61,613 nt of DNA from Arthrobacter silviterrae (lineage in GTDB: Bacteria; Actinomycetota; Actinomycetes; Actinomycetales; Micrococcaceae): NCBI RefSeq assembly GCF_011045165.1, contig NZ_JAAKZI010000029.1, forward strand, positions 1 to 61,613. Direction: 5' to 3'. The position numbers were made by a program, and so were the translations under genes. The notes under the pieces were generated by a model, which saw only the letters and a program-made list of their open reading frames with translations, did not search any database and was not told where the DNA came from. Below, one piece after another: positions 1 through 61,613 of the stretch; the first letter of the stretch is position 1; each line of letters starts with the position of its first letter.

Positions 1-39
1 GGGCCGGGGACGCGCCGAAAGTGCGTTGCAGGATTGAGG

Positions 40-1428
<1,389 letters not shown>

Positions 1429-1472
1429 TCACTGGCAATCTTCCAGTCGTCCCATGACTAAATCCAATTCCT

Positions 1473-1497
1473 CTTGCATGCTGATACGGCATGCAAG
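1473..1497. repeat. 9-bp perfect inverted repeat upstream of gdhA
   Basis: CTTGCATGC (1473-1481) and GCATGCAAG (1489-1497) are exact reverse complements around a seven-base centre. The dyad lies in the 175-base gap between the end of the ArsR-type gene and gdhA, both on the minus strand. No T-run follows it on either strand, so it looks more like a protein-binding site than a terminator. Nothing else recognisable occupies this gap apart from the gdhA ribosome site. Confidence 0.45.
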
Positions 1498-1555
1498 ATC
1501 CTGCAGATATGTGGCGTGCAGCGAGGTGCTGGGGCCGATCGCCCTGCCGGTCCTG

Positions 1556-2152
1556 TTAGTCCTTGCGCCGCCTGAAAGTGGGCAGGTTGGCCAGCAGGTC
1601 CGCCGCCTTGTTCGCCGCGCGGCCCACACTACGGGTGATCTGCTGCTGCACGGTGCCTTCGTGTTCGCCGCCAACAAGCACGACGGCGGCCGCCGCTGCT
1701 GGCGCGCCTGTCACCGCCGGAGTGGCTGGGGTGGTGGGGGCTGCCGTCACCGCCGGGGCGGCCGGAGTGGGCGCGGCCGGAGTCGGCACGCTTGGAACAC
1801 CAGCCGTTGCAGCCGGCGTGGCGGCAATGCGGGGAGTTCCACTGCGCTGGGCGGTGGCGTGTGTGGCAGTGGCGTGGGGGGCGGCTGTGATGCCCGCCCC
1901 CAGCCCGTCCAGCCACGCGGAGACGAGGGAGAGGGGTTTGGTGTTGATGCTGTAGAACCGCTTCTGGCCCTGGGCCTGCATGGTCACCACGCCGGCTTCC
2001 CGGAGCACGCGCAGATGCTTCGAAACGGTGGGCTGGGAGACGCCCAGTTCCTCCACCAGCTCGCCCACGGCCTTGTGCTCTTTGGCCAGCGCTTCAAGAA
2101 TGTCCCGGCGGGTACGTTCGGCAATAACGGAAAACAATTCTTCTACTGGCAT
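1556..2152 (-). CDS. ArsR-family transcriptional regulator with Ala/Pro/Thr-rich tail
   Basis: A winged helix-turn-helix DNA-binding regulator. Residues 1-75 carry the ArsR fold: an RRDILEAL helix, the recognition segment VSQPTVSKHLRVLREAG and a QGQKRFYSI wing. No CXC metal motif is visible, so a metal sensor role is not supported. From about residue 95 the protein becomes an Ala/Pro/Thr-rich low-complexity stretch and ends in a short basic tail containing ITRSVGRAANKAADLLANLP. That tail is unusual, since ArsR proteins are normally near 100 residues. The start is favoured by a leaderless arrangement: TAGGGT at 2159-2164 (minus strand), six bases, then ATG. The regulated genes are unknown; gdhA downstream is the nearest. 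Confidence 0.85.
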   Translation of the reverse strand: MPVEELFSVIAERTRRDILEALAKEHKAVGELVEELGVSQPTVSKHLRVLREAGVVTMQAQGQKRFYSINTKPLSLVSAWLDGLGAGITAAPHATATHATAQRSGTPRIAATPAATAGVPSVPTPAAPTPAAPAVTAAPTTPATPAVTGAPAAAAAVVLVGGEHEGTVQQQITRSVGRAANKAADLLANLPTFRRRKD

Positions 2153-2282
2153 TCCACCACCCTAGCGACATATGCCGAATCCAGCATCTTGGGAACGCCT
2201 CTCCCGCGACCACCTGCTGCCCGGAGGCGGTGCGGGCGTCCGCTTGGCTGGTGCCGACAATCCGGGAGATCGAACCGCCACT

Positions 2283-3494
2283 TCAGTCGAACCACGGGTC
2301 CAGCCCGTACAGCGGAAACACTGCCTTCCGCGTGGCCATGACGGTCCTGTCCAGGGCATCGGAAGGGTTGTAGCCAACCTCCCAGGAACGCCACCACGTG
2401 TCCGCGTCCTCACCCATCAGCTGCGGTGCGTCCCTCCCGTACCGTTCGCGGACATGTTCGCGCCACGGTTCAGGCACGGGCGTGCGCAACGGGACGGGCT
2501 GTCCTGTGGCGATGGCCATGAGGTGCGACCACACCCGCGGGACGACGTCGACAATGTTGTACCCGCCGCCGCCCACGGCAAGCCACCGGCCCCCGCACGT
2601 GCTCTGCGCCAGGTCCGCAATGCTCAGGGCGGCCTCTCGCTGGGCGTCAACACTGGTGTTCAGGTGGGACAGCGCGTCGCTGCGGTGGGAGTCGCAGCCG
2701 TGCTGGCTGACAATGACCTCCGGCGCGAAGGCCTTGACCAGCTGCGGGACCACGGCGTGGAACGCCCTCAGCCAGCCGCCGTCGCCCGTGTGGGCAGGCA
2801 GGGCGACGTTCACGGCGGAACCCAGCGCCTGCGGGCCGCCGATTTCATTGGCGAACCCTGTGCCGGGGAACAAGGTCATGCCGGACTCGTGGAGGGAGAT
2901 GGTCAGCACCCGGGGATCGTCCCAAAAGATGCCCTGGGTCCCGTCGCCGTGGTGGGCGTCAATGTCGATGTAGGCCACCTTGGCAACACCTGCCTCCAGC
3001 AGACGCACCACAGCCATGGCGGCGTCGTTGTAGATGCAAAAGCCGCTTGCCTTCTCCCTCGAGGCGTGGTGCATGCCCCCGCCAAAGTTCACGGCCCGCA
3101 CGGCGGCACCTGAGATGATGGCGTCGGCAGCCACGAGGGATCCCCCGGCCAGCCGGGCGCCGGCCTCGTGCATTCCGGCGAAGGCCGGGTCGTCCTCGGT
3201 GCCCAGCCCGCGGTCCGGATCGCTGCGGGAGGGGTCCTCCCCCACGTGCCGCACCGCGGCAATGTAGCCGCGGCTGTGCACGGTGGCCAGTTCGTCGTCG
3301 GAGGCCGCCCGGGCGTGCTCCACCCTCACTTGCGGCAGGTCCAGGATGCCCAGCTCCCTGGCCAGGCGAGCCGTCAGGTCCAGGCGCTTTGGCGACATGG
3401 GGTGATTGGGGCCAAAATTGTACGCAGACATGGCTGCATCGCAGACTATGCTTGTCGGGATGGCCGCTGGCCCTGGGCTGGCAAATGATGACAT
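2283..3494 (-). CDS. acuC: AcuC-type deacetylase (histone deacetylase family)
   Basis: Zinc-dependent lysine deacetylase-like protein of the acetoin-utilization AcuC family; Bacillus AcuC deacetylates acetyl-CoA synthetase. Family motifs: the N-terminal YNFGPNHPMSPKRL, the paired histidines in GGGMHHASREKASGF, the metal-binding YIDIDAHHGDGTQ, a second HESG segment, and GGGGYN near the C-terminus. At 403 residues it has family length. The ATG at 3494 is preferred over that at 3431 because the residues just before YNFGP are normally conserved, and because TAGCCT lies seven bases upstream of 3494 (leaderless). Its 5' end overlaps the start of the divergent ktrB. An acs gene, whose product is the classical AcuC substrate, lies 28 kb away. 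Confidence 0.9.
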   Translation of the reverse strand: MSSFASPGPAAIPTSIVCDAAMSAYNFGPNHPMSPKRLDLTARLARELGILDLPQVRVEHARAASDDELATVHSRGYIAAVRHVGEDPSRSDPDRGLGTEDDPAFAGMHEAGARLAGGSLVAADAIISGAAVRAVNFGGGMHHASREKASGFCIYNDAAMAVVRLLEAGVAKVAYIDIDAHHGDGTQGIFWDDPRVLTISLHESGMTLFPGTGFANEIGGPQALGSAVNVALPAHTGDGGWLRAFHAVVPQLVKAFAPEVIVSQHGCDSHRSDALSHLNTSVDAQREAALSIADLAQSTCGGRWLAVGGGGYNIVDVVPRVWSHLMAIATGQPVPLRTPVPEPWREHVRERYGRDAPQLMGEDADTWWRSWEVGYNPSDALDRTVMATRKAVFPLYGLDPWFD

Positions 3495-3507
3495 CCATCA
3501 CAGGCTA
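3447..3507. promoter_or_regulatory. Overlapping divergent promoters of acuC and ktrB
   Basis: On the plus strand TATGCT (3447-3452) matches TANNNT and predicts a transcript start near 3459. On the minus strand TAGCCT (3502-3507) stands seven bases from the acuC ATG at 3494. The two predicted transcripts face away from each other but start inside one another, so their 5' ends would be complementary for about 35 bases. An ATG at 3460, seven bases after the plus-strand element, opens a 43-codon frame that closes at 3591 and overlaps ktrB in another phase. Confidence 0.4.
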
Positions 3508-4987
3508 CCCAACCGGGCACGGCTTTGCCGTATCGGCAAGGACACAGGGAATCACCTCGGGCAGGAAGGGCAGCACGGCATTGGCCACTAAAAGCACCCT
3601 CCCCGCAACCGGCCACCGGTGGCCGCTGGCCGCAGTTGTCACGGTGCGCGACTTTGTGGACAAGGTTGCCAACAGCTCCCCCGCCAGGCTTGCCCTCATC
3701 GTCTTTGCCCTGGTCATACTGGCCTTCACCCTTGCCCTGTCCCTGCCGGCCGCGGCCCGCGACGGGCACGCCACTGCCTTCCACGACGCGCTCTTCACAG
3801 CCGTCTCCGCCGTGTGCGTCACGGGCCTGACCACGGTTTCCACCGCCCTCCACTGGTCCTTCTTCGGCCAGCTGGTAATCCTGATCGGCATCTTTGTGGG
3901 CGGCCTGGGCATCCTGACCCTGGCCTCGCTCATGTCGCTGATGGTCAGCAAGCGCCTGGGCGTGCGCGGCAAGCTCATCGCCCAGGAGGCCATGAACGCC
4001 GGACGCCTGGGCGAGGTGGGCACGCTGCTGCGGATCGTCATCAGCACCTCCGTGGCCATTGAAGTGGTGCTGGCGCTGGCCATGGCGCCACGGTTCCTGG
4101 TCCTGGGCGAGTCCCTCCCGCAGGCCATCTGGCACGCCACATTTTATTCAATCTCCTCCTTTAACAACGCCGGTTTCACCCCCCATTCCGACGGCGTGGT
4201 GCCGTACGAGGCGGACCTGTGGATCCTGGTTCCGTTGATGATTGGCGGCTTTGTGGGCAGCCTGGGCTTCCCCGTGCTCATGGTGCTGCTGGCCACCGGA
4301 TTCCGGTTCAAGAAGTGGACGCTGCACGCCAAGCTCACCATCCAGGTCTCCCTCATGCTGCTGGTGGCCGGTGCGGTGCTGTGGGGGGCCATGGAATGGA
4401 CCAATCCGGCCACCATCGGCAACATGAGCCTGGGCGACAAGATCACGCACTCGATTTTCGCGTCGGTCATGACCCGTTCCCTGGGCTTCAACCTGGTGGA
4501 CATGAATTCCATGCACCCCTCCACCATGCTGCTCACCGACGCCCTCATGTTTGTGGGCGGCGGCTCCGCCTCCACGGCCGGCGGCATCAAGGTCACCACA
4601 CTGGCCGTCATGTTTCTGGCCATTGTGGCCGAAGCCCGCGGCGACAACGACGTCAAGATCTACGGGCGCACCATCCCCCAGGGCACCATGCGCGTGGCCA
4701 TCTCCGTGATCATGATGGGTGCCACGCTGGTCATGGTTGCCTGCGGCCTCCTGCTGGCCATCTCCGGCCAGAGCCTGGACCGGGTGCTGTTTGAAACCAT
4801 CTCCGCCTTTGCCACCGTGGGGCTCAGCACGGGGCTCTCCAGCGAGCTGCCGCCGTCGGGCGTCTATGTCCTGTGCGCCATGATGTTCTTCGGCCGCGTC
4901 GGTTCCATCACCCTCGCCGCGGCCCTGGCCCTGCGCCAGCGCCGCCAGCTGTACCACTACCCGGAAGAGAGGCCGATCATTGGCTGA
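3485..4987 (+). CDS. ktrB: Potassium uptake protein, KtrB/TrkH family membrane subunit
   Basis: Integral membrane subunit of a Ktr/Trk potassium transporter, about 500 residues. The four M1-P-M2 repeats carry degenerate selectivity loops: VSAVCVTGLTTV, SSFNNAGFTPHSD, MTRSLGFNLVDM with the adjacent GGGSASTAGGIKVTT, and ISAFATVGLSTG; each has the conserved glycine. The first membrane helix begins only about 65 residues in, so the true start may be later than the first in-frame ATG pair at 3485/3488; a GTG at 3643 is one alternative. The stop overlaps the start of the RCK-domain gene, indicating coupled translation of the channel and its gating subunit. Ion specificity (K+ alone or with Na+) cannot be read from sequence. 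Confidence 0.9.
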   Translation: MMTSITGYPTGHGFAVSARTQGITSGRKGSTALATKSTLPATGHRWPLAAVVTVRDFVDKVANSSPARLALIVFALVILAFTLALSLPAAARDGHATAFHDALFTAVSAVCVTGLTTVSTALHWSFFGQLVILIGIFVGGLGILTLASLMSLMVSKRLGVRGKLIAQEAMNAGRLGEVGTLLRIVISTSVAIEVVLALAMAPRFLVLGESLPQAIWHATFYSISSFNNAGFTPHSDGVVPYEADLWILVPLMIGGFVGSLGFPVLMVLLATGFRFKKWTLHAKLTIQVSLMLLVAGAVLWGAMEWTNPATIGNMSLGDKITHSIFASVMTRSLGFNLVDMNSMHPSTMLLTDALMFVGGGSASTAGGIKVTTLAVMFLAIVAEARGDNDVKIYGRTIPQGTMRVAISVIMMGATLVMVACGLLLAISGQSLDRVLFETISAFATVGLSTGLSSELPPSGVYVLCAMMFFGRVGSITLAAALALRQRRQLYHYPEERPIIG

Positions 4988-5666
4988 CAAGGTAAATTCC
5001 AGCAACCGCCCGCCGCACAATGCACCGGTCCTGGTCATTGGCCTGGGGCGCTTTGGCGCGGCCACGGCACACCAGCTGGTCAAGCAGGGCCGGGAAGTGC
5101 TCGCCATTGAACGGGACCCCGCCCTGGTGCAGAAGTGGGCCGGCGTGCTCACCCATGTGGTGGAGGCCGACGCCACGAACATCGACGCGCTGCGCCAGCT
5201 GGGGGCACAGGACTTCAGTTCCGCCGTCGTGGGTGTGGGCACGTCCATCGAGTCCAGCGTGCTCATCACGGTGAACCTGGTGGACCTGGGCATCGCGCAC
5301 CTGTGGGTCAAGGCCATCACGCAGTCGCACGGCAAGATCCTGACCCGCATTGGCGCCAACCACGTCATCTACCCGGAGGCCGACGCCGGCGTCCGCGCCG
5401 CACACCTGGTGGGCGGGCGCATGCTGGACTTCATCGAGTTCGACGACGACTTCGCGATCGTGAAAATGTACCCGCCGAAGGAGACCCAGGGGTTCACGCT
5501 GGAGGAATCCAAGGTCCGCTCCAAGTACGGCGTCACGGTGGTCGGCGTGAAGTCCCCCGGCGAGGACTTCACCTACGCGCAGCCGCACACCCGCGTCTCC
5601 GGCCGCGACATGCTCATCGTTTCCGGCTACGTCGACCTGCTGGAACGGTTCGCCGCGCGGCCCTGA
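4980..5666 (+). CDS. ktrA: Potassium uptake regulatory subunit, KtrA/TrkA family
   Basis: Cytoplasmic regulator that forms a ring under KtrB and gates it upon nucleotide binding. The RCK N-domain starts with VLVIGLGRFGAATAHQL (residues about 17-33, GxGxxG Rossmann loop); an acidic residue in AIERDP ends the second strand. The C-terminal half, from about 140, resembles an RCK-C domain (GFTLEESKVRSKYGVTVVGVK). Start: TTG at 4980, overlapping the ktrB stop by eight bases; a downstream in-frame ATG is not available before the Rossmann fold. The 228-residue length is that of single-RCK KtrA proteins rather than the double-RCK TrkA of E. coli. Gene order ktrB-ktrA supports one transporter. Confidence 0.9.
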   Translation: MADKVNSSNRPPHNAPVLVIGLGRFGAATAHQLVKQGREVLAIERDPALVQKWAGVLTHVVEADATNIDALRQLGAQDFSSAVVGVGTSIESSVLITVNLVDLGIAHLWVKAITQSHGKILTRIGANHVIYPEADAGVRAAHLVGGRMLDFIEFDDDFAIVKMYPPKETQGFTLEESKVRSKYGVTVVGVKSPGEDFTYAQPHTRVSGRDMLIVSGYVDLLERFAARP

Positions 5667-5729
5667 GTTTTTTTGGCCCGTCTCACGTTTTTTGGCCGGA
5701 CCGCGTCTACAGGGCAAGGAGGTAACACG

Positions 5730-6239
5730 ATGAGCGTGCACACTGTGTTTGATTCACCGATCGGGCTGCTCACGGCCGTGGCGAACGACGACGGGCTGGC
5801 GGCCGTGTACATGGCGGAGCACAAGCGTCGGCCGGGTGGGGAGACGTTTGGCCCGCTGGTGCCTGCCGCCGCTTCGCCCGTCCTGGCGGCAACGCGGGAA
5901 CAGCTGGGCGAATACTTTGCCGGCCAGCGCCGCGAGTTTTCCATCCCCCTGGCCCCGGCTGGGAATCCGTTCCAGCACCGCGTGTGGGATGCGCTGCGCC
6001 TGATTCCCTACGGCGAGCTGCGCACGTATGGCGAGCTGGCGGAAATGCTGGGCGACCGTTCCATGGCCCAGGCCGTGGGTTCTGCCAACGGCCGCAATCC
6101 CATCAGCATCATTGTCCCGTGCCACCGCGTAGTGGGCGCCGACTGTTCCCTGGTGGGCTACGCCGGCGGGCTGGACCGCAAGCAGTTCCTGCTGGAGCTG
6201 GAAATTCCATCCCGAACCCACACCGAAGCGCTGTTTTGA
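5730..6239 (+). CDS. ogt: Methylated-DNA--protein-cysteine methyltransferase
   Basis: Suicide repair protein removing alkyl groups from O6-alkylguanine in DNA. It is 169 residues long with the DNA-binding RVWDALRLIPYGELRTYGELA segment, the AVGSANGRNP stretch, and the active-site motif IIVPCHRVVG with acceptor Cys131. The ATG at 5730 follows a strong ribosome site (AAGGAGGT, 5716-5723); upstream in-frame codons lack one and are not needed by the fold. The gene leads a three-gene set: its stop overlaps the TTG start of an ECF sigma factor, whose stop overlaps a second alkyltransferase gene. Such coupling suggests that repair and transcription control are made in fixed proportion. Confidence 0.93.
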   Translation: MSVHTVFDSPIGLLTAVANDDGLAAVYMAEHKRRPGGETFGPLVPAAASPVLAATREQLGEYFAGQRREFSIPLAPAGNPFQHRVWDALRLIPYGELRTYGELAEMLGDRSMAQAVGSANGRNPISIIVPCHRVVGADCSLVGYAGGLDRKQFLLELEIPSRTHTEALF

Positions 6240-6844
6240 GCAGTCGTGCGGAGGACGGTCCTGCTCACGGGGGCGGTCCCGTTCCGCGCGGCGGTGCCGG
6301 ACTGCCCCCGTTTGAGGCCGTCGTGGCGGCCCACGGAACCGTGGTGCTGAGGGTGTGCCGCGCCCTGGTGGGCGTCCAGGATGCCGACGACGTGTGGCAG
6401 GAAACGTTCCTGGCCGCACTCCGCGCCTATCCGGAATCCGGCGGAATCCGCAACCGCGAGGCCTGGCTGGTCACGATCGCGCGCAACAAGTCAATGGACC
6501 ACCACCGCAGGGCCGGGCGCCTGCCGGTGCCCTCGGGCAACGCCCAAGCCCCGCTTGCCGTTGCCTGGACGGCCACGGCGGGAGCCGTCGCGGCGGCGGC
6601 AGGGGGAGACGACGTCGTGCGTGCCCTGGAAGCCGGCGAGGACGCAGCCATGGTGTGGTCGGCGGTGGCGCTGCTGCCGGAAAAGCAACGCCTGGCCGTG
6701 ATATACCACCACCTGGCCGGGCTGCGGCATGCCGAGGTGGCCGGGCTGCTGGGAAATTCCGAGGCCGCGGCCAGGCGTGCCGCGTCGGACGGCCTGAAGG
6801 CGCTGCGTGTGCAGCTGCTTGGACAAGATAGGGAACAACCATGA
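6236..6844 (+). CDS. ECF-type RNA polymerase sigma factor
   Basis: About 202 residues with the two domains of group 4 sigma factors. Region 2 is seen as DADDVWQETFLAALRAYP followed by AWLVTIARNKSMDHHRR; region 4 as LPEKQRLAVIYHHLAGLRHAEVAGLLG followed by a basic helix AARRAASDGLKALRVQ. They are joined by an Ala/Gly-rich linker. The TTG at 6236 is proposed because it overlaps the ogt stop (TTGA), but a later start is possible since the first 28 residues are low in recognisable sequence. The stop overlaps the next ATG (ATGA at 6841-6844). No anti-sigma gene is adjacent; the flanking genes are both alkyltransferases. The regulon is unknown. Confidence 0.85.
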   Translation: MSSRAEDGPAHGGGPVPRGGAGLPPFEAVVAAHGTVVLRVCRALVGVQDADDVWQETFLAALRAYPESGGIRNREAWLVTIARNKSMDHHRRAGRLPVPSGNAQAPLAVAWTATAGAVAAAAGGDDVVRALEAGEDAAMVWSAVALLPEKQRLAVIYHHLAGLRHAEVAGLLGNSEAAARRAASDGLKALRVQLLGQDREQP

Positions 6845-7461
6845 TCGCAAACCGTGAACTGCCGTCCGAATTGCTGCCGCTGGCCGTGGATGAGGACGGT
6901 GCAGTAGCCCGGTTGAGGGCCGCCCTGCCGGCTGCCGCCGCTGCTGCCGGGCTGGTTGATGTGGCGTACCGGGTGGTTGATTCCCCCGTGGGGCAGCTGC
7001 TGCTCGCGGGCACGGAGGTGGGGCTGGTGCGCGTGGCGTTTTCCCGCGAGGGGCACGATGCCGTGCTGGCTGCGCTGGCTACGACCGTCAGCCCCCGCAT
7101 TCTCCGGGCCCCTTCCCGGCTGGACGCTGCGGCGCGGGAACTGGACGAATATTTTGGCGGCCGGCGGCACTCCTTTGACCTGCCGCTGGACTTCCGGCTG
7201 GCCAATGGCTTCCGGCGGGAGGTGCTGGCCCACCTGCCGGAGATTGGCTACGGCCACACGGCCAGCTACGCCGCCGTGGCCGCACTGACATCCAGCCCCC
7301 GGGCCGTGCGCGCCGTGGGGACCGCGTGCGCCCGCAATCCGCTGCCTCTGGTGCTGCCCTGCCACCGTGTGATCCGCTCCGACGGCAGCCAGGGCGCCTA
7401 TCTGGGCGGCCCCGACGCCAAGGCGCTGCTCCTGGCCCTCGAGGCCGCCCCGCAGCCCTGA
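6841..7461 (+). CDS. Second alkylguanine alkyltransferase-like protein, coupled to the sigma factor
   Basis: 206 residues. The C-terminal domain matches methylated-DNA--cysteine methyltransferases: IGYGHTASYAAVAALTSSP, RAVGTACARNP and the intact active site LPCHRVIRSDGSQGAYLGG with Cys174. The usual RVW at the head of the DNA-binding helix is RREVL here. Residues 1-40, mainly charged and Ala-rich, precede the ordinary N-terminal domain and have no counterpart in the first copy at 5730. The ATGA overlap with the sigma gene is strong evidence of coupling. A working idea is that this copy binds or senses for the sigma factor, since both an extra N-terminus and a retained methyl-acceptor cysteine are present; plain DNA repair is the alternative. 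Confidence 0.85.
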   Translation: MIANRELPSELLPLAVDEDGAVARLRAALPAAAAAAGLVDVAYRVVDSPVGQLLLAGTEVGLVRVAFSREGHDAVLAALATTVSPRILRAPSRLDAAARELDEYFGGRRHSFDLPLDFRLANGFRREVLAHLPEIGYGHTASYAAVAALTSSPRAVRAVGTACARNPLPLVLPCHRVIRSDGSQGAYLGGPDAKALLLALEAAPQP

Positions 7462-7472
7462 CGGGAGCCCCG

Positions 7473-7536
7473 GGAGGACGACGGCGGAGGACGACGGCGG
7501 AGGGCGTGCGGCCCGCTTCACGTGACCCCGCCGCAC
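7473..7536. repeat. 13-bp tandem duplication and inverted repeat between convergent genes
   Basis: GGAGGACGACGGC occurs twice in a row (7473-7485, 7486-7498) just after the alkyltransferase stop. GTGCGGC (7506-7512) and GCCGCAC (7530-7536) then form an inverted repeat with an inner CACGTG, before the end of the opposing proC gene. The dyad may end transcription from both sides, although it has no T-run. Confidence 0.35.
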
Positions 7537-7542
7537 GTGGCC

Positions 7543-8379
7543 CTACTGTGCGCTGAGCTCCTGGGTGATCTGCGCCGCCCGGGCGGCAGCGGCCCGCGCG
7601 CCGGCCAGCACTATGCCCGGCAGGCCTTCCCGGTCAAACGTGGCGATGGCCTGTTCCGTGGTGCCGTTCGGGCTGGTGACACCGCGGCGAAGGGTGGCAG
7701 GATCGGCCCCGGGTTCGGCGAGCATCAGCCCGGCCCCGGCTACGGTTTCGCGGGCCAGGACCTGGGCAACCGCGGGTGCCAGGCCGAAATCCACCGCAGC
7801 GGCGGCCATGGCTTCCGCCAGGTAAAACGCGTAGGCCGGGCCGGAACCGCTGATGGCCGAGACGGCGTCTTGCTGCTCCTCCGGAATGTCCAGGACCACG
7901 CCGGAACCGTCAAATATTTCATGTGCGGCGGCCAGCTGTGCTTCCCCGGCGTGGGAGCCGGCGGATAGGGCCACCACGCCCCGGCCCACCCGCAGCGGCG
8001 TGTTGGGCATGGACCGCACCACCGGCTGGCCGGGACGCAGGGCGCCCTCCAGCTGGGCCAGCGAGACAGCGGCCGCGACGCTGATGACCACGGCGCCGGG
8101 TTCGAGCTCTGCAGCAATTTCCCGGCACAACGCCACCGTTCCCACGGGCTTGACGCCGAGAATCACCACCCCGGCCCCTGCCACGGCCAGTGTGTTCGCG
8201 CTGCTGTCTTCATTGGAGGCCAGCGCCGTGACGCCGTGGGAGTGGGCCAGTTCCTCAGCACGTTCGGGCCGGCGCACCGTCACCGTGACGGCTTGCGGAG
8301 GGGTGCCCGCGGCAAGCAGCCCCGTCAAAATCGCTTCGCCCATTGAACCGCAGCCTAGAAATACAATTTTTTTGGTCAT
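7543..8379 (-). CDS. proC: Pyrroline-5-carboxylate reductase
   Basis: Last step of proline synthesis, NAD(P)H reduction of pyrroline-5-carboxylate. The 278-residue protein starts with the Rossmann motif KKIVFLGCGSMGEAIL, has VVRSMPNTPLRVGRGVVAL in the middle, the AISGSGPAYAFYLAEAM helix, and the C-terminal signature GVTSPNGTTEQAIATF, all diagnostic for ProC. It stands alone between a convergent alkyltransferase operon and the noncoding stretch 8380-8957, consistent with a monocistronic housekeeping gene. Assignment is firm. Confidence 0.96.
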   Translation of the reverse strand: MTKKIVFLGCGSMGEAILTGLLAAGTPPQAVTVTVRRPERAEELAHSHGVTALASNEDSSANTLAVAGAGVVILGVKPVGTVALCREIAAELEPGAVVISVAAAVSLAQLEGALRPGQPVVRSMPNTPLRVGRGVVALSAGSHAGEAQLAAAHEIFDGSGVVLDIPEEQQDAVSAISGSGPAYAFYLAEAMAAAAVDFGLAPAVAQVLARETVAGAGLMLAEPGADPATLRRGVTSPNGTTEQAIATFDREGLPGIVLAGARAAAARAAQITQELSAQ

Positions 8380-8470
8380 GGTCCCATCATTCTTGGCGCG
8401 GGCCCGGCGTGCAACAAATGGATTGCCAGACTTTTCCCAGCCGCACCGGGGCCTTTGCCCAGACAGCCCG

Positions 8471-8610
8471 CCTACTGTCGTAAGTACCTCATAAAGGTGC
8501 GAGTGATGACGGACCGGCGGTTGATTTATCAGCTGTTGGGCCGGAGGCGCCGGAAGCAGTCAGGCATTCCCCCAAGGCCTGGCCCCGCTTCCGGCGTTTC
8601 TCGTTTAAGG
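8471..8610 (+). ncRNA. Candidate small RNA, copy A of a tandem pair
   Basis: A TANNNT element (TACTGT, 8473-8478) is followed by a 29-base block (8481-8509) that recurs with two changes at 8701-8729. Downstream, CGCCGGAAGC (8548-8557) pairs exactly with GCTTCCGGCG (8587-8596); inside, CAGGC and GCCTG form a second stem closed by a loop with five consecutive Cs. The 3' arm is followed by TTTCTCGTTT, a terminator-like tail. Predicted transcript: about 8484 to 8607, roughly 125 bases. A frame open from ATG 8508 to 8646 exists but is not shared with copy B, which stops after seven codons, so the conserved unit is RNA rather than protein. Confidence 0.55.
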
Positions 8611-8690
8611 CTGCGGCTGCGCCCGTCCCGCCCGGAAAATTCTTAACGGCAAACGCACAGCCTGCGCCCCGGTTATTCCCAAAGTGGCGG

Positions 8691-8830
8691 CCTAATGTTT
8701 TAACTACCTCATAAGGGTGCGAGTGATGATCGGATTGGTTTTGTCCTGAAGACCAGTCAAATCGCCGGAGAACTCGCCAGTGTATCCCCCATCCACTGGC
8801 CCCATGTTCTCCGGCGATTTCGCATTTAAG
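8691..8830 (+). ncRNA. Candidate small RNA, copy B of a tandem pair
   Basis: Same plan as the unit 220 bases upstream. TAATGT (8693-8698) is the putative -10 element; 8701-8729 matches copy A at 27 of 29 positions. The hairpin is different in sequence but alike in form: a perfect 13-bp stem (8761-8773 with 8806-8818), an inner stem GCCAGTG/CACTGGC (8776-8782, 8794-8800) and a loop containing CCCCC. TTCGCATTTAAG follows the stem, comparable with TTTCTCGTTTAAG in copy A. Compensated stems with a shared 5' block and shared C-rich loop are what paralogous regulatory RNAs show. The C-loop recalls actinobacterial 6C RNAs, but those have two C-loops and I cannot confirm a relation. Confidence 0.55.
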
Positions 8831-8867
8831 AAGACAAACCCTCCCGCCCAACACAAACCCTCCCTCA

Positions 8868-8950
8868 CAATCGGGGCATTTTTTGAGAACGCTCCCGCAC
8901 CAACTGCGGGAGCGTCGGCCAAAACCGCCCCGATTGCAACCGAGCGTCGG
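8868..8950. repeat. Nested palindromic intergenic repeat element
   Basis: CAATCGGGGC (8868-8877) pairs with GCCCCGATTG (8927-8936), enclosing an 11-bp stem ACGCTCCCGCA/TGCGGGAGCGT (8889-8899, 8905-8915). The flank up to 8949, read on the minus strand, contains the 22-base string GACGCTCGGTTGCAAYCGGGGC also found twice near 49.35-49.41 kb. It lies just beyond the stop of the minus-strand isomerase gene and may end its transcript, but no clean U-run follows. A REP/BIME-like dispersed element is the simplest description. Confidence 0.6.
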
Positions 8951-8957
8951 GGGAGTG

Positions 8958-9782
8958 TTAGTCGAGGGTTTGGCCCAGGTGCACGCGGGCAAACTCCAGG
9001 GTTTCGGCCAGCCATTCCTCGCGCTGCCCGGCCCCCTTCGCCTTGCGCGTGGAAATCTCGGCCACCACGGCGCCGTCAAAGCCGTTCCCGGCAATGTGCT
9101 GGAGCACCTCCACGCATTCCTGCGTGCCGTGGCCCGGAATCAGGTGCTGGTCCTTGGTGGACGGCGAGATGCCGTCCGTCAGGTGGATGTGCCGCAGCCT
9201 GGAACCGAGGGCCTTTGCGGCAGCCAGGCTGGAGGCGCCCGCGGACGCCGCGTGGGAGAAGTCCCACGTGACGTCCTGGTAGTCCTGCGGGACGGGGTCC
9301 CAGTGCGGCAGGTAGGCCATGGCCTCTCGCCCACGGACCCGCCACGGGTACATGTTCTCCACGGCAATGCGGACCCCGAACGCGTCCGCAATGTCCCGCA
9401 CCCCGTGGGCAAACGTTTCGGCGTAGTCGTTTTGCCAGCGGAACGGCGGGTGCACCACCACCACGTCGGCGCCGACGTCCACAGCCATCTGGGCCGAGCG
9501 CTGCACCTTGTTCCACGCACTCCCCCACACCTGCTGCGTCAGCAAAAGCGTGGGTGCGTGGATGGCCACGATCGGCTGGTTGTACCGTTCCGCCAGCGCG
9601 TTCAGGGCGGAGGAGTCCTGGCTGTCGCCGTTGTGCGTCACCAGCACCTCCACGCCGTCGTACCCGAGGTCCGCGGCCACCGCAAAGCCGTCGTGGACGG
9701 ACAGCGGGTACACCGACGCCGTGGACAGGGCCACCGGGATGTGGCGCGGTGGCTGGGGGGAATCAGCAGCTGTGGTTGTCAT
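8958..9782 (-). CDS. Sugar phosphate isomerase/epimerase (AP endonuclease 2-like TIM barrel)
   Basis: A 274-residue xylose-isomerase-like TIM-barrel protein. Metal-site segments can be read in order: VVVVHPPFRW, VRIAVENMYP with a metal-ligand glutamate, DVTWDFSHAASAG, LRHIHLTDG and GAVVAEIST. Such barrels act on sugars, inosose or sugar phosphates, and some are endonuclease IV relatives; the substrate is not evident. The gene follows the Ppx/GppA gene with six bases between the stop and the ATG, so they are probably co-transcribed and the start is fixed by coupling. The same pair is common in actinobacteria, where the isomerase has no assigned pathway as far as I know. Confidence 0.88.
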   Translation of the reverse strand: MTTTAADSPQPPRHIPVALSTASVYPLSVHDGFAVAADLGYDGVEVLVTHNGDSQDSSALNALAERYNQPIVAIHAPTLLLTQQVWGSAWNKVQRSAQMAVDVGADVVVVHPPFRWQNDYAETFAHGVRDIADAFGVRIAVENMYPWRVRGREAMAYLPHWDPVPQDYQDVTWDFSHAASAGASSLAAAKALGSRLRHIHLTDGISPSTKDQHLIPGHGTQECVEVLQHIAGNGFDGAVVAEISTRKAKGAGQREEWLAETLEFARVHLGQTLD

Positions 9783-9788
9783 GTCCGC

Positions 9789-10775
9789 CTAGTCGAGTGC
9801 CGAATTTTTGAGCTTGCCAACATGTGCCGGGGGATCCAGCGGCCCGTCAAAAACCAGTTGGTCCAGCCGCCGCAGGATGAGCCCCTCACGCAGCGCCCAC
9901 GGGCTGATTTCCATGGTCTGTACCTGGAACAGTTCCAGGGCTGCCTGCGCCACCAGCGCGCCCGCCAGGACCTGTTTGGCCCTGGCCACGGACACGCCGG
10001 GCAGGTGCAGCCGGTCGGCCGAGGACATGGCGGACAGCCGCTGGCTCCACAGCCCCAGGTCGGTCAGGTGCAGTTCGCGCCTGACGTACGGTCCCATGGA
10101 CGACGGCGCCGCCCCGGTAATGCGCGCCAGCGCCCGGAATGTTTTGGAGGAGCCGGTGACGATGTGCGGGGCACCGAGAGCCTGGACCTCGGCAACGGGC
10201 TCCTTGAGTGTTGCCCTGATGTGCTTGCGCAGTTCCTTCACACTCTTGGCCGTGGGCGGGTCCTCGGTGAGCCAGTCCCGGGTCAGGCGGCCGGCGCCCA
10301 GCGGCACCGAGTGGGCCAGCTCCGGCAGTTCGTTGCTGCCCTGGGCGATTTCAAAGGAGCCACCGCCAATGTCCAGGTTCAGGATGGTCCCGGCGCCCCA
10401 CCCGTGCCAGCGGCGGACGGCGAAGAACGTCATGGCGGATTCCTCGGCACCGGTCAGCTCCGTCAGGCTGATGGTGGTTTCGTGCCGCACCCGGGCCAGC
10501 ACCGCGGCACCATTGGTGGATTCGCGGATCGCCGAGGTGCAGAACGCCAGCAGGTCCTTGGCCCGGTGCCTGGCGGCGAATTCCCACGCCTCCAGAATGA
10601 ACTCGATGAGCTCGGTCTGGCCCTCGTCGTTGATGTTCCCGTCGCCGTCGAGGTATTGCACCAGGCTCAGGGCGCGCTTGTGCGAGGCATAGGGCACCGG
10701 GTTGGCCCCGGGACGCGCGTCAACCAACAGCAGGTGGACCGTGTTGGAGCCAATGTCGAGCACGCCTAATCTCAT
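9789..10775 (-). CDS. ppx: Exopolyphosphatase / guanosine pentaphosphatase family (Ppx/GppA)
   Basis: ASKHA-fold phosphatase of 328 residues acting on polyphosphate or pppGpp. Motifs: the N-terminal phosphate loop LGVLDIGSNTVHLLLVDA, the second nucleotide-fold loop LNLDIGGGSFEIAQG (about residues 130-145), and the IVTGSSKTFRALARI segment. Length fits the short actinobacterial Ppx form lacking the E. coli C-terminal HD-like domains. Start: AATAAT (10782-10787, minus strand) six bases before the ATG, a leaderless pattern. It leads a two-gene unit with the downstream isomerase. Which substrate is hydrolysed cannot be decided here; actinobacteria usually carry two paralogues. Confidence 0.9.
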   Translation of the reverse strand: MRLGVLDIGSNTVHLLLVDARPGANPVPYASHKRALSLVQYLDGDGNINDEGQTELIEFILEAWEFAARHRAKDLLAFCTSAIRESTNGAAVLARVRHETTISLTELTGAEESAMTFFAVRRWHGWGAGTILNLDIGGGSFEIAQGSNELPELAHSVPLGAGRLTRDWLTEDPPTAKSVKELRKHIRATLKEPVAEVQALGAPHIVTGSSKTFRALARITGAAPSSMGPYVRRELHLTDLGLWSQRLSAMSSADRLHLPGVSVARAKQVLAGALVAQAALELFQVQTMEISPWALREGLILRRLDQLVFDGPLDPPAHVGKLKNSALD

Positions 10776-10816
10776 GTGCCCATTATTGCGCGTTCCGGCC
10801 GCGAATAGTTGCCAGT

Positions 10817-10836
10817 CCCGCCGCCGCGGCGGCGGG
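10817..10836. terminator. 20-base perfect palindrome after topA
   Basis: CCCGCCGCCG is followed at once by CGGCGGCGGG, six bases beyond the topA stop codon on the minus strand. It would fold into a very stable GC hairpin. There is no U-run, so it would be a U-less (I-shaped) terminator of the type proposed for actinobacteria, or an mRNA 3'-end stabiliser. Confidence 0.45.
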
Positions 10837-10841
10837 CCCGG

Positions 10842-13601
10842 CTACTTCTTGGCCGGGGCCTTCCGCTTGGCCGCGGGCTTCTTGGCCGGCGTCTTGGCCG
10901 TGCGCTTGACGGGTCCGCGTTCGCGCTTGTCGGCCAGGAGCTCGACGGCGGCCTCACGGGTCAGTTCGCCCACGTCGGTGCCGCGGGGCACGGTGATGTT
11001 GGTGATGCCGTCGGTGATGTACGGGCCAAAGCGGCCCTCCTTCACCACGATCTTCTTCCCTGACACGGGGTCTTCGCCAAACTCAGCCAGCGGGGGCACG
11101 GCGGCGCGGGCGCCGCGCTGCTTGGGCTGGGAGTAAATCTCCAGGGCCGCGTCCAGCGTGAACGTGAAGATTTCCTCTTCCGAGCCGATGGAACGGGAGT
11201 CGGTGCCCTTTTTCAGGTACGGGCCAAAGCGGCCGTTCTGCACCGTGATCTCCACCCCTTCCGCGTCGGCACCGAGCACCCGGGGCAGGCTCATGATCTG
11301 CAGCGCCTGCTCCAGCGTGACGGTGTCCACCGTCATGGTCTTGAACAGGGACCCGGTGCGGGGCTTGGCCTTGACGGGCTTCTTGGCAGGCTTGGGCTTG
11401 CCGTTCTTGTAGTACTCAACGGGCAGCTTGGCAATGTCTTCCTCGGTGAGCTCCGGGATCACCTCGGTGACGTAGGCGCCGTAGCGTCCGTTCTTGGCCA
11501 CCACGGTCAGTCCGGTGGCAGGATCCACGCCCAGCACCCGCTCCTCCGGCGCCGCCGTTTCCATCAGTTCCTGCGCCTTGGCGGGCGTGAGCTCGTCCGG
11601 GGCCAGGTCCTCGGGGACGTTGGCCCGGGCGGATTCGATGATCTCCCCGGTTTTGGGGTCCAGGGTGGGGACGGTCGATTCCAGGTACGGCCCGAACTTG
11701 CCCACGCGCAGCACCAGGGTGTCGGTGATGGCGATCGAGTTGATGTCCCGGGCGTCAATTTCGCCCAGGTTGTTCACGATGCCAAGCAGGCCGTCGTCGG
11801 AATCGTCGCCGTCGGCCCCGAAGTAAAAGTGCTTGAGCCATTCGGAGCCCTTGTCGTCGCCGTTGGCGATGCGGTCCAGGCCCGTCTCCATGCCGGCCGT
11901 GAACTTGTAGTCCACATAGGACGTGAAGTGCTGCTCCAGCAGGCGGATCACGGAGAAGGCAATCCACGTGGGGATCAGCGCCGAACCCTGCTTGCGCACG
12001 TAACCGCGGTCCATGATGGTGGACAGGGTGGAGGCGTACGTGGACGGGCGCCCGATGTCGCGCTCCTCCATCTCCTTGGTCAGCGACGCTTCCGTGAACC
12101 GCGGCGGCGGGGAGGTCTCATGCCCGGTTGCCGTGATTTCGGAGGCTTTCAGGGCGTCCTTTTCCTGGACGTTGGGCAGGCGCTTGTCCGCCTCGTCGGC
12201 GTCGTTGCGGGACTCGTCCCGGCCTTCCTCGTAGGCGGCCAGGAAGCCCCGGAACGTGATGACGGTGCCGGAGACGGAGAATTCCGCATCCTGGCCCCCG
12301 GTGGCGGCAGCGCCGAGCTTGATGGTCGCCGTCGAGCCCTTGGCGTCCGCCATTTGGGAGGCAACCGTGCGCTTCCAGATGAGTTCGTACAGCTTGAACT
12401 CGTCGCCGCGCAGGGCGCTGGCCACCTGGGCGGGGGTGCGGAAGGAGTCGCCGGCGGGGCGGATGGCCTCATGGGCTTCCTGGGCATTGGAGCTCTTGTT
12501 GGCGTAGACGCGCTTGGCGGCCGGCACAAACTCCGGGCCGTACAGTTCCGAGGCCTGGCGGCGGGCAGCGTTGACGGCCTCGTCGCTCAGGGACGAGGAA
12601 TCCGTACGCATATAGGTGATGTAGCCGTTTTCGTACAGGCGCTGGGCGGTGGACATGGTGGACTTGGAGGTGAAGCGCAGCTTCCGCCCGGCCTCCTGCT
12701 GGAGGGTCGACGTCGTAAACGGCGGGGCGGGCCGGCGCGTGTACGGCTTGTGCTCCACGGAGCGGACGGCGAAGTCTGCGTGTTCCAGGCCCAGCGCCAG
12801 CGCCTTCGCGGCGGCCTCGTCCAGGTGCGCCACGTTCTTGCCGGTCAGCTGGCCCTTGTCGTTGAAGTCGCGCCCGGAGGCCACGCGCTTCCCATCGAGG
12901 GCGGACAGCTTAGCGGTGAAGGCTTCCTTGCCGTCCACGGGGGCGAAGCTGCCCAGCAGGTCCCAGTAGCCGGCGGAACGGAACGCCATGCGCTCGCGTT
13001 CGCGCTCCACCACCATGCGGGTGACAACGGACTGGACGCGGCCGGCGGACAGTCCGCGGGAGACCTTGCGCCACAGCACGGGGGAAATTTCGTAGCCGTA
13101 GAGCCGGTCCAGCACGCGGCGGGTTTCCTGGGCATCCACCAAATCCGTGTCCAGGTCCCGGAGGCTGGTGAGTGCGCGCTGCAGGGATTCCTTGGTGATT
13201 TCGGCAAATGTCATGCGGTGCACGGGCACCTTGGGCTTGAGCACCTCAAGCAGGTGCCACGCGATGGCCTCGCCTTCGCGGTCCCCATCAGTTGCGAGGT
13301 AAAGTTCGTCGGCGTCCTTGAGCTGCGCCTTGAGCTCCGCCACCTTCTTCTTCTTGTCCGGGGAGATGACGTAATAGGGCTTGAAGCCGTTTTCCAGGTC
13401 GACGGCGAACTTGCCGATGGAGGACTTCTTCAGCTCAGCCGGGAGGTCCGACGGTTGCGGCAGGTCACGGATGTGGCCAATGGAAGCCTCGACAACGAAA
13501 CCCTCGCCCAGGTACTTGGCGATGGTCTTGCTCTTGGCGGGGGACTCCACGATGACGAGCTTTTTGCCGGTCTTTGGCTTGCTGGCTGCCTTGCTGGGCA
13601 C
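10842..13601 (-). CDS. topA: DNA topoisomerase I
   Basis: Type IA topoisomerase relaxing negative supercoils, 919 residues. A Toprim domain opens with KKLVIVESPAKSKTIAKYLG; the active-site tyrosine lies in the segment ITYMRTDSSSL. The C-terminal part has several Topo_C repeats, each with a GRFGPYL-like core (for example NGRYGAYVTE, NGRFGPYLKKG, EGRFGPYITDG), and no zinc-finger cysteines. It ends in a lysine/alanine-rich tail typical of actinobacterial TopA. GTG at 13601 is chosen over the ATG at 13646 because TAGGAG precedes it by four bases and because family members start with a short basic leader before KKLVIVES. Confidence 0.96.
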   Translation of the reverse strand: MPSKAASKPKTGKKLVIVESPAKSKTIAKYLGEGFVVEASIGHIRDLPQPSDLPAELKKSSIGKFAVDLENGFKPYYVISPDKKKKVAELKAQLKDADELYLATDGDREGEAIAWHLLEVLKPKVPVHRMTFAEITKESLQRALTSLRDLDTDLVDAQETRRVLDRLYGYEISPVLWRKVSRGLSAGRVQSVVTRMVVERERERMAFRSAGYWDLLGSFAPVDGKEAFTAKLSALDGKRVASGRDFNDKGQLTGKNVAHLDEAAAKALALGLEHADFAVRSVEHKPYTRRPAPPFTTSTLQQEAGRKLRFTSKSTMSTAQRLYENGYITYMRTDSSSLSDEAVNAARRQASELYGPEFVPAAKRVYANKSSNAQEAHEAIRPAGDSFRTPAQVASALRGDEFKLYELIWKRTVASQMADAKGSTATIKLGAAATGGQDAEFSVSGTVITFRGFLAAYEEGRDESRNDADEADKRLPNVQEKDALKASEITATGHETSPPPRFTEASLTKEMEERDIGRPSTYASTLSTIMDRGYVRKQGSALIPTWIAFSVIRLLEQHFTSYVDYKFTAGMETGLDRIANGDDKGSEWLKHFYFGADGDDSDDGLLGIVNNLGEIDARDINSIAITDTLVLRVGKFGPYLESTVPTLDPKTGEIIESARANVPEDLAPDELTPAKAQELMETAAPEERVLGVDPATGLTVVAKNGRYGAYVTEVIPELTEEDIAKLPVEYYKNGKPKPAKKPVKAKPRTGSLFKTMTVDTVTLEQALQIMSLPRVLGADAEGVEITVQNGRFGPYLKKGTDSRSIGSEEEIFTFTLDAALEIYSQPKQRGARAAVPPLAEFGEDPVSGKKIVVKEGRFGPYITDGITNITVPRGTDVGELTREAAVELLADKRERGPVKRTAKTPAKKPAAKRKAPAKK

Positions 13602-13724
13602 GGTACTCCTACAGGGAATGAAAGGTTGCGCGAACGGCGCACCCATGAGCCTAGTTCACCATATTTTTACCCCCAACATGTATTGCAAGGGAAACCGGGG
13701 GTCCCCTGGCGCCGCGGCGGGGAG

Positions 13725-15416
13725 CTATTCGGCGGGCAGCAGAAAGCCGTCCCGGAGCAAGTTGCACACCCTGCCATAGAGGACGTCGGCGAAGTCGGCA
13801 TCATCGCGTTCCAGCAGGGCGGCGAGGGCCCCAATCAGCTGGCGCACCGTCAGTCCGCCGTCGCTGGCGGAGACAAATCCGGCCAGTTCGGTGCTCAGCA
13901 GCGTGGTACGGCGCAGCCCGGCACCCTGGCGGAGCAGTATCACGCCGGGATGCTCGGCGCCGGGTTTTTGGTGGCGCTCCTCGGTGACGTCGCCCGCCAC
14001 GTCCAGGCGTTCATCCCAGATGTCAGCGCGGGCGTCGATCCACGCTTCGCGGTCCAAGGTGGCGGCCAGGTGCGGGCCCGCGGGCTGTTCAATCGGGTAC
14101 AGGATTTCCTCACAGCGGGTGTCCGTGCTGAAGTTCGACGCCGGCATGCCCGCCTGGGCAGCCGGCTCCGGCTTGCGCAGCAGGATGTAGCCGAAGCCGA
14201 TTCCCGCCACATTGCGGGACGCGAAGTCGCGCAAATAGTCCCCGTAGGCCAGGGCGTACGCTTCCCGGTCCCGCCCCTGAGAGGCATCCTGCAGCCAGGT
14301 TTCCGCGTAGGAGCCGGGACTGAGCTGCTCACGCTGGATGAACCAGGCCTGCACGCCGTCCGGGACCCACTGCCTGGGCCGGGCGTCCCATCCGAGGGGC
14401 CCGCCGGCGTCGTCCTGTCCCACCTCCCAGTTGCCCAGCATCTGGGCGGTGCCGCCGGGGGCCAGGACCGCCGGAAGCCCGCGGACCAGGTTTTCGACAA
14501 TGGCGTCCCCGGCCAGCCCGCCGTCGCGGTAGGTGAACTGGTCAGCGGACTGCTCGCCGCGGTGGCGCGGGGTGATGACGAACGGCGGGTTGGAAACCAC
14601 CAGGTCGAAGCATTCACCCGCCACCGGGTCCAGCAGGCTGCCGAGCCGCAGCGACACCCTGGCGTCCTTGGTGGCCGGGTCAAAATCCTTCGGGGCGAGC
14701 CCCAGTGCCGGCGCGTTGAGCATGAGGTTGAAGCGGGTGAAGGCGAGCGCACGGGCGGAAATGTCGGTGGCCACCACTGTCGCGGCGTGTTGGAGCAGGT
14801 GGAACAGCTGGATCCCGCAGCCGGTGCCGAGGTCCAGTGCACGGGCCACGGGGCGGCGGATGGTGGCCTGGGCGAGGGTGAGGGAGGCCTGTCCGATCCC
14901 GAGGACGTGGTCATGCCTGAGGACGCCGGGGCGCTGGTGGGCACCCAGGTCGCTGGCCACCCAGAGGTTGGTGTCGGCGCGCCCAGGAGTTCCTGCACCG
15001 TCGGGTGTTGCGCCGTCGGGGGTGTCGCCGGGCCAGCCGTAGGGGCGGAGGTCGACGGCGGCGCGCAGGAGGGCGGGCCCGCCGGCTGCCGCAGTTTCAG
15101 CCGGCTCCACCAGGCCGAGGGCTGCCAGCGCGTCCAGGCCCACGCCGGGCAGGGCCCGGGCCAGCGCCTCCCCCGTGACATCCTCGGCCAGCAGCCACAA
15201 CTTGGCCACGGTGGCCAGCGGCTCATGGCTGCCGCGGAGCACCAGGGAGGCGGGGACCCACTGGTCCCGGGACAGCGCCTCGGAGGCCTCGGCACCCAGG
15301 AGCCGCGCCACGCCGTCGACCGTGTAGTCCAGGGCGGCAAGGTCGGCGGCGAGCGCGTGCAGGAGGGCCGGGTTGTCACTGCGCGGGGCATCGGGGATGG
15401 CGGCGAAATCTGTCAT
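13725..15416 (-). CDS. Class I SAM-dependent methyltransferase with N-terminal winged-helix-like region
   Basis: A 563-residue protein. Residues 1-150 form an alpha-rich segment of the kind seen ahead of methyltransferase-small domains in actinobacteria (DUF7059-like by memory). The central Rossmann methyltransferase has motif I ARALDLGTGCGIQLFHLL, acidic motif II VVATDISARALAF and the catalytic motif VVSNPPFVITPRH. NPPF indicates N-methylation of a planar amine: adenine, guanine or glutamine. The C-terminal 170 residues are unassigned. Leaderless start: TAGGCT at 15423-15428 (minus strand), six bases, then ATG. PrmC-, RsmC- or RlmG-like substrates are possible; I cannot choose. It is transcribed divergently from the PheRS-like gene. 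Confidence 0.85.
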   Translation of the reverse strand: MTDFAAIPDAPRSDNPALLHALAADLAALDYTVDGVARLLGAEASEALSRDQWVPASLVLRGSHEPLATVAKLWLLAEDVTGEALARALPGVGLDALAALGLVEPAETAAAGGPALLRAAVDLRPYGWPGDTPDGATPDGAGTPGRADTNLWVASDLGAHQRPGVLRHDHVLGIGQASLTLAQATIRRPVARALDLGTGCGIQLFHLLQHAATVVATDISARALAFTRFNLMLNAPALGLAPKDFDPATKDARVSLRLGSLLDPVAGECFDLVVSNPPFVITPRHRGEQSADQFTYRDGGLAGDAIVENLVRGLPAVLAPGGTAQMLGNWEVGQDDAGGPLGWDARPRQWVPDGVQAWFIQREQLSPGSYAETWLQDASQGRDREAYALAYGDYLRDFASRNVAGIGFGYILLRKPEPAAQAGMPASNFSTDTRCEEILYPIEQPAGPHLAATLDREAWIDARADIWDERLDVAGDVTEERHQKPGAEHPGVILLRQGAGLRRTTLLSTELAGFVSASDGGLTVRQLIGALAALLERDDADFADVLYGRVCNLLRDGFLLPAE

Positions 15417-15422
15417 TGGACA

Positions 15423-15481
15423 AGCCTAGCGATCCGGGCCCTGCCGGACGGCAGGGCCCGGGATATTCCGGGGCGTAGAAT
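15423..15481. promoter_or_regulatory. Divergent leaderless promoters around a 12-bp dyad
   Basis: The minus-strand TAGGCT (15423-15428) serves the methyltransferase. The plus-strand TAGAAT (15476-15481) stands six bases before an ATG at 15488. Between them, CCGGGCCCTGCC (15434-15445) and GGCAGGGCCCGG (15450-15461) form a perfect inverted repeat with a four-base loop. The dyad covers the -35 position of the plus-strand promoter, so it may be a shared operator. Confidence 0.5.
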
Positions 15482-15487
15482 GGCTTC

Positions 15488-15559
15488 ATGCACATCAACC
15501 AGCGATTTACCTGCCCTCGGCCGCATCCGGCCGCATGGGCTGCTTCGCTGACGCGCTGA
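15488..15559 (+). CDS. Possible leaderless 23-residue leader peptide
   Basis: ATG 15488 lies six bases after TAGAAT, the arrangement used by several genes in this window, and opens a 23-codon frame beginning MHINQRFTCPRPHP and ending in a TGA at 15557. After the stop, AGTCC (15559-15563) and GGACT (15604-15608) can close a GC-rich stem holding GGCGG/CCGCC, and the PheRS-like ATG follows at 15622. A translated leader followed by a hairpin ahead of a synthetase-like gene suggests attenuation. The peptide has no run of one amino acid (two His, four Pro, one Cys, one Phe, one Trp), so the signal is unclear. Confidence 0.35.
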   Translation: MHINQRFTCPRPHPAAWAASLTR

Positions 15560-15621
15560 GTCCATCCGGCGGCGGCTGAGGGGTTTTTGCCCACCGCCCT
15601 CCCGGACTTCAAGGATTCCCC

Positions 15622-16752
15622 ATGCACACCGTAATATCCCATTCCGAACTCAATGCCGCCCTGGGCATCCCGGACCTGAGCGATCCCTCCTCAGGCCACG
15701 CCCTCTCCGCCCTGCTGGCCGCCGTCACGGACGCCCTGGCCTCGCGGTGGGGCGTTCCCGTCGCCGAACACCGCCCCAACCCGCTGGTCTCGGTGCGCGA
15801 CAACTACGACCGCCTCGGCTTCAGCCCCGATGACGTCACCCGCGATTCGCGCTATTCCCGCCATGTCAGTCCCACCGTCATGCTCCGCAGCCACACCTCC
15901 GCCGGCGTTCCGGCCGTGTTGGATTCACTCCGGGGCGAGCTGGGCCGCTACGACACCCTCCATGTGCTGCCGGGCCTCGTGTACCGCCGCGACGCCGTGG
16001 ACCGCACGCATGTGGGCACCCCGCACCAGGTGGATTTGTGGCGGCTTCGCTCGCGCGGCCTGCTGGGCGTGCCGGACCTGACGGACATGCTGGGCACCGT
16101 GGTCGACGCCGTCCTGCCGGGTGCGCACTGGCGGGCCGTCCCCACCGCCCACCCGTACACGACGGCAGGCGTGCAGCTGGACGTCCAGGTGGGCGGGGAA
16201 TGGCTGGAACTGGCCGAGGCGGGGCTGGTGGCTGCCCCGGTGCTGCGCGCGGCCGGGCTGGAACCGCGCCGGTGGGGCGGGCTGGCGCTGGGCATGGGCC
16301 TGGACCGCGCCCTGATGCTGCGCAAGGGCATTGACGACATCCGGCTGCTGCGCTCAACGGATCCGCGTGTCGCCGCCCAGATGGCGGACCTGTCCCCCTA
16401 CCGCCCGGTTTCCGCCATGCCGCCCATCCGGCGGGACCTGTCGCTGGTGTGCGCGGACGACGTCGATGCCGAGGTTTTGGGGGATGCGGCCCGTTCCGCG
16501 CTGGGTCCCGACGCAGACGTGCTGGCGGGGGTGGAGGTGCTGGGCGTGACCCCTGTGGACCAGCTGCCGCCGTCGGCCGTGTCCAGGCTGGGCCTGGTGC
16601 CGGGCCTTGGTGCCGGGCAGGCCAACGTGCTGGTGCGGCTGACGCTGCAGTCACTGGAGCGGACCCTCACCTCGGCGGAGGCCAATGTGCTCCGCAACCG
16701 GGTTTACCTGGCGCTGCATGAGGGGCCGGAGCTCGAGCTGATCGCCGTGTGA
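15622..16752 (+). CDS. Stand-alone phenylalanyl-tRNA synthetase-like protein (PheS core plus FDX-ACB domain)
   Basis: 376 residues that combine a PheS-like class II catalytic core with a PheT-type C-terminal anticodon-binding domain, the architecture of monomeric mitochondrial PheRS. Residues 87-95 (MLRSHTSAG) match the PheS HTS motif; motif 2 is LVYRRDAVDRTHVGTPHQVD (119-138); motif 3 is ALGMGLDRALMLRKGIDDIR (222-241). FDX-ACB begins near 262 with MPPIRRDLSLV. In PheS the phenylalanine pocket carries an FPFTEPS-type segment; here it reads HPYTTAG (177-183), so substrate preference has probably changed. No PheS N-terminal coiled coil is present. It may charge an unusual substrate or modify something other than tRNA. 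The start follows the leader hairpin; only a weak AAGGA is seen. Confidence 0.8.
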   Translation: MHTVISHSELNAALGIPDLSDPSSGHALSALLAAVTDALASRWGVPVAEHRPNPLVSVRDNYDRLGFSPDDVTRDSRYSRHVSPTVMLRSHTSAGVPAVLDSLRGELGRYDTLHVLPGLVYRRDAVDRTHVGTPHQVDLWRLRSRGLLGVPDLTDMLGTVVDAVLPGAHWRAVPTAHPYTTAGVQLDVQVGGEWLELAEAGLVAAPVLRAAGLEPRRWGGLALGMGLDRALMLRKGIDDIRLLRSTDPRVAAQMADLSPYRPVSAMPPIRRDLSLVCADDVDAEVLGDAARSALGPDADVLAGVEVLGVTPVDQLPPSAVSRLGLVPGLGAGQANVLVRLTLQSLERTLTSAEANVLRNRVYLALHEGPELELIAV

Positions 16753-16756
16753 GGAG

Positions 16757-17650
16757 TCAGTCCGTGCAGCCCTGCGGGCATTGGAGCGTTTCCGGCTCGC
16801 TGGCGCAGGCGGCACAGTAGAGGTTGAGGTTGCGGCAGCTGGGGTTGGAGCAGTTTTCAAATTTGTTGCTGGGGGTGTTGCAGCGGATGCAGCGGCCGAT
16901 TTCCTTGGCCTCGTCGCTGAATTCCAGGTGCATGCGCTTGTCGAACACGTAGAGGGAGCCTTCCCAGAGGCCCTTGTCCTTGAAGGTTTCGCCGTAGCGG
17001 ACGATGCCGCCGTCCATTTGGTAGACCTCCTTGAAGCCGCGGTTGACCATGAGGGAGCTCAGGACTTCGCAGCGGATGCCGCCGGTGCAATAGGTGACGA
17101 CGGGCTTGTCCTTGAGGTTGTCGTATTTGCCGGAGTCCAGTTCCTTAATGAAGTCGTGGGTGGTGGCGACGTCGGGGACCACGGCGTTCTTGAACTTGCC
17201 GATCTGGGCCTCGAAGGCGTTGCGGCCGTCGAAGAATACGACCTCCTCGCCCTTGGATTCCTTCTCCGCGACGAGTTCATGGAGCTCCTCCGGCTTGAGG
17301 TGCGTGCCGCCGCCCACCACGCCGTTTTCATCCACCTTGAGCTCGCCGGGGGCACCGAAGCTGACGATTTCCTCGCGGGCCTTCACGCTCAGGCGGGGGA
17401 AGTCGTCACCGGTGCCGTCGGACCACTTGACATCAATGTCCTTGAACCCGGCGTACTCGCGCGTGGTTTTCAGGTACTGCTTGAGGTCCTTGATGTCCCC
17501 GCCCACCGTGGCGTTGATGCCGTCCTTGGAGATCAGGATCCGGCCCTTGAGCTGGAGTTTTTCGCATAGGGCGCGCTGCCACAGCCGCACCGCTTCCGGG
17601 TCGGGGACGGGGGCGAAGCCGTAAAAGAGCACAATTTTGTTCAAAGCCAC
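16757..17650 (-). CDS. trhO: tRNA uridine-34 hydroxylase TrhO (rhodanese-domain protein)
   Basis: Rhodanese-superfamily enzyme that makes 5-hydroxyuridine at wobble position 34 of tRNAs using O2. The 297-residue protein has the N-terminal acylphosphatase-like domain ([17 protein letters not shown]), the rhodanese domain with the active-site loop [15 protein letters not shown], and a cysteine-rich C-terminus ([19 protein letters not shown], then CAAC), all family features. GTG at 17650 is chosen: TACGCT lies seven bases upstream on the minus strand (leaderless), and family members start at [13 protein letters not shown] longer reading to 17746 would overlap the promoter of the divergent acetyltransferase. 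It converges tail to tail with the PheRS-like gene with a four-base gap, so two tRNA-related genes are neighbours. Confidence 0.92.
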
Positions 17651-17729
17651 GTATTTAAGCGTACGGGGTGGGGGCAAATGCCCTCCTGTGCGATGGCTGG
17701 GAGCCGCCATGCTGACATAGGCTGGGACC

Positions 17730-18425
17730 ATGACAGCTGGTTCCACGGAGCTTGAGGAACTTTTGGACGCCTGGTTTGCCGGTTGGACCGCGCTTCGAAG
17801 CTACCGGACCGATTTCGGCACCGGTTACCCCGCAGCCCTGCGCATGGACCGCAGCGGCGACTGGGAGTATTTCATCTGCAATCCCGAACCCGCCCCGTTT
17901 GCCATGCTGGCCGCCCAGGTGGTCCAGTCGGACAGGCGGGCACTGAGCGTCCTGGGACCCGATGTGCACCGCTATGTCCGCCAGGCACACGAGGCGGGGC
18001 TGGGCATGCTTTCCGTCTCGGAACAAATGATGATGGTCAGGATGGAGACCCAGGACAACCAGGACCCCTTTCTGGGCGACCCCGACCTTGACCTCCAGGT
18101 GCGGCGGATCGGCGGCCGGAGGGTGGCGTCAGTTTGCCAGGCCCGCTTTGCCGCCTCCATTGTTCAGGGGACCGTCACCGTGGCCAGTGGCAAAGTGGCA
18201 ATCTATGGCGACTATGCGGTGTTTGACCAAATTGAGACGCATGCCGCCCACCGGCGGCGCGGCTACGGGCGGGCACTGATGCAGTCGCTGTCAGCACGTG
18301 CCAAGGAATTCCCCGTGACCACCGGCCTGCTGCTGGCCAGCACCGACGGCCAGCGGCTGTACTACAAAATGGGTTGGCGCAGCATCAGCCCCGTGACTGT
18401 GCTGGTGCCCCGGGCGAAACTGTAG
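17730..18425 (+). CDS. GNAT-family N-acetyltransferase
   Basis: 231 residues. The C-terminal half carries the GNAT core: [30 protein letters not shown] holds the acetyl-CoA pyrophosphate loop RRRGYGRA, and [20 protein letters not shown] is the usual strand 5 to helix 4 turn. The N-terminal half is less typical and may bind the acceptor. The acceptor is unknown. TAGGCT (17718-17723) six bases before the ATG gives a leaderless start. It is transcribed away from trhO and is followed by the helicase gene after 98 GC-rich bases with no recognisable feature. Confidence 0.85.
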
Positions 18426-18523
18426 GGCTGCTGTCTGGCCCCGGTGGGGCCCGGCGGGCTCCGGCGGGGCCCGGCGGCGCCGCCCCGGAGGCTGGCGGAA
18501 GCCGGCGGTGGCACAATGATGGG

Positions 18524-20863
18524 GTGCCGGCCAACGAATCCATGATTGCCATGCTGGGGCGGGGAGACCATCCCGCCCAGCTGCAGCATGTCCGGAGAAT
18601 CCCGGCCCGTTCGGCAGTCAATGTCGCGTGGCCGGAATGGGTCCATGCAGACCTGGTCGGCGCCTATTCGCGATTGGGCGTCGACACCCCGTGGCAGCAC
18701 CAGATCGAGGGGGCCTCCGCGGCGCACGGCGGCCAACATGTGGTCATCGCCACGGGAACGGCGTCCGGCAAGTCCCTGGCGTACCAGCTGCCCGCCGTCG
18801 ACGCCGTCCACCGGGCGGAACTGCAGGTGCTTGAGCATCCGGGCAAGCTTCAGGACGACGGTGCCGTGGCACTCTATCTCTCCCCCACCAAGGCGCTGGC
18901 CGCCGACCAGCTGGCCGCCCTTGCTTCGCTTCACCTGGCAACACTGCGGCCGGCCACGTACGACGGCGACACCCCGCCGGGTGACCGCCGCTGGATCCGC
19001 GACCACGCCAATTTTGTCCTGTGCAACCCGGACATGCTGCATTTTGGGATCCTGCCAAACCACGCATGGTGGGCCAGGTTTTTCCGGCGGCTGAAGTACG
19101 TGGTCATCGATGAGGCCCACAGTTACCGCGGCGTGTTTGGCTCGCACGTAGCCGTCCTGATGCGGCGCCTTCGCCGCATTTGCGCCCACTACGGCGCCGC
19201 GCCGGTCTTCATCGGAGCCTCCGCCACGTCGTCGGACCCGGGGCTGTCCTTCTCGAGGCTGATCGGCGCCCCAGCCACCACCGTCGCGGAGGACACCTCG
19301 CCACACGGCGCCACGACGGTGGCGTTCTGGGAGCCCGAATTGACGGAGTTCAAGGGCGAAAACGGCGCCAAGACCCGCAGGACGGCCATCGCCGAAACCT
19401 CAGACCTGCTGGCCAACCTGGTCTCGGCGAGGGTGCGGACCATTGCGTTCATCAAGTCCCGCCGCGGGGCCGAAACCATTGCCAGCGTGACCCGCCGCCT
19501 GCTGGACGATGTGGACCCCAGCCTGCCCGGCCGGGTTGCCGCATACAGGTCCGGGTACCTTCCGGAGGAGCGCCGGAGCCTGGAGAAGGCGCTGAGGTCC
19601 GGGGAACTGCTGGGCGTTTCCAGCACCTCCGCCTTGGAACTGGGCATTGACATTTCCGGGCTCGACGCCGTCCTGGTGGCCGGCTGGCCGGGCACGCGGG
19701 CCTCCCTGTTCCAGCAAATCGGCCGGGCCGGGCGTGCGGGGCAGGACGCGCTTGCCGCGTTCGTGGCCAGCGACGACCCGCTTGACACCTACCTGGTCCA
19801 CCATCCCGAAGCCATCTTTGATGTGCCCGTGGAGGCCACGGTATTCGACCCCTCCAACCCGTATGTGCTGGGCCCGCACCTGTGCGCAGCGGCGGCCGAG
19901 CTGCCCCTCACAGTCGATGAACTGGCCCTGTTTCCGGACAACACTGCGGCTATGCTGGACCGCCTGGTCGCCGACGGCTACCTGCGACGCAGACCTTCCG
20001 GCTGGTTCTGGACGCACCCCCAGAGCGCCGCGGCCATGGTCAACCTCAGGGCCGACGGCGGCGGCCCCATCAACATCATCGATGCGGACACCGGGGCACT
20101 TCTGGGCACCATGGATTCCCCCCAGTCCCACTACCAGGCCCATCAGGGCGCAGTCTACGTTCACCAGGGGGAACCCTACGTGGTCCAGGAACTCAACGAG
20201 CAGGACCACTGTGCCTTGGTCCGCCGGGGGAACCCCGACTACTACACCACGGCCCGGGACGTTACCCCGATTGCGGTGCTGGAGTCGCAGCGCCACGAAC
20301 TGTGGGGGCCCGTGGAGATGCACTTTGGCGAGGTCCAGGTCACCACGCAGGTGGTGTCCTTCCAGCGCAAGGCGTTCATCTCCAACGAAGTGCTCGGTGA
20401 GGAACCGCTTGAACTGGGGGCCCGGGACCTTTTCACCAAGGCGGTCTGGTTCACCATGGACAACCGCACCCTTGTGGACGGCGGCCTGGTGGAACCCCAG
20501 TTCCCGGGGGCCCTGCATGCCGCGGAACATGCTGCCATCGGGCTGCTGCCCCTGGTTGCCTCCAGCGACCGGTGGGATGTGGGCGGGGTTTCCACGGCCA
20601 TCCACGCCGACACGGGCCAGCCCACCATCTTTGTGTATGACGGACACCCCGGCGGGGCAGGTTTTGCCGAGCGGGGATTCGCCATGGCCCGCGTGTGGCT
20701 CCGTGCCACGCGGGACGCCATCAGTGCCTGCGAATGCGAATCCGGCTGCCCGTCCTGCGTGCAGTCCCCCAAGTGCGGCAACAAGAACAACCCCCTGGAC
20801 AAGGCCGGAGCGTTGCTGCTCCTGGACACCCTCCTCAGGCATGCTGGCCCCGCCCCGAAGTAA
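18524..20863 (+). CDS. DEAD/DEAH-box helicase with DUF1998 zinc domain (Hrq1/SftH-like)
   Basis: Superfamily 2 helicase of about 779 residues. Walker A is ATGTASGKSLAYQLP, motif II is VVIDEAHSYRG, motif III IGASATS, and the second RecA domain has TSALELGIDISGLDAVLVAGWPG and QIGRAGRAGQ. The C-terminal DUF1998 region contains a four-cysteine cluster CECESGCPSCVQSPKC, a metal site found in Hrq1/MrfA-type helicases linked to crosslink repair. GTG at 18524 is proposed: CACAAT (18512-18517) sits six bases upstream; an ATG at 18542 is the alternative. The actinobacterial linkage of this helicase to Tad pilus genes, as at M. tuberculosis Rv3649 and Rv3654c-Rv3660c, is kept here, tail to tail. Confidence 0.92.
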   Translation: MPANESMIAMLGRGDHPAQLQHVRRIPARSAVNVAWPEWVHADLVGAYSRLGVDTPWQHQIEGASAAHGGQHVVIATGTASGKSLAYQLPAVDAVHRAELQVLEHPGKLQDDGAVALYLSPTKALAADQLAALASLHLATLRPATYDGDTPPGDRRWIRDHANFVLCNPDMLHFGILPNHAWWARFFRRLKYVVIDEAHSYRGVFGSHVAVLMRRLRRICAHYGAAPVFIGASATSSDPGLSFSRLIGAPATTVAEDTSPHGATTVAFWEPELTEFKGENGAKTRRTAIAETSDLLANLVSARVRTIAFIKSRRGAETIASVTRRLLDDVDPSLPGRVAAYRSGYLPEERRSLEKALRSGELLGVSSTSALELGIDISGLDAVLVAGWPGTRASLFQQIGRAGRAGQDALAAFVASDDPLDTYLVHHPEAIFDVPVEATVFDPSNPYVLGPHLCAAAAELPLTVDELALFPDNTAAMLDRLVADGYLRRRPSGWFWTHPQSAAAMVNLRADGGGPINIIDADTGALLGTMDSPQSHYQAHQGAVYVHQGEPYVVQELNEQDHCALVRRGNPDYYTTARDVTPIAVLESQRHELWGPVEMHFGEVQVTTQVVSFQRKAFISNEVLGEEPLELGARDLFTKAVWFTMDNRTLVDGGLVEPQFPGALHAAEHAAIGLLPLVASSDRWDVGGVSTAIHADTGQPTIFVYDGHPGGAGFAERGFAMARVWLRATRDAISACECESGCPSCVQSPKCGNKNNPLDKAGALLLLDTLLRHAGPAPK

Positions 20864-21274
20864 GTATGTCTTCACAGCCGTGGGGTTGCCTCTGTCCAGC
20901 CGGCCGCTTTCCGGCTTGATGGTGTCCGGAGGAGGGCCCGCACGTGCCTTTCCGCGGGAGGGCCAGGGCAGCCCGGAATGTACCGACACCTCCACCTGGA
21001 CCGTGTCGGCCATGGCCCCAGTGACAGAACACGACACCAGGACCGCGTGCTGGCGGACTGCCAGCTCTGCGGCTACGGTGCATGGTTCGCCAGGAGCAAG
21101 GCCGCGGGCGGCATCGGCTGCGGCCAGCGCCGCCAGATCGGCCGCAGTCGCCGCCTTGGCGGCCCCGGCGGCCGCCTGGCCAAGCCACAGCAGCCCTGCC
21201 AAGAGAAGCAGAATGGCCAGGGCAAGTCCCGCCGCCACCACTGTTCCTGCACCTTGTTCACGTCGCGTGCCCAT
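20864..21274 (-). CDS. TadE-like helicase/secretion-neighbourhood protein, no stop codon at expected end
   Basis: The recognisable part is residues 1-115: a short basic N-terminus, one membrane helix (GTVVAAGLALAILLLLAGLLW, about residues 10-30), then ATAADLAALAAADAA, as in the Rv3654c-type pseudopilin-like family. Those proteins end at about 110-130 residues. Here the frame has no stop near the expected end and stays open, antisense through the 3' half of the helicase gene, to 19400. The coordinates given stop at the helicase end and are not a true terminus. Either a frameshift or base error removed the stop, or a long overlapping tail is translated. ATG 21274 overlaps the end of the upstream TadE gene, as expected for the operon. 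Confidence 0.6.
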
Positions 21275-21920
21275 GGCTTGCCTTCTCAGTCTGGCACTGT
21301 ATGGCACCCTGGTCAGGCGGGCCGCTCGGAGTGGCCATGGCGTACTTGCCCGCCGCGGATGCCATGGTCCGGGGTACGTTGACCCACCGCCAAAGTGCAG
21401 TCTTCGTACGTCCCACGGCCGCGACATTCCTTCCTCCGCCGCAGGCGAACGCAGGCGGGGAGGTCTGGACCCGGGTGGCCGCCGATTCAGGGTCGTAGTT
21501 TTCAATCCTGGCTGTTGCCCGGGCAGTTTGCTGCCAGGGGACGATTCCGGACAGCACCCCGGTGGCGTGCCCCGTAAGCGTCACGGTGGCATATCCGCCG
21601 GACAAGTCGACGGACACAGCCACGCGGCCGCCCGCCAGCCGGGTGGCGGTATCGGCGGCCTGGGCCGAGGACTCGCCCCGGGCAAGGGCCCTGGCACCGG
21701 CCCGCGCGCCTTCCTCGAGGCGCAGTTGCAAAGTGGCCGCCGCGGCCGTGAGCAGCAGCAGCGCCAGCAGCGCCGTGACAGCGGGGAGCACCACGGCCAG
21801 CTCGGCTGTCACGGAACCTCGTGCGGAGCCCACTGCGGGAACCCGCACCGTGCCGTCTGAACACCACCCCCTAACGGCGCCCCCTGTCCCTCTGCGTTGG
21901 CCACGCGTGCTCAGTGCCAT
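21258..21920 (-). CDS. TadE-like pilus assembly protein
   Basis: A minor pseudopilin of the Tad system. After about 30 residues comes GSVTAELAVVLPAVTALLALLLLTAAA: the glutamate at position 5 of the mature segment and the following helix are the TadE signature. A periplasm-facing domain follows (ARAGARALARGES, YATVTLTGHATGVL). From about residue 130 the protein is longer than usual and low in recognisable sequence. ATG 21920 is chosen because GAGGA stands ten bases upstream; ATG 21941 has no such site. It overlaps the next gene's start by 17 bases and follows flp by about 60, within one operon. Confidence 0.8.
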   Translation of the reverse strand: MALSTRGQRRGTGGAVRGWCSDGTVRVPAVGSARGSVTAELAVVLPAVTALLALLLLTAAAATLQLRLEEGARAGARALARGESSAQAADTATRLAGGRVAVSVDLSGGYATVTLTGHATGVLSGIVPWQQTARATARIENYDPESAATRVQTSPPAFACGGGRNVAAVGRTKTALWRWVNVPRTMASAAGKYAMATPSGPPDQGAIQCQTEKASHGHAT

Positions 21921-21983
21921 TGCTTGCACGTCCTCTTCCATCCGTCTCGACCTGGCCCCGACCTGGCGCTGAATTCCCTTGGG

Positions 21984-22274
21984 CTAAAAGCTCAGGGCAG
22001 TGCGGATGATGTTCAGCAGGAATCCCCGCACCTCGTCACTTTTGAGGATCACCACCAGCAGGCCGGCGAAGCCGACGGCCGCGAGTGTTGCGATCGCGTA
22101 CTCTGCAGTCGCCATGCCTGCTTCCAGGCCCAGGCCCCGCAGTGCGGTGGTGCGCCTCCGGTTGGCGACGGGGGCCATTTCCATGGCACCGGGGAAGATC
22201 TCCCGCACGTTGTCCTGCCCGGGCGCCTCCGAGCCTGCCGGCGCCGTTCCACCGAGATATCCGTTGCTGTACAT
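21984..22274 (-). CDS. Flp-type pilin / DUF4244 protein
   Basis: 96 residues, the probable major pilin of the Tad apparatus. The C-terminal 45 residues match the actinobacterial DUF4244 family: EAGMATAEYAIATLAAVGFA followed by GLLVVILKSDEVRGFL. The Gly before Met-Ala-Thr-Ala-Glu-Tyr is the prepilin cleavage position and the Glu/Tyr pair is conserved in Flp pilins. The ATG at 22274 has a good ribosome site (AGGAG, five bases). The 212 bases upstream (22275-22486), between tadC and this gene, hold a small GTCCCC/GGGGAC hairpin (22324-22340) and no gene; a separate flp promoter could be there, although I see no clear one. Confidence 0.85.
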   Translation of the reverse strand: MYSNGYLGGTAPAGSEAPGQDNVREIFPGAMEMAPVANRRRTTALRGLGLEAGMATAEYAIATLAAVGFAGLLVVILKSDEVRGFLLNIIRTALSF

Positions 22275-22486
22275 GTCAACTCCTGGTGCTTCGTAGTGAT
22301 TCTGATTTGTTGGTTGAAGGCGTGTCCCCGTTTTGGGGACTGCCGCCGCATCAGCTGGGTTCCACATTTGCCGTTCCCGGGGACGCATGAAAGCCCCTCC
22401 GGGCGATCCGTGGATGCGCGGCTGTCCAGCTCCCCTTGTGGAGGAGCCAAAGGCGCAAATGGCGCGTGCTTCACGCTGCGGCCGGT

Positions 22487-23074
22487 TCATAATGACGGGA
22501 CCATGGCCACCACGACCGGCACGATCCCAAGGCAGACGAAGGCCGGGAGGGAGCACAGTCCCAGGGGCACGACAAGTTTCACGCCCAGGGCCGCCGCGCG
22601 CTTTTCCGCATCCCGCTGTTGCTGCCGGCGGCGCTGCCTGGCTTCGGCGAACAGCAAGGGTGCCGCCGGGGCGCCTGTGAGCGCGGCAAAGCTCAATGCT
22701 TCCTGGATCTGTTCTGCCTGACGCACACCGCCTGCGCCTTCCCAGGCGTGCTCCCACGAGGCCCCCATTTGAAGCCCCGCCACGACCTTGTCCAAGGCCT
22801 CGCGAATGGGTTCCGAAGCGACACCGGCGACCAGCCTCAGTGCCCAGGGAATGGGTAGACCCGCGTCAAGGGCTGCGGCCAGCAATTCAAGCAGCAGCGG
22901 CACGTCCGCCAGTCCCTGGCCGTGCCGGCCAGCTGACGCCACGGCCTCCAACCCAGGGCCCCGCGGGCTGGGACCACCGAAGCGCCCACCGCGGGGCCAT
23001 GAGCTTCGGCCCGGGATGCCAAACAAAATGGTCACGGCAAGTATCAACAGCACGAAGATTGCCACTGAGGTCAT
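22487..23074 (-). CDS. tadC: TadC-like type II secretion F-domain protein
   Basis: A membrane platform protein of the Tad pilus, 195 residues. The N-terminal helix (TSVAIFVLLILAVTILFGI) precedes the GspF-like cytoplasmic domain (LLLELLAAALDAGLPIPWALRLVA, EQIQEALSFAALTGAPAAPLLFAEA) and a last membrane helix (VVPLGLCSLPAFVCLGIVPV). The ATG at 23074 overlaps the tadB stop (ATGA). Shorter than proteobacterial TadC, as is usual in actinobacteria. Confidence 0.85.
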   Translation of the reverse strand: MTSVAIFVLLILAVTILFGIPGRSSWPRGGRFGGPSPRGPGLEAVASAGRHGQGLADVPLLLELLAAALDAGLPIPWALRLVAGVASEPIREALDKVVAGLQMGASWEHAWEGAGGVRQAEQIQEALSFAALTGAPAAPLLFAEARQRRRQQQRDAEKRAAALGVKLVVPLGLCSLPAFVCLGIVPVVVAMVPSL

Positions 23075-24048
23075 CGTGCTGCCCCTCCCCCGATTCCCGT
23101 GCCACCCCGGCGCGCCAAGACGCGGCCTCGACGTGGTGCGGCACCCGGTTCCCGGGCTGCCGTGGCGATCAAGTGGGTCGACCACCATTTCCCGACCGCC
23201 ACCAGCGCCAGGCCACTGACCAGGCAGGCCCAGCCCAAGGGCCCACCCAGCAGGACACCCACCGGGTCCACCCCCATGGCCATGCCAAGTCCAAGCCCGA
23301 TGAACGGCAGCCACGTCAACAGGCGGACGGTGGCCCTCGGACCTGCCAGGGCTGTCTCCCGCATTGCAGCGGCGTCAGCATCAGCATCCAGGCGGTCGGC
23401 GAGCCGGGCCAGGACTGCCGCCACCGGCGCACCGCTCGCCTCACATATTTCCAGGCAGGCAGCCAATTCCAACCAGGTTTGCCGCTCTTCGTTCGTCAGC
23501 CCCGAGTTCCTGCCAAAGCTGCCCCGGCTGGCATCGTCACCGCCCGTCCGGGCTGGAGCCACCGGCCCCGGATGTGGCGGGTCCGTCCCCGGATGGTCCC
23601 CACCCTCCCGGCAGGCCAATCTCAGGGCGTCTGCCGCCGGCAGCCCCAGTATGGCGGCACGTTGTATGGCCAGTACCACCTGGATGGTTCCCTGCCCGGG
23701 CAGCCTACCGCGATCCGGGCGCAGGGCCGGGGTTCCCCGGGAAACTCGCACGGAACCCGCGCGTGGGGGCGTCCCACCGCTGTCGGCTATGCCATATTCG
23801 GCCGCGAGAACGCCTGCGAGCGCCGCCCACAAGGGCGGTCCACTGCGTCCTGTGGACATCAGGGCGGAGAGTTGGCGCACCAGCCTTGGCATGGCAGCCC
23901 CCGGCTTTCCGCGAGCAGGCCGCCACCACGGGGCCGGACGGTCAAACACCCCGGCAGCCCCGTGCTGTTGTCCCGGCCACGGGCGTTTCCGCAGAAAGTA
24001 CAGGATGCACGCGCCGGCAGTGAACAGAAAAACCACTGCGGCGTTCAT
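23071..24048 (-). CDS. tadB: TadB-like type II secretion F-domain protein
   Basis: Second polytopic platform protein, 325 residues. An N-terminal membrane helix (AAVVFLFTAGACILYFL) is followed by a long Pro/Gly/Arg-rich stretch (about 25-160), then the F domain (ELAACLEICEASGAPVAAVLARLADRLD) and two C-terminal helices (LTWLPFIGLGLGMAMGV, LGWACLVSGLALVAVGKWW). Start and stop overlap tadA and tadC by the ATGA pattern, indicating strict coupling. The segment about 95-160 is poorly conserved and compositionally odd, but the frame is intact. Confidence 0.82.
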   Translation of the reverse strand: MNAAVVFLFTAGACILYFLRKRPWPGQQHGAAGVFDRPAPWWRPARGKPGAAMPRLVRQLSALMSTGRSGPPLWAALAGVLAAEYGIADSGGTPPRAGSVRVSRGTPALRPDRGRLPGQGTIQVVLAIQRAAILGLPAADALRLACREGGDHPGTDPPHPGPVAPARTGGDDASRGSFGRNSGLTNEERQTWLELAACLEICEASGAPVAAVLARLADRLDADADAAAMRETALAGPRATVRLLTWLPFIGLGLGMAMGVDPVGVLLGGPLGWACLVSGLALVAVGKWWSTHLIATAAREPGAAPRRGRVLARRGGTGIGGGAAR

Positions 24049-25364
24049 GCTGCCACCGCCACCAGGCCGGGATCGAGACCCAGGCGCCGGGCCAGCCCCG
24101 GCCAAGCTGGGCCCGCGTCCAGTACCATCGCCGCACGGCGGGCACCCTGTCCCCCGGTGCTGTGCGCCCGCCCGCCATCGGACATGCCTGCTCCGTCCCC
24201 CACGTGCAGTGCCGGCACCACCTGCAGCCGGCCCCCTTGAAGTTCCACCACGCCAAGTTGAGATACCACCCGGCCCGAGGCCGTCCTGTCCAGGTGGATG
24301 ACCGCGTCAAGCGCGCTTGCCGCCTGCAACGCAACGGCATCCGTGGACATGCCGGCAAGTACTCCGAGCGCGGCAAGCCTTGCCGGGACGTCGGTGGCAC
24401 TGTTTGCATGGATGGTGCCACCGCCGCCGCTGTGCCCTGTGTTCAGCGCCATGAGCAGTTCCCGCACCTCCAGCCCGCGGCACTCGCCCACGATCAGCCG
24501 TCCTGGGTTCATGCGCAGGGCCTGGCGGACCAATTCCTCCAGGTCAATGGCGCCGGCGCCTTCAGTATTGGCGTGGCGGGCTTCAAGGGTCAGGACGTGT
24601 GGGTGGTCCGGTTCGAGCTCCGCCGCATCCTCAATCAGCACCAGTCGTTCGGCGGGGTCGCACAGCCCCAGCAACGTGGAGAGCAGGGTGGTCTTGCCGG
24701 CACCGGTGGCGCCGCTGACCAGAAAGCTCAGCCGGGCGCTGATGACCTTGCGCAGCACAACGGCCATGACGGGGTGCACACAGCCGGCAGCCTGAAGTTC
24801 GTCAATGGTGAAAACTTGCCGCCGCTTGATCCGGATGGAGAGCAGCGTGCCGCTGGAGGAGATCGGCGGAAGCACGGCGTGGACCCGGTACCCCTGGGCA
24901 ATCTTCACGTCCACGCACGGCGAACTGTCGTCCAGGCGCCGCCCCCCGGCTGCGATGAGGCGCACGGCCAGCGCCCGCAGGGAGCCTTCACCGTCAAAGT
25001 CCACGGCCGCCCGTTCCGGGCCAGCTCCGCGGTCCAGCCAGACGGAGTTGGGTGCATTGACGAAGATGTCTGTCACCTCGGGGTCAAGGGCCAGGTGCTG
25101 CAGCGGACCCAGCCCGTTGAGTTCGGCGGCAATCCTGTCCATGGCCGCCAGGGAACCGGCAGCACCCAGCAGCCGCCCGCTGTCCCGCACAGCCGTGGCC
25201 ACCCGCAGGTCCGTCACCGGGCCGGATTCGGCCAGCACGGAGCGGCGGACGGTATCCAGCAACACCGGGTCCATCTGCCCCGGCCGCCCATCGCGAAACC
25301 GCTCCACGCCGGTCGGACCCTGACCGGGCTGGGCCGGAAAAGGCCGTGCCGCGTGCCGGGTCAT
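24045..25364 (-). CDS. tadA: Tad pilus assembly ATPase TadA (CpaF/VirB11 family)
   Basis: Hexameric cytoplasmic ATPase driving pilin assembly, 439 residues. The N-terminal domain contains ILDPEVTDIFVNAP-like sequence (LALDPEVTDIFVNAP, 91-105). Walker A is GATGAGKTT (218-226), the Asp box is LVLIEDAAELEPDHPHVL, Walker B region RLIVGECRGLEVRELLMALNTGHSGGGGTIHAN, and conserved histidines are in place. The C-terminal 60 residues after VVELQGG are loosely conserved. Start ATG 25364 overlaps the upstream ssd stop. Only one ATPase is seen, so it may power both extension and retraction, as proposed for Tad systems. Confidence 0.92.
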   Translation of the reverse strand: MTRHAARPFPAQPGQGPTGVERFRDGRPGQMDPVLLDTVRRSVLAESGPVTDLRVATAVRDSGRLLGAAGSLAAMDRIAAELNGLGPLQHLALDPEVTDIFVNAPNSVWLDRGAGPERAAVDFDGEGSLRALAVRLIAAGGRRLDDSSPCVDVKIAQGYRVHAVLPPISSSGTLLSIRIKRRQVFTIDELQAAGCVHPVMAVVLRKVISARLSFLVSGATGAGKTTLLSTLLGLCDPAERLVLIEDAAELEPDHPHVLTLEARHANTEGAGAIDLEELVRQALRMNPGRLIVGECRGLEVRELLMALNTGHSGGGGTIHANSATDVPARLAALGVLAGMSTDAVALQAASALDAVIHLDRTASGRVVSQLGVVELQGGRLQVVPALHVGDGAGMSDGGRAHSTGGQGARRAAMVLDAGPAWPGLARRLGLDPGLVAVAA

Positions 25365-26557
25365 GGTCTGGGCCTGCGGCCGTCGGCACGGGGACCGACC
25401 GGGGCATCCGCACCATAAACCCAGCCGAGCACCGGTTCGACAATGGCGCGGACCTTTCGGCGGCGTGCCACCTCGGCACCCCTTCCTGATTCCAGGGTGT
25501 CAGCAATGCCCTTCACGTGCGGCATGACCCCCAGGCACGGGAATCCCACGGCGTCCGCCACCAGCCGTGCGTCCACGCCGTCCCCCAACGGACCCCTGGC
25601 CACCACGCCAACGGGTGCAGGCGGCAGCTCCCGAAGCACGCACTCAGCGGCTGCCGCCGCACGGAGGCGCCCGGGCACCACCACGACAAAACCGTCGCAT
25701 TGGGCACCCAAGGCAGCCACCGACTCGGCTGAGCGGCCTAAATCAACCACCACCAGCCCGTAGGCATCCCGCGCTGCACGCAGCACCTCGGCTGCGGCCG
25801 CCAGCGCCCGCAGATTTGCAAAAGCACTTCCGGCACCGTGTTCCCTCCCCCACGACAGCAGGGACATTCCGCCGCTTTGCGGCAGGGAAGCCGCCAGCTG
25901 CTCCGGATTGATGGCGCCCGATGCATTGAGCAGATCCGGCCAGCGCAGTCCGGGAATGCCGTCACCGGCCACGGCCAGGTCCAGCCCGCCTCCCCACTCG
26001 TCCCCGTCCACCAGCAAAGTCTGGGTGGTGCGCAGCGACGACCCTGCCGCAACCAGCGTGGCGAGGGTCGACGCCCCTGCCCCGCCACAGCCGCCGATGA
26101 CGCCGAGGACACCCGCCCCCTCCCGGGGATCTCGCAGCCGGGTCAGGTAATTGGCCAGCCATTGCGCCGAGTCCGGCAACACGGCAACCCTGTCTGCGCC
26201 CAGCCTGGAGGCCTGCTGCCACATGGAGGCCGAGTCCTGCGAGGTGCCCACCACCACGGTTGGGCCGCGCCAGCCGGGCAGGCCCCCGGCAACGTCGCTG
26301 CCAATCAGTATGGCTGCCACATCGTCCCACCGCCCGCCGCTCTGCTCCACGGAGTCCACCATGACCAGGCCGACGGCGGCTGCCGCGCTCACCCGGCCCA
26401 CCTCACCCTGCAGTGCCGGGGAGGCGGTGATTACCATCACCGACGTGCCAGGCCCGGGGAGCCAGGGCGCCCTGCCGGCTTCCCTGCCCGGCGCGCCAGC
26501 AACGTCCGGCAAGGGACTGCCGTTCGGTACGTGCCGGGCACTGTTTCGCGTAGTCAT
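25361..26557 (-). CDS. Septum-site-determining-like protein Ssd / TadZ-CpaE family
   Basis: First gene of the Tad operon, 398 residues. A receiver-like N-terminal half precedes a MinD/ParA-type domain. The P-loop is GVIGGCGGAGASTLATLVAA: neither the signature lysine nor the usual GKT is present, as in Ssd proteins of actinobacteria; LLVDGDEWGGGLDLAVAGD is the switch segment. TadZ/CpaE proteins place the pilus apparatus at the pole, while M. tuberculosis Ssd has been linked to septum control. ATG 26557 is preferred because the longer frame adds proline-rich sequence unlike the family. It faces the PolA-like gene across 190 bases that must contain both promoters; I see no clear elements there. 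Confidence 0.85.
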   Translation of the reverse strand: MTTRNSARHVPNGSPLPDVAGAPGREAGRAPWLPGPGTSVMVITASPALQGEVGRVSAAAAVGLVMVDSVEQSGGRWDDVAAILIGSDVAGGLPGWRGPTVVVGTSQDSASMWQQASRLGADRVAVLPDSAQWLANYLTRLRDPREGAGVLGVIGGCGGAGASTLATLVAAGSSLRTTQTLLVDGDEWGGGLDLAVAGDGIPGLRWPDLLNASGAINPEQLAASLPQSGGMSLLSWGREHGAGSAFANLRALAAAAEVLRAARDAYGLVVVDLGRSAESVAALGAQCDGFVVVVPGRLRAAAAAECVLRELPPAPVGVVARGPLGDGVDARLVADAVGFPCLGVMPHVKGIADTLESGRGAEVARRRKVRAIVEPVLGWVYGADAPVGPRADGRRPRP

Positions 26558-26749
26558 GGATTCACTCTTGGCGACGGCGGGCGCCCCCGCCAGCCGCTGC
26601 ACCCAAAATGTGGACAACCCCTGCGTAGGTGCCACGTGTGGAGGACGCAATAGCCCAGGTGCCGCCGCTGGAGCCGGCCAGGCGAAGATTTTCAGGCACA
26701 AACAGCCCCAAATATTCGAATCTTTGTTCGCACAGTGGAGAATGGAAGC

Positions 26750-28414
26750 ATGTATGCGCTATTGGCCCAGGCCCCGGAAGGCCACGCCGCCTCCGTCCAG
26801 CTGTGGGCCGACGACGGAACCCCGGCGGAACCTGCCCGGACTGTGGTGCACACTGGCCTGGCCGCCGTCGTTCTCGAAATCGAGCGCGAGCACCAGCCGA
26901 GGTGGGTCTGGGACAGGGCACAACACTGGTACCCCGAATTGCTGGCGGCCGGGGTACGGGTGGAACGCTGCCACGACCTGGCCCTGTGCCAAAACATCCT
27001 GGTCCACTCCGAATTTTCCGCAAGCACCGGATACCGGCAGCTCGCCACCATCCTGCCGCCGGAAACGGCCCCGGATCCCGCCGCCGACCAGGCCCAGGAA
27101 AGCCTATTTGACGGACCTGCCGCGCTCCGCGGATGGGAGCTGCAGCTGGTCGCCGCCGAGCTGAAAGCGCAAAAATCGGCCATTGCCTCCTCCACACACC
27201 CTGCCAGGCTCACACTTCTCCTCAGTGCCGAATCTGCGTGCGCATTGGTGGCTGCGGAGATGCAGAATGTAGGCATCCCTTGGCGTGAGGACCTGCACAG
27301 GAGGTTGCTGAATGAACTGCTTGGACCTGAACCGGCCGGCTATGCCCGCCCCGAAAAGATGGACGCGCTCGCCGCCGTGCTCCGGACAGCCCTTGACGCG
27401 CCCGGGCTGAACCCTGATTCGCCGCAGGAACTGGTGAAGGCCCTGCACCGGGCTGGAATCGACGCGAAATCCACCAGGTCGTGGGAGCTGAAGGAAATCA
27501 AGCACCCGGCGATCGAACCGCTCCTGGCCTACCGGAAGCTCAGCCGGCTGTTCACCACCAATGGCTGGGCCTGGCTGCGCCAGTGGGTCACCGACGGGCG
27601 GTTCCATTCCGAATACCTGGTGGGCGGGGTGGTGTCTGGCCGCTGGGCGTCCCGCGGCGGAGGAGCCATGCAAATTCCGAAGCAGATCCGCGGTGCCGCG
27701 CGCGCCGAGCCCGGGCACAAGTTCATCGTGGCGGATGCCGCCCAGCTGGAACCCCGTGTGCTGGCAGCGCTGGCGCAGGATTCGGCGATGGCTGCGGCCG
27801 GCCGGGACAAGGACCTGTACGCGGGCATTGCCGCCCAGGGCTTCGGCGGTGAACGGGCCATGGCCAAGGTGGCCCTGCTGGGCGCCATCTACGGCTCGAC
27901 GACGGGCGAGTCCGGCCGCCTGATGCCGCAGCTGGCCCGGATGTATCCGAAGGCGGTTGGGTTTGTCGAGGAGGCTGCCAGGGCCGGTGAACGCGGCGAA
28001 CAGGTGTCCACGTGGTTGGGCCGCAGCACGCCGCCGGTGTCTGCCCAGTGGCGGGAAGGCCAGCGCAGCAGCACGGCCGAGGAGCAGCGCCGCGCGGAGT
28101 CGGCGGCGAGGTCGCGAGGGAGGTTCACCCGGAACTTTGTGGTCCAGGGCACGGCCGCGGAGTGGGCGTGCTGCTGGCTCGCCGAACTCCGCCGCCGGCT
28201 GCGGGCCCTGCCGCCCATCCCGGAGGGGAGGCCCGAGCTGGTGTTTTTCCTGCACGACGAGGTGATGGTGCACTGCCCGGACCCGCTGGTGGACGCCGTG
28301 ACGGAGATTGTCCACGAGTCGTCGCGGGCGGCCACCCGGCTGTTGTTTGGTGAGATTCCCTTGGCATTCCCCGTCAATGCCACCGTGGTGGAGAACTACG
28401 CCGACGCGAAGTGA
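26750..28414 (+). CDS. DNA polymerase I-like protein (3'-5' exonuclease-like plus polymerase domain, no 5' nuclease)
   Basis: 554 residues related to the Klenow part of PolA. Motif A reads FIVADAAQLEPRVLAALAQD (about 324-343) where PolA has DYSQIELR; motif B is reduced to AMAKVALLGAIYGSTTG, keeping the GxxYG turn but not the RRxxK lysine arrangement in ordinary form; motif C FFLHDEVMVH (about 498-507) keeps the catalytic HDE. The N-terminal 200 residues are exonuclease-like but the DEDD residues cannot be followed. A specialised or weak polymerase in repair is likely. GGAG nine bases upstream favours ATG 26750 over GTG 26735. The gene sits between the Tad locus and the Nudix/nth pair. Confidence 0.82.
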   Translation: MYALLAQAPEGHAASVQLWADDGTPAEPARTVVHTGLAAVVLEIEREHQPRWVWDRAQHWYPELLAAGVRVERCHDLALCQNILVHSEFSASTGYRQLATILPPETAPDPAADQAQESLFDGPAALRGWELQLVAAELKAQKSAIASSTHPARLTLLLSAESACALVAAEMQNVGIPWREDLHRRLLNELLGPEPAGYARPEKMDALAAVLRTALDAPGLNPDSPQELVKALHRAGIDAKSTRSWELKEIKHPAIEPLLAYRKLSRLFTTNGWAWLRQWVTDGRFHSEYLVGGVVSGRWASRGGGAMQIPKQIRGAARAEPGHKFIVADAAQLEPRVLAALAQDSAMAAAGRDKDLYAGIAAQGFGGERAMAKVALLGAIYGSTTGESGRLMPQLARMYPKAVGFVEEAARAGERGEQVSTWLGRSTPPVSAQWREGQRSSTAEEQRRAESAARSRGRFTRNFVVQGTAAEWACCWLAELRRRLRALPPIPEGRPELVFFLHDEVMVHCPDPLVDAVTEIVHESSRAATRLLFGEIPLAFPVNATVVENYADAK

Positions 28415-28484
28415 GGCGCAGCCTGGGCCGCGGCCTGGGCTGCAGCCTGAAGTGTACCGACCCCGGCTGCGACACGGACATTCG

Positions 28485-29165
28485 CTAGATGGGTGCCGGT
28501 ATTTCCCGGGTCTCGTCCCAGGGCACCGACCAGCCCAGTTCGTCAAAGACATGAGAGAGGATGCCGGCCGTAAAGCCCCACACCACAACGCCGTTGACCT
28601 GGAACGCCGGGCTCCGGTAGGTGACACCACCCCTGGCAAGGGTGGCCGTGACGCGGTTCCCGGGGGCCAGCAGGTCCCTGACGGGAACGCGGAACACCTG
28701 GGCGGACTCGCCATAGTCCACCACATCCACGGGGGTCTGGCTGGCCCACCAGCCCAGCACGGGCGTGACGATGAAGTTGCTCACCGGCAGTGGCACATCG
28801 GGCAGCACTCCCAGGATTTCCACCCCCGCCGGATCCAGGCCCGTTTCCTCCCGGGCCTCGCGAAGGGCTGCGGCCGGCACGGAATCGTCATCCGCATCCA
28901 CGCCGCCGCCGGGAAAGGCCACCTGTCCCGGATGGTCCGTCAGTGTGGCGGCACGTTCCACGAGCAACAAGTCCAGGTCGGCGGACACCAATGGCATGGC
29001 GGAAGTGGCCGGCTCGCCGTCCAAGGCACCAAACAGCAGCAGCACGGCAGCGGGCCGGGCGGTGTTTTCGTCCATCGGCACGTTCCAGCGGTCGGGCGGC
29101 CTGACCATGAATCCGCCGGTGCGGGCCCGTTCCGCCAGGCCCTGCAGGTCCGTGTAGGCACTCAT
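28485..29165 (-). CDS. Nudix hydrolase, CoA pyrophosphatase-type
   Basis: 226 residues with a canonical Nudix box GGGVDADDDSVPAAALREAREETGLDPAG. The preceding ERAATLTDHPGQVAFPGG is the segment typical of CoA pyrophosphatases (NudL, Rv3672c), which cut CoA to phosphopantetheine and 3',5'-ADP. The ATG overlaps the nth stop (ATGA at 29162-29165), the same gene pair as in M. tuberculosis. Substrate is inferred from the segment before the Nudix box; other dinucleotides are possible. Confidence 0.9.
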   Translation of the reverse strand: MSAYTDLQGLAERARTGGFMVRPPDRWNVPMDENTARPAAVLLLFGALDGEPATSAMPLVSADLDLLLVERAATLTDHPGQVAFPGGGVDADDDSVPAAALREAREETGLDPAGVEILGVLPDVPLPVSNFIVTPVLGWWASQTPVDVVDYGESAQVFRVPVRDLLAPGNRVTATLARGGVTYRSPAFQVNGVVVWGFTAGILSHVFDELGWSVPWDETREIPAPI

Positions 29166-30013
29166 GCGCCGGACCCCACTTCGGCTTCCCGGGCCACAAG
29201 CTCAGGCAGGGGCACGCCCGTTCGGGCGGCCCGCTGCGACTGCTGCCGGAAGTGCGCGGCCCGGCCGGTGTCGGCCAGCATTCGGGCCAACAGTTTTTCC
29301 TGCCCCGGCGCCATCTCGTACTTCAGCAGCTTCGCCGCCTTGGCCGGATCCACTTCGCCCTCACCGTAGGCCGGGCACAAGTGGGCCACGGGGCAGGCGC
29401 CGCAGGCCGGATTGCGGGCATGGCAGATGCGCCGGCCGTGGAAAACCACGCGGTGGGAGACCATGGTCCAGTCGCGGCGTTCAAACAGTGCCGCGACGTC
29501 AGCCTCGATGCGAACGGGGTCCTCGGAGCGCGTCCAGCCAAAACGGCGGGCCAGGCGGATGAAGTGCGTGTCGATCGTGATGCCGGGGACGCCGAAGGCA
29601 TTGCCCAGCACCACGTTGGCAGTCTTCCGCCCAACCCCGGGGAGCGTGACGAGGGCCGCCAGTGTCCCCGGCACGTCGCCGTCGTACTCGTCAACGATCC
29701 GGGTGGCCAGGGCCACGAGGTTGGCCGCCTTCGCCCGGTAAAACCCCGTGGAATGGATCATTTCCTCCAATTCCGCCGGCTGGGCTTCGGACAGCGCCAG
29801 GGCGTCCGGGTAGCGGGCAAACAGGGCCGGCGTGGTGGCATTGACGCGCACGTCCGTTGTTTGCGCGGACAGCACGGTGGCCACGAGCAGCTCGAAGGGG
29901 TTCCGAAAATCAAGCTCGGCGTGCGCGTACGGGTACAGTTCCGCCAGTTCCCGATTGATTTTCCGAGCGCGCCTTTTCAGTGCCAGCGGCGACTCCCCCT
30001 CCACGGCTTTCAA
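29162..30013 (-). CDS. nth: Endonuclease III
   Basis: Bifunctional DNA glycosylase/AP lyase removing oxidised pyrimidines. The helix-hairpin-helix LVTLPGVGRKTANVVLG includes the catalytic lysine (Lys130); the catalytic aspartate is Asp148 in GITIDTHF; the iron-sulfur cluster ligands are Cys197, Cys204, Cys207 and Cys213 (spacing 6-2-5). A 60-residue C-terminal extension follows, longer than in E. coli Nth. The TTG at 30013 is used: GGAGGG lies about ten bases upstream and the previous gene stops three bases before; a GTG three codons later is the alternative. Confidence 0.95.
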   Translation of the reverse strand: MKAVEGESPLALKRRARKINRELAELYPYAHAELDFRNPFELLVATVLSAQTTDVRVNATTPALFARYPDALALSEAQPAELEEMIHSTGFYRAKAANLVALATRIVDEYDGDVPGTLAALVTLPGVGRKTANVVLGNAFGVPGITIDTHFIRLARRFGWTRSEDPVRIEADVAALFERRDWTMVSHRVVFHGRRICHARNPACGACPVAHLCPAYGEGEVDPAKAAKLLKYEMAPGQEKLLARMLADTGRAAHFRQQSQRAARTGVPLPELVAREAEVGSGA

Positions 30014-30016
30014 CGC

Positions 30017-31444
30017 CTAGTTGCCCTCCGGTGCCCGTTCAATCCCGACCAAATCCAGCAGCACACCAGTCTTTCCGTGGCTGTCCTGCACCAGGAAGCT
30101 GCTTCCACGGTCCTCCAGGGCCAGAATCCAGGACCCCGGCGCGAGCTTGAACACAAACTGGCGGGTGTGCTCGTCCACCACGTTTTGCGGGCGGTCAACG
30201 GCAAACCAGAACGGGGTGGAGGCCGCTGCGGCCTTCGGGTCCACCGTGGCGCCAATGCTTTCCGCTGCGGCCGGAGCCGTCGTTTCAGCCCCGCCGGCCA
30301 CCACTTTCGGGTTCAACATGGTGGCGGGTGCCTCCGCGGCGGCCTGTTCCGTCCCAGGCACGACGCCGGAGCTTGCCCCGGTGCCAGACGATGCTGCCGC
30401 TGCGCTTGCGTTGGGGGACGCCGCCCCGGCCTGGGCGGCAGGCTCGGCGTGCAGGGCAGACCCGGAGTGGGCTGCCGGCTCGGCATGCAGGGCAGACCCG
30501 GACTGCGTGGCAGGCTGCGCCTGCGTGGCGGGCTGCGACTGCGTGGCGGCCTGCCCTGGCGCGGAAGCTTCGGCCGGGACGGCCGGCTGTGCCTGTGTGG
30601 CAGGCTCGGCATGCGAAGGGGATCCGGGCTGGGCGGCCGCACCGGCAGCGCCGGCAGCAGCGGCACTTCGCGTCGTTGTTGTCTCAGTGGCGGGGGTGAA
30701 AATCGCCCCGACCGGGGCGGCCGCGGTGGCCTGCGCGCCCGCGTTCCAACCATGCGACTGTTGGCCCTGAACAGGCTGGCTCACTCCAGGCTGGCCGGGC
30801 TGGCCTTGCTGCCCAGGCTGGGCCTGGGCGGGGGCGTAGGGACCGGCCCGGCCCGGCTGCCGTCCGGCAGCACCCGGGCCGGCCGGCAGGGCGAGCGCGG
30901 GCTTGGGCTTGGCGGGACGGGCGGCGGCGGGTTCGGCGTCGCGCGCCACCACGTGCGCGGAAGCGTCGGCGCGTCCCCTGAAGTCGGCGGCGAAAATGGG
31001 AATCCACTGGGCCAGCACGGTCGCCGAAAGCAGCACCAGTGCACCGATCAATCCCACCAGATAAGGGATGTGGAAGTTGGTGACTGTGCCAATGAAGAAA
31101 TATGCCGTGGCGAAGGCGGCCACGACGGAGGCAAACTGGTCGGCTGACAGGGACCCGAAGCGGGGCTTGAGGGCGGGGCTCAGCCGGCGCACGGCAAACA
31201 GCACGCCAACAGCCAGTGGCAGCAGCATTCCAATGCCGATGAAGAAGAGCCCGCTGAGGCTCCACAGGTTGGCGGTAAGTCCGCTGCCAATGGCCAGCGG
31301 CAGCAACGACGCCACGAATATGACCAGCACGGCGGCCAGCGCTGTTATGTCACGCACGGTCAGCGGACCAAGGACGGCCTTGCTGATGTCCGGGCTCTTG
31401 CGCGTTGAGGCCACTTGGGCGGTTGACGCATTATGCTCTGTCAT
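30017..31444 (-). CDS. Membrane protein with Ala/Gln/Pro repeat linker and C-terminal globular domain
   Basis: No family recognised. 475 residues in three parts. Residues about 30-150 hold four hydrophobic helices (for example LAAVLVIFVASLLPLAIG and GLIGALVLLSATVLAQW). Residues about 170-400 are Ala/Pro/Gln/Gly-rich with near-repeats such as ATQSQPATQAQPATQ and GSALHAEPAA twice. The last 70 residues regain ordinary composition (STPFWFAVDRPQNVVDEHT, WILALEDRGSSFLVQD, GKTGVLLDLVGIERAP), a small beta-rich domain by appearance. An AAGGAG site precedes the ATG. It lies directly upstream of nth with a three-base gap. A cell-wall-spanning linker joining a membrane anchor to a sensor or binding domain is one reading. 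Confidence 0.75.
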   Translation of the reverse strand: MTEHNASTAQVASTRKSPDISKAVLGPLTVRDITALAAVLVIFVASLLPLAIGSGLTANLWSLSGLFFIGIGMLLPLAVGVLFAVRRLSPALKPRFGSLSADQFASVVAAFATAYFFIGTVTNFHIPYLVGLIGALVLLSATVLAQWIPIFAADFRGRADASAHVVARDAEPAAARPAKPKPALALPAGPGAAGRQPGRAGPYAPAQAQPGQQGQPGQPGVSQPVQGQQSHGWNAGAQATAAAPVGAIFTPATETTTTRSAAAAGAAGAAAQPGSPSHAEPATQAQPAVPAEASAPGQAATQSQPATQAQPATQSGSALHAEPAAHSGSALHAEPAAQAGAASPNASAAAASSGTGASSGVVPGTEQAAAEAPATMLNPKVVAGGAETTAPAAAESIGATVDPKAAAASTPFWFAVDRPQNVVDEHTRQFVFKLAPGSWILALEDRGSSFLVQDSHGKTGVLLDLVGIERAPEGN

Positions 31445-31771
31445 TGGCTAACTCCTTGAGTGTCGCGATTCCTGTCCAGCCTAGTGACCGCAGGGAGCCA
31501 AGACTAGCCAGCCACAGCCCCTTGGCCGCAAAAACTGCGCCAATGGGGAGCTCTGCCCATATCGCAAAATAGCGGCTGCGGGTGCATTTGAGCGCAGATA
31601 TGACCCCGCTTGGCCCGTATTGTTGTGACCGCAAACACGTTAAACCCCGGCAGGCGATACAGTAAAAGCTGGAACACGACGTTGTGCCGCCACCACCACA
31701 ACCGGGCACTTCCACCGTGCCGGAACCCATGGTGCGCAGCATCCGTATAGAAGGAATGAAGGGGTTAGAAG
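31445..31771. promoter_or_regulatory. Intergenic region upstream of acs with a weak Crp-like site
   Basis: The 327 bases between the divergent membrane-protein gene and acs hold no gene. TGTGACCGCAAACACG (31624-31639) matches TGTGA-N6-TCACA fully in the left half and at three of five positions in the right. TACAGT (31658-31663) is a possible acs -10 element, which would place the site near -38. A ribosome site (GAAGGGG) precedes the acs ATG. A crp gene lies at 48.6 kb in this window. Confidence 0.3.
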
Positions 31772-33748
31772 ATGTCCGAGGACACCACCACAGCGGCAGA
31801 ATCCAATGGCGACGCGCTGGAAAATCTCCTGACGGAGAACCGCCAGTTTCCGCCCAGCGCCGATTTCGCCGCCAATGCAGTCGTCAAGGCCGGGGAGTAT
31901 GAGGCAGCCAACGCCGACCGCGCGGCCTTTTGGGGCAAGCAGGCCCGCGAACTGCTTTCCTGGACCAAGGACTTCACGAAGACGCTGGACTGGAGCAACC
32001 CGCCGTTCGCCACCTGGTTCGACGACGGCGAGCTCAACGCCTCCTACAACGCCCTGGACCGCCACGTGGAAGCCGGCAACGGCGACCGCGTCGCCATCTA
32101 CTTTGAGGGCGAGCCCGGCGACACCCGCACGTACACGTATGCGCAGCTCACCGAAGAGGTCAAAAAGGCCACCAACGCCTTCGAGGCCCTGGGAGTGTCC
32201 CGCGGCGACCGCGTGGCCGTTTACCTGCCCATGATCCCCGAGGCGGTCATCACCCTGCTGGCCTGCGCCCGGATCGGCGCCATCCACTCGGTGGTCTTCG
32301 GCGGCTTCTCCGCCGAAGCACTGCGCAGCCGCATTGACGACGCCGAGGCCAAGCTCGTGGTCACCGCAGACGGCACCTTCCGCCGCGGCAAGCCCAGCTC
32401 CCTCAAGCCCGCCGTGGACGAAGCCCTCACCGCCCCCGGGCACACCGTAGAGCACGTTGTGGTGGTCAAACGCAACGGCGAGGACGTCAACTGGGTTGAA
32501 GGCCGCGACCTCTGGTGGGACGACACCGTCAGCACGGCATCCACCGAACACACCGCCGTCGGGCATCCCGCCGAGCACCCGCTGTTTATCCTCTACACCT
32601 CCGGGACCACCGGCAAGCCCAAGGGCATCCTGCACACCACCGGCGGCTACCTGACCCAGACGGCCTACACCCACAAGGCGGTCTTTGACCTGCACCCCGA
32701 GACGGATGTTTTCTGGTGCACGGCCGACGTCGGATGGGTCACCGGCCACTCTTACGTCACCTACGCGCCCCTCGTCAACGGCGCCACCCAGGTCATCTAC
32801 GAGGGCACCCCGGATTCCCCGCACCAGGGCCGCTTCTGGGAGATTGTGGAAAAGTACAAGGTCTCCATCCTGTACACGGCACCCACGGCGATCCGCACCT
32901 TCATGAAGTGGGGCGAGGACATCCCCGCCAAGTACGACCTCTCCTCGATCCGTGTCCTTGGTTCGGTGGGCGAGCCCATCAACCCCGAGGCGTGGATGTG
33001 GTACCGCCGCGTGATTGGTGCGGACAAGGCCCCCGTGGTGGACACCTGGTGGCAGACCGAAACCGGCGCCATCATGATCGCCCCGCTGCCCGGCGTCACC
33101 TCCGCCAAGCCCGGCTCCGCCCAGACGCCGCTGCCAGGCATCGCCGTGGACGTGGTGGATGAGCTCGGCGCCTCGGTGCCCGACGGCCACGGCGGCTACC
33201 TGGTGATCCGCGAGCCCTGGCCCGCCATGCTGCGCGGCATCTGGGGGGACAACGAACGCTACAAGTCCACCTACTGGGCCCGCTTCGACGACATGTACTT
33301 TGCCGGCGACGGCGCCAAGAAGGACGCCGACGGCGACGTCTGGCTCCTGGGCCGCGTGGACGATGTCATGAACGTTTCCGGCCACCGCCTCTCCACCACC
33401 GAGATCGAGTCGGCCCTGGTGAGCCACCCGTCCGTCGCGGAGGCCGCCGTGGTCGGTGCCGCGGACGAGACCACCGGCCAGGCCGTCGTGGCGTTTGTGA
33501 TCCTGCGCGGCTCGGCCGTGGACGACCCTGACATTGTCACCACCCTGCGCAACCACGTGGGCCACGAGATCGGCCCGATCGCCAAGCCCAAGACCATCCT
33601 GGTGGTCCCGGAACTGCCCAAGACGCGTTCCGGGAAGATCATGCGCCGCCTGCTCAAGGACATTGCCGAGGGCCGCGAGGCCGGGGATTCCTCGACGCTG
33701 GCGGACAACACCGTGATGAACCAGATCTCGGACTCGCTAAAGGCCTAA
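31772..33748 (+). CDS. acs: Acetyl-CoA synthetase
   Basis: Activates acetate to acetyl-CoA through acetyl-AMP. 658 residues, standard length. The AMP-binding P-loop is [14 protein letters not shown] (about 275-288); [10 protein letters not shown] is the A5-type motif; the C-terminal hinge and catalytic lysine lie in [18 protein letters not shown] with Lys622, the residue whose acetylation inactivates Acs and which AcuC/CobB-type deacetylases restore. An acuC gene is in this window. A strong bidirectional hairpin follows the stop (33761-33803). Confidence 0.97.
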
Positions 33749-33760
33749 CCCTTAAAAAGT

Positions 33761-33803
33761 TGTGGCGCGGTGGTCGCTGAATGTCAGCAACCACCGCGCC
33801 ACA
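33761..33803. terminator. Bidirectional terminator between acs and the LacI-type gene
   Basis: TGTGGCGCGGTGGT (33761-33774) pairs exactly with ACCACCGCGCCACA (33790-33803), and the loop contains a further GCTGA/TCAGC stem. GTTTGTT follows on the plus strand; the minus strand has ACTTTTTAAG after the stem. It separates two convergent genes and would stop both. Confidence 0.85.
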
Positions 33804-33819
33804 GTTTGTTAAAGCCGGC

Positions 33820-34839
33820 TTAGGGGCAGCCGCAGGAGCGGCGCACCACCAGCACCGAGGGGATGACAATGTGGGCGGGCCCGGCTGGGTCACGCTGACC
33901 CACCAGCGCGCCGACCGCGGCCGCTGCCATTTCGCGGACAGGCTGCTTGACGGTGGACAGCGGGGGCCAGCAGTACTCGGCATCGGTGGATCCGTCAAAG
34001 GAAACCATGGCCATCTCCCCCGGTACCGCCACGCCTGCCTCATTGAGCGCCCGCAGGATGCCGACGGCCTGCATGTCCGAGCTGGCAAAGACGGCTGTGG
34101 GCTGGCCGGCCGAGGCAAGCAGCCGCTTCCCGGCCGCATAGCCGCCGTCGCGCGTGAACAGGCTGCGGACAATGGGTCCTTCCGGCAGCCCGGCCGCAGC
34201 CAGCGCATCAAGCCAGCCAAGTTCGCGCCCGTCGGTGTCCCCCGATACATTGCTCCCCATTGCCAGGGCAATGCTGGTGTGGCCGTGGCCGATGAGGTGT
34301 TCGACGGCGGCCCTGGCGCCCGCCCGCAGATCCGTGCCCACCGTCGCGAACCCAGCCGCGTGCCTGGTTGTGTTCAGCAGCACCGCTGGTATGGACGCGG
34401 CCTGGAGTTCACCCAGGTCAGGGTCAAACAGGTTGCTGGCCAGCAACACCCCGTCCACCTGCCGGGCGGCCAGGTTGCGGATGTGGGCGCGTTCCCTGTC
34501 CATGGTGCCGTCCGAGTTGGTCATCAGGACCGCGTACCCCAAAGCCCTGGCTTCCTCTTCGACGGCGTGGGCCAGCTCGGTGAAGAACGGGTTCCTGGTG
34601 TCGGGCACCACCAGGCCCAGGAGGCGGCTGGAGCCCAGCTTCAACGCCCTGGCCGCGGCATTGGGGCGGTAGCCAAGCACGGAAATGGCCTCCCGCACGC
34701 GGGCCTCGGTGGCCGGTGAAACGTTCTTCGGCCCCCTGTTGACCACATAACTGACGACGGCGGCGCTGACGCCCGCGTAGCGTGCCACATCCTTGCGTGT
34801 CACCGCTGTGTGCGGGGGTCGCGCCGCCGATTCAGTCAT
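33820..34839 (-). CDS. LacI-family transcriptional regulator
   Basis: 339 residues: an N-terminal HTH with hinge helix (TRKDVARYAGVSAAVVSYVVN, then GYRPNAAARALK) and a periplasmic-binding-protein-like effector domain (LLGLVVPDTRNPFFTELAHAVEEEA). It ends in a CGCP tail. The gene is 14 bases downstream of the oxidoreductase gene and probably in its operon. The likely operators are the repeats in the divergent region 36091-36230. The effector is presumably the sugar, or a product of it, handled by the adjacent ABC importer; identity unknown. Confidence 0.92.
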   Translation of the reverse strand: MTESAARPPHTAVTRKDVARYAGVSAAVVSYVVNRGPKNVSPATEARVREAISVLGYRPNAAARALKLGSSRLLGLVVPDTRNPFFTELAHAVEEEARALGYAVLMTNSDGTMDRERAHIRNLAARQVDGVLLASNLFDPDLGELQAASIPAVLLNTTRHAAGFATVGTDLRAGARAAVEHLIGHGHTSIALAMGSNVSGDTDGRELGWLDALAAAGLPEGPIVRSLFTRDGGYAAGKRLLASAGQPTAVFASSDMQAVGILRALNEAGVAVPGEMAMVSFDGSTDAEYCWPPLSTVKQPVREMAAAAVGALVGQRDPAGPAHIVIPSVLVVRRSCGCP

Positions 34840-34853
34840 GGTGCCAATGCTAG

Positions 34854-36056
34854 CTACAATTGCGCCGGCGCAGCGCCAAAGTCGTTGATCGGCAGGCGCT
34901 CACCTCCACGCAGGGCTGATTCGTGGGCCACGATGCCGGGCAGGGTGAAGCGCGCCGCCACCCAGGCATTGACAGGGGGCAGCGTGCCATTCTTCACGGC
35001 GGTGACGAAGTCATCCGCCAGGAAGTGGTGGCTGCCTTCATGGCCGTTGGGTGCACCGGCGTATTCGCCGGGCAGCCTGGACACATCATGCACCTGTGCG
35101 TGGCCGGACATGAACGCGTCCCTCAGGGCGGGGGCAACATGGGCCAGGGAGGCGTCGTCGGCCTCCATGGTGGCGTGGGTGGCCAGGTCCGCGGAAATGT
35201 CCGTAACGGATTCCTTGTCCTGCCAGACGCTGACTTCCGCCAGCTGCTCCAGGCTGGCCTCGGTGCCGAAATAGCGGAAGCGCGATTCGCGGATGTGGCA
35301 GGGGTAGCCCACGCGCCGCATTTCGTTGATACGCATGGCGCCGCCGTCGTTCAGTTCAAACAGCGCCGTGGCGTTGGAGAAGTCATTGTTGAACTGGCTG
35401 ACGTCCTTGTCGAAGACGCCGTCGGCGCGCTGGTCCTTCACGCCGATGCAGCTGACGCTGACGGCGTGCGAGTCGATGGCGCCAAGGACGCCGCCCACGG
35501 AGTGTGTGGGATAAAGCATGGGCGGGTAGCTGGCGGTGCTCTTCCACTGCTCGCCGCCGCTGTATTGGTAGGCCTCGTAAAAACCGAGGTCCATGTCGTG
35601 GACGTAGTCGCCCTCGGCGTAGAAGACACGGCCGAATGCCCCTTCGGCCGCCTTGCCCCGTGCATAAACCGTGGCGGGGTTGTAGTAGCTGGTTTCACCC
35701 ATCATGTAGGTCAGTTTCGTCTCGCGGACCGCCTCGATGATGTTGGCGATCTCCTCCTCGGAGACGGCCATGGGAACGGCGGAGTACACATGCTTGCCGG
35801 CGCGCAGGGCCTTGACCACCAGCGGCCCGTGGGTCCAGCGCTGGGTGAAGATGGCGACGGCGTCCACGTCTGATGCCAGCATGGCGTCAAAGTCAGCCAC
35901 GGTCCCGTCAAGGGAGAGGCGCTCATTTAGCTCGGTGGCCCGTTCCGGCAGGATGTCCGTGACGGTGACGCCGGAGACATCCGGGTGCAGCTTGTAAAGC
36001 TTGGCAAACTGGCCGGCAAACTGGCCAGCTCCGACTATTCCAATGGTGACTGACAT
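34854..36056 (-). CDS. Gfo/Idh/MocA-family oxidoreductase
   Basis: NAD(P)-dependent sugar or cyclitol dehydrogenase-like protein, 400 residues. The Rossmann motif is IGIVGAGQFAGQFAKLYKLH; the usual EKP lysine motif of the family is replaced by YSAVPMAVSEEE, so the catalytic lysine at that position is missing. MGETSYYNPATVYAR and SHHFLADDFVTAVKNG are other landmarks. The missing EKP suggests a non-standard reaction or a regulatory role. ATG 36056 with AGAAGGG upstream is chosen over 36092. It is divergent from the ABC permease genes, so its substrate is probably the imported sugar. Confidence 0.85.
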   Translation of the reverse strand: MSVTIGIVGAGQFAGQFAKLYKLHPDVSGVTVTDILPERATELNERLSLDGTVADFDAMLASDVDAVAIFTQRWTHGPLVVKALRAGKHVYSAVPMAVSEEEIANIIEAVRETKLTYMMGETSYYNPATVYARGKAAEGAFGRVFYAEGDYVHDMDLGFYEAYQYSGGEQWKSTASYPPMLYPTHSVGGVLGAIDSHAVSVSCIGVKDQRADGVFDKDVSQFNNDFSNATALFELNDGGAMRINEMRRVGYPCHIRESRFRYFGTEASLEQLAEVSVWQDKESVTDISADLATHATMEADDASLAHVAPALRDAFMSGHAQVHDVSRLPGEYAGAPNGHEGSHHFLADDFVTAVKNGTLPPVNAWVAARFTLPGIVAHESALRGGERLPINDFGAAPAQL

Positions 36057-36090
36057 GGGGAACCCTTCTGGTGACGTGGAACACTGCTCC

Positions 36091-36230
36091 ACGAATACTC
36101 ACACAATTATCTACTCGTGTCAATAATTGAATTATCTGCATTAACCTCGATTTTTCGGCGCTGAAATTAGTTGTTGCACATCAGAATTTACTCGTGTAGA
36201 TTCCTCAATTACGTGTTATCTGCATCACAA
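36091..36230. promoter_or_regulatory. AT-rich divergent control region with repeated operator-like blocks
   Basis: This 140-base stretch is far richer in A+T than its surroundings. TACTCGTGT occurs at 36112-36120 and 36189-36197; TTATCTGCAT at 36132-36141 and 36216-36225, in the same order and orientation, spaced 20 and 27 bases. ATAATT-g-AATTAT (36123-36135) is a perfect palindrome within the first copy. It lies between the oxidoreductase/LacI operon and the importer operon and is probably bound by the LacI-type regulator. The plus-strand permease has an AAGGAG site just beyond. Confidence 0.6.
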
Positions 36231-36249
36231 CCGAGAAAGGAGCCCGCCG

Positions 36250-37182
36250 ATGGCCACCACCGAAATCCCGGCGCTCACCCATACCGCGGCCCCGGTCCTC
36301 AAATCCGGGCGACGCGGCAAATCCGACCTCACCACGGCCTTGATATTCATTGCACCGGCCATGGTGGGCTTCATTGTGTTTTACCTGGTCCCCACCATCC
36401 GCGGCCTGTACCTCAGTTTCACCAGCTACGACCTCTTCGGCAGTCCCGTCTGGATCGGCCTGACGAACTACGTGAAAATCGCACAGGACAAGTTGTTCTG
36501 GAACGCCATGGCGGTCACCGGCGAATACGTGGTGATCAACATTGTTTTCCAGACCATTTTTGCCCTGGGGCTGGCGCTGCTGATGTACCACGTGGCCAAG
36601 TCCACACTGGTTCGCGGCGCGCTCCTGCTGCCGTACCTGATTGCCAATGTGATCGTGGCGCTGCTGTGGTTTTGGATGCTGGATTACCAGATCGGCATCG
36701 TCAACCAGGTGATCGAATGGCTGGGACTGCCCCGCGTCGCCTTCTTCGGCAGCGGAACCTGGGCCATCCCCACCATTGCCTTCATCAACGTCTGGCGCCA
36801 CATGGGCTACACGGCGCTGCTGCTCTTTGCCGGCCTGCAGGCCATACCCCACCATGTCTACGAAGTTGCCGCGCTTGACGGCGCCGGCCCCTGGAAGACG
36901 TTTTGGAAGATCACGATGCCCCTGCTGCGCCCCGTCATGGTGCTGGTCCTTGTTGTCACTGTGATCGGTTCCTTCCAGATCTTTGACACCGTGGCCGTCA
37001 CCACCGGCGGCGGTCCGGTCAATGCCTCCCGCGTCATCCAGCTGTACATCTACGACAAGGCGTTCACGGAGCAGGACTTCGGCTACGCGTCAGCGCTTTC
37101 CGTCATCCTTTTCGCGATCCTTGGGGTCGTGGCATTCCTGCAGATGAAATTCCTGCGCGGCAATGAATCCGAACTGGGCTAG
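36250..37182 (+). CDS. ABC sugar transporter permease (MalF/UgpA type)
   Basis: 310 residues with six predicted membrane helices, the first at TALIFIAPAMVGFIVFYLVP. The coupling helix EAA loop reads YEVAALDGAGPWKTFWKITMPLL, which docks the ATPase. It belongs to the CUT1 carbohydrate group. First of three genes (two permeases and a binding protein). No ATPase gene is present in the window; a general MsiK-like ATPase elsewhere is the usual actinobacterial solution. Confidence 0.93.
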   Translation: MATTEIPALTHTAAPVLKSGRRGKSDLTTALIFIAPAMVGFIVFYLVPTIRGLYLSFTSYDLFGSPVWIGLTNYVKIAQDKLFWNAMAVTGEYVVINIVFQTIFALGLALLMYHVAKSTLVRGALLLPYLIANVIVALLWFWMLDYQIGIVNQVIEWLGLPRVAFFGSGTWAIPTIAFINVWRHMGYTALLLFAGLQAIPHHVYEVAALDGAGPWKTFWKITMPLLRPVMVLVLVVTVIGSFQIFDTVAVTTGGGPVNASRVIQLYIYDKAFTEQDFGYASALSVILFAILGVVAFLQMKFLRGNESELG

Positions 37183-37191
37183 GAGCACCAC

Positions 37192-38157
37192 ATGACAACT
37201 ACTCAACGTCGCGAAGCCGTTCTTGCCGGCCCCGCAAACCGGGGCACCCGCCGTCGGGCATCCCCCACCGGGCACCCGCGGCGACCCGTCAGCTGGGGCC
37301 GTGTCAGCGCCTGGGCGGTCCTGATCCTGGCCATCCTGGTGACTGTGGTCCCATTCCTGTGGATGATCCGCACCGCACTCTCCAGCAACCACTCCCTCGC
37401 GGCAAACTCCGCCAGCCTGCTGCCGGCCGATTTCAGCTGGGGCGCCTTCAAGCGGGTGTTCGGGATGCAGAGCCCCGAAGAGGCCATCGCGCAGGGCGGC
37501 TCCGGGGCGGCCATCAACTTCTGGCTGTACCTGCGCAACTCATTCGTGGTCTCCACCATGATCACGGTGGCCCAGGTCTTCTTCAGCGCCCTGGCCGCCT
37601 ACGCCTTCGCCCGTCTGCAGTGGCGCGGCCGGGACAAGGTGTTCACGCTGTTCCTCGCCACCCTGCTGGTCCCGCCGATCTTCACCGCACTGCCCAATTT
37701 CCTGCTGATCAAGAACCTGGGCCTGCTCAACACCTTCCTCGGCATTGCCCTGCCCACCATGCTCATGACGCCGTTCGCCATCTTCTTCCTGCGGCAGTTT
37801 TTCCTGGGCATGTCCCGGGAAATGGAGGAGGCGGCAAAACTGGACGGGGCCAACCACCTGCGCATCTTCTTCCAAATCGTCACCCCCAACGCCGTGGGCC
37901 CCATTGCCACCCTGTCCCTGCTGACCTTCATCGCCGCCTGGAACGACTACTTTTGGCCGCTGCTGGTCGGCCAGGACGAGAAAGTGCGCGTCCTCACCGT
38001 GGGGCTGAGCGTCTTCAAGTCCCAATCCCCCCAGGGCGCCCCCGACTGGAGCGGGCTCATGGCTGCAACGCTGGTTGCCGCGCTGCCCATCCTCCTCCTG
38101 TTCCTCGCCTTCGGCAAAAAAGTGGTCAATTCCATCGGATTCTCCGGCATCAAGTAG
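37192..38157 (+). CDS. ABC sugar transporter permease (MalG/UgpE type)
   Basis: 321 residues, six membrane helices following a basic, disordered N-terminus of about 35 residues. The EAA loop is MEEAAKLDGANHLRIFFQIVTPN. It starts nine bases after the first permease, with AGGAG upstream, and forms the heterodimeric channel with it. The C-terminus GFSGIK is typical of this CUT1 half. Confidence 0.93.
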   Translation: MTTTQRREAVLAGPANRGTRRRASPTGHPRRPVSWGRVSAWAVLILAILVTVVPFLWMIRTALSSNHSLAANSASLLPADFSWGAFKRVFGMQSPEEAIAQGGSGAAINFWLYLRNSFVVSTMITVAQVFFSALAAYAFARLQWRGRDKVFTLFLATLLVPPIFTALPNFLLIKNLGLLNTFLGIALPTMLMTPFAIFFLRQFFLGMSREMEEAAKLDGANHLRIFFQIVTPNAVGPIATLSLLTFIAAWNDYFWPLLVGQDEKVRVLTVGLSVFKSQSPQGAPDWSGLMAATLVAALPILLLFLAFGKKVVNSIGFSGIK

Positions 38158-38212
38158 CACGCACCACCTCCACCAAGCAGCCCCGGCACCACACCCTACG
38201 AAAGGCCCCGCC

Positions 38213-39550
38213 ATGAAGAAAACCCTCGCCACCGCCACCGCACTGGCCGCCGTCGCCCTGTCCCTGACCGCCTGCGGAGGCGGGTCATCCGCGTCAGCCA
38301 GCGGTGAAATCAACTACTGGCTGTGGGACGCCAACCAACTCCCCGCCTACCAGCAGTGCGCCACGGACTTCCACGCGGCCAACCCGGACCTGAACGTCAA
38401 GATCACCCAGCGCGGCTGGGACGACTACTGGTCCACCCTGACCAACGCGTTCGTCGCCGGCACCGCCCCGGACGTTTTCACCGACCACCTCTCCAAGTTC
38501 CCCGACTTTGTGGCCAAGCACCAACTGCTGCCGCTTGATGAGGCCGTCAAGACCGACAAGGTGGACCTGAAGCAGTTCATCCCCGGCCTGGCCGACCTGT
38601 GGGTGGGCCAGAACGGCAAGCGCTACGGCCTGCCCAAGGACTGGGACACCGTGGGCCTGTTTTACAACAAGGCCATGACCAAGTCCGCCGGCCTCAGCGA
38701 CGCGGACATGGCCAAGCTCAGCTGGAACCCGGACGACGGCGGCACGTATGAGAAGGCGATCGCCCACCTCACCGTGGACAAGAACGGCAAGCGGGGCGAC
38801 GAGGCCGGCTTCGACAAGACCAAGGTGGCCGTCTACGGACTGGGCCTGGCCGGCAGCGGCTCTGGCCAGGGGCAGACGGAGTGGAGCTTCCTGACCGGCA
38901 CCACCGGCTGGACGCACACGGACAAGAACCCCTGGGGAACCAAGTACAACTACGACGACCCGAAGTTCCAAAAGACCATTGCCTGGTGGACCTCACTGGC
39001 CGACAAGGGCTACATGCCAAAGCTGGAGACCACCGTCGGCGCCTCCGTGGCCGACACCTTCGGAGCCGGAAAGGCAGCCATCAACACCAACGGCGACTGG
39101 ATGATCGGGCAGTACTCCGGCTACAAGGGCGTCCAGGTGGGCATCGCACCAACCCCCACCGGCGTTGACGGCAAGCGCTCCAGCATGTTCAACGGCCTGG
39201 CGGACTCCATTTCCGCCTCGACAAAGAACCCGGCCGGCGCCACCAAGTGGGTCGAATACCTCGCCTCGCCCAAGTGCCAGGACGTGGTTGCCGGCAAGGC
39301 CGTGGTGTTCCCCGCCATCAAGACCTCCTCGGACCTGGCCGAAAAGGCCTTCGCCGCCAAGGGCACCGACGTCAGCGCGTTCACCCAGCAAGTGAAGGAC
39401 GGCACCACCTTCCTGTTCCCGATCACCGACAATGCCGCCAAGATCGACGCCATCATGAAGCCGGCCATGGACTCAGTCCTCGCCGGCAAGTCACCCGCCA
39501 GCTCCCTGACGGATGCGAACAAGCAGGTCAACGACCTCTTTGCGAAGTAG
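38213..39550 (+). CDS. Sugar-binding lipoprotein of ABC importer 1
   Basis: Extracellular solute-binding protein, 445 residues. A Sec-type signal peptide ends in the lipobox SLTAC with Cys21 as lipid anchor. The mature part shows the CUT1 binding-protein pattern (INYWLWDANQLPAYQQCATDF, PDVFTDHLSKFPDFV, GKAAINTNGDWMIGQYSG). ATG 38213 follows AAAGG. The ligand is probably an oligosaccharide; alpha-galactosides are possible because of the neighbouring operon, but this importer has its own regulator. Confidence 0.92.
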   Translation: MKKTLATATALAAVALSLTACGGGSSASASGEINYWLWDANQLPAYQQCATDFHAANPDLNVKITQRGWDDYWSTLTNAFVAGTAPDVFTDHLSKFPDFVAKHQLLPLDEAVKTDKVDLKQFIPGLADLWVGQNGKRYGLPKDWDTVGLFYNKAMTKSAGLSDADMAKLSWNPDDGGTYEKAIAHLTVDKNGKRGDEAGFDKTKVAVYGLGLAGSGSGQGQTEWSFLTGTTGWTHTDKNPWGTKYNYDDPKFQKTIAWWTSLADKGYMPKLETTVGASVADTFGAGKAAINTNGDWMIGQYSGYKGVQVGIAPTPTGVDGKRSSMFNGLADSISASTKNPAGATKWVEYLASPKCQDVVAGKAVVFPAIKTSSDLAEKAFAAKGTDVSAFTQQVKDGTTFLFPITDNAAKIDAIMKPAMDSVLAGKSPASSLTDANKQVNDLFAK

Positions 39551-39588
39551 CCTCCAGGGAACAGCAACCCGCCAGGGCCGAATGTTAC

Positions 39589-39617
39589 GGCGCCCGCCCC
39601 TCCTGGGGGCGGGCGCC
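39589..39617. terminator. Hairpin after importer 1 operon
   Basis: GGCGCCCGCCCC (39589-39600) pairs with GGGGCGGGCGCC (39606-39617) around a five-base loop, 38 bases after the binding-protein stop. There is no immediate T-run; CTTTT comes 15 bases later. It separates the two importer operons. Confidence 0.65.
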
Positions 39618-39727
39618 GCCGTTGCGGGCGCCTTTTGCGAATGCCCGCGCCAGCTCACAAGGAAAGCCTTTTCCGCAGGCCTCCGGGACATGCCGTCGCC
39701 ATCCAAGGCCACAAAAGCGTGATCGAA

Positions 39728-39767
39728 ATGTTTCTCTTTTGCACTTGACGTTTCTTTTTTGTAGTTT
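39728..39767 (+). promoter_or_regulatory. Sigma-70-type promoter with TTTC-repeat operator for importer 2 operon
   Basis: TTGCAC (39739-39744), a 17-base spacer, then TAGTTT (39762-39767) form the best housekeeping-type promoter in the window. Two similar blocks, gTTTCTCTTTTG and gTTTCTTTTTTG, start exactly 20 bases apart (TTTC at 39731 and 39751) and overlap the -35 and spacer. DeoR-family regulators often bind TTTC-rich direct repeats, and the operon encodes a DeoR-type protein, so autoregulation is likely. Confidence 0.65.
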
Positions 39768-39821
39768 CATGATTGATTCATGTGATCCACTTCACAGGCT
39801 TGTGCTTTCAAGGGAGAAATC

Positions 39822-41144
39822 ATGTCTATCAACGAAGAACGGTCTGCCAACGGCATCATCCGCCCCGGTTTTGACCGCCGCACCCTTTTGAAGACCCTCG
39901 GCGTGGGCGCCGTGGGCGCAGCCGGCATTCCGTTGCTGGCTGCTTGTACCGGCGGCTCGGCCCCGGGGGCGTCGGCCTCGGCGTCAACGTCTTTGACGTT
40001 TGGTTCGGGGTCCTCGGACGATGTCCCCAAGGCCGCGTACAAGGCAGTCACGGATGCGTTTACGGCCAAGACCAAGGACAAGGTCACCACCAACGTGGTG
40101 CCGCACAACGACTTCCAGAACAAGATCTCCACGTACCTGCAGGGCAGCCCGGATGATGCGTTCACCTGGTTCGCCGGCTACCGCATGCAGTACTACGCCG
40201 GCAAGGGCCTGCTGGCCCCCATTGACGACGTGTGGGGGAAGATCGGCGCGAACTTCTCCGACGGCATGAAGAAGGCTTCCACGGGCCCGGACGGGAAGAT
40301 GTACTTCGTGCCGAACTACAACTACCCGTGGGGCTTCTTCTTCCGCAAGAGTGTCTGGGCCGAGAAGGGCTACGCGGTGCCGAAGACCTTTGACGAGCTG
40401 AAGACCTTGTGCGCGAAGATGAAGTCCGACGGCCTGGTCCCGATCGAGTTCACCGACAAGGACGGCTGGCCGGCCATGGGCACCTTCGACTACATCAACA
40501 TGCGCCTGAACGGCTACCAGTTCCACATGGACCTGACGGCCCACAAGGAATCCTGGGACCAGAAGAAGGTCAGTGACGTCTTTGACACCTGGAAGGCGCT
40601 GCTGCCGTACCAGAACCCGGCGGCACTGGGCATGACGTGGCAGGACGGCGCCATCAACATGGGCAAGAAGAAGTCCGGCATGTTCCTGCTGGGCTCCTTC
40701 GTTACCCAGCAGTACACGGACAAGACCATCCTGGATGACATCGACTTCTTCCCATTCCCGGAGATCGCGATGGAGGGCCAGGACGCGGTGGAGGCACCCA
40801 TCGACGGGCTGCTGCTCTCCAAGAAGGGCGGCAACAACCAGGCCGCCCGGGACTTCCTGGCGTTCATGGGCAGCCCCGAGGGCCAGGACGCCTACGCCAA
40901 GGTGGACCCCTCCAACATTGCCACGGCCAAGGGCGCGGACACCTCCACGTTCTCGCCGCTGACGAAGAAGTGTGCCGAGACCATCGCCAACGCCAAGAGC
41001 ATCAGCCAGTTCTTCGACCGCGACGCCCTGCCGGCCATGGCAAACAACGTCATGATCCCGGCCCTGCAGGGCTTCATCAAGGACGGCACCATCGATGTGA
41101 AGAACCTGGAGTCCCAGGCCAAGGCGCTCTACGCCGCCCAGTAA
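39822..41144 (+). CDS. Sugar-binding lipoprotein of ABC importer 2, Tat-type signal
   Basis: 440 residues. The signal has a twin-arginine motif FDRRTLLKTLG (Arg19-Arg20) and a lipobox PLLAAC with Cys42, so export is probably by the Tat path as a folded lipoprotein, unlike the Sec-type protein of importer 1. The mature region has CUT1 features (MKKASTGPDGKMYFVPNYNYPWGFFF, DGWPAMGTFDYINMRLNG). AAGGGAG precedes the ATG. First gene of an operon ending in an alpha-galactosidase, so ligands are probably alpha-galactosides such as melibiose or raffinose-family sugars. Confidence 0.92.
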   Translation: MSINEERSANGIIRPGFDRRTLLKTLGVGAVGAAGIPLLAACTGGSAPGASASASTSLTFGSGSSDDVPKAAYKAVTDAFTAKTKDKVTTNVVPHNDFQNKISTYLQGSPDDAFTWFAGYRMQYYAGKGLLAPIDDVWGKIGANFSDGMKKASTGPDGKMYFVPNYNYPWGFFFRKSVWAEKGYAVPKTFDELKTLCAKMKSDGLVPIEFTDKDGWPAMGTFDYINMRLNGYQFHMDLTAHKESWDQKKVSDVFDTWKALLPYQNPAALGMTWQDGAINMGKKKSGMFLLGSFVTQQYTDKTILDDIDFFPFPEIAMEGQDAVEAPIDGLLLSKKGGNNQAARDFLAFMGSPEGQDAYAKVDPSNIATAKGADTSTFSPLTKKCAETIANAKSISQFFDRDALPAMANNVMIPALQGFIKDGTIDVKNLESQAKALYAAQ

Positions 41145-41240
41145 CACCCGTGTGGTGGTGGCGGGCGGTTCCCTCCGCCCGCCACCGCCGCCGCAATCGC
41201 CACCTTCAAGCAATCACTGCGAGAAAACGAGTTTGCCGCC

Positions 41241-42218
41241 ATGAGCACGCCAACCGAACTTTCCGATTCAGCCCGCCGCGGCTCCCACGCCGGCCAAAAA
41301 CCACCAGCACGCCCCCGCAGGATGTCCGGTCGGGTGCGACGCCTGTCCCGGCGGGACAAGGTGGTCCTTGGCATCATGGTGGGCATCCCCACGCTGGTGC
41401 AGCTGGCCTTTGTCTGGATTCCCACCCTGCTTTCGGTCTTCCTTTCCTTCACCCGGTGGAACGGGCTGTCCCTCTCGGACATCCGGGCTGCCGGGGTGGC
41501 GAACTACAGCTACGTCTTTACCGACAACCCGGCGTTCTGGCCGGCCGTGCAGCACAACATCCTGTGGCTGCTGTTCCTGGCCGTGATCGCCACCCCGCTG
41601 GGCCTGCTGCTGGCGGTGCTGCTGGACCAGCAGATCCGCGGCTCCAAGATCTACCAGAGCATCTTCTTCGTCCCCGTCATGCTCTCCCTGGCCCTGGTCG
41701 GCATCATCTGGCAGCTGTTCTACCAGAAGGACAACGGCCTGCTGAACTTCCTGCTCGGCACCGCCGGCACCCCGGCAGCCGTTGACTGGTTCGGCAACTC
41801 CAGCATCAACATCTGGGCCGCCCTGGTCGCCGCCACCTGGCGCCACGCAGGCTACGTCATGATCCTCTACCTGGCCGGACTGAAGGGAGTGGACGCTTCC
41901 CTCAAGGAGGCCGCGTCCCTGGACGGGGCCAACGCCACCCAAACCTTCTTCCGCATCGTCTTCCCCGCCATGGCCCCCATCAACATCGTCATCGTGGTCA
42001 TCACCATCATCGAATCCCTCCGCGCCTTTGACGTGGTCTGGGTCATCAACAAAGGCACCAACGGCCTGGAACTCATCAGCGCCCTGGTCATCACCTACCT
42101 CATCGGGGAGGGCCAGTCCATCGGCATCGGCTCCGCGTTCGCCGTCATCCTGCTCGTCATCTCCCTGGTCCCCATCACCATCTACCTCTCCCGCACCTTC
42201 CGGAAGGAGAAGTTCTAA
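41241..42218 (+). CDS. ABC sugar transporter permease (MalF/UgpA type), importer 2
   Basis: 325 residues. After a 40-residue basic N-terminus (SGRVRRLSRRDK) come six membrane helices; the EAA loop is LKEAASLDGANATQTFFRIVFPA. Its stop overlaps the next permease start by one base (TAATG). Partner of the downstream permease. Confidence 0.93.
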   Translation: MSTPTELSDSARRGSHAGQKPPARPRRMSGRVRRLSRRDKVVLGIMVGIPTLVQLAFVWIPTLLSVFLSFTRWNGLSLSDIRAAGVANYSYVFTDNPAFWPAVQHNILWLLFLAVIATPLGLLLAVLLDQQIRGSKIYQSIFFVPVMLSLALVGIIWQLFYQKDNGLLNFLLGTAGTPAAVDWFGNSSINIWAALVAATWRHAGYVMILYLAGLKGVDASLKEAASLDGANATQTFFRIVFPAMAPINIVIVVITIIESLRAFDVVWVINKGTNGLELISALVITYLIGEGQSIGIGSAFAVILLVISLVPITIYLSRTFRKEKF

Positions 42219-43123
42219 TGTCTGCTTCCACCACCACAAGGCCCGCCCGCCCCGCCACAGGCCGGACCGGCCGCAGCCGCCCCCACTACGGCACCCACCT
42301 CTTCCTCACCGTCATGGCCGTCATGTGGATGGTCCCCCTGGGCTGGGCCTTGTTCACGGCCCTGCGCCCGAAGGCTGACACCGACAAGTACGGCTACTTC
42401 AGCCTCGGCGGCGCGTTCAATTTCGACAACTTCGCCACCGCCTGGACCCAGGGCGGGTTCCCGCGCTACTTCATGAACTCGCTCATCATCACCATCCCCA
42501 CCATCATCCTGGTGCTGCTGTGCAGTTCCATGATGGCCTTCGCGGTGAGCCGGGTGAGCTGGAAATTCAACGTCACCCTGCTGATCATGTTCACCGCCGG
42601 GAACCTGCTCCCGCCGCAGGTGCTGGCCACGCCGCTGTTTGAAATGTTCAAGCTCATCCAGCTCCCCTACTGGTTCAGTGACTCCGGCAGCCTCCTGAAC
42701 ACCTACCTCTCCGTCATCATCGCCAACACCGCCTTCCAGATCGGCTTTTGCACCTTCGTGCTCTCCAACTACATGAAGGCGCTCTCCGCGGACCTGACGG
42801 AGGCGGCACTGGTGGACGGTGCGGGGATCTGGCGCCAGTACGTCTCCATCATCATGCCCCTGTGCCGGCCGGCCATCGCCGCCCTGGCCACCCTGGAACT
42901 GATCTTCATCTACAACGACTACTTCTGGCCGCTGCTCTTCATCCAAAGCGGCGACAGGCTCCCCGTCACCACCGCCATCAACAACCTCCAGGGCACCTTC
43001 CTCTCCAACTACAACCTCCTCGCCGCCGGCGCCACCATCACCGTCATCCCCACCCTGGTCGTCTACCTCGTCCTGCAACGCCACTTCGTCGCCGGCCTCA
43101 CCCTCGGCTCCAGCAAGGGCTAA
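42218..43123 (+). CDS. ABC sugar transporter permease (MalG/UgpE type), importer 2
   Basis: 301 residues, six membrane helices; EAA loop LTEAALVDGAGIWRQYVSIIMPLC. AAGGAG lies inside the end of the previous gene, eight bases before the ATG. Ends with VAGLTLGSSKG as usual in this group. Again no ATPase gene follows. Confidence 0.93.
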   Translation: MSASTTTRPARPATGRTGRSRPHYGTHLFLTVMAVMWMVPLGWALFTALRPKADTDKYGYFSLGGAFNFDNFATAWTQGGFPRYFMNSLIITIPTIILVLLCSSMMAFAVSRVSWKFNVTLLIMFTAGNLLPPQVLATPLFEMFKLIQLPYWFSDSGSLLNTYLSVIIANTAFQIGFCTFVLSNYMKALSADLTEAALVDGAGIWRQYVSIIMPLCRPAIAALATLELIFIYNDYFWPLLFIQSGDRLPVTTAINNLQGTFLSNYNLLAAGATITVIPTLVVYLVLQRHFVAGLTLGSSKG

Positions 43124-43198
43124 GCGTCGCGGATGAAATCTTCACAGCACATGAAAAGCGGGGCGGGCGATCCCCTCCCCCGAACAGAGGAGGTGCCC

Positions 43199-44005
43199 AT
43201 GCTTGCCGACGTCCGCCGCACTGAAATTGTGGCCATCGTGGCGCGTGAACGCGTGGCGCGGGTCGCCGACCTGGCCGAGCTGCTCGGCGTCTCCGTGGTC
43301 ACCGTCCGCCGGGACATTGAGGCCCTGGACGACGCCGGCCTGGTCCAGAAGATCCATGGCGGCGCCAAGCTGCCGGGCGATGCAGGCACCCACGAGCCAG
43401 GCTTCGAGCTCAAGTCCACGCAAAGCACCCAGGAAAAGAAGGCCATCGCCCAGGCAGCCGTGCAGCTGGTCCACGACGGCATGGCCATTGGTCTCAGCGC
43501 CGGCACCACCACCTGGGCCCTCGCCAAGGCGCTGAGCTCCCGGAAGAACCTGACTGTGGTGACGAACTCCGTCAAGATCGCCGATGTCTTTCAAGGTGCC
43601 GGCTCGCGCGTGTCGGTGATTCTCACGGGCGGCGAGCGTACGCCGTCGGACGCCCTGGTCGGTCCCATCGCCACCCAGTCGGTCCGTTCCCTGCACCTGG
43701 ACATCCTGTTCCTGGGCGTGCACGGGGTGGATGAGGTGGCTGGCTTCACCACGCCGAACCTCCTCGAAGCCGAGATGGACAGGGCCCTCATCGAAGCGGC
43801 CCGCCGGGTGGTGGTGCTGGCCGACCACAGCAAGTGGGGCACAGTGGGCATCAGCACCATCGCCGCCATGGAGGACGTGGACGAGGTCATCAGCGACGAC
43901 GCCCTGGGCCTGGAGGCACAGCGGATCCTGCGGGAGCACGTTGGCAAGCTCCGGCTGGTCGGCATTGCCACGCATTCACCCGAATCCTTGGCCGCACAGT
44001 CTTAA
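43199..44005 (+). CDS. DeoR-family transcriptional regulator
   Basis: 268 residues. N-terminal HTH VARVADLAELLGVSVVTVRRDIEAL with the DeoR signature RRDIEALDDAGLVQKIHGGAK, then a DeoRC sugar-phosphate-sensing domain (GLSAGTTTWALAKAL, VVTNSVKIADVFQ, GVHGVDEVAGFTTPN). ATG 43199 is chosen because GAGGAGG precedes it; ATG 43133 has none. Being inside the operon, it probably controls the TTTC-repeat promoter at 39.73 kb. The effector would be a phosphorylated sugar, perhaps galactose-derived. Confidence 0.92.
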   Translation: MLADVRRTEIVAIVARERVARVADLAELLGVSVVTVRRDIEALDDAGLVQKIHGGAKLPGDAGTHEPGFELKSTQSTQEKKAIAQAAVQLVHDGMAIGLSAGTTTWALAKALSSRKNLTVVTNSVKIADVFQGAGSRVSVILTGGERTPSDALVGPIATQSVRSLHLDILFLGVHGVDEVAGFTTPNLLEAEMDRALIEAARRVVVLADHSKWGTVGISTIAAMEDVDEVISDDALGLEAQRILREHVGKLRLVGIATHSPESLAAQS

Positions 44006-44027
44006 CCCACCCAGTCAGGAGCCACAC

Positions 44028-46181
44028 GTGTCATCCATTCACTTGCGCCAGGGCGGGACCTCCCTTCTCTTGGGGCTCGACGGCGGCACCCCGGAAATCC
44101 TGCACTGGGGCGCCGACCTTGGCGGGCGCCTCCCAGATCCGGCATTGCTGCCCGACGCCGTTCCACACTCCTCCTTCGACTCCCCCGTTGTGCTGGGGCT
44201 GCTCCCGCAGGCGTCTTCCGGCTGGCTGGGGAGGCCCGGGTTGCGGGGGCACAGCCTGGCAGCTGCCGCCGGAAGCGGGCCCGGCGACGCGGGCGGGGCA
44301 GGATTCTCGCCCCGCCTCCGCCTGGTCGGGGCCGACTCCGACGCGACCTCGGCCACCATCACCCAGGCCGACCCGGACCTCGGCCTGGAGCTGACAACGT
44401 CGCTGCGCCTCCACCCGGGCGGCCTGTTGGAGGTCGGCCACACGCTGGCCAACACCTCACAAGGGCCGTTCGCCCTGGACGAGCTGGGCATCGGCCTGCC
44501 GGTGGGGCCGGCCGGCACCGAGGTGCTGGACCTGACTGGCCGGTGGTGCCGGGAGCGGCACCCGCAGCGCCATCCCGTCCAGCAGGGAACCTGGGTGCGC
44601 AGCGGCCGGCACGGCCGCACGGGCCACGATTCGTCCCTGTTGATGGCCGTGGGTTCGGCCGGCTTCGGCAACCGCCACGGGCAGGTCTGGGCCGGCCACT
44701 TTGCCTGGAGCGGGGACCATGAGCAGTTTGTGGATGCCACGGCGGACGGGCGCACCGTGCTGGGCGCGGCCGAACTCCTGGGCAGCGGCGAGGTGGTGCT
44801 GGCCCCCGGCGAAAGCTACTCGACGCCCGCGTATTTTGCCGCTTACTCGGACCGCGGCCTTGACGGCATTTCCGAGGCGTTTTACGCCTGGTTCCGGGCC
44901 CGGCCGCACCACCCCGCCACGCCGCGGCCCGTGGTGCTGAACACCTGGGAGGCCGTCTACTTCGACCATGACCTGGGCGTGCTGACAGAGCTGGCGGAGT
45001 CGGCGTCGGAGCTGGGCGTGGAACGCTTTGTGCTCGACGACGGCTGGTTCCGCCACCGCCGCGACGACCACGCCGGCCTGGGCGACTGGTACGTTGACAG
45101 CGGCGTCTGGCCGGAGGGGCTGCACCCGCTGGTGGACGCCGTCACCTCGCGCGGGATGCAGTTCGGCCTGTGGGTGGAGCCGGAGATGGTCAACGTCGAT
45201 TCCGACGTGGCCCGCGCCCACCCCGACTGGATTGCCGGCCCCGTCCCCAGGCACGACGCCGGGTCCCGGCTGCCGCTTGAATGGCGCCGCCAGCAGGTGC
45301 TGGACCTGGTCAATCCGGAGGCATGGCAGTACGTTTTTGACCGGCTGGACGCACTGCTCACCGAATACCCCATCGCCTACCTGAAGTGGGACCAAAACCG
45401 GGACCTGCCCGAGATGGGCCACCATGGCCGTCCCAGCGTCCACCGCCAGACACTCGCCGCCTACCGGCTTTTCGAGGCCCTCAAGGCCGCCCACCCCGGG
45501 CTGGAGATTGAAAGCTGCTCCTCCGGCGGGGCCCGCGTGGACCTGGGCATCCTGGAGCGGACAGACAGGGTCTGGGCCTCAGACTGCAATGACGCGCTGG
45601 AACGTCAAACCATCCAGCGGTGGACGTCCATGGTGGTCCCGCCCGAGCTGGTGGGATCGCACATCGGGCCGACCACGGCACACACCACGGGGCGCACCCA
45701 CAGCCTGGCCTTCCGCGCCATCACGGCGCTGTTCGGGCACTTTGGCATGGAATGGGACATCCGCGAGGTGACCGGGACGGACCGGGAGGAACTGCGGCAG
45801 GTGATCGGCCTGTACAAAAAGCACAGGGACCTCATCCACGGCGGCACCATGGTCCGAGCGGACATCCCGGACCCTTCGCTCATGCTCCACGGGGTGGTGG
45901 CCGGGGACGGCACCCGGGCGCTGTTCGCGCTCGCGGCGGTGTCGACGTCGTTCTCGGAACGGCCTGGCCGGGTGGCGATCCCGGGCCTGCTACCGGACAC
46001 CAGCTACCGGGTGGAGGCGGTGTACCCGGGCACGGGCGGACACCCTTTCCTGCAGGAGGCGGCACCGCCATGGATGTCCGGCGGGGTGGAGGCCACGGGG
46101 CGCTTTTTGGCCGCGGCCGGGCTGCCAATGCCCATCCTGAACCCGGAACAGGCCATCCTGCTGGAGGTCACGGCCCGCTAA
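44028..46181 (+). CDS. Alpha-galactosidase, glycoside hydrolase family 36
   Basis: Hydrolyses terminal alpha-galactosyl residues of melibiose, raffinose and stachyose in the cytoplasm (no signal peptide). 717 residues with an N-terminal beta-supersandwich, TIM barrel and C-terminal beta domain. The nucleophile is Asp455 in YLKWDQNRD; the acid/base is Asp519 in WASDCNDALERQTIQ. LNTWEAVYFDHD, FVLDDGWFRHRRDDHAGLGDW and GLWVEPEMVNVDSD are clan-D landmarks. GTG 44028 follows CAGGAG by six bases; the frame upstream of it is antisense-like shadow inside deoR. The last gene of the importer 2 operon, it defines the pathway. Confidence 0.95.
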   Translation: MSSIHLRQGGTSLLLGLDGGTPEILHWGADLGGRLPDPALLPDAVPHSSFDSPVVLGLLPQASSGWLGRPGLRGHSLAAAAGSGPGDAGGAGFSPRLRLVGADSDATSATITQADPDLGLELTTSLRLHPGGLLEVGHTLANTSQGPFALDELGIGLPVGPAGTEVLDLTGRWCRERHPQRHPVQQGTWVRSGRHGRTGHDSSLLMAVGSAGFGNRHGQVWAGHFAWSGDHEQFVDATADGRTVLGAAELLGSGEVVLAPGESYSTPAYFAAYSDRGLDGISEAFYAWFRARPHHPATPRPVVLNTWEAVYFDHDLGVLTELAESASELGVERFVLDDGWFRHRRDDHAGLGDWYVDSGVWPEGLHPLVDAVTSRGMQFGLWVEPEMVNVDSDVARAHPDWIAGPVPRHDAGSRLPLEWRRQQVLDLVNPEAWQYVFDRLDALLTEYPIAYLKWDQNRDLPEMGHHGRPSVHRQTLAAYRLFEALKAAHPGLEIESCSSGGARVDLGILERTDRVWASDCNDALERQTIQRWTSMVVPPELVGSHIGPTTAHTTGRTHSLAFRAITALFGHFGMEWDIREVTGTDREELRQVIGLYKKHRDLIHGGTMVRADIPDPSLMLHGVVAGDGTRALFALAAVSTSFSERPGRVAIPGLLPDTSYRVEAVYPGTGGHPFLQEAAPPWMSGGVEATGRFLAAAGLPMPILNPEQAILLEVTAR

Positions 46182-46638
46182 TGGGGCTCGGTGCCGGCTT
46201 GCGGGGCGCTGCGGCAGAATCCGCCCTGGCCGCCAGCAGTTGTGCCGCCTGGGCCAGCAGATCCCCGTCCGGCTGCGTCCGCACGGGCTCCGCCGTTTCG
46301 CTGCGGGGCACGCCGGCAGGCCCGACGGCGGAAGGCCCGACGGCGGCCAGCTCGGCCTGGATGCTGCGGGCAATTGTGTCGAAGAGGGCCGCGTCCTGGG
46401 GCGTGGCCAGCTTGCTCGTTTTCAGGCTGGTCAACACCACCAGGCCGGGCAGGCGGCGATTTCCGGCCGGATCCAGTGCGGACTCAATGGCCCACTGCGC
46501 CCGCGCCCACCACTGGTCCCGGCGGCCGGCGTCGAGAGCCTGGCGGTAGGCCAGGTACGCCACCACGGCCGTAACAAACACGCCCGTAGAGGAGATGACC
46601 GGCAGCCAGTCCCGGCCCCACGCCGCCAGGTTCCCCAT
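46168..46638 (-). CDS. Hypothetical single-span membrane protein
   Basis: 156 residues, no family recognised. One membrane helix near the N-terminus (WLPVISSTGVFVTAVVAYLAY), then a charged helix AGRRDQWWARAQWAIESAL and an Ala/Pro-rich tail. The shape recalls small bacterial proteins with a DUF-type N-terminal anchor and coiled cytoplasmic part. Its stop overlaps the alpha-galactosidase stop region by 14 bases, tail to tail, with no terminator visible between the converging genes. ATG 46638 is preferred to 46650 on position of the helix. Confidence 0.55.
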   Translation of the reverse strand: MGNLAAWGRDWLPVISSTGVFVTAVVAYLAYRQALDAGRRDQWWARAQWAIESALDPAGNRRLPGLVVLTSLKTSKLATPQDAALFDTIARSIQAELAAVGPSAVGPAGVPRSETAEPVRTQPDGDLLAQAAQLLAARADSAAAPRKPAPSPISGP

Positions 46639-46742
46639 CACGGCACCCACCTTGTGTCCATAGCCGCATCCTATCCCCGGGCGCCCCTGCCCGGTTCGAC
46701 ACGCGGGCGGGTGCGGCCCGGCTTGTGGTGCATTATTAACCC

Positions 46743-47222
46743 ATGACTTCCACTCCTGACCCCACGACCGGCCCCACAGGCGAAGGCCGCGGCGAACTCC
46801 TCATCCTCAACGGCCCCAACCTGAACCTGCTGGGCACCCGTGAACCCGCCATCTACGGCAGTGCCACCCTGGACGATGTGGCGCAGGTGGCCATCGAGGC
46901 CGCCAACGCCGCCGGCTTCAGCGCCGAGTGCATCCAGTCCAACCATGAGGGCGACCTCATTGACGCCATCCACGCCGCGCGCGGCACGGCGGCGGGCATC
47001 ATCATCAACGCGGGGGCATACACCCACACCTCCGTGGCCATCCGGGACGCGCTGGCCGGCGTGGAGCTTCCCGCCGTGGAAGTCCACATCTCCAATGTGC
47101 ACAAGCGCGAGGAATTCCGGCACCACTCCTACCTGTCGCCCGTGTGCGACGCCGTCATTGTGGGCGCAGGCATCCACGGCTACGTGCTGGCAGTGAGCTA
47201 CCTGGACAAGGTGCTGCCGTAG
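46743..47222 (+). CDS. aroQ: Type II 3-dehydroquinate dehydratase
   Basis: Third step of the shikimate pathway. 159 residues with [27 protein letters not shown], the active-site loop tyrosine in [34 protein letters not shown] and [21 protein letters not shown] 16-residue polar N-terminal extension precedes the core. CATTAT (46731-46736) lies six bases before the ATG, another leaderless pattern. It stands apart from other aro genes here. Confidence 0.96.
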
Positions 47223-47246
47223 GCGCCTGCGGCAGGTGGCACTCCG

Positions 47247-48431
47247 CTATTTGACGCTGCACACCCCGGAGGAAACGGGGCTGCTAAGCATGGACGCGGC
47301 CTTGATGACAGGGCCCACCTCATTCATCGTGAAGGCAAACCCAACGGGCTGTGACGTCGTGGACTTGGCAAACACCACGCCCACCACACGCCCGGAGGAA
47401 TCCAGCAGCGGTCCTCCGGAATTGCCCGACTGGACGTTTCCGGCCAGCTGGTAGACATCCAGCACGGATTTTTGGGTGCCCGTGATGTCCGGGATGAGCA
47501 GCGGCCCGGACGTCATCACAGTCGCCGGGCGCACCTGCAGCGGGCCGCCCAGGGGGTAGCCGGCAAAGGCCGCGGCGGACTTGTCGGGGAGGTTCGCAGC
47601 CGTGGGCAGGGGCGGCACGTTCAGTCCGTCCACGGCCAGGATGGCCAGGTCCTTGACGGGGTCGAAGAACACCACACGGGCGCGCAGCGCGCCCTGGGTT
47701 TGGGTTTGGACCATGGGCATGTCAACGCCGGAGACCACGTGGGCGTTCGTCAGGACCCTGTCGGGAGCCACGACAAACCCGCTGCCCGTCTGGTTCTGGC
47801 CGCACTGGAACGCCGTGCCGGATATCTTCAGCACCGACTTGGCGGCATTGTTCCAGGCCGGCGTGTCCGTGCTGGAGTTCGGGGCGGCCACCTGCACGTT
47901 GGGGCCGGCGGGGTTGAGGATTTGCGGGATGCCCTCCTGCAGCACCAGGGAGCGCAGCTGCGCGGCGGCGGACTTGACGGGGTCCGGCGTCCACGCGTCA
48001 ATCTTGGAGATCACCACGGAGCTGCTGAGCTGCTTGGTGACCGCCGGGATGCCCAAGTTGTTCACGCCAAAGGCCAGCAGCGAGATCACGGCGGCACCCA
48101 CCAGGACGTTGAGGGCGCCGCCCAGGAGGCGGTTCACGGTGCGCACAGGGCCGGACTTCACCCGCCGGCCAATGGCCCGGCCAATCCGAATTCCCACGGC
48201 GTGGCCCACGCCAATCAGGATCACTGTCACGCCGATGACCACGGCGGTCCGCCAGCCGGGCCCGGGTGCGTACTGGTTGGCGAAGGGCGCGGCAAAGAAC
48301 GCGGCCGCGGCACCGGCCAGGAAGCCCACCAGCCCGCCCAGGCTTACCAGCAGGCCGGCACTGAGCCCGTAGATGAGCTGCCAGAGCAGCCACAGGACCA
48401 ACACGGCATCGAGCCAGGACAATCCGAACAT
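47247..48431 (-). CDS. marP: MarP-family membrane-anchored serine protease
   Basis: 394 residues: four membrane helices with a CvpA/colicin-V-like N-terminal domain (residues 1-130), then an extracytoplasmic chymotrypsin-fold protease. Catalytic residues are His231 (TNAHVV), Asp261 (KDLAIL) and Ser338 (GNSGGP). Cys210 and Cys391 occupy the positions of the disulfide that activates M. tuberculosis MarP under oxidative stress. MarP is needed for survival of acid and oxidative stress through cleavage of cell-wall hydrolases. ATG 48431 with GGAAGGG upstream is preferred to the longer frame, which adds unrelated residues. It is divergent from crp. Confidence 0.93.
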   Translation of the reverse strand: MFGLSWLDAVLVLWLLWQLIYGLSAGLLVSLGGLVGFLAGAAAAFFAAPFANQYAPGPGWRTAVVIGVTVILIGVGHAVGIRIGRAIGRRVKSGPVRTVNRLLGGALNVLVGAAVISLLAFGVNNLGIPAVTKQLSSSVVISKIDAWTPDPVKSAAAQLRSLVLQEGIPQILNPAGPNVQVAAPNSSTDTPAWNNAAKSVLKISGTAFQCGQNQTGSGFVVAPDRVLTNAHVVSGVDMPMVQTQTQGALRARVVFFDPVKDLAILAVDGLNVPPLPTAANLPDKSAAAFAGYPLGGPLQVRPATVMTSGPLLIPDITGTQKSVLDVYQLAGNVQSGNSGGPLLDSSGRVVGVVFAKSTTSQPVGFAFTMNEVGPVIKAASMLSSPVSSGVCSVK

Positions 48432-48529
48432 GTAACCCTTCCGCCATTCACAAGCAGCCCGGACCGCAATTGGGTCCGAGAACCACATAGTACCGGTCGA
48501 AACCGTGCGTTCGGCTGGCCGGAATCCGG

Positions 48530-48616
48530 TAAAATCCCCACTCGGGACGCCGCGGATGCCAAATTGGTCACAAAACGCGCAAAGTTCTGAAAGAATCAGT
48601 AACAGGTCACTACTGA
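48530..48616 (+). promoter_or_regulatory. crp promoter and leader with inverted repeat
   Basis: TAAAAT (48530-48535) is a good -10 element and would give a crp leader of about 100 bases. In that leader TCAGTA (48596-48601) and TACTGA (48611-48616) are exact inverted repeats nine bases apart, possibly an operator for autoregulation. The rest of the 211-base marP-crp gap shows only TACTAT on the minus strand as a possible marP -10 element. Confidence 0.4.
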
Positions 48617-48642
48617 TGAGATACACACTTTAAGGAGTTTTC

Positions 48643-49320
48643 ATGGACATCGACGTACTGCGCCGGGCACCACTCTTCACCACCCTCGACGACGAGGCCT
48701 TCCGCCTGCTGACAGACGAGCTGGCTGAAGTGGACCTATCCCGCGGCGCATCGGTGTTCCGTGAAGGCGACCAGGGCGACCAGCTCTATTTCATTGTCTC
48801 CGGCAAGGTGAAGCTGGGACGCACCTCCCCCGACGGCCGCGAATCACTTGTCGCCATCCTGGGCCCGGGCGAGCTGTTCGGCGAAATGGCGCTCTTTGAC
48901 CCGGCACCCCGCAGCACCACCGCCACCGCGGTCTCCGAAACCCGCCTGGCCGGGTTGAAGAACGAATCCCTCAACGCCCTGCTGCGCAACCGCCCCGAGG
49001 TGTCCATGCAGCTGCTGCAGGCCCTGGCCCGCCGCCTGCGCCGCACCAACGACAACCTGTCCGACCTGGTCTTCTCCGACGTCCCCGGCCGCGTGGCCAA
49101 GGCCATCCTGGACCTGGCCGACCGCTTTGGCCGCCCCGCCACCGACGGCATCCTGGTGGCCCACGAGCTCACGCAGGAAGAACTGGCCCAGCTGGTGGGC
49201 GCTTCCCGCGAGACCGTCAACAAGGCCCTGGCCGAATTTGTCCAGCGCGGCTGGCTGCGCCTGGAGGCCCGCGCCGTGGTCATCCTGGACGTCAACCGCC
49301 TGCGCCAGCGCTCCCGCTAA
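48643..49320 (+). CDS. crp: Crp/Fnr-family cyclic-nucleotide-responsive regulator
   Basis: 225 residues. The cNMP-binding beta-roll contains VFREGDQGDQLYFIVSGKVKLG and the phosphate-binding cassette LFGEMALFDPAPRSTTATA, including the Arg-Ser/Thr pair that binds cAMP. The HTH is LTQEELAQLVGASRETVNKALAEF, with the RETVNK recognition helix of the Rv3676/GlxR group. A TAAGGAG site precedes the ATG. In relatives it controls carbon and respiratory genes in response to cAMP. Followed by a repeat-filled intergenic region. Confidence 0.95.
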   Translation: MDIDVLRRAPLFTTLDDEAFRLLTDELAEVDLSRGASVFREGDQGDQLYFIVSGKVKLGRTSPDGRESLVAILGPGELFGEMALFDPAPRSTTATAVSETRLAGLKNESLNALLRNRPEVSMQLLQALARRLRRTNDNLSDLVFSDVPGRVAKAILDLADRFGRPATDGILVAHELTQEELAQLVGASRETVNKALAEFVQRGWLRLEARAVVILDVNRLRQRSR

Positions 49321-49330
49321 TCCCGGCCCC

Positions 49331-49509
49331 TCCCTCCCTCCCTCCCTCTCGACGCTCGGTTGCAACCGGGGCACTTTTCGCCAACGCTCGGTTGCAACCG
49401 GGGCACTTATCGCCAACGCTCCCGCGACGTGGCAGGGAGCGTCCCCTCAAACACCGCGAAAGGTGAGGGAGGATCGGCCCAAACACCGCGAAAGGTGAGG
49501 GAGGATCGG
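49331..49509. repeat. Two adjacent pairs of 32-bp tandem repeats plus palindrome
   Basis: After a short TCCC tract (49331-49348), a 32-base unit beginning ACGCTCGGTTGCAACCGGGG is present twice (49352-49383, 49384-49415; one difference). ACGCTCCC and GGGAGCGT (about 49416-49444) form an inverted repeat. A second 32-base-period unit, CAAACACCGCGAAAGGTGAG..., is then present twice (49448-49477, 49480-49509; identical over 30). The first unit shares 22 bases with the element at 8.93 kb. It lies between the convergent crp and Nudix genes; no gene is present. Confidence 0.85.
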
Positions 49510-49516
49510 TAGGGGG

Positions 49517-50461
49517 TTACCGCTCGCGGCAGGCTGCTCCCTCGGAAGCGGGGGTGGCCTGCACTTCGAGCTGGAACGAGCCGTCGCCGCCGGCCACCAA
49601 TTTCGGCTTGTATTCGTTGATGGGCCGCTTGTGATTGAGGTAGGCAATGCAGCCGCGGGCGGCGCCGAGCTTCTCCAGGATGATTTCAACCCCGGGCACC
49701 ACCAGCTCGGCAAGCGGCAGCCCCACCGTGGTGTCCTGCCCGATCTCATCCCCGAGGGCGGTGGTGAGGCGCTCCTCCACGACAGTGGCCGCGCAGGCCC
49801 ACCGGCCCCAGACTCCCTTGCTGCTGAGCAGCTGCGGTTCCTGGTTCACGGGGCGGGCTGCGGCAAAATAGTGGGTGTCGAAACGGCGGTGGGCGAAGTC
49901 CGGGCTCATCCAGTGGCTCAAGGGCTTGAGCAGGTCGGTGCGCAGGGCCAGCCCTCGGCGTTCCAGCAGGGCCGCAAAGGTGGTGTCCTGGGAGGCAATA
50001 GCCTCGCGGGCCTTCATCCACTCGGGCCCGGAAATGTCCTCCACCAGGGAGGAGGCGTCCGGCCCGGCCAGCAGCATGCCGGTTTCCTCAAACGTTTCGC
50101 GGATGGCAGCCACCACGTGCCGTTTGGCCACCTCCACACTGGGGGTGCCCAGGCTCTTGGCCCACTGGGCAGGTGAGGGGCCCACCCAGTCGGTGACGTC
50201 GTCGTCCGCGGCTTCCACCGTGCCGCCGGGGAAGGCAACCAGGCCCAGCGGCGATCCGCCCGGCCGGTACGTCAGGAAGGTCTGCAATCCGGTGGGGCTG
50301 TCCTTCAACAGCACCACCGAGGAAGCGAGGCGCGGCTTGCTGGGTGCGCGGTCGCCAAAGTCGACCCACGCCTGGGCGGCCTCGGCCTGGCTGGCATCCA
50401 GCGGAAAGATTCGCTTTTTGCCAGCCGGGCGCGGGGCCTGGGTGCTACTGGAATTCGGCAA
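49517..50461 (-). CDS. Nudix hydrolase with expanded Nudix box (NUDT19-like)
   Basis: 314 residues. The Nudix box is split: GLVAFPGGTVEAADDDV is followed by a 30-residue insert (WVGPSPAQWAKSLG...) before AAIRETFEETGMLLAG. This layout occurs in RP2p/NUDT19-type CoA-diphosphatases. LKPLSHWMSPDFAHRRFDTHYFAA is another landmark of that group. The ATG lies inside the end of ridA, overlapping by 17 bases, so the two are coupled. Activity on CoA is inferred, not shown. Confidence 0.85.
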   Translation of the reverse strand: MPNSSSTQAPRPAGKKRIFPLDASQAEAAQAWVDFGDRAPSKPRLASSVVLLKDSPTGLQTFLTYRPGGSPLGLVAFPGGTVEAADDDVTDWVGPSPAQWAKSLGTPSVEVAKRHVVAAIRETFEETGMLLAGPDASSLVEDISGPEWMKAREAIASQDTTFAALLERRGLALRTDLLKPLSHWMSPDFAHRRFDTHYFAAARPVNQEPQLLSSKGVWGRWACAATVVEERLTTALGDEIGQDTTVGLPLAELVVPGVEIILEKLGAARGCIAYLNHKRPINEYKPKLVAGGDGSFQLEVQATPASEGAACRER

Positions 50462-50930
50462 TCAACTCAACCTCGACGGGCGAGTCCAGGGGGAGCACGG
50501 CAACCCCGACGGCGGAGCGTGCGTGGACGCCTGCGTCACCGAATACCTCGCCCAGGAGTTCGGAGGCGCCATTGATGACGCCAGGCTGGCCGGTGAAGCC
50601 GGGATCGGAGGCGACGAAGCCCACCACCTTGACAATGCGGACCACCCGGTCCAGGTCGCCCAGGACGCTCTTGAGCGCCGCAATGGCATTGATTGCGGAG
50701 GTTGCGGCGTACTTTTTTGCGTCATCAGCGGAAACTTCAGCGCCGACTTTCCCGGTGGCCGGGAGACTTCCATCAACAAAAGGCAGCTGTCCGGAGGTGT
50801 AGACATGGTTGCCCGAGATCACTGCGGGGACGTACGCGGCCACGGGTGCGGCCACCGCCGGCAGCGCCAGGCCAAGCTCTGCCAGGCGGGCCTCAATGGG
50901 TCCGGATCCTTGATTCTGTGCGGATTCCAT
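50445..50930 (-). CDS. ridA: RidA-family enamine/imine deaminase
   Basis: 161 residues, matching the LysM-less YjgF/RidA (YER057c-like) fold: AYVPAVISGNHVYTSGQLPFVDG, AKKYAATSAINAIAALKSVLGDLDRVVRIVKVVGFVAS and AVGVAVLPLDSPVEVELIAEF with the substrate arginine region RSAVGV. RidA clears reactive 2-aminoacrylate formed by PLP enzymes; this longer subgroup may have another role. It follows the DUF4177 gene with a two-base gap and overlaps the Nudix gene, giving a three-gene operon. The same neighbour is found near ponA2 in M. tuberculosis (Rv3678c). Confidence 0.9.
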   Translation of the reverse strand: MESAQNQGSGPIEARLAELGLALPAVAAPVAAYVPAVISGNHVYTSGQLPFVDGSLPATGKVGAEVSADDAKKYAATSAINAIAALKSVLGDLDRVVRIVKVVGFVASDPGFTGQPGVINGASELLGEVFGDAGVHARSAVGVAVLPLDSPVEVELIAEFQ

Positions 50931-50932
50931 GG

Positions 50933-51088
50933 TTATGCCTTCTCCCGCTTCAGGTACGCAACAAGGCCGTTTCCATCAGGTCCGGCGATGACCTGGACCA
51001 GCTCCCAGCCGTCCTCGCCCCACTGGTCAAGGATCTGCTTCGTGGCGTGAATTATGAGCGGAATCGTAGCGTACTCCCATTTAGTCAT
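50933..51088 (-). CDS. DUF4177-type small protein
   Basis: 51 residues starting MTKWEYATIPLIIHATKQIL, with the GEDGWELVQV motif that defines DUF4177. Function unknown. Too short for usual ORF cut-offs, but supported by the family motif, by the operon (stop two bases before the ridA ATG, with GAGAAGG as ribosome site for ridA), and by TACGCT at 51096-51101 seven bases before its ATG, giving a leaderless start. It is divergent from the penicillin-binding protein gene, where mycobacteria carry whiB4 instead. Confidence 0.85.
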   Translation of the reverse strand: MTKWEYATIPLIIHATKQILDQWGEDGWELVQVIAGPDGNGLVAYLKREKA

Positions 51089-51095
51089 GCTTCAA

Positions 51096-51118
51096 AGCGT
51101 AGCCCCTGCCGGTAAACT
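51096..51118. promoter_or_regulatory. Back-to-back leaderless promoters of the DUF4177 operon and ponA
   Basis: On the minus strand TACGCT (51096-51101) serves DUF4177-ridA-nudix; on the plus strand TAAACT (51113-51118) lies six bases before the penicillin-binding protein ATG. Only 36 bases separate the two start codons, so the promoters overlap fully and any regulator would affect both. Confidence 0.6.
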
Positions 51119-51124
51119 GGAAAA

Positions 51125-53359
51125 ATGGCAGCAAAAAAACACCCCATTTTCGATACCGCCACCACCCTCGGAAAATTAATGCTCTTCCTTGGCGTGAGCT
51201 CTATTTGTGGTGTCCTCATCGCCGGACTCATGGTTCCCGCGGTGGCCCTGACCGGCAACACAGCTACCTCCTCCATCAACTTCTTTGACCAGCTTCCCGA
51301 CGACATGACGGTGGGCGTGCCCGCACAGTCGTCGGTGGTGCTGGCCTCGGACGGTTCCGTCCTGGCCAAGTTCTATGACCAAAACCGCACCGAAGTGAAG
51401 CTTGCCGCGATCTCGCCGTTCATGAAGAACGCCATCATCGCCGTCGAAGACTCCCGCTACTACGAGCACGGCGGCATTGACACCAAGGGTCTGCTGCGTG
51501 CCGTCTCCGCCATGGCCCAGGGCGGTGACCGCCAGGGTGCTTCCACCATCACGCAGCAGTACGTGAATAACGTCATCATCCAGACGTATGCGGCCAATGG
51601 TGAAAAGGACAAGATCAAGCTCGGTGCCGCCAAGACCACCGGCGACAAGGTCCGCGAGATCAAGCTGGCCATCGCCATGGAGAAGAAATACTCCAAGGAC
51701 GACATCCTCCAGGGCTACCTGAATTGGGTGTACTTTGCCAACAACAACTACGGCATCGAGTCCGCTGCCTCCTACTACTTTGGCGTCCACGCCAAGGACC
51801 TGACACTGCCCCAGGCCGCCACGCTGGCCGGCGTAGTGAACAGCCCCACCTACTACGATCCGGTCGCCAACCCGGACCACGCGGTTTCCCGCCGCAACAT
51901 GGTACTGGACCGCATGCTGGACCAAAAGAAGATTGACAAAAAGCAGCACGACGCCGCCGTCAAGGCCAAGATCGACCTGAAGATCACACCGAACCAGGCT
52001 GGCTGCGCCACTGCCGTCCGCGGCGAGTACTTCTGCCAGTACGTCACCAACCTCATTCTCAATGATCCTGTTTACGGCAAGACCAAGGCGGACCGCGAAA
52101 AGCTGCTGGCCCAGGGCGGCCTGACCATCAAGACCACGCTGGATCCGAAGCTGCAGGATGCGGCCCAGGCCCAGTTTGCCAACTTCACGCCCATGAACAA
52201 CAACCCGGACAAAGTGGGCCAGGCACTCGTCACGGTCCAGCCCCTCACCGGCAAAATCCTGGCCATGGCACAAAACACCAAGATCAACGCCCCCAAGGGC
52301 CAGTGGAGCAGTGACTACAACTTCGCCGTCGACCGGGTTGACACCAAGGGCCAGTCCTTGGGCGGGGCCGGAGGCTTCGATGTGGGTTCAACCATCAAGC
52401 CCTTCACCTTCGCCGAGTGGCTCAACGACGGCCATAAGATCAACGAAATGGTCGACGCCTCGGTGCGCAAGTACCCGGTGGGATACCCCTGGGTCAACAC
52501 CTGCGGCACCTCCAAGGGCATCTACGACAGCAACTACCCTGGCTCCACGGACCTGCAAAACGCGGAAGAGGGCTGGTACAGGCGGTTGACCGCACGGGAG
52601 GGCCTGTACAACTCCCTCAACACGGCCACCATGTATACGGCCTCAAAGCTTGACCTGTGCAACATCCAAAAGATGATGACGGCGGCCGGCATCCACCTCG
52701 GGGAGAACCCGAACAAACCCTACGACCTCTCCAACACCAGCAGCCTGCTGGGCAGCGGCGAGGTGGCCCCCTTGACCATGGCTTCGGCATTTGCCACCTT
52801 CGCTTCCGGTGGCGTGCACTGCGACCCCATTGCCCTGGTGTCCATCACGAACGCCAAGGGTGACAAATTCCCCGTCCCCAGCGCCAATTGCAAGCAAACC
52901 ATCAAGCCGGAGGTTGCCGCCGGCGTGGTGTCGGTGCTGCAGGAGGTGCTGGTGCGTGGTTCCGGTTACCAGATCCCCCTGAACTTCCCGGCAGGCGCCA
53001 AGACAGGTACCACCAACGACTCCCAGCAGACGTGGACCACCGGTTTCACGAAGGGCCTCGTCACGTCGTCCTGGCTCGGCAGCCCGGAAAACAAAAACCG
53101 GGGCAACAATGACAAGTTGATCGCCGGCACCCGGATCCCCTACGTGGATGGCGCCACCTACGCCGGCAAGGCGTGGCAGGGATACATGAACGCCGTGGCG
53201 GGCAGCTTCGACACAGGCGCGTTCCCTGCGCCGCCAGCCAGCATGGTGAACCCCATTGTGGTGGCACCGCCAACGCCAGTGACCCCGGCGCCCAATACGG
53301 GCAACGACAAGGGCAACAACACCAAGCCGCCGGCACCCACACCCAAGAAGAAGGACTAG
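51125..53359 (+). CDS. ponA: Class A penicillin-binding protein (PonA)
   Basis: Bifunctional peptidoglycan synthase, 744 residues. One N-terminal membrane helix; GT51 glycosyltransferase with catalytic Glu108 in VAVEDSRYYEHGG, then GASTITQQYVNN; transpeptidase with SxxK at Ser422-Lys425 (GSTIKPFTFAEW), SxN at Ser497-Asn499 and KTG at Lys626 (GAKTGTTND). The tail is Pro/Thr/Asn-rich and ends in basic residues; no PASTA repeat is visible, unlike mycobacterial PonA2. Leaderless ATG at 51125 with TAAACT upstream. The metallophosphoesterase gene follows after five bases, as in M. tuberculosis Rv3682-Rv3683. Confidence 0.95.
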   Translation: MAAKKHPIFDTATTLGKLMLFLGVSSICGVLIAGLMVPAVALTGNTATSSINFFDQLPDDMTVGVPAQSSVVLASDGSVLAKFYDQNRTEVKLAAISPFMKNAIIAVEDSRYYEHGGIDTKGLLRAVSAMAQGGDRQGASTITQQYVNNVIIQTYAANGEKDKIKLGAAKTTGDKVREIKLAIAMEKKYSKDDILQGYLNWVYFANNNYGIESAASYYFGVHAKDLTLPQAATLAGVVNSPTYYDPVANPDHAVSRRNMVLDRMLDQKKIDKKQHDAAVKAKIDLKITPNQAGCATAVRGEYFCQYVTNLILNDPVYGKTKADREKLLAQGGLTIKTTLDPKLQDAAQAQFANFTPMNNNPDKVGQALVTVQPLTGKILAMAQNTKINAPKGQWSSDYNFAVDRVDTKGQSLGGAGGFDVGSTIKPFTFAEWLNDGHKINEMVDASVRKYPVGYPWVNTCGTSKGIYDSNYPGSTDLQNAEEGWYRRLTAREGLYNSLNTATMYTASKLDLCNIQKMMTAAGIHLGENPNKPYDLSNTSSLLGSGEVAPLTMASAFATFASGGVHCDPIALVSITNAKGDKFPVPSANCKQTIKPEVAAGVVSVLQEVLVRGSGYQIPLNFPAGAKTGTTNDSQQTWTTGFTKGLVTSSWLGSPENKNRGNNDKLIAGTRIPYVDGATYAGKAWQGYMNAVAGSFDTGAFPAPPASMVNPIVVAPPTPVTPAPNTGNDKGNNTKPPAPTPKKKD

Positions 53360-53364
53360 CCTGA

Positions 53365-54315
53365 ATGTCCCCGACACCACGCCCCCGCCTCGCCGCCCTG
53401 GGCAGGACGGCGGGCTTGGTGGCGGCCACCGGCACTGCATGTGTGGCCTACGGGACCTTTATTGAGCGCAACTGGTTCACCATCCGCCACGAAACCCTGG
53501 CCATCCTGCCGGCCGGCGCCGCACCGTTCACCGTGCTGCACCTCTCCGACATCCATTTTTCCCCCGGCCAGCGGAAAAAGACGGAGTGGCTGCACAGCCT
53601 GGCCGGGCTCCAGCCCGACCTGGTGGTAAACACAGGCGACAACCTCAGCCACCCCAAAGCCGTGGCACCCCTGCTCGAGGCGCTGGGTCCCCTGATGGAC
53701 TTTCCCGGCGTGTTCGTCCCGGGGTCCAATGACTACTTCGCGCCCCGGCTGAAGAACCCCCTGGGCTACTTTTCCGGACCCTCCAAGGTTCCGGGGCCGG
53801 ACAAGAAGCCCCCGCACGCCCTCGACACGGAGGCCCTGCATGCCGGCTTCGGGCTGGGCGGCTGGGTAAACCTGACCAACCGAGCCCAGTCCATCCCGCT
53901 CAAGGGCATCCGCTTTGACTTCAGCGGCGTGGACGACCCCCACCTGAAGCGGGAACGCTACGCCGGCTGGCCGCGCGGCTCCGCCAACCAGCACAAGGCG
54001 CCCCACGTCAAAATAGCCCTGGCCCATGCCCCCTACCAGCGCGTGCTGGACCATTTCACCGATGACGGGGCGGACCTGATCCTGGCCGGCCACACCCACG
54101 GCGGCCAGGTCTGCCTGCCCGGCTACGGCGCCCTGGTCAGCAACTGCGACCTCCCCACCTGGCGCGCCAAGGGCCTGAACGACTGGGACTTCAAGGGAAG
54201 CACGACGCCGGTAAACGTCTCAGGCGGCATCGGCACCGCCCGCACGGCCCCCTTCCGCTTCGCCTGCCGGCCGGAAGCCGTTGTCCTGACCCTGACGGCG
54301 AAGGCCGGGGCATAG
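53365..54315 (+). CDS. Metallophosphoesterase (calcineurin-like)
   Basis: 316 residues. An N-terminal hydrophobic segment (LGRTAGLVAATGTACVAYG) may anchor it. Metal-site motifs in order: VLHLSDIHFS, LVVNTGDNLS, VPGSNDYF (the family normally has GNHD or GNND), HAPYQR and ILAGHTHGGQVCLPG. Substrate unknown; relatives such as YkuE act on UDP-sugar lipids or phosphodiesters. The link to a class A PBP gene is conserved in actinobacteria, hinting at a cell-envelope role. Confidence 0.9.
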   Translation: MSPTPRPRLAALGRTAGLVAATGTACVAYGTFIERNWFTIRHETLAILPAGAAPFTVLHLSDIHFSPGQRKKTEWLHSLAGLQPDLVVNTGDNLSHPKAVAPLLEALGPLMDFPGVFVPGSNDYFAPRLKNPLGYFSGPSKVPGPDKKPPHALDTEALHAGFGLGGWVNLTNRAQSIPLKGIRFDFSGVDDPHLKRERYAGWPRGSANQHKAPHVKIALAHAPYQRVLDHFTDDGADLILAGHTHGGQVCLPGYGALVSNCDLPTWRAKGLNDWDFKGSTTPVNVSGGIGTARTAPFRFACRPEAVVLTLTAKAGA

Positions 54316-54324
54316 CCCGCCGCA

Positions 54325-54353
54325 TTGCAATTAGTTTGTCCTGACAATAGGAT
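54325..54353 (+). promoter_or_regulatory. Promoter of the GntR-type gene with operator in the spacer
   Basis: TTGCAA (54325-54330), a 17-base spacer and TAGGAT (54348-54353) form a promoter. TTGTC-CT-GACAA (54336-54347), a perfect inverted repeat, fills the spacer, the classical position for a repressor. The GntR-family product encoded 70 bases downstream is the obvious candidate to bind it. The rest of the 109-base gap shows only the AAGGAG ribosome site. Confidence 0.6.
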
Positions 54354-54424
54354 GATGGACGACGGTAGTTGAGGCTGCATCCAGCACGCCCGCTGTTTTC
54401 GTGGCATTGCCCAAGGAGTACGTC

Positions 54425-55165
54425 ATGGCCAACTCGCTCAACCTCAGCATCGACCGTTCCTCACCCATCCCCCTGTACCACCAGGTGGTCCAGGGCATCG
54501 AGAACCTCATCCACGACGGCACCCTTGTTCCCGGCAGCAAGCTGGAAAACGAGATCGACCTGGCCGCGGCCCTCAACCTGTCCCGCCCCACCATGCGCAA
54601 GGCCATGGATGAGCTGGTCCGGGCGGGCCTGCTGGTCCGCAAGCGCGGCGTGGGCACCCAGGTGGTGGCCAGCCAGGTGCGCCGCCCGCTGGAACTCTCC
54701 AGCCTCTTTGACGACCTCAGCGCCCGGGGCAGCAAGCCCACCACGGATGTCCTGACGTTTTCCCACATCGATGCCGACGCTGTCATCTGCGAGAAGCTGG
54801 CACTGCCGGCAGGCGCCAAGGTGTACCACTTCACCCGCCTGCGCAAGGTGGACGGCAAGCCGCTGGCGCTCATGGAAAACTGGGTGCGCGACGACGTCAC
54901 CGCCATTGAGGAGACGTCCCTGGCGGACCAGGGCCTCTACGCCATCCTGCGCAACGCCGGAGTGAACTTCCGCCTGGCCCAGCAGCGCATCGGGGCGATG
55001 GTGGCCAACAGCTACCAGGCGCCACTGCTCGACACCGTGCCCGGCTCCGCCCTCGTCACCATGGAACGCACCGCCGTCGACGACACCGGCCGCATGGTGG
55101 AAACCGGCCGCCACGTCTACCGGGCCGACCAGTACAGCTTTGAAATGACCCTGGTGCAGCGCTGA
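54425..55165 (+). CDS. iolR: GntR-family regulator (HutC subfamily, UTRA domain), probable inositol regulator
   Basis: 246 residues. The GntR HTH spans IPLYHQVVQGIENLIHDGTLVPGSKLENEIDLAAALNLSRPTMRKAMDELVRAGLLVRKRGVGTQVV in order; the C-terminal UTRA domain (VYHFTRLRKVDGKPLALMENWV, YSFEMTLVQ) binds a small effector. ATG 54425 with AAGGAG six bases upstream is chosen. It precedes iolB and is flanked by the inositol genes, and such GntR regulators control iol genes in actinobacteria, so the symbol is given on context. Probably represses its own promoter through TTGTC-CT-GACAA. Confidence 0.82.
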   Translation: MANSLNLSIDRSSPIPLYHQVVQGIENLIHDGTLVPGSKLENEIDLAAALNLSRPTMRKAMDELVRAGLLVRKRGVGTQVVASQVRRPLELSSLFDDLSARGSKPTTDVLTFSHIDADAVICEKLALPAGAKVYHFTRLRKVDGKPLALMENWVRDDVTAIEETSLADQGLYAILRNAGVNFRLAQQRIGAMVANSYQAPLLDTVPGSALVTMERTAVDDTGRMVETGRHVYRADQYSFEMTLVQR

Positions 55166-55194
55166 GCGCCGCCACCCGACAACGAAGGAAACTC

Positions 55195-56088
55195 ATGACC
55201 GACTGGGTATATCCGCTGGGCTCGGCCCGCGACGGGAGCTGGGACGTATCCCTGGGAACCTCCGATTCCGCTACCACCGTGAGCGGCTGGGCGCACACCG
55301 GAATGAAGGTGGCCACCCTGGCCCCGGGTGCCGCCGTCGTGCTTCCCGCGGCGGGAGAGGAGCGGATTGTGGTGCCGCTCAGCGGCGCATTCACCGTCAC
55401 GGTGGACGGCACTGCCCATGAGCTGGCCGGCCGCCCCAACGTTTTCAGCGGGCCCACGGACGTGCTGTACACCGGCATCGGGAAGGCCGCCACCATCAGC
55501 TCGGCCGGCGGCGGGCGCGTGGCCGTCGCAACCGCGCCCGCCCGCCAGGAGTATCCAACCCGGCTGGTCCAGGCCGCGGAAATTCCGGTGGAGCTGCGCG
55601 GCGCGGGCAACTGCTCGCGCCAGGTCCACAACTTCGGCACGCCCGCAGCCCTGGAGGCAGACAGGTTCATCGTCTGCGAGGTCATCACCCCCGCCGGCAA
55701 CTGGTCCTCCTACCCGCCCCACAAGCATGACGTGGAACAGGACGGCGAGACGGCGTTGGAGGAAATATATTACTTCGAGACCCAGGTTGCCGCTGGCTCC
55801 CCCGCCCCGGACGACGCCGACGCCATCGGCTACCAGCGCGTGTACGCCTCTGACGAGCGGCCCATCGACGTCCAGGCCGAGGTCCGCACGGGCGACACCA
55901 TCCTGGTCCCCTATGGCTGGCACGGCCCCGCGATGGCCGCGCCCGGCTACGACCTGTACTACCTCAACGTCATGGCCGGCCCCGGACCGGTGCGCGAGTG
56001 GCTCATCAGCGACGACCCCCACCACGGCTGGGTCCGCCAGACCTGGGATGCGGCCGCCATCGACCCCAGGCTCCCCTTCACCCGCTAA
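55195..56088 (+). CDS. iolB: 5-deoxy-glucuronate isomerase
   Basis: Converts 5-deoxy-D-glucuronate to 2-deoxy-5-keto-D-gluconate in myo-inositol breakdown. 297 residues, bicupin fold. The metal-binding segment NWSSYPPHKHD with nearby GETALEEIYYFE is the KduI/IolB signature; LVPYGWHGPAMAAPGYDLYYLNVMAGP is another. GAAGGA precedes the ATG. It follows the GntR gene by 29 bases as a two-gene operon. A double palindrome (56104-56217) follows the stop. Confidence 0.95.
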   Translation: MTDWVYPLGSARDGSWDVSLGTSDSATTVSGWAHTGMKVATLAPGAAVVLPAAGEERIVVPLSGAFTVTVDGTAHELAGRPNVFSGPTDVLYTGIGKAATISSAGGGRVAVATAPARQEYPTRLVQAAEIPVELRGAGNCSRQVHNFGTPAALEADRFIVCEVITPAGNWSSYPPHKHDVEQDGETALEEIYYFETQVAAGSPAPDDADAIGYQRVYASDERPIDVQAEVRTGDTILVPYGWHGPAMAAPGYDLYYLNVMAGPGPVREWLISDDPHHGWVRQTWDAAAIDPRLPFTR

Positions 56089-56103
56089 TCCCGGCCCCGC
56101 CCC

Positions 56104-56217
56104 GCCGAGGTTGGAGATAACCACCGGATTCACCGCCGAGGTTGGAGATTACCACCGATTCGATCGGTGGTAATCTCCAACCTCGACCTTTGGGGAGGTG
56201 GTTATCTCCAACTTCGG
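56104..56217. repeat. Nested double palindrome between convergent iol operons
   Basis: An inner 23-bp perfect inverted repeat (56137-56159 with 56163-56185, three-base loop) lies inside an outer pair of about 21 bp (56104-56124 with 56197-56217, one mismatch). All four arms carry versions of GAGGTTGGAGATAACCACC, so the element is also a direct-repeat duplication. It spans nearly the whole gap between iolB and the convergent dehydrogenase gene and probably ends both transcripts; T-runs are weak. Confidence 0.8.
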
Positions 56218-56218
56218 C

Positions 56219-57238
56219 CTACGGGGCCACGCGAACGGGTGCCCCGGTGAGCAGGGATTCCTGGGCGGCGTCTGCCACCTTGGAGGCGGCCACGGCGTCC
56301 TCGGGCGTGCACGGGTTGGGGCGCAGGCCCTGGATGAGTTCCACGAAGGCCGCCAGCTCGGAGACATAGGCCGCCTCGAAGCGCTCCGCGAAGGTTTGGT
56401 GCGCCGTGCCGGAGGGGAAGGTGATGCCAGCTTCGGCGGAACGGAGCGCCGCCTGTTCGTCCAGGCCCACCATGACGGAGCCCTTGGAGCCCTGGATTTC
56501 CAGCCGGACGTCGTGCCCTGCGCCGTTGTAGCGGGTGGCGGAAACGGTGCCCACGGTGCCGTCGTCGAAGGTGATGACGGCCAGCGCCGTGTCCACGTCG
56601 CCCACTTCGCCGATGGCGGGGTCGCCGTTGTTGGAACCCTTGGAGTAGACCTCCGTGATTTCGCGGCCCGTGATCCAGCGCAGCACGTCAAAATCGTGGA
56701 CTGAGCAGTCGCGGAACAGCCCGCCGGAAGTGGCCAGGAACTCCACCGGCGGCGGGGTCATGTCGCCCGTAATGGCGCGGAGGGAGTGGATCCAGCCCAG
56801 CTCGCCGGCGTCGTACGCCCGCTTGGCCACCTGGTAGCCGGCGTCGAAGCGGCGCTGGTGGCCGATCTGCACGGTGCCGCCGTGCTCGCGGATGTAGTCG
56901 AGGACGGGCAGTGATTCGGCCACGTTGACGCCGACGGGCTTTTCGCAGAACACCGGGATGCCCGCGTCCACGCCGGCCTTGATGAGTTCGGGGTGGGTGG
57001 CCGTGCCGGTGGCGATCAGCAGTCCGTCAATGCCCGCGGCCAGCAGCTCCGGCACGGACGGCACAAATTCGGCGCCCAGGCCGTCCGCCACCGAACGGGC
57101 ATGGTCGGCCGCAACGTCTGTGAGCTTCAGCTCGACGCGCACATCCGGCGAGAGCAGTACGTTGACGGCGGCGATGTTGTTGGCGTGCATGACGCCGATG
57201 CGGCCCACTCCGACCAGGCCCAGGGTGATGGTTTTCAT
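56219..57238 (-). CDS. iolG: Inositol 2-dehydrogenase-like oxidoreductase (Gfo/Idh/MocA)
   Basis: 339 residues. Rossmann motif [18 protein letters not shown]; catalytic EKP lysine in [12 protein letters not shown]; then [18 protein letters not shown] and [15 protein letters not shown] with the substrate Asp and His. These features fit inositol 2-dehydrogenase, the first catabolic step. ATG 57238 overlaps the transporter stop (ATGA). Another family member lies three genes upstream in the same operon, so one of the two may use another inositol isomer (scyllo or D-chiro). Confidence 0.88.
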
Positions 57239-58656
57239 GCGCTTTCCTTGCTCTTGAAGTAATGTTCCAGCTCTTCCAGGGACTTGCCGCGGGTTTCCGG
57301 GACCACCCTCTTGACCCAGATGATGGCGCCGATTTGCAGCACCACAAAAATGAGGAAGGTGGCGGAGACCCCGATCCCGGCCACAAGCTGCGGGAAAAAG
57401 AAGCCGATCAAAAAGTTCACAATCCACAGCACAAACACGCAGATGCCCATGCCCACCCCGCGCACGTGCAGGGGGAAAATCTCCGCCATGGTCAGCCAGG
57501 TGACGCAGCCGATGAAGCCCTGCATGAACGCCAGGAACACCACCATGCACAGGAGCACCAGGTAGCCGCGGAGCAGGCTCTCGGGCACCGCCAGGGACAC
57601 GATGGACAGGGCCAGCAGGGACGACGCCGTGCCGCTGAGCCCCATGATGAGCATGAACTTTCGCGGCAGCCGCGACATGAAGTACATGCCGGCCACGACG
57701 GCGGCCACGGAGACCACCCCGTTGAGGACGTTGGCGATCAGCGCGCCCCGGTCCCCAAAGCCGGAGGAGGAGAGGATGGTGGTGCCGTAATACATGATGG
57801 CGTTGATGCCGCTGATCTGGTTGATGACGGCCATGCCCAGCCCGACGACGAAAATCCGGCGGATCCACGGCACGGCCAGGTCCCTCACGGTGCCCAGTTT
57901 GGCCTGGTAGTCCTCCCGGGCAGCCTCGCGGACCTCGTCGAATTCGCCCTTAACGTCCTCGGGGGCACGCCCCTTCCGGAGCACGTCCAGGACTTCCTCG
58001 AAGCGGCCGCCGGCGGCCAGCCAGCGGGGGCTTTCCGGCAGCACCAGCATGCCAAACCACAGGACGACGGCGGGCAGCGTGGCTATGACCAGCATGTAGC
58101 GCCAAATGTGGCTGGCATCCGGGAACAGGTTGCCGAGCAGGGCATTGAACGTGAAGGCCAGGAACTGCCCCGTCACGATCATGAGCTCGTTTTGCGTCAC
58201 GATCCGCCCGCGCTGGGCGGCGGGGGACATTTCGGCCAGGTACACGGGCACAATCACCGAGGCACCGCCGACGGCGAGCCCCAGGACGGTGCGTGAGAGC
58301 ACCAGCAGCGCCGTGGTTGGGGAAAGCGAACAGCCGATGGTGGCCAGGGCGAAGATGACGGCCAGGCCCATGATGGTCTTGCGCCGGCCAAAGCGGTCCG
58401 AAAGCCGGCCGGCCGTGATGGCTCCAAAGGCGGCGCCCAGCAGCAGGGTGGAGGTGACCAGGCCTTCTGTCAGCGGGGTCAGGCCGAGATCGCGCTGCAT
58501 GAACGGCAGGGCGCCGTTGATCACGCCGGTGTCGTAGCCAAACAGCAGGCCGCCAAAGGTGGAGAACAGCGCCACCTTCCGCATGAACTTCCGGGGCGGG
58601 GAATTCCGCCCGGCCGCCGCGGGAGAAACGGCCCGGCCGGTGGCAAGTCCCGTCAC
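57235..58656 (-). CDS. iolT: Sugar-porter MFS transporter, probable inositol permease
   Basis: 473 residues, twelve membrane helices. Sugar-porter signatures: [16 protein letters not shown] in helix 1, [14 protein letters not shown] between helices 2 and 3, [12 protein letters not shown] after helix 6, and [12 protein letters not shown] at the end. Proton-coupled import of myo-inositol is inferred from context within the iol operon. Overlaps both neighbours by ATGA, so translation is coupled. Confidence 0.88.
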
Positions 58657-59540
58657 GAAGTCTTCTTTTCGCCGGCCTGCGCCACAAATCTGCTCATGGC
58701 CTCCAGCTGGTAGCGCGAGACGTTTTCGGCGTCGTCGTCCTCGGCAAACACGCTGGAAACCATCACGGTGTCCTCCCGGTCCAGGAAGCCGATTTCCGCC
58801 AGGCCGCCAAAGAACTGCTCCCAGTTGACGTCGCCGTCGCCAATCTTCAGGTGCTGGTGCACGCGGACGGGGTTGCCGGGCGGGTTGGTGATGTAGCGCA
58901 GCCCGTGGGAGGCGTGGTGGTCCATGGTGTCGGCCACGTGCACCAGGCGCAGCTTGTCCCCGGCCGCACGCATGATCGCCAGCGGGTCGTCCGCCATGTG
59001 GAAGCTGTGGGAGGCCACGTACACCAGGCCCACATTGGGCGAGTTGACGCCGCGGATCATGCGGATGGCCGCCAGCCCCTCCTCGACAAAGTCGTCCGGG
59101 TGCGGGTCAATGAGCAGGTCGATCCCTTCGCGCTCAATGATGGGCAGCAGTTCCTCCATGGAGCGGTAAAAGGCCCTCTCGGACTCTTCCGCCTTCTCCG
59201 GCCGGCCGCTGAACTCGGTGTTCATGGTGGAAACGCCCAGGTCCACGGCAATCTGGATGGCGCGCTTCCAGTACCGCACGGCGGCCTCGCGGGCGTCCTC
59301 GTCCGGACCGGACCATCGCAGCACGGGCAGCACCGAGGCAATCTCGATCCCTGCATCCGCCACGGCCTTCTTCAGGGCGGCGACCAGGGCGTCGTCGGCC
59401 TTGGGGTGGTTGTAGAACGGGATGAAGTCCGGGTGCGGTGTCAGCTGCATGTACTTGTACCCGAGGTCCGCGACAACCCGGGGGAACTCAAGCAGGCCGT
59501 GGCTGTGGTGGAACGGCGTGGGGTCCAGGGCGATTTTCAT
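58653..59540 (-). CDS. Sugar phosphate isomerase/epimerase, IolH-like
   Basis: 295-residue TIM barrel. It starts [39 protein letters not shown]; metal-binding segments include [28 protein letters not shown] and [17 protein letters not shown]. It resembles IolH, a protein of unknown exact reaction in inositol clusters. ATG 59540 is chosen, since the family starts there and the longer frame adds basic low-complexity sequence. Eight bases follow the upstream dehydrogenase stop. Confidence 0.85.
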
Positions 59541-59548
59541 GGTGTTCC

Positions 59549-60562
59549 CTAGCTGTAGAGGGCCGGCTTCGGGGCCAGTACGACGGCGGTCTTCGCGCCT
59601 GTCGCCTGCGCCTGGACTCCCGCTTCGCAACAGGCCGCGGTGGCGTAGCCGTCCCAGGCGGACGGGCCGCCGATCTCCCCGCGCAGGGCTGCATCCACCC
59701 AGGCCTGGACCTCCACGTCGTAGGCAGCGCCGAAGCGCTCCTCAAAGCCGGGGGTGACCTGTCCGCCCCAGCGTCCCTGGGTGCGCACGTACGGGCCGGA
59801 GTCGTTGCCGATGTTCACAATGCCGTCCTCGAAGGAGGCCTGCGTGGCCACCTCGTAGCCGAAGCGGGCGTTGACATAGATTTCAACGTCGGCCAGGACG
59901 CCGGATTCCGTTTCGATGAGCACGTGCTGGGGATCGTGCTGGCCCTCCGGTGCGTTGCGGGTGGGCTTGCCCAGGCGCACCTGCACGGAGGTGATTTCCT
60001 CGCCCGTGAAGAAGCGGATGGCGTCGAATTCATGCACCACGGAGTCGTTGATGAGCATGGCGTTGGTGAAGCCGGGCGGGGTGTCCGGGTTGCGGTGCTG
60101 GTGGTGGAGCACCAGCAGCTCGCCCAGGCTGCCCTCGGTGATGATCCCGCGCAGGGCCGCGTATTCGGCGTCGAAGCGGCGCATGAAGCCCACCTGGATG
60201 CGCTTGCGGCCCAGCCTGGCCTCGGCCTCCACCACCTTCAGGGCGCTGGCGGCGTCGGGGGTGAGCGGCTTTTCGCACAGGATGGGGATGTCCCGCTCCA
60301 GCGCCTTGAACAGGATGTCCTCGTGCAGGAAACCGGGGGTGGCGATCAGCACGGCGTTGACGTCCCCGTTGTCCAGGGCCTCCTCGGCGCTGGCCAGGGC
60401 CACGGCGCCGGGGATTCCCTTGATGGCTGCTTCGGCGCGGGCCACGTCGATGTCCACGACGGCGGCCACCTCGGCACCGCTGATTTTGTCCCGCAGGCGG
60501 TTGATGTGGTCGGCGCCCATGCGTCCGGCCCCAATGACGGCCACGCGCAGTTTTTCAGTCAT
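59549..60562 (-). CDS. Second inositol-type dehydrogenase (Gfo/Idh/MocA)
   Basis: 337 residues. LRVAVIGAGRMGADHINRLRD (NAD fold), ILCEKPLTPDAASALKVV with the EKP lysine, QVGFMRRFDAEYAALRGII and NDSVVHEFDAIRFFTGEE with the Asp/His pair. The sequence is as close to textbook IolG as the copy at 56.2 kb, so either may be the true inositol 2-dehydrogenase. It lies between iolE and the IolH-like gene. Confidence 0.88.
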   Translation of the reverse strand: MTEKLRVAVIGAGRMGADHINRLRDKISGAEVAAVVDIDVARAEAAIKGIPGAVALASAEEALDNGDVNAVLIATPGFLHEDILFKALERDIPILCEKPLTPDAASALKVVEAEARLGRKRIQVGFMRRFDAEYAALRGIITEGSLGELLVLHHQHRNPDTPPGFTNAMLINDSVVHEFDAIRFFTGEEITSVQVRLGKPTRNAPEGQHDPQHVLIETESGVLADVEIYVNARFGYEVATQASFEDGIVNIGNDSGPYVRTQGRWGGQVTPGFEERFGAAYDVEVQAWVDAALRGEIGGPSAWDGYATAACCEAGVQAQATGAKTAVVLAPKPALYS

Positions 60563-60575
60563 GTCATGCTTCTTT

Positions 60576-61484
60576 CTAGACGGTGGTGCGTGAGCCGCAG
60601 CTGAGCAGGTAGTTGCGGGTCCGTTTGGCGATGGGCATGGGCACGTCGAAGGCCACGGGGTACATGTCCTGTTCCACAATGCCAAAGATGGGCTTGTTGA
60701 GCGCCTCAACGGCCTCGATGACGGCGCGCAGGTCCGGCAGGCCTCCGGGCGGTTCGCTCATGACGCCGGCCAGGTTGGCGGCGGCCCACGTCATGTTTTC
60801 GGCGTTGACCTTCGCCAGGATGTCCGGGTTGATCTGCTTCAGGTGCAGGTAGCCGATGCGTTCCGGGTACTTGCGGATCAGCTCCAGCGAGTTGGCGCCG
60901 CAGTATTCGGCGTGGCCCGTGTCCAGGCACAGGTTCAGCAGGGCCGGGTCGGTTTCGGCGAGCAGGTGCTCAATGTCCGCCTGGGCGCCCACATGGGAGT
61001 CCGCGTGTGAGTGGAACTGCTGCTTCAAGCCAAAGTCCTTCAGGAGGACTTCCCCCAACTTGTTGTGGCCGGCAAACAGGTCCTGCCACTGCTGGGCGTC
61101 CAGGGTGCCGCTTTCCACGGCCTCCCCGGTGACGTCGTCGCGCCACATGGCGGGAATGACGACGACGTTCGTACCTCCCATGGCGGCCGTCAGTTCAGCC
61201 ACCTTTCGGGCCGGCTCCCAGGCTTCCTCCCATTGGGCGGCGCCGCGGTGGAAGGCGGTGAACACGGTGCCGGCCGTGACCTTGAGGTCGCGGTCCTTGA
61301 GCTCCCGGGCCAGGCGGGCGGGATCGTTGGGCAGGTACCCGTACGGGCCCAACTCAATCCACTTGTACCCGGATTCCACCACCTCGTCGAGGAAGCGCTC
61401 CCACGGGGTCTGTTTCGGATCGTCGGCAAACCAGACGCCCCAGGAGTCGGGTGCGGTGCCAATGGTCAACATGTTTTCGGTCAT
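60576..61484 (-). CDS. iolE: Myo-inosose-2 dehydratase
   Basis: Second step of inositol catabolism, dehydrating 2-keto-myo-inositol. About 302 residues. The start TIGTAPDSWGVWFADDPKQTPWERFLDEV is diagnostic for IolE; FHSHADSHVGAQADIEHLL and LNLCLDTGHAEYCGANSLELI carry the metal ligands, and FGIVEQDMYPVAFDVPMPIAKRTRNYL ends the barrel. ATG 61484 is preferred: the ATG at 61496 abuts the only AAGGA site with no spacing. It follows the truncated dehydrogenase gene by 32 bases. Confidence 0.93.
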   Translation of the reverse strand: MTENMLTIGTAPDSWGVWFADDPKQTPWERFLDEVVESGYKWIELGPYGYLPNDPARLARELKDRDLKVTAGTVFTAFHRGAAQWEEAWEPARKVAELTAAMGGTNVVVIPAMWRDDVTGEAVESGTLDAQQWQDLFAGHNKLGEVLLKDFGLKQQFHSHADSHVGAQADIEHLLAETDPALLNLCLDTGHAEYCGANSLELIRKYPERIGYLHLKQINPDILAKVNAENMTWAAANLAGVMSEPPGGLPDLRAVIEAVEALNKPIFGIVEQDMYPVAFDVPMPIAKRTRNYLLSCGSRTTV

Positions 61485-61516
61485 GGTCTGTTGCATTCCT
61501 TGCCTGGGTGGGTGCT

Positions 61517-61613
61517 TCAGTTGGACGGGAAGTTGTAGCTGGCGTCGGAGGCGTGGGAGGGTTCGGGCCAGCGGGACGTGACCACCTTGGCGCGGGTGTA
61601 GAAGGCAACGCCC
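61517..61613 (-). CDS. mmsA: C-terminal end of methylmalonate-semialdehyde dehydrogenase (partial)
   Basis: The last 31 codons of a gene running out of the window, with the ending FYTRAKVVTSRWPEPSH and FPSN then TGA at 61517-61519. YTRxKVVTxRWP is the standard C-terminus of the CoA-acylating MmsA/IolA aldehyde dehydrogenase, which turns malonate semialdehyde from inositol into acetyl-CoA. It fits as the upstream gene of the minus-strand iol operon. The rest of the gene cannot be judged. Confidence 0.85.
   Translation of the reverse strand, partial: GVAFYTRAKVVTSRWPEPSHASDASYNFPSN

Follow-up and report, generated by a model that had tools for sequence, protein, structure and literature searches.

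Three overlapping genes on the forward strand of Arthrobacter silviterrae encode two alkyltransferases and, between them, an ECF sigma factor. They lie in a window of 61,613 nucleotides (contig NZ_JAAKZI010000029.1), which is the whole stretch of DNA analyzed here. The features of the locus are the following.

5682..5710, + strand: predicted ECF-type promoter, with a -35-like CTCAC at 5682-5686, a 17-base gap and a -10-like CGTCTAC at 5704-5710 (pattern match)
5716..5723, + strand: ribosome-binding-site-like AAGGAGGT, 5' of ogt1 (read from the sequence)
5730..6239, + strand: ogt1, O6-methylguanine-DNA methyltransferase, acceptor Cys131 (Pfam, PDB sequences)
6236-6239, + strand: TTGA overlap of the ogt1 stop and the sigma start
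6236..6844, + strand: ECF sigma factor with regions 2 and 4 and a TTG start, probable ECF122 (Pfam PF04542, PF08281; alignment)
6841..6844, + strand: ATGA overlap of the sigma stop and the MGMT2 start, with the same -4 start in relatives
6841..7461, + strand: MGMT2, Ada-C/OGT-type alkyltransferase with an N-terminal extension, acceptor Cys174 (Pfam, alignment, AlphaFold2 pLDDT 92.1)
6865..6945, + strand: two predicted helices of the MGMT2 extension, residues 9-16 and 18-35, candidate sigma-contact element (DSSP on the model)

An earlier, sequence-only reading of this DNA had described the TTGA shared by the ogt1 stop and the sigma start, and the ATGA shared by the sigma stop and the MGMT2 start. 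The coordinates confirm both. The PCHR acceptor cysteines that it reported are also kept in the two alkyltransferases. Each of these proteins matches PF02870 and PF01035 (Pfam). The closest solved relative of ogt1 is the OGT of M. tuberculosis (PDB sequences). With MGMT2 as the query, MGMT2 and ogt1 are the sole matches in the own genome (E<=0.001). The sigma factor matches PF04542 (E 8.5e-13) and PF08281 (E 5.5e-9). It presents the sigma-70 regions 2 and 4, and the five listed families include no model for region 3, as expected for the ECF type. The operon is flanked by a TrkA-type gene upstream and by a proC-type gene downstream on the opposite strand (Pfam). The statement that no anti-sigma gene lies next to the operon thus agrees with the Pfam assignments of these neighbors.

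Predicted promoter of the operon

The promoter at 5682-5710 had been missed in the earlier reading. It is the sole match to the pattern in the window. In 100 shuffles, the long form (at most one mismatch) did not appear once, and the shorter form had a shuffle mean of 0.02.

We used three samples for the comparison with relatives: 120 genomes from this organism's family, 296 from across its phylum, and 80 named loci, the best of at least 592 matching stretches in named genomes. The named loci were picked as the best matches to the alignment of paired MGMT2 and hence are not an independent sample.

In 79 of these best 80 of at least 592 loci, the start of sigma could be placed. In 68 of the 79, the operon's first gene is preceded by CTCAC-N17-CG[AT][CT]T, and 70 carry the promoter if copies just before sigma are added. 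The pattern was not found before the first gene in 11 of the 79 (9 with the pre-sigma copies). The spacing is nearly invariant. With gaps of 16-21 permitted, the match nearest to the gene has a gap of 17 in 68 of 68 cases in this best-80 set, and one upstream stretch additionally has a gap-16 match. On both strands of the same 79 loci, there are 98 matches with the gap of 17, against 1 to 11 for every other gap length between 10 and 25. The consensus is roughly A-Y-CTCAC-R-T-T-C ... CGTCTAC. A GTG often follows about six bases 3' of CGTCTAC, a spacing that suggests leaderless transcripts. Among the 36 ogt-first loci of the best 80 of at least 592, 14 have a pre-sigma copy of the promoter.

Across the family sample of 120 genomes, a stricter pattern matches 107 times and its reversed form 48 times. 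The stricter pattern stands directly before sigma or ogt in 49 of the 59 sigma genomes, or in 51 if we count G050 and G111, where the match overlaps the start of the sigma homology. This pattern is missing in the other 10 of 59 (8 with these overlaps).

The sigma-MGMT2 pair and its probable regulon

Sigma matches were found in 63 of the 120 family genomes (E<=1e-8). In 59 of the 63, sigma is directly 5' of MGMT2, and the remaining four matches (G040, G057, G064 and G087) are weak. In the phylum sample, 50 of the 51 sigma matches (E<=1e-30, 296 genomes) directly precede MGMT2; at the 51st (G405), the end of the contig cuts MGMT2. The profile found sigma in 79 of the best 80 of at least 592 named loci. 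At the 80th (L177), the C-terminus of sigma, at the start of the contig, was recognized by eye. Every pair examined has the order sigma, MGMT2. The MGMT2 start codon is at -4 from the end of the sigma stop in 48 of the 58 tabulated family loci and in 64 of 79 named loci (best 80 of at least 592).

The ogt gene is directly upstream in 19 of the 58 family loci and in 36 of the 79 named loci with a placeable sigma start (best 80 of at least 592). Its distance to sigma is variable, and the sigma/MGMT2 overlap is the sole conserved overlap. Judged from gene order, the conserved unit is the sigma-MGMT2 pair and not the ogt1-sigma-MGMT2 trio. The expected conservation of the trio, on which the earlier reading relied, is consequently borne out for the pair (50/51) and not for ogt1 (36/79 named loci).

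No sigma of this group without MGMT2 was found in the 120 family genomes, the 296 phylum genomes or the named loci. Natural sigma-MGMT2 fusions were also not found in the best 80 of at least 592 named loci. MGMT2 does appear without sigma. The phylum sample contains 86 MGMT2 matches at E<=1e-40, 58 of them sigma-adjacent and 28 not; on closer look at the unpaired ones, G349 is adjacent after all and G321 ends at a contig edge. At E<=1e-60, 36 of 37 matches in this sample are sigma-adjacent, with G257 as the exception. In this genome (L230) the sigma gene looks degenerate by eye, and ogt, MGMT2 and tag (Pfam) are retained. In G030, which lacks a sigma match, an MGMT2 of the same clade (62% identity) precedes AlkB-type and Tag genes (Pfam). 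Six MGMT2-like matches of the family (L062-L067), with 43-52% identity, also have no sigma match and align from residue 39 only. Second MGMT2-like copies without sigma are present in G213 and G232. Since MGMT2 is kept where sigma was lost, and 28 of 86 matches are unpaired, MGMT2 seems to have a use of its own. A strict monophyly of the paired MGMT2 was not found: the tree needs 7 label changes against 26.7 when shuffled, with long branches unsure.

We made a census of neighbors up to six kilobases on each side of the 80 named loci (best 80 of at least 592), where the gene names rest on one Pfam-searched representative per cluster. Oxygenase-NA (PF09859) is near 26 of these 80 loci, AlkB-type (PF13532) near 17, AlkA near 13 and Tag near 12; 8 have a three-cysteine, Ada-like zinc protein nearby. 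At least one such repair neighbor is present in 56 of the 80 and none in 24.

The promoter pattern is also found away from the operon. The best 80 of at least 592 named loci hold 15 extra copies. Five of these stand upstream of an Oxygenase-NA, AlkB or MGMT gene at a distance of 310 bases or less (two in L123, one each in L111, L118 and L171). In the family, strict promoters precede ogt in three genomes (G028, G045 and G069) and tag in one (G035; Pfam), all on contigs other than that of the operon. These distant sites are at most 64 bases before the first possible start codon and more than 15 kb from contig ends. One promoter pattern precedes several alkylation-repair genes (the operon, ogt, tag and Oxygenase-NA), as in Ada-type regulons. 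The leftover strict matches are near background (31 in the 59 genomes with sigma, 24 in the 61 others of the family), and two of the 31 (G050, G111) are operon sites. The regulon therefore looks small. When we looked for further members in the own genome, we obtained 8 loose matches where the reversed control had 3, and the operon alone is convincing.

From these patterns, the operon is very probably the core of an autoregulated alkylation-repair regulon run by the ECF sigma factor. Sigma would read CTCAC-N17-CGTCTAC-type promoters before its own operon. Its other targets would be the genes for Oxygenase-NA, ogt, tag, alkA and alkB-type proteins, which are located in the operon or have a copy of the promoter to themselves.

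Other strict or looser matches precede genes of different types. In three genomes of one genus (L217, L218 and L221), a strict promoter lies before apparently the same LysR-type gene (Pfam for L217 only). Another one (L220, in G071) precedes a SnoaL-like gene on the operon's own contig. A looser match (L180, G000:C1:256654-256680), which may be chance, is 68 bases before a 325-codon frame that resembles an EamA-type transporter by eye only.

The MGMT2 protein and the sigma group

The AlphaFold2 model of MGMT2 has a pLDDT of 92.1 and a pTM of 0.84. Foldseek places Ada-C (1SFE) at rank 1, followed by M. tuberculosis OGT entries. M. tuberculosis OGT (4BHB) and E. coli Ada-C (1SFE) are like MGMT2 in fold and active site; however, the N-terminal helices of MGMT2 have no counterpart in them by sequence. 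The extra N-terminal residues described in the sequence-only reading are a real extension: the model forms helices at 9-16 and 18-35, and the five best alignments to solved proteins begin at residue 40-41. Four positions of the extension (L, L, A and D) are conserved at 98, 95, 100 and 96% in 137 MGMT2 sequences. In the phylum sample, 54 of the 58 sigma-paired sequences match the extension, with an alignment start no later than profile position 32, against 8 of 28 unpaired ones.

The PCHRV motif is present in 137 of 137 MGMT2 sequences. Helix 155-164 keeps its arginine in 80 of 80. We take this helix to be the DNA-recognition helix, and we assume the usual roles for its arginine and for the PCHR cysteine. 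The earlier reading had noted that MGMT2 loses the RVW of the DNA-binding helix. The loss is real and general in MGMT2: the site is HRVW in ogt1 and REVL in MGMT2, and a tryptophan is present in 0 of 127 parsed sequences (137 in total, 10 unparsed). As a sign of lost DNA binding it does not stand. The site is in model helix 123-134, outside helix 155-164, and we reject the loss of DNA binding because the recognition-helix arginine is kept in 80 of 80. With both motifs conserved, MGMT2 should be an active repair enzyme. It has the PCHR cysteine and the recognition-helix arginine of the O6-alkylguanine alkyltransferases. In alkyltransferase-like (ATL) proteins the acceptor cysteine is replaced; MGMT2 keeps it and is not an ATL protein. 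No anti-sigma domain and no DNA-binding domain beyond the MGMT fold were found in MGMT2 (Pfam). At the position of the recognition-helix arginine, ogt1 has a glutamine (AQAVG). The same residue is present in 8 of 17 parsed upstream ogt, with 19 more unparsed, in the best 80 of at least 592 loci.

The sigma factor recalls a catalogued group. In the excerpt of the 2022 review PMC8999054 used here, ECF122 (after Casas-Pastor et al. 2021) has no anti-sigma and has 6-O-methylguanine DNA methyltransferase neighbors. Its mechanism is listed there as unknown, and the example comes from Cellulomonas. Two Cellulomonas loci (L172, L178) carry the sigma-MGMT2 pair. Our sigma factor is like ECF122 in both traits. 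An adjacent MGMT gene is present in 79 of the best 80 of at least 592 named loci and in 50 of 51 phylum cases. No anti-sigma domain was detected in 19 Pfam-searched representatives of the recurrent neighbors (45 clusters, many of the others being shadow frames). Judged by this context, the sigma factor almost surely belongs to ECF122.

The same excerpt of PMC8999054 does not mention the promoter, the regulon content, the MGMT2 extension or the overlap. We found no publication on the promoter, the regulon or a partner role, although Casas-Pastor et al. 2021 may contain some of this. The link between sigma and MGMT is already known by context; the promoter, the regulon and the partner anatomy are what is added here. 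Compared with ECF sigma/anti-sigma operons, the locus shares an apparently autoregulated sigma and an overlapping downstream partner gene. On the other hand, the partner here is an alkyltransferase with no anti-sigma Pfam domain. Region 2 of the sigma factor contains a cysteine (LRVCRA) that is shared by 95% of the 136 paired sigma factors aligned at its column.

Possible control of sigma by MGMT2

Arthrobacter-like bacteria probably use the sigma factor and an alkyl-removing repair protein together to turn on the repair of alkylated DNA. In the model that we propose, MGMT2 would be a suicide alkyltransferase and the standing partner of sigma. Unmethylated MGMT2 would restrain sigma, probably via its N-terminal helices. 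Once an alkyl group moves from DNA to Cys174, the restraint would be lost and the operon would fire. When the damage is gone, fresh unmethylated MGMT2 would switch the operon off. We give this whole model, an autoregulated sigma regulon with MGMT2 as restrainer until Cys174 is alkylated, a probability of about 0.5.

Its parts differ in strength. MGMT2, whose conserved N-terminal helices have no equivalent in solved alkyltransferases, is the likeliest sensor, and on balance we favor it as a direct sensor or partner of sigma. A negative role is more tentative, somewhat below an even chance. Slightly more tentative still is the form in which MGMT2 would be a suicide anti-sigma, whose unmethylated pool both repairs O6-alkylguanine and holds sigma, so that each repair spends one restrainer. 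The sequence-only reading is supported in part: the tie of sigma to alkylation repair, the near-obligate pairing with MGMT2, the sigma-linked extension and the lack of an adjacent anti-sigma hold, and the methylation-sensitive partner is a candidate; its trio with ogt1 does not hold.

Sigma was not found without MGMT2 in the samples used, yet MGMT2 appears without sigma (G257, G030), as expected if sigma needs a restrainer. A further point for the restrainer is the position of MGMT2, which immediately follows sigma wherever sigma is present, whereas the places of the other repair genes vary. However, a fixed adjacency would follow too if MGMT2 were merely the first and most needed target. MGMT2 might then be only a co-transcribed enzyme, with sigma controlled by an upstream regulator, proteolysis or the supply of RNA polymerase. 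This reading, which we consider rather unlikely, agrees with the conserved acceptor motif and recognition arginine, and with the survival of MGMT2 after the loss of sigma. The predictions for a contact also agree with it. A one-chain AlphaFold2 model of sigma and MGMT2 (L109, 28-row alignment) reached a pTM of 0.50, with a pLDDT of about 44-67 in linker and extension, and gives no confident interface. In 165 pairs, the inter-protein covariation signal (mutual information) is similar to the intra-protein one and far above shuffled pairing, but it is many-to-many, shared ancestry is not removed from it, and it is uninformative on a contact. The extension columns make up 12% of the top 25 inter-protein pairs against 15% of the columns, so they are not enriched. 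Against a mere co-transcribed enzyme, the other repair genes shift their place or contig, whereas MGMT2 is fixed behind sigma, mostly with the 4-base overlap. The extension tracks the presence of sigma, and an unrestrained autoregulated sigma would tend to lock on, as we infer.

The same genomic facts are consistent with a co-activator. In this case sigma would be weak alone, and MGMT2 methylated at Cys174 would help RNA polymerase or promoter binding, as Ada and Cada2 do. In Caulobacter, methylation of the PCHR cysteine Cys267 of Cada2 switches this protein on, likely via RNA polymerase contact (PMC10957082). We take this switch as a precedent for control by Cys174 alkylation in general, and the resemblance of MGMT2 to Ada-C also speaks for a co-activator. 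Nevertheless, the MGMT fold is the only DNA-binding domain in MGMT2, the one-chain model yields no confident interface, and the absence of sigma without MGMT2 slightly favors an obligate restrainer. We regard co-activation as unlikely. It is very improbable that the true sensor is ogt1 or the standalone three-cysteine Ada-like zinc protein. They are present in 36 of 79 and 8 of 80 named loci, respectively (best 80 of at least 592), which means that each is absent from most loci; PF02805 has no match in the own genome (E up to 1e-8).

In E. coli, the Ada protein turns on the repair of alkylated DNA. The restrainer model shares with the Ada response (E. coli Ada, Caulobacter Cada2) autoregulated alkylation-repair genes and a suicide alkyltransferase, whose closest form by Foldseek is Ada-C. 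Unlike Ada systems, the operon in the window has no Ada zinc domain; its transcription protein is an ECF sigma factor, distinct from the alkyltransferase and with a promoter class of its own. Neither the zinc domain nor the AraC-type domain of Ada-type regulators is present in MGMT2.

The pair and Ada tend to avoid each other. Of the 120 genomes in the family sample, 7 carry the two together, 52 have the pair without Ada, 35 have Ada without the pair, and 26 lack both (genome-level Fisher p 1.3e-7, uncorrected for relatedness). The phylum sample shows 10, 47, 84 and 155 genomes in the same classes (p 0.011, also uncorrected). With one family genome per genus, the numbers are 3, 11, 9 and 9 (p 0.15, not significant). 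The trend fades at this level, and we do not retain an exclusion of Ada by the pair.

The near-invariant promoter with its 17-base gap, the small repair regulon and the fixed partner make the control of ECF122 a testable question. If the model is true, many Actinomycetota would meet alkylation with a sigma factor rather than with Ada, and the alkyltransferase would double as a damage counter. Lesions would be counted directly, as an ECF regulator would be read out by the covalent consumption of its partner.

In 8 of 8 loci (L105, L118, L123, L132, L144, L149, L158 and L166), the small Ada-like zinc protein with three conserved cysteines is encoded where the Oxygenase-NA gene ends or immediately downstream of it. 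Bins labelled Rokuibacteriota or Dehalococcoidia (L133, L171, L158 and L177) also carry the pair, with 64-70% G+C, which might reflect transfer or wrong binning. The scaffold L100 is labelled Sporosarcina beigongshangi. Its G+C of 66% and its ogt, which nests with Arthrobacter, are the basis for doubting this label, and it is probably a contaminant or mislabelled.
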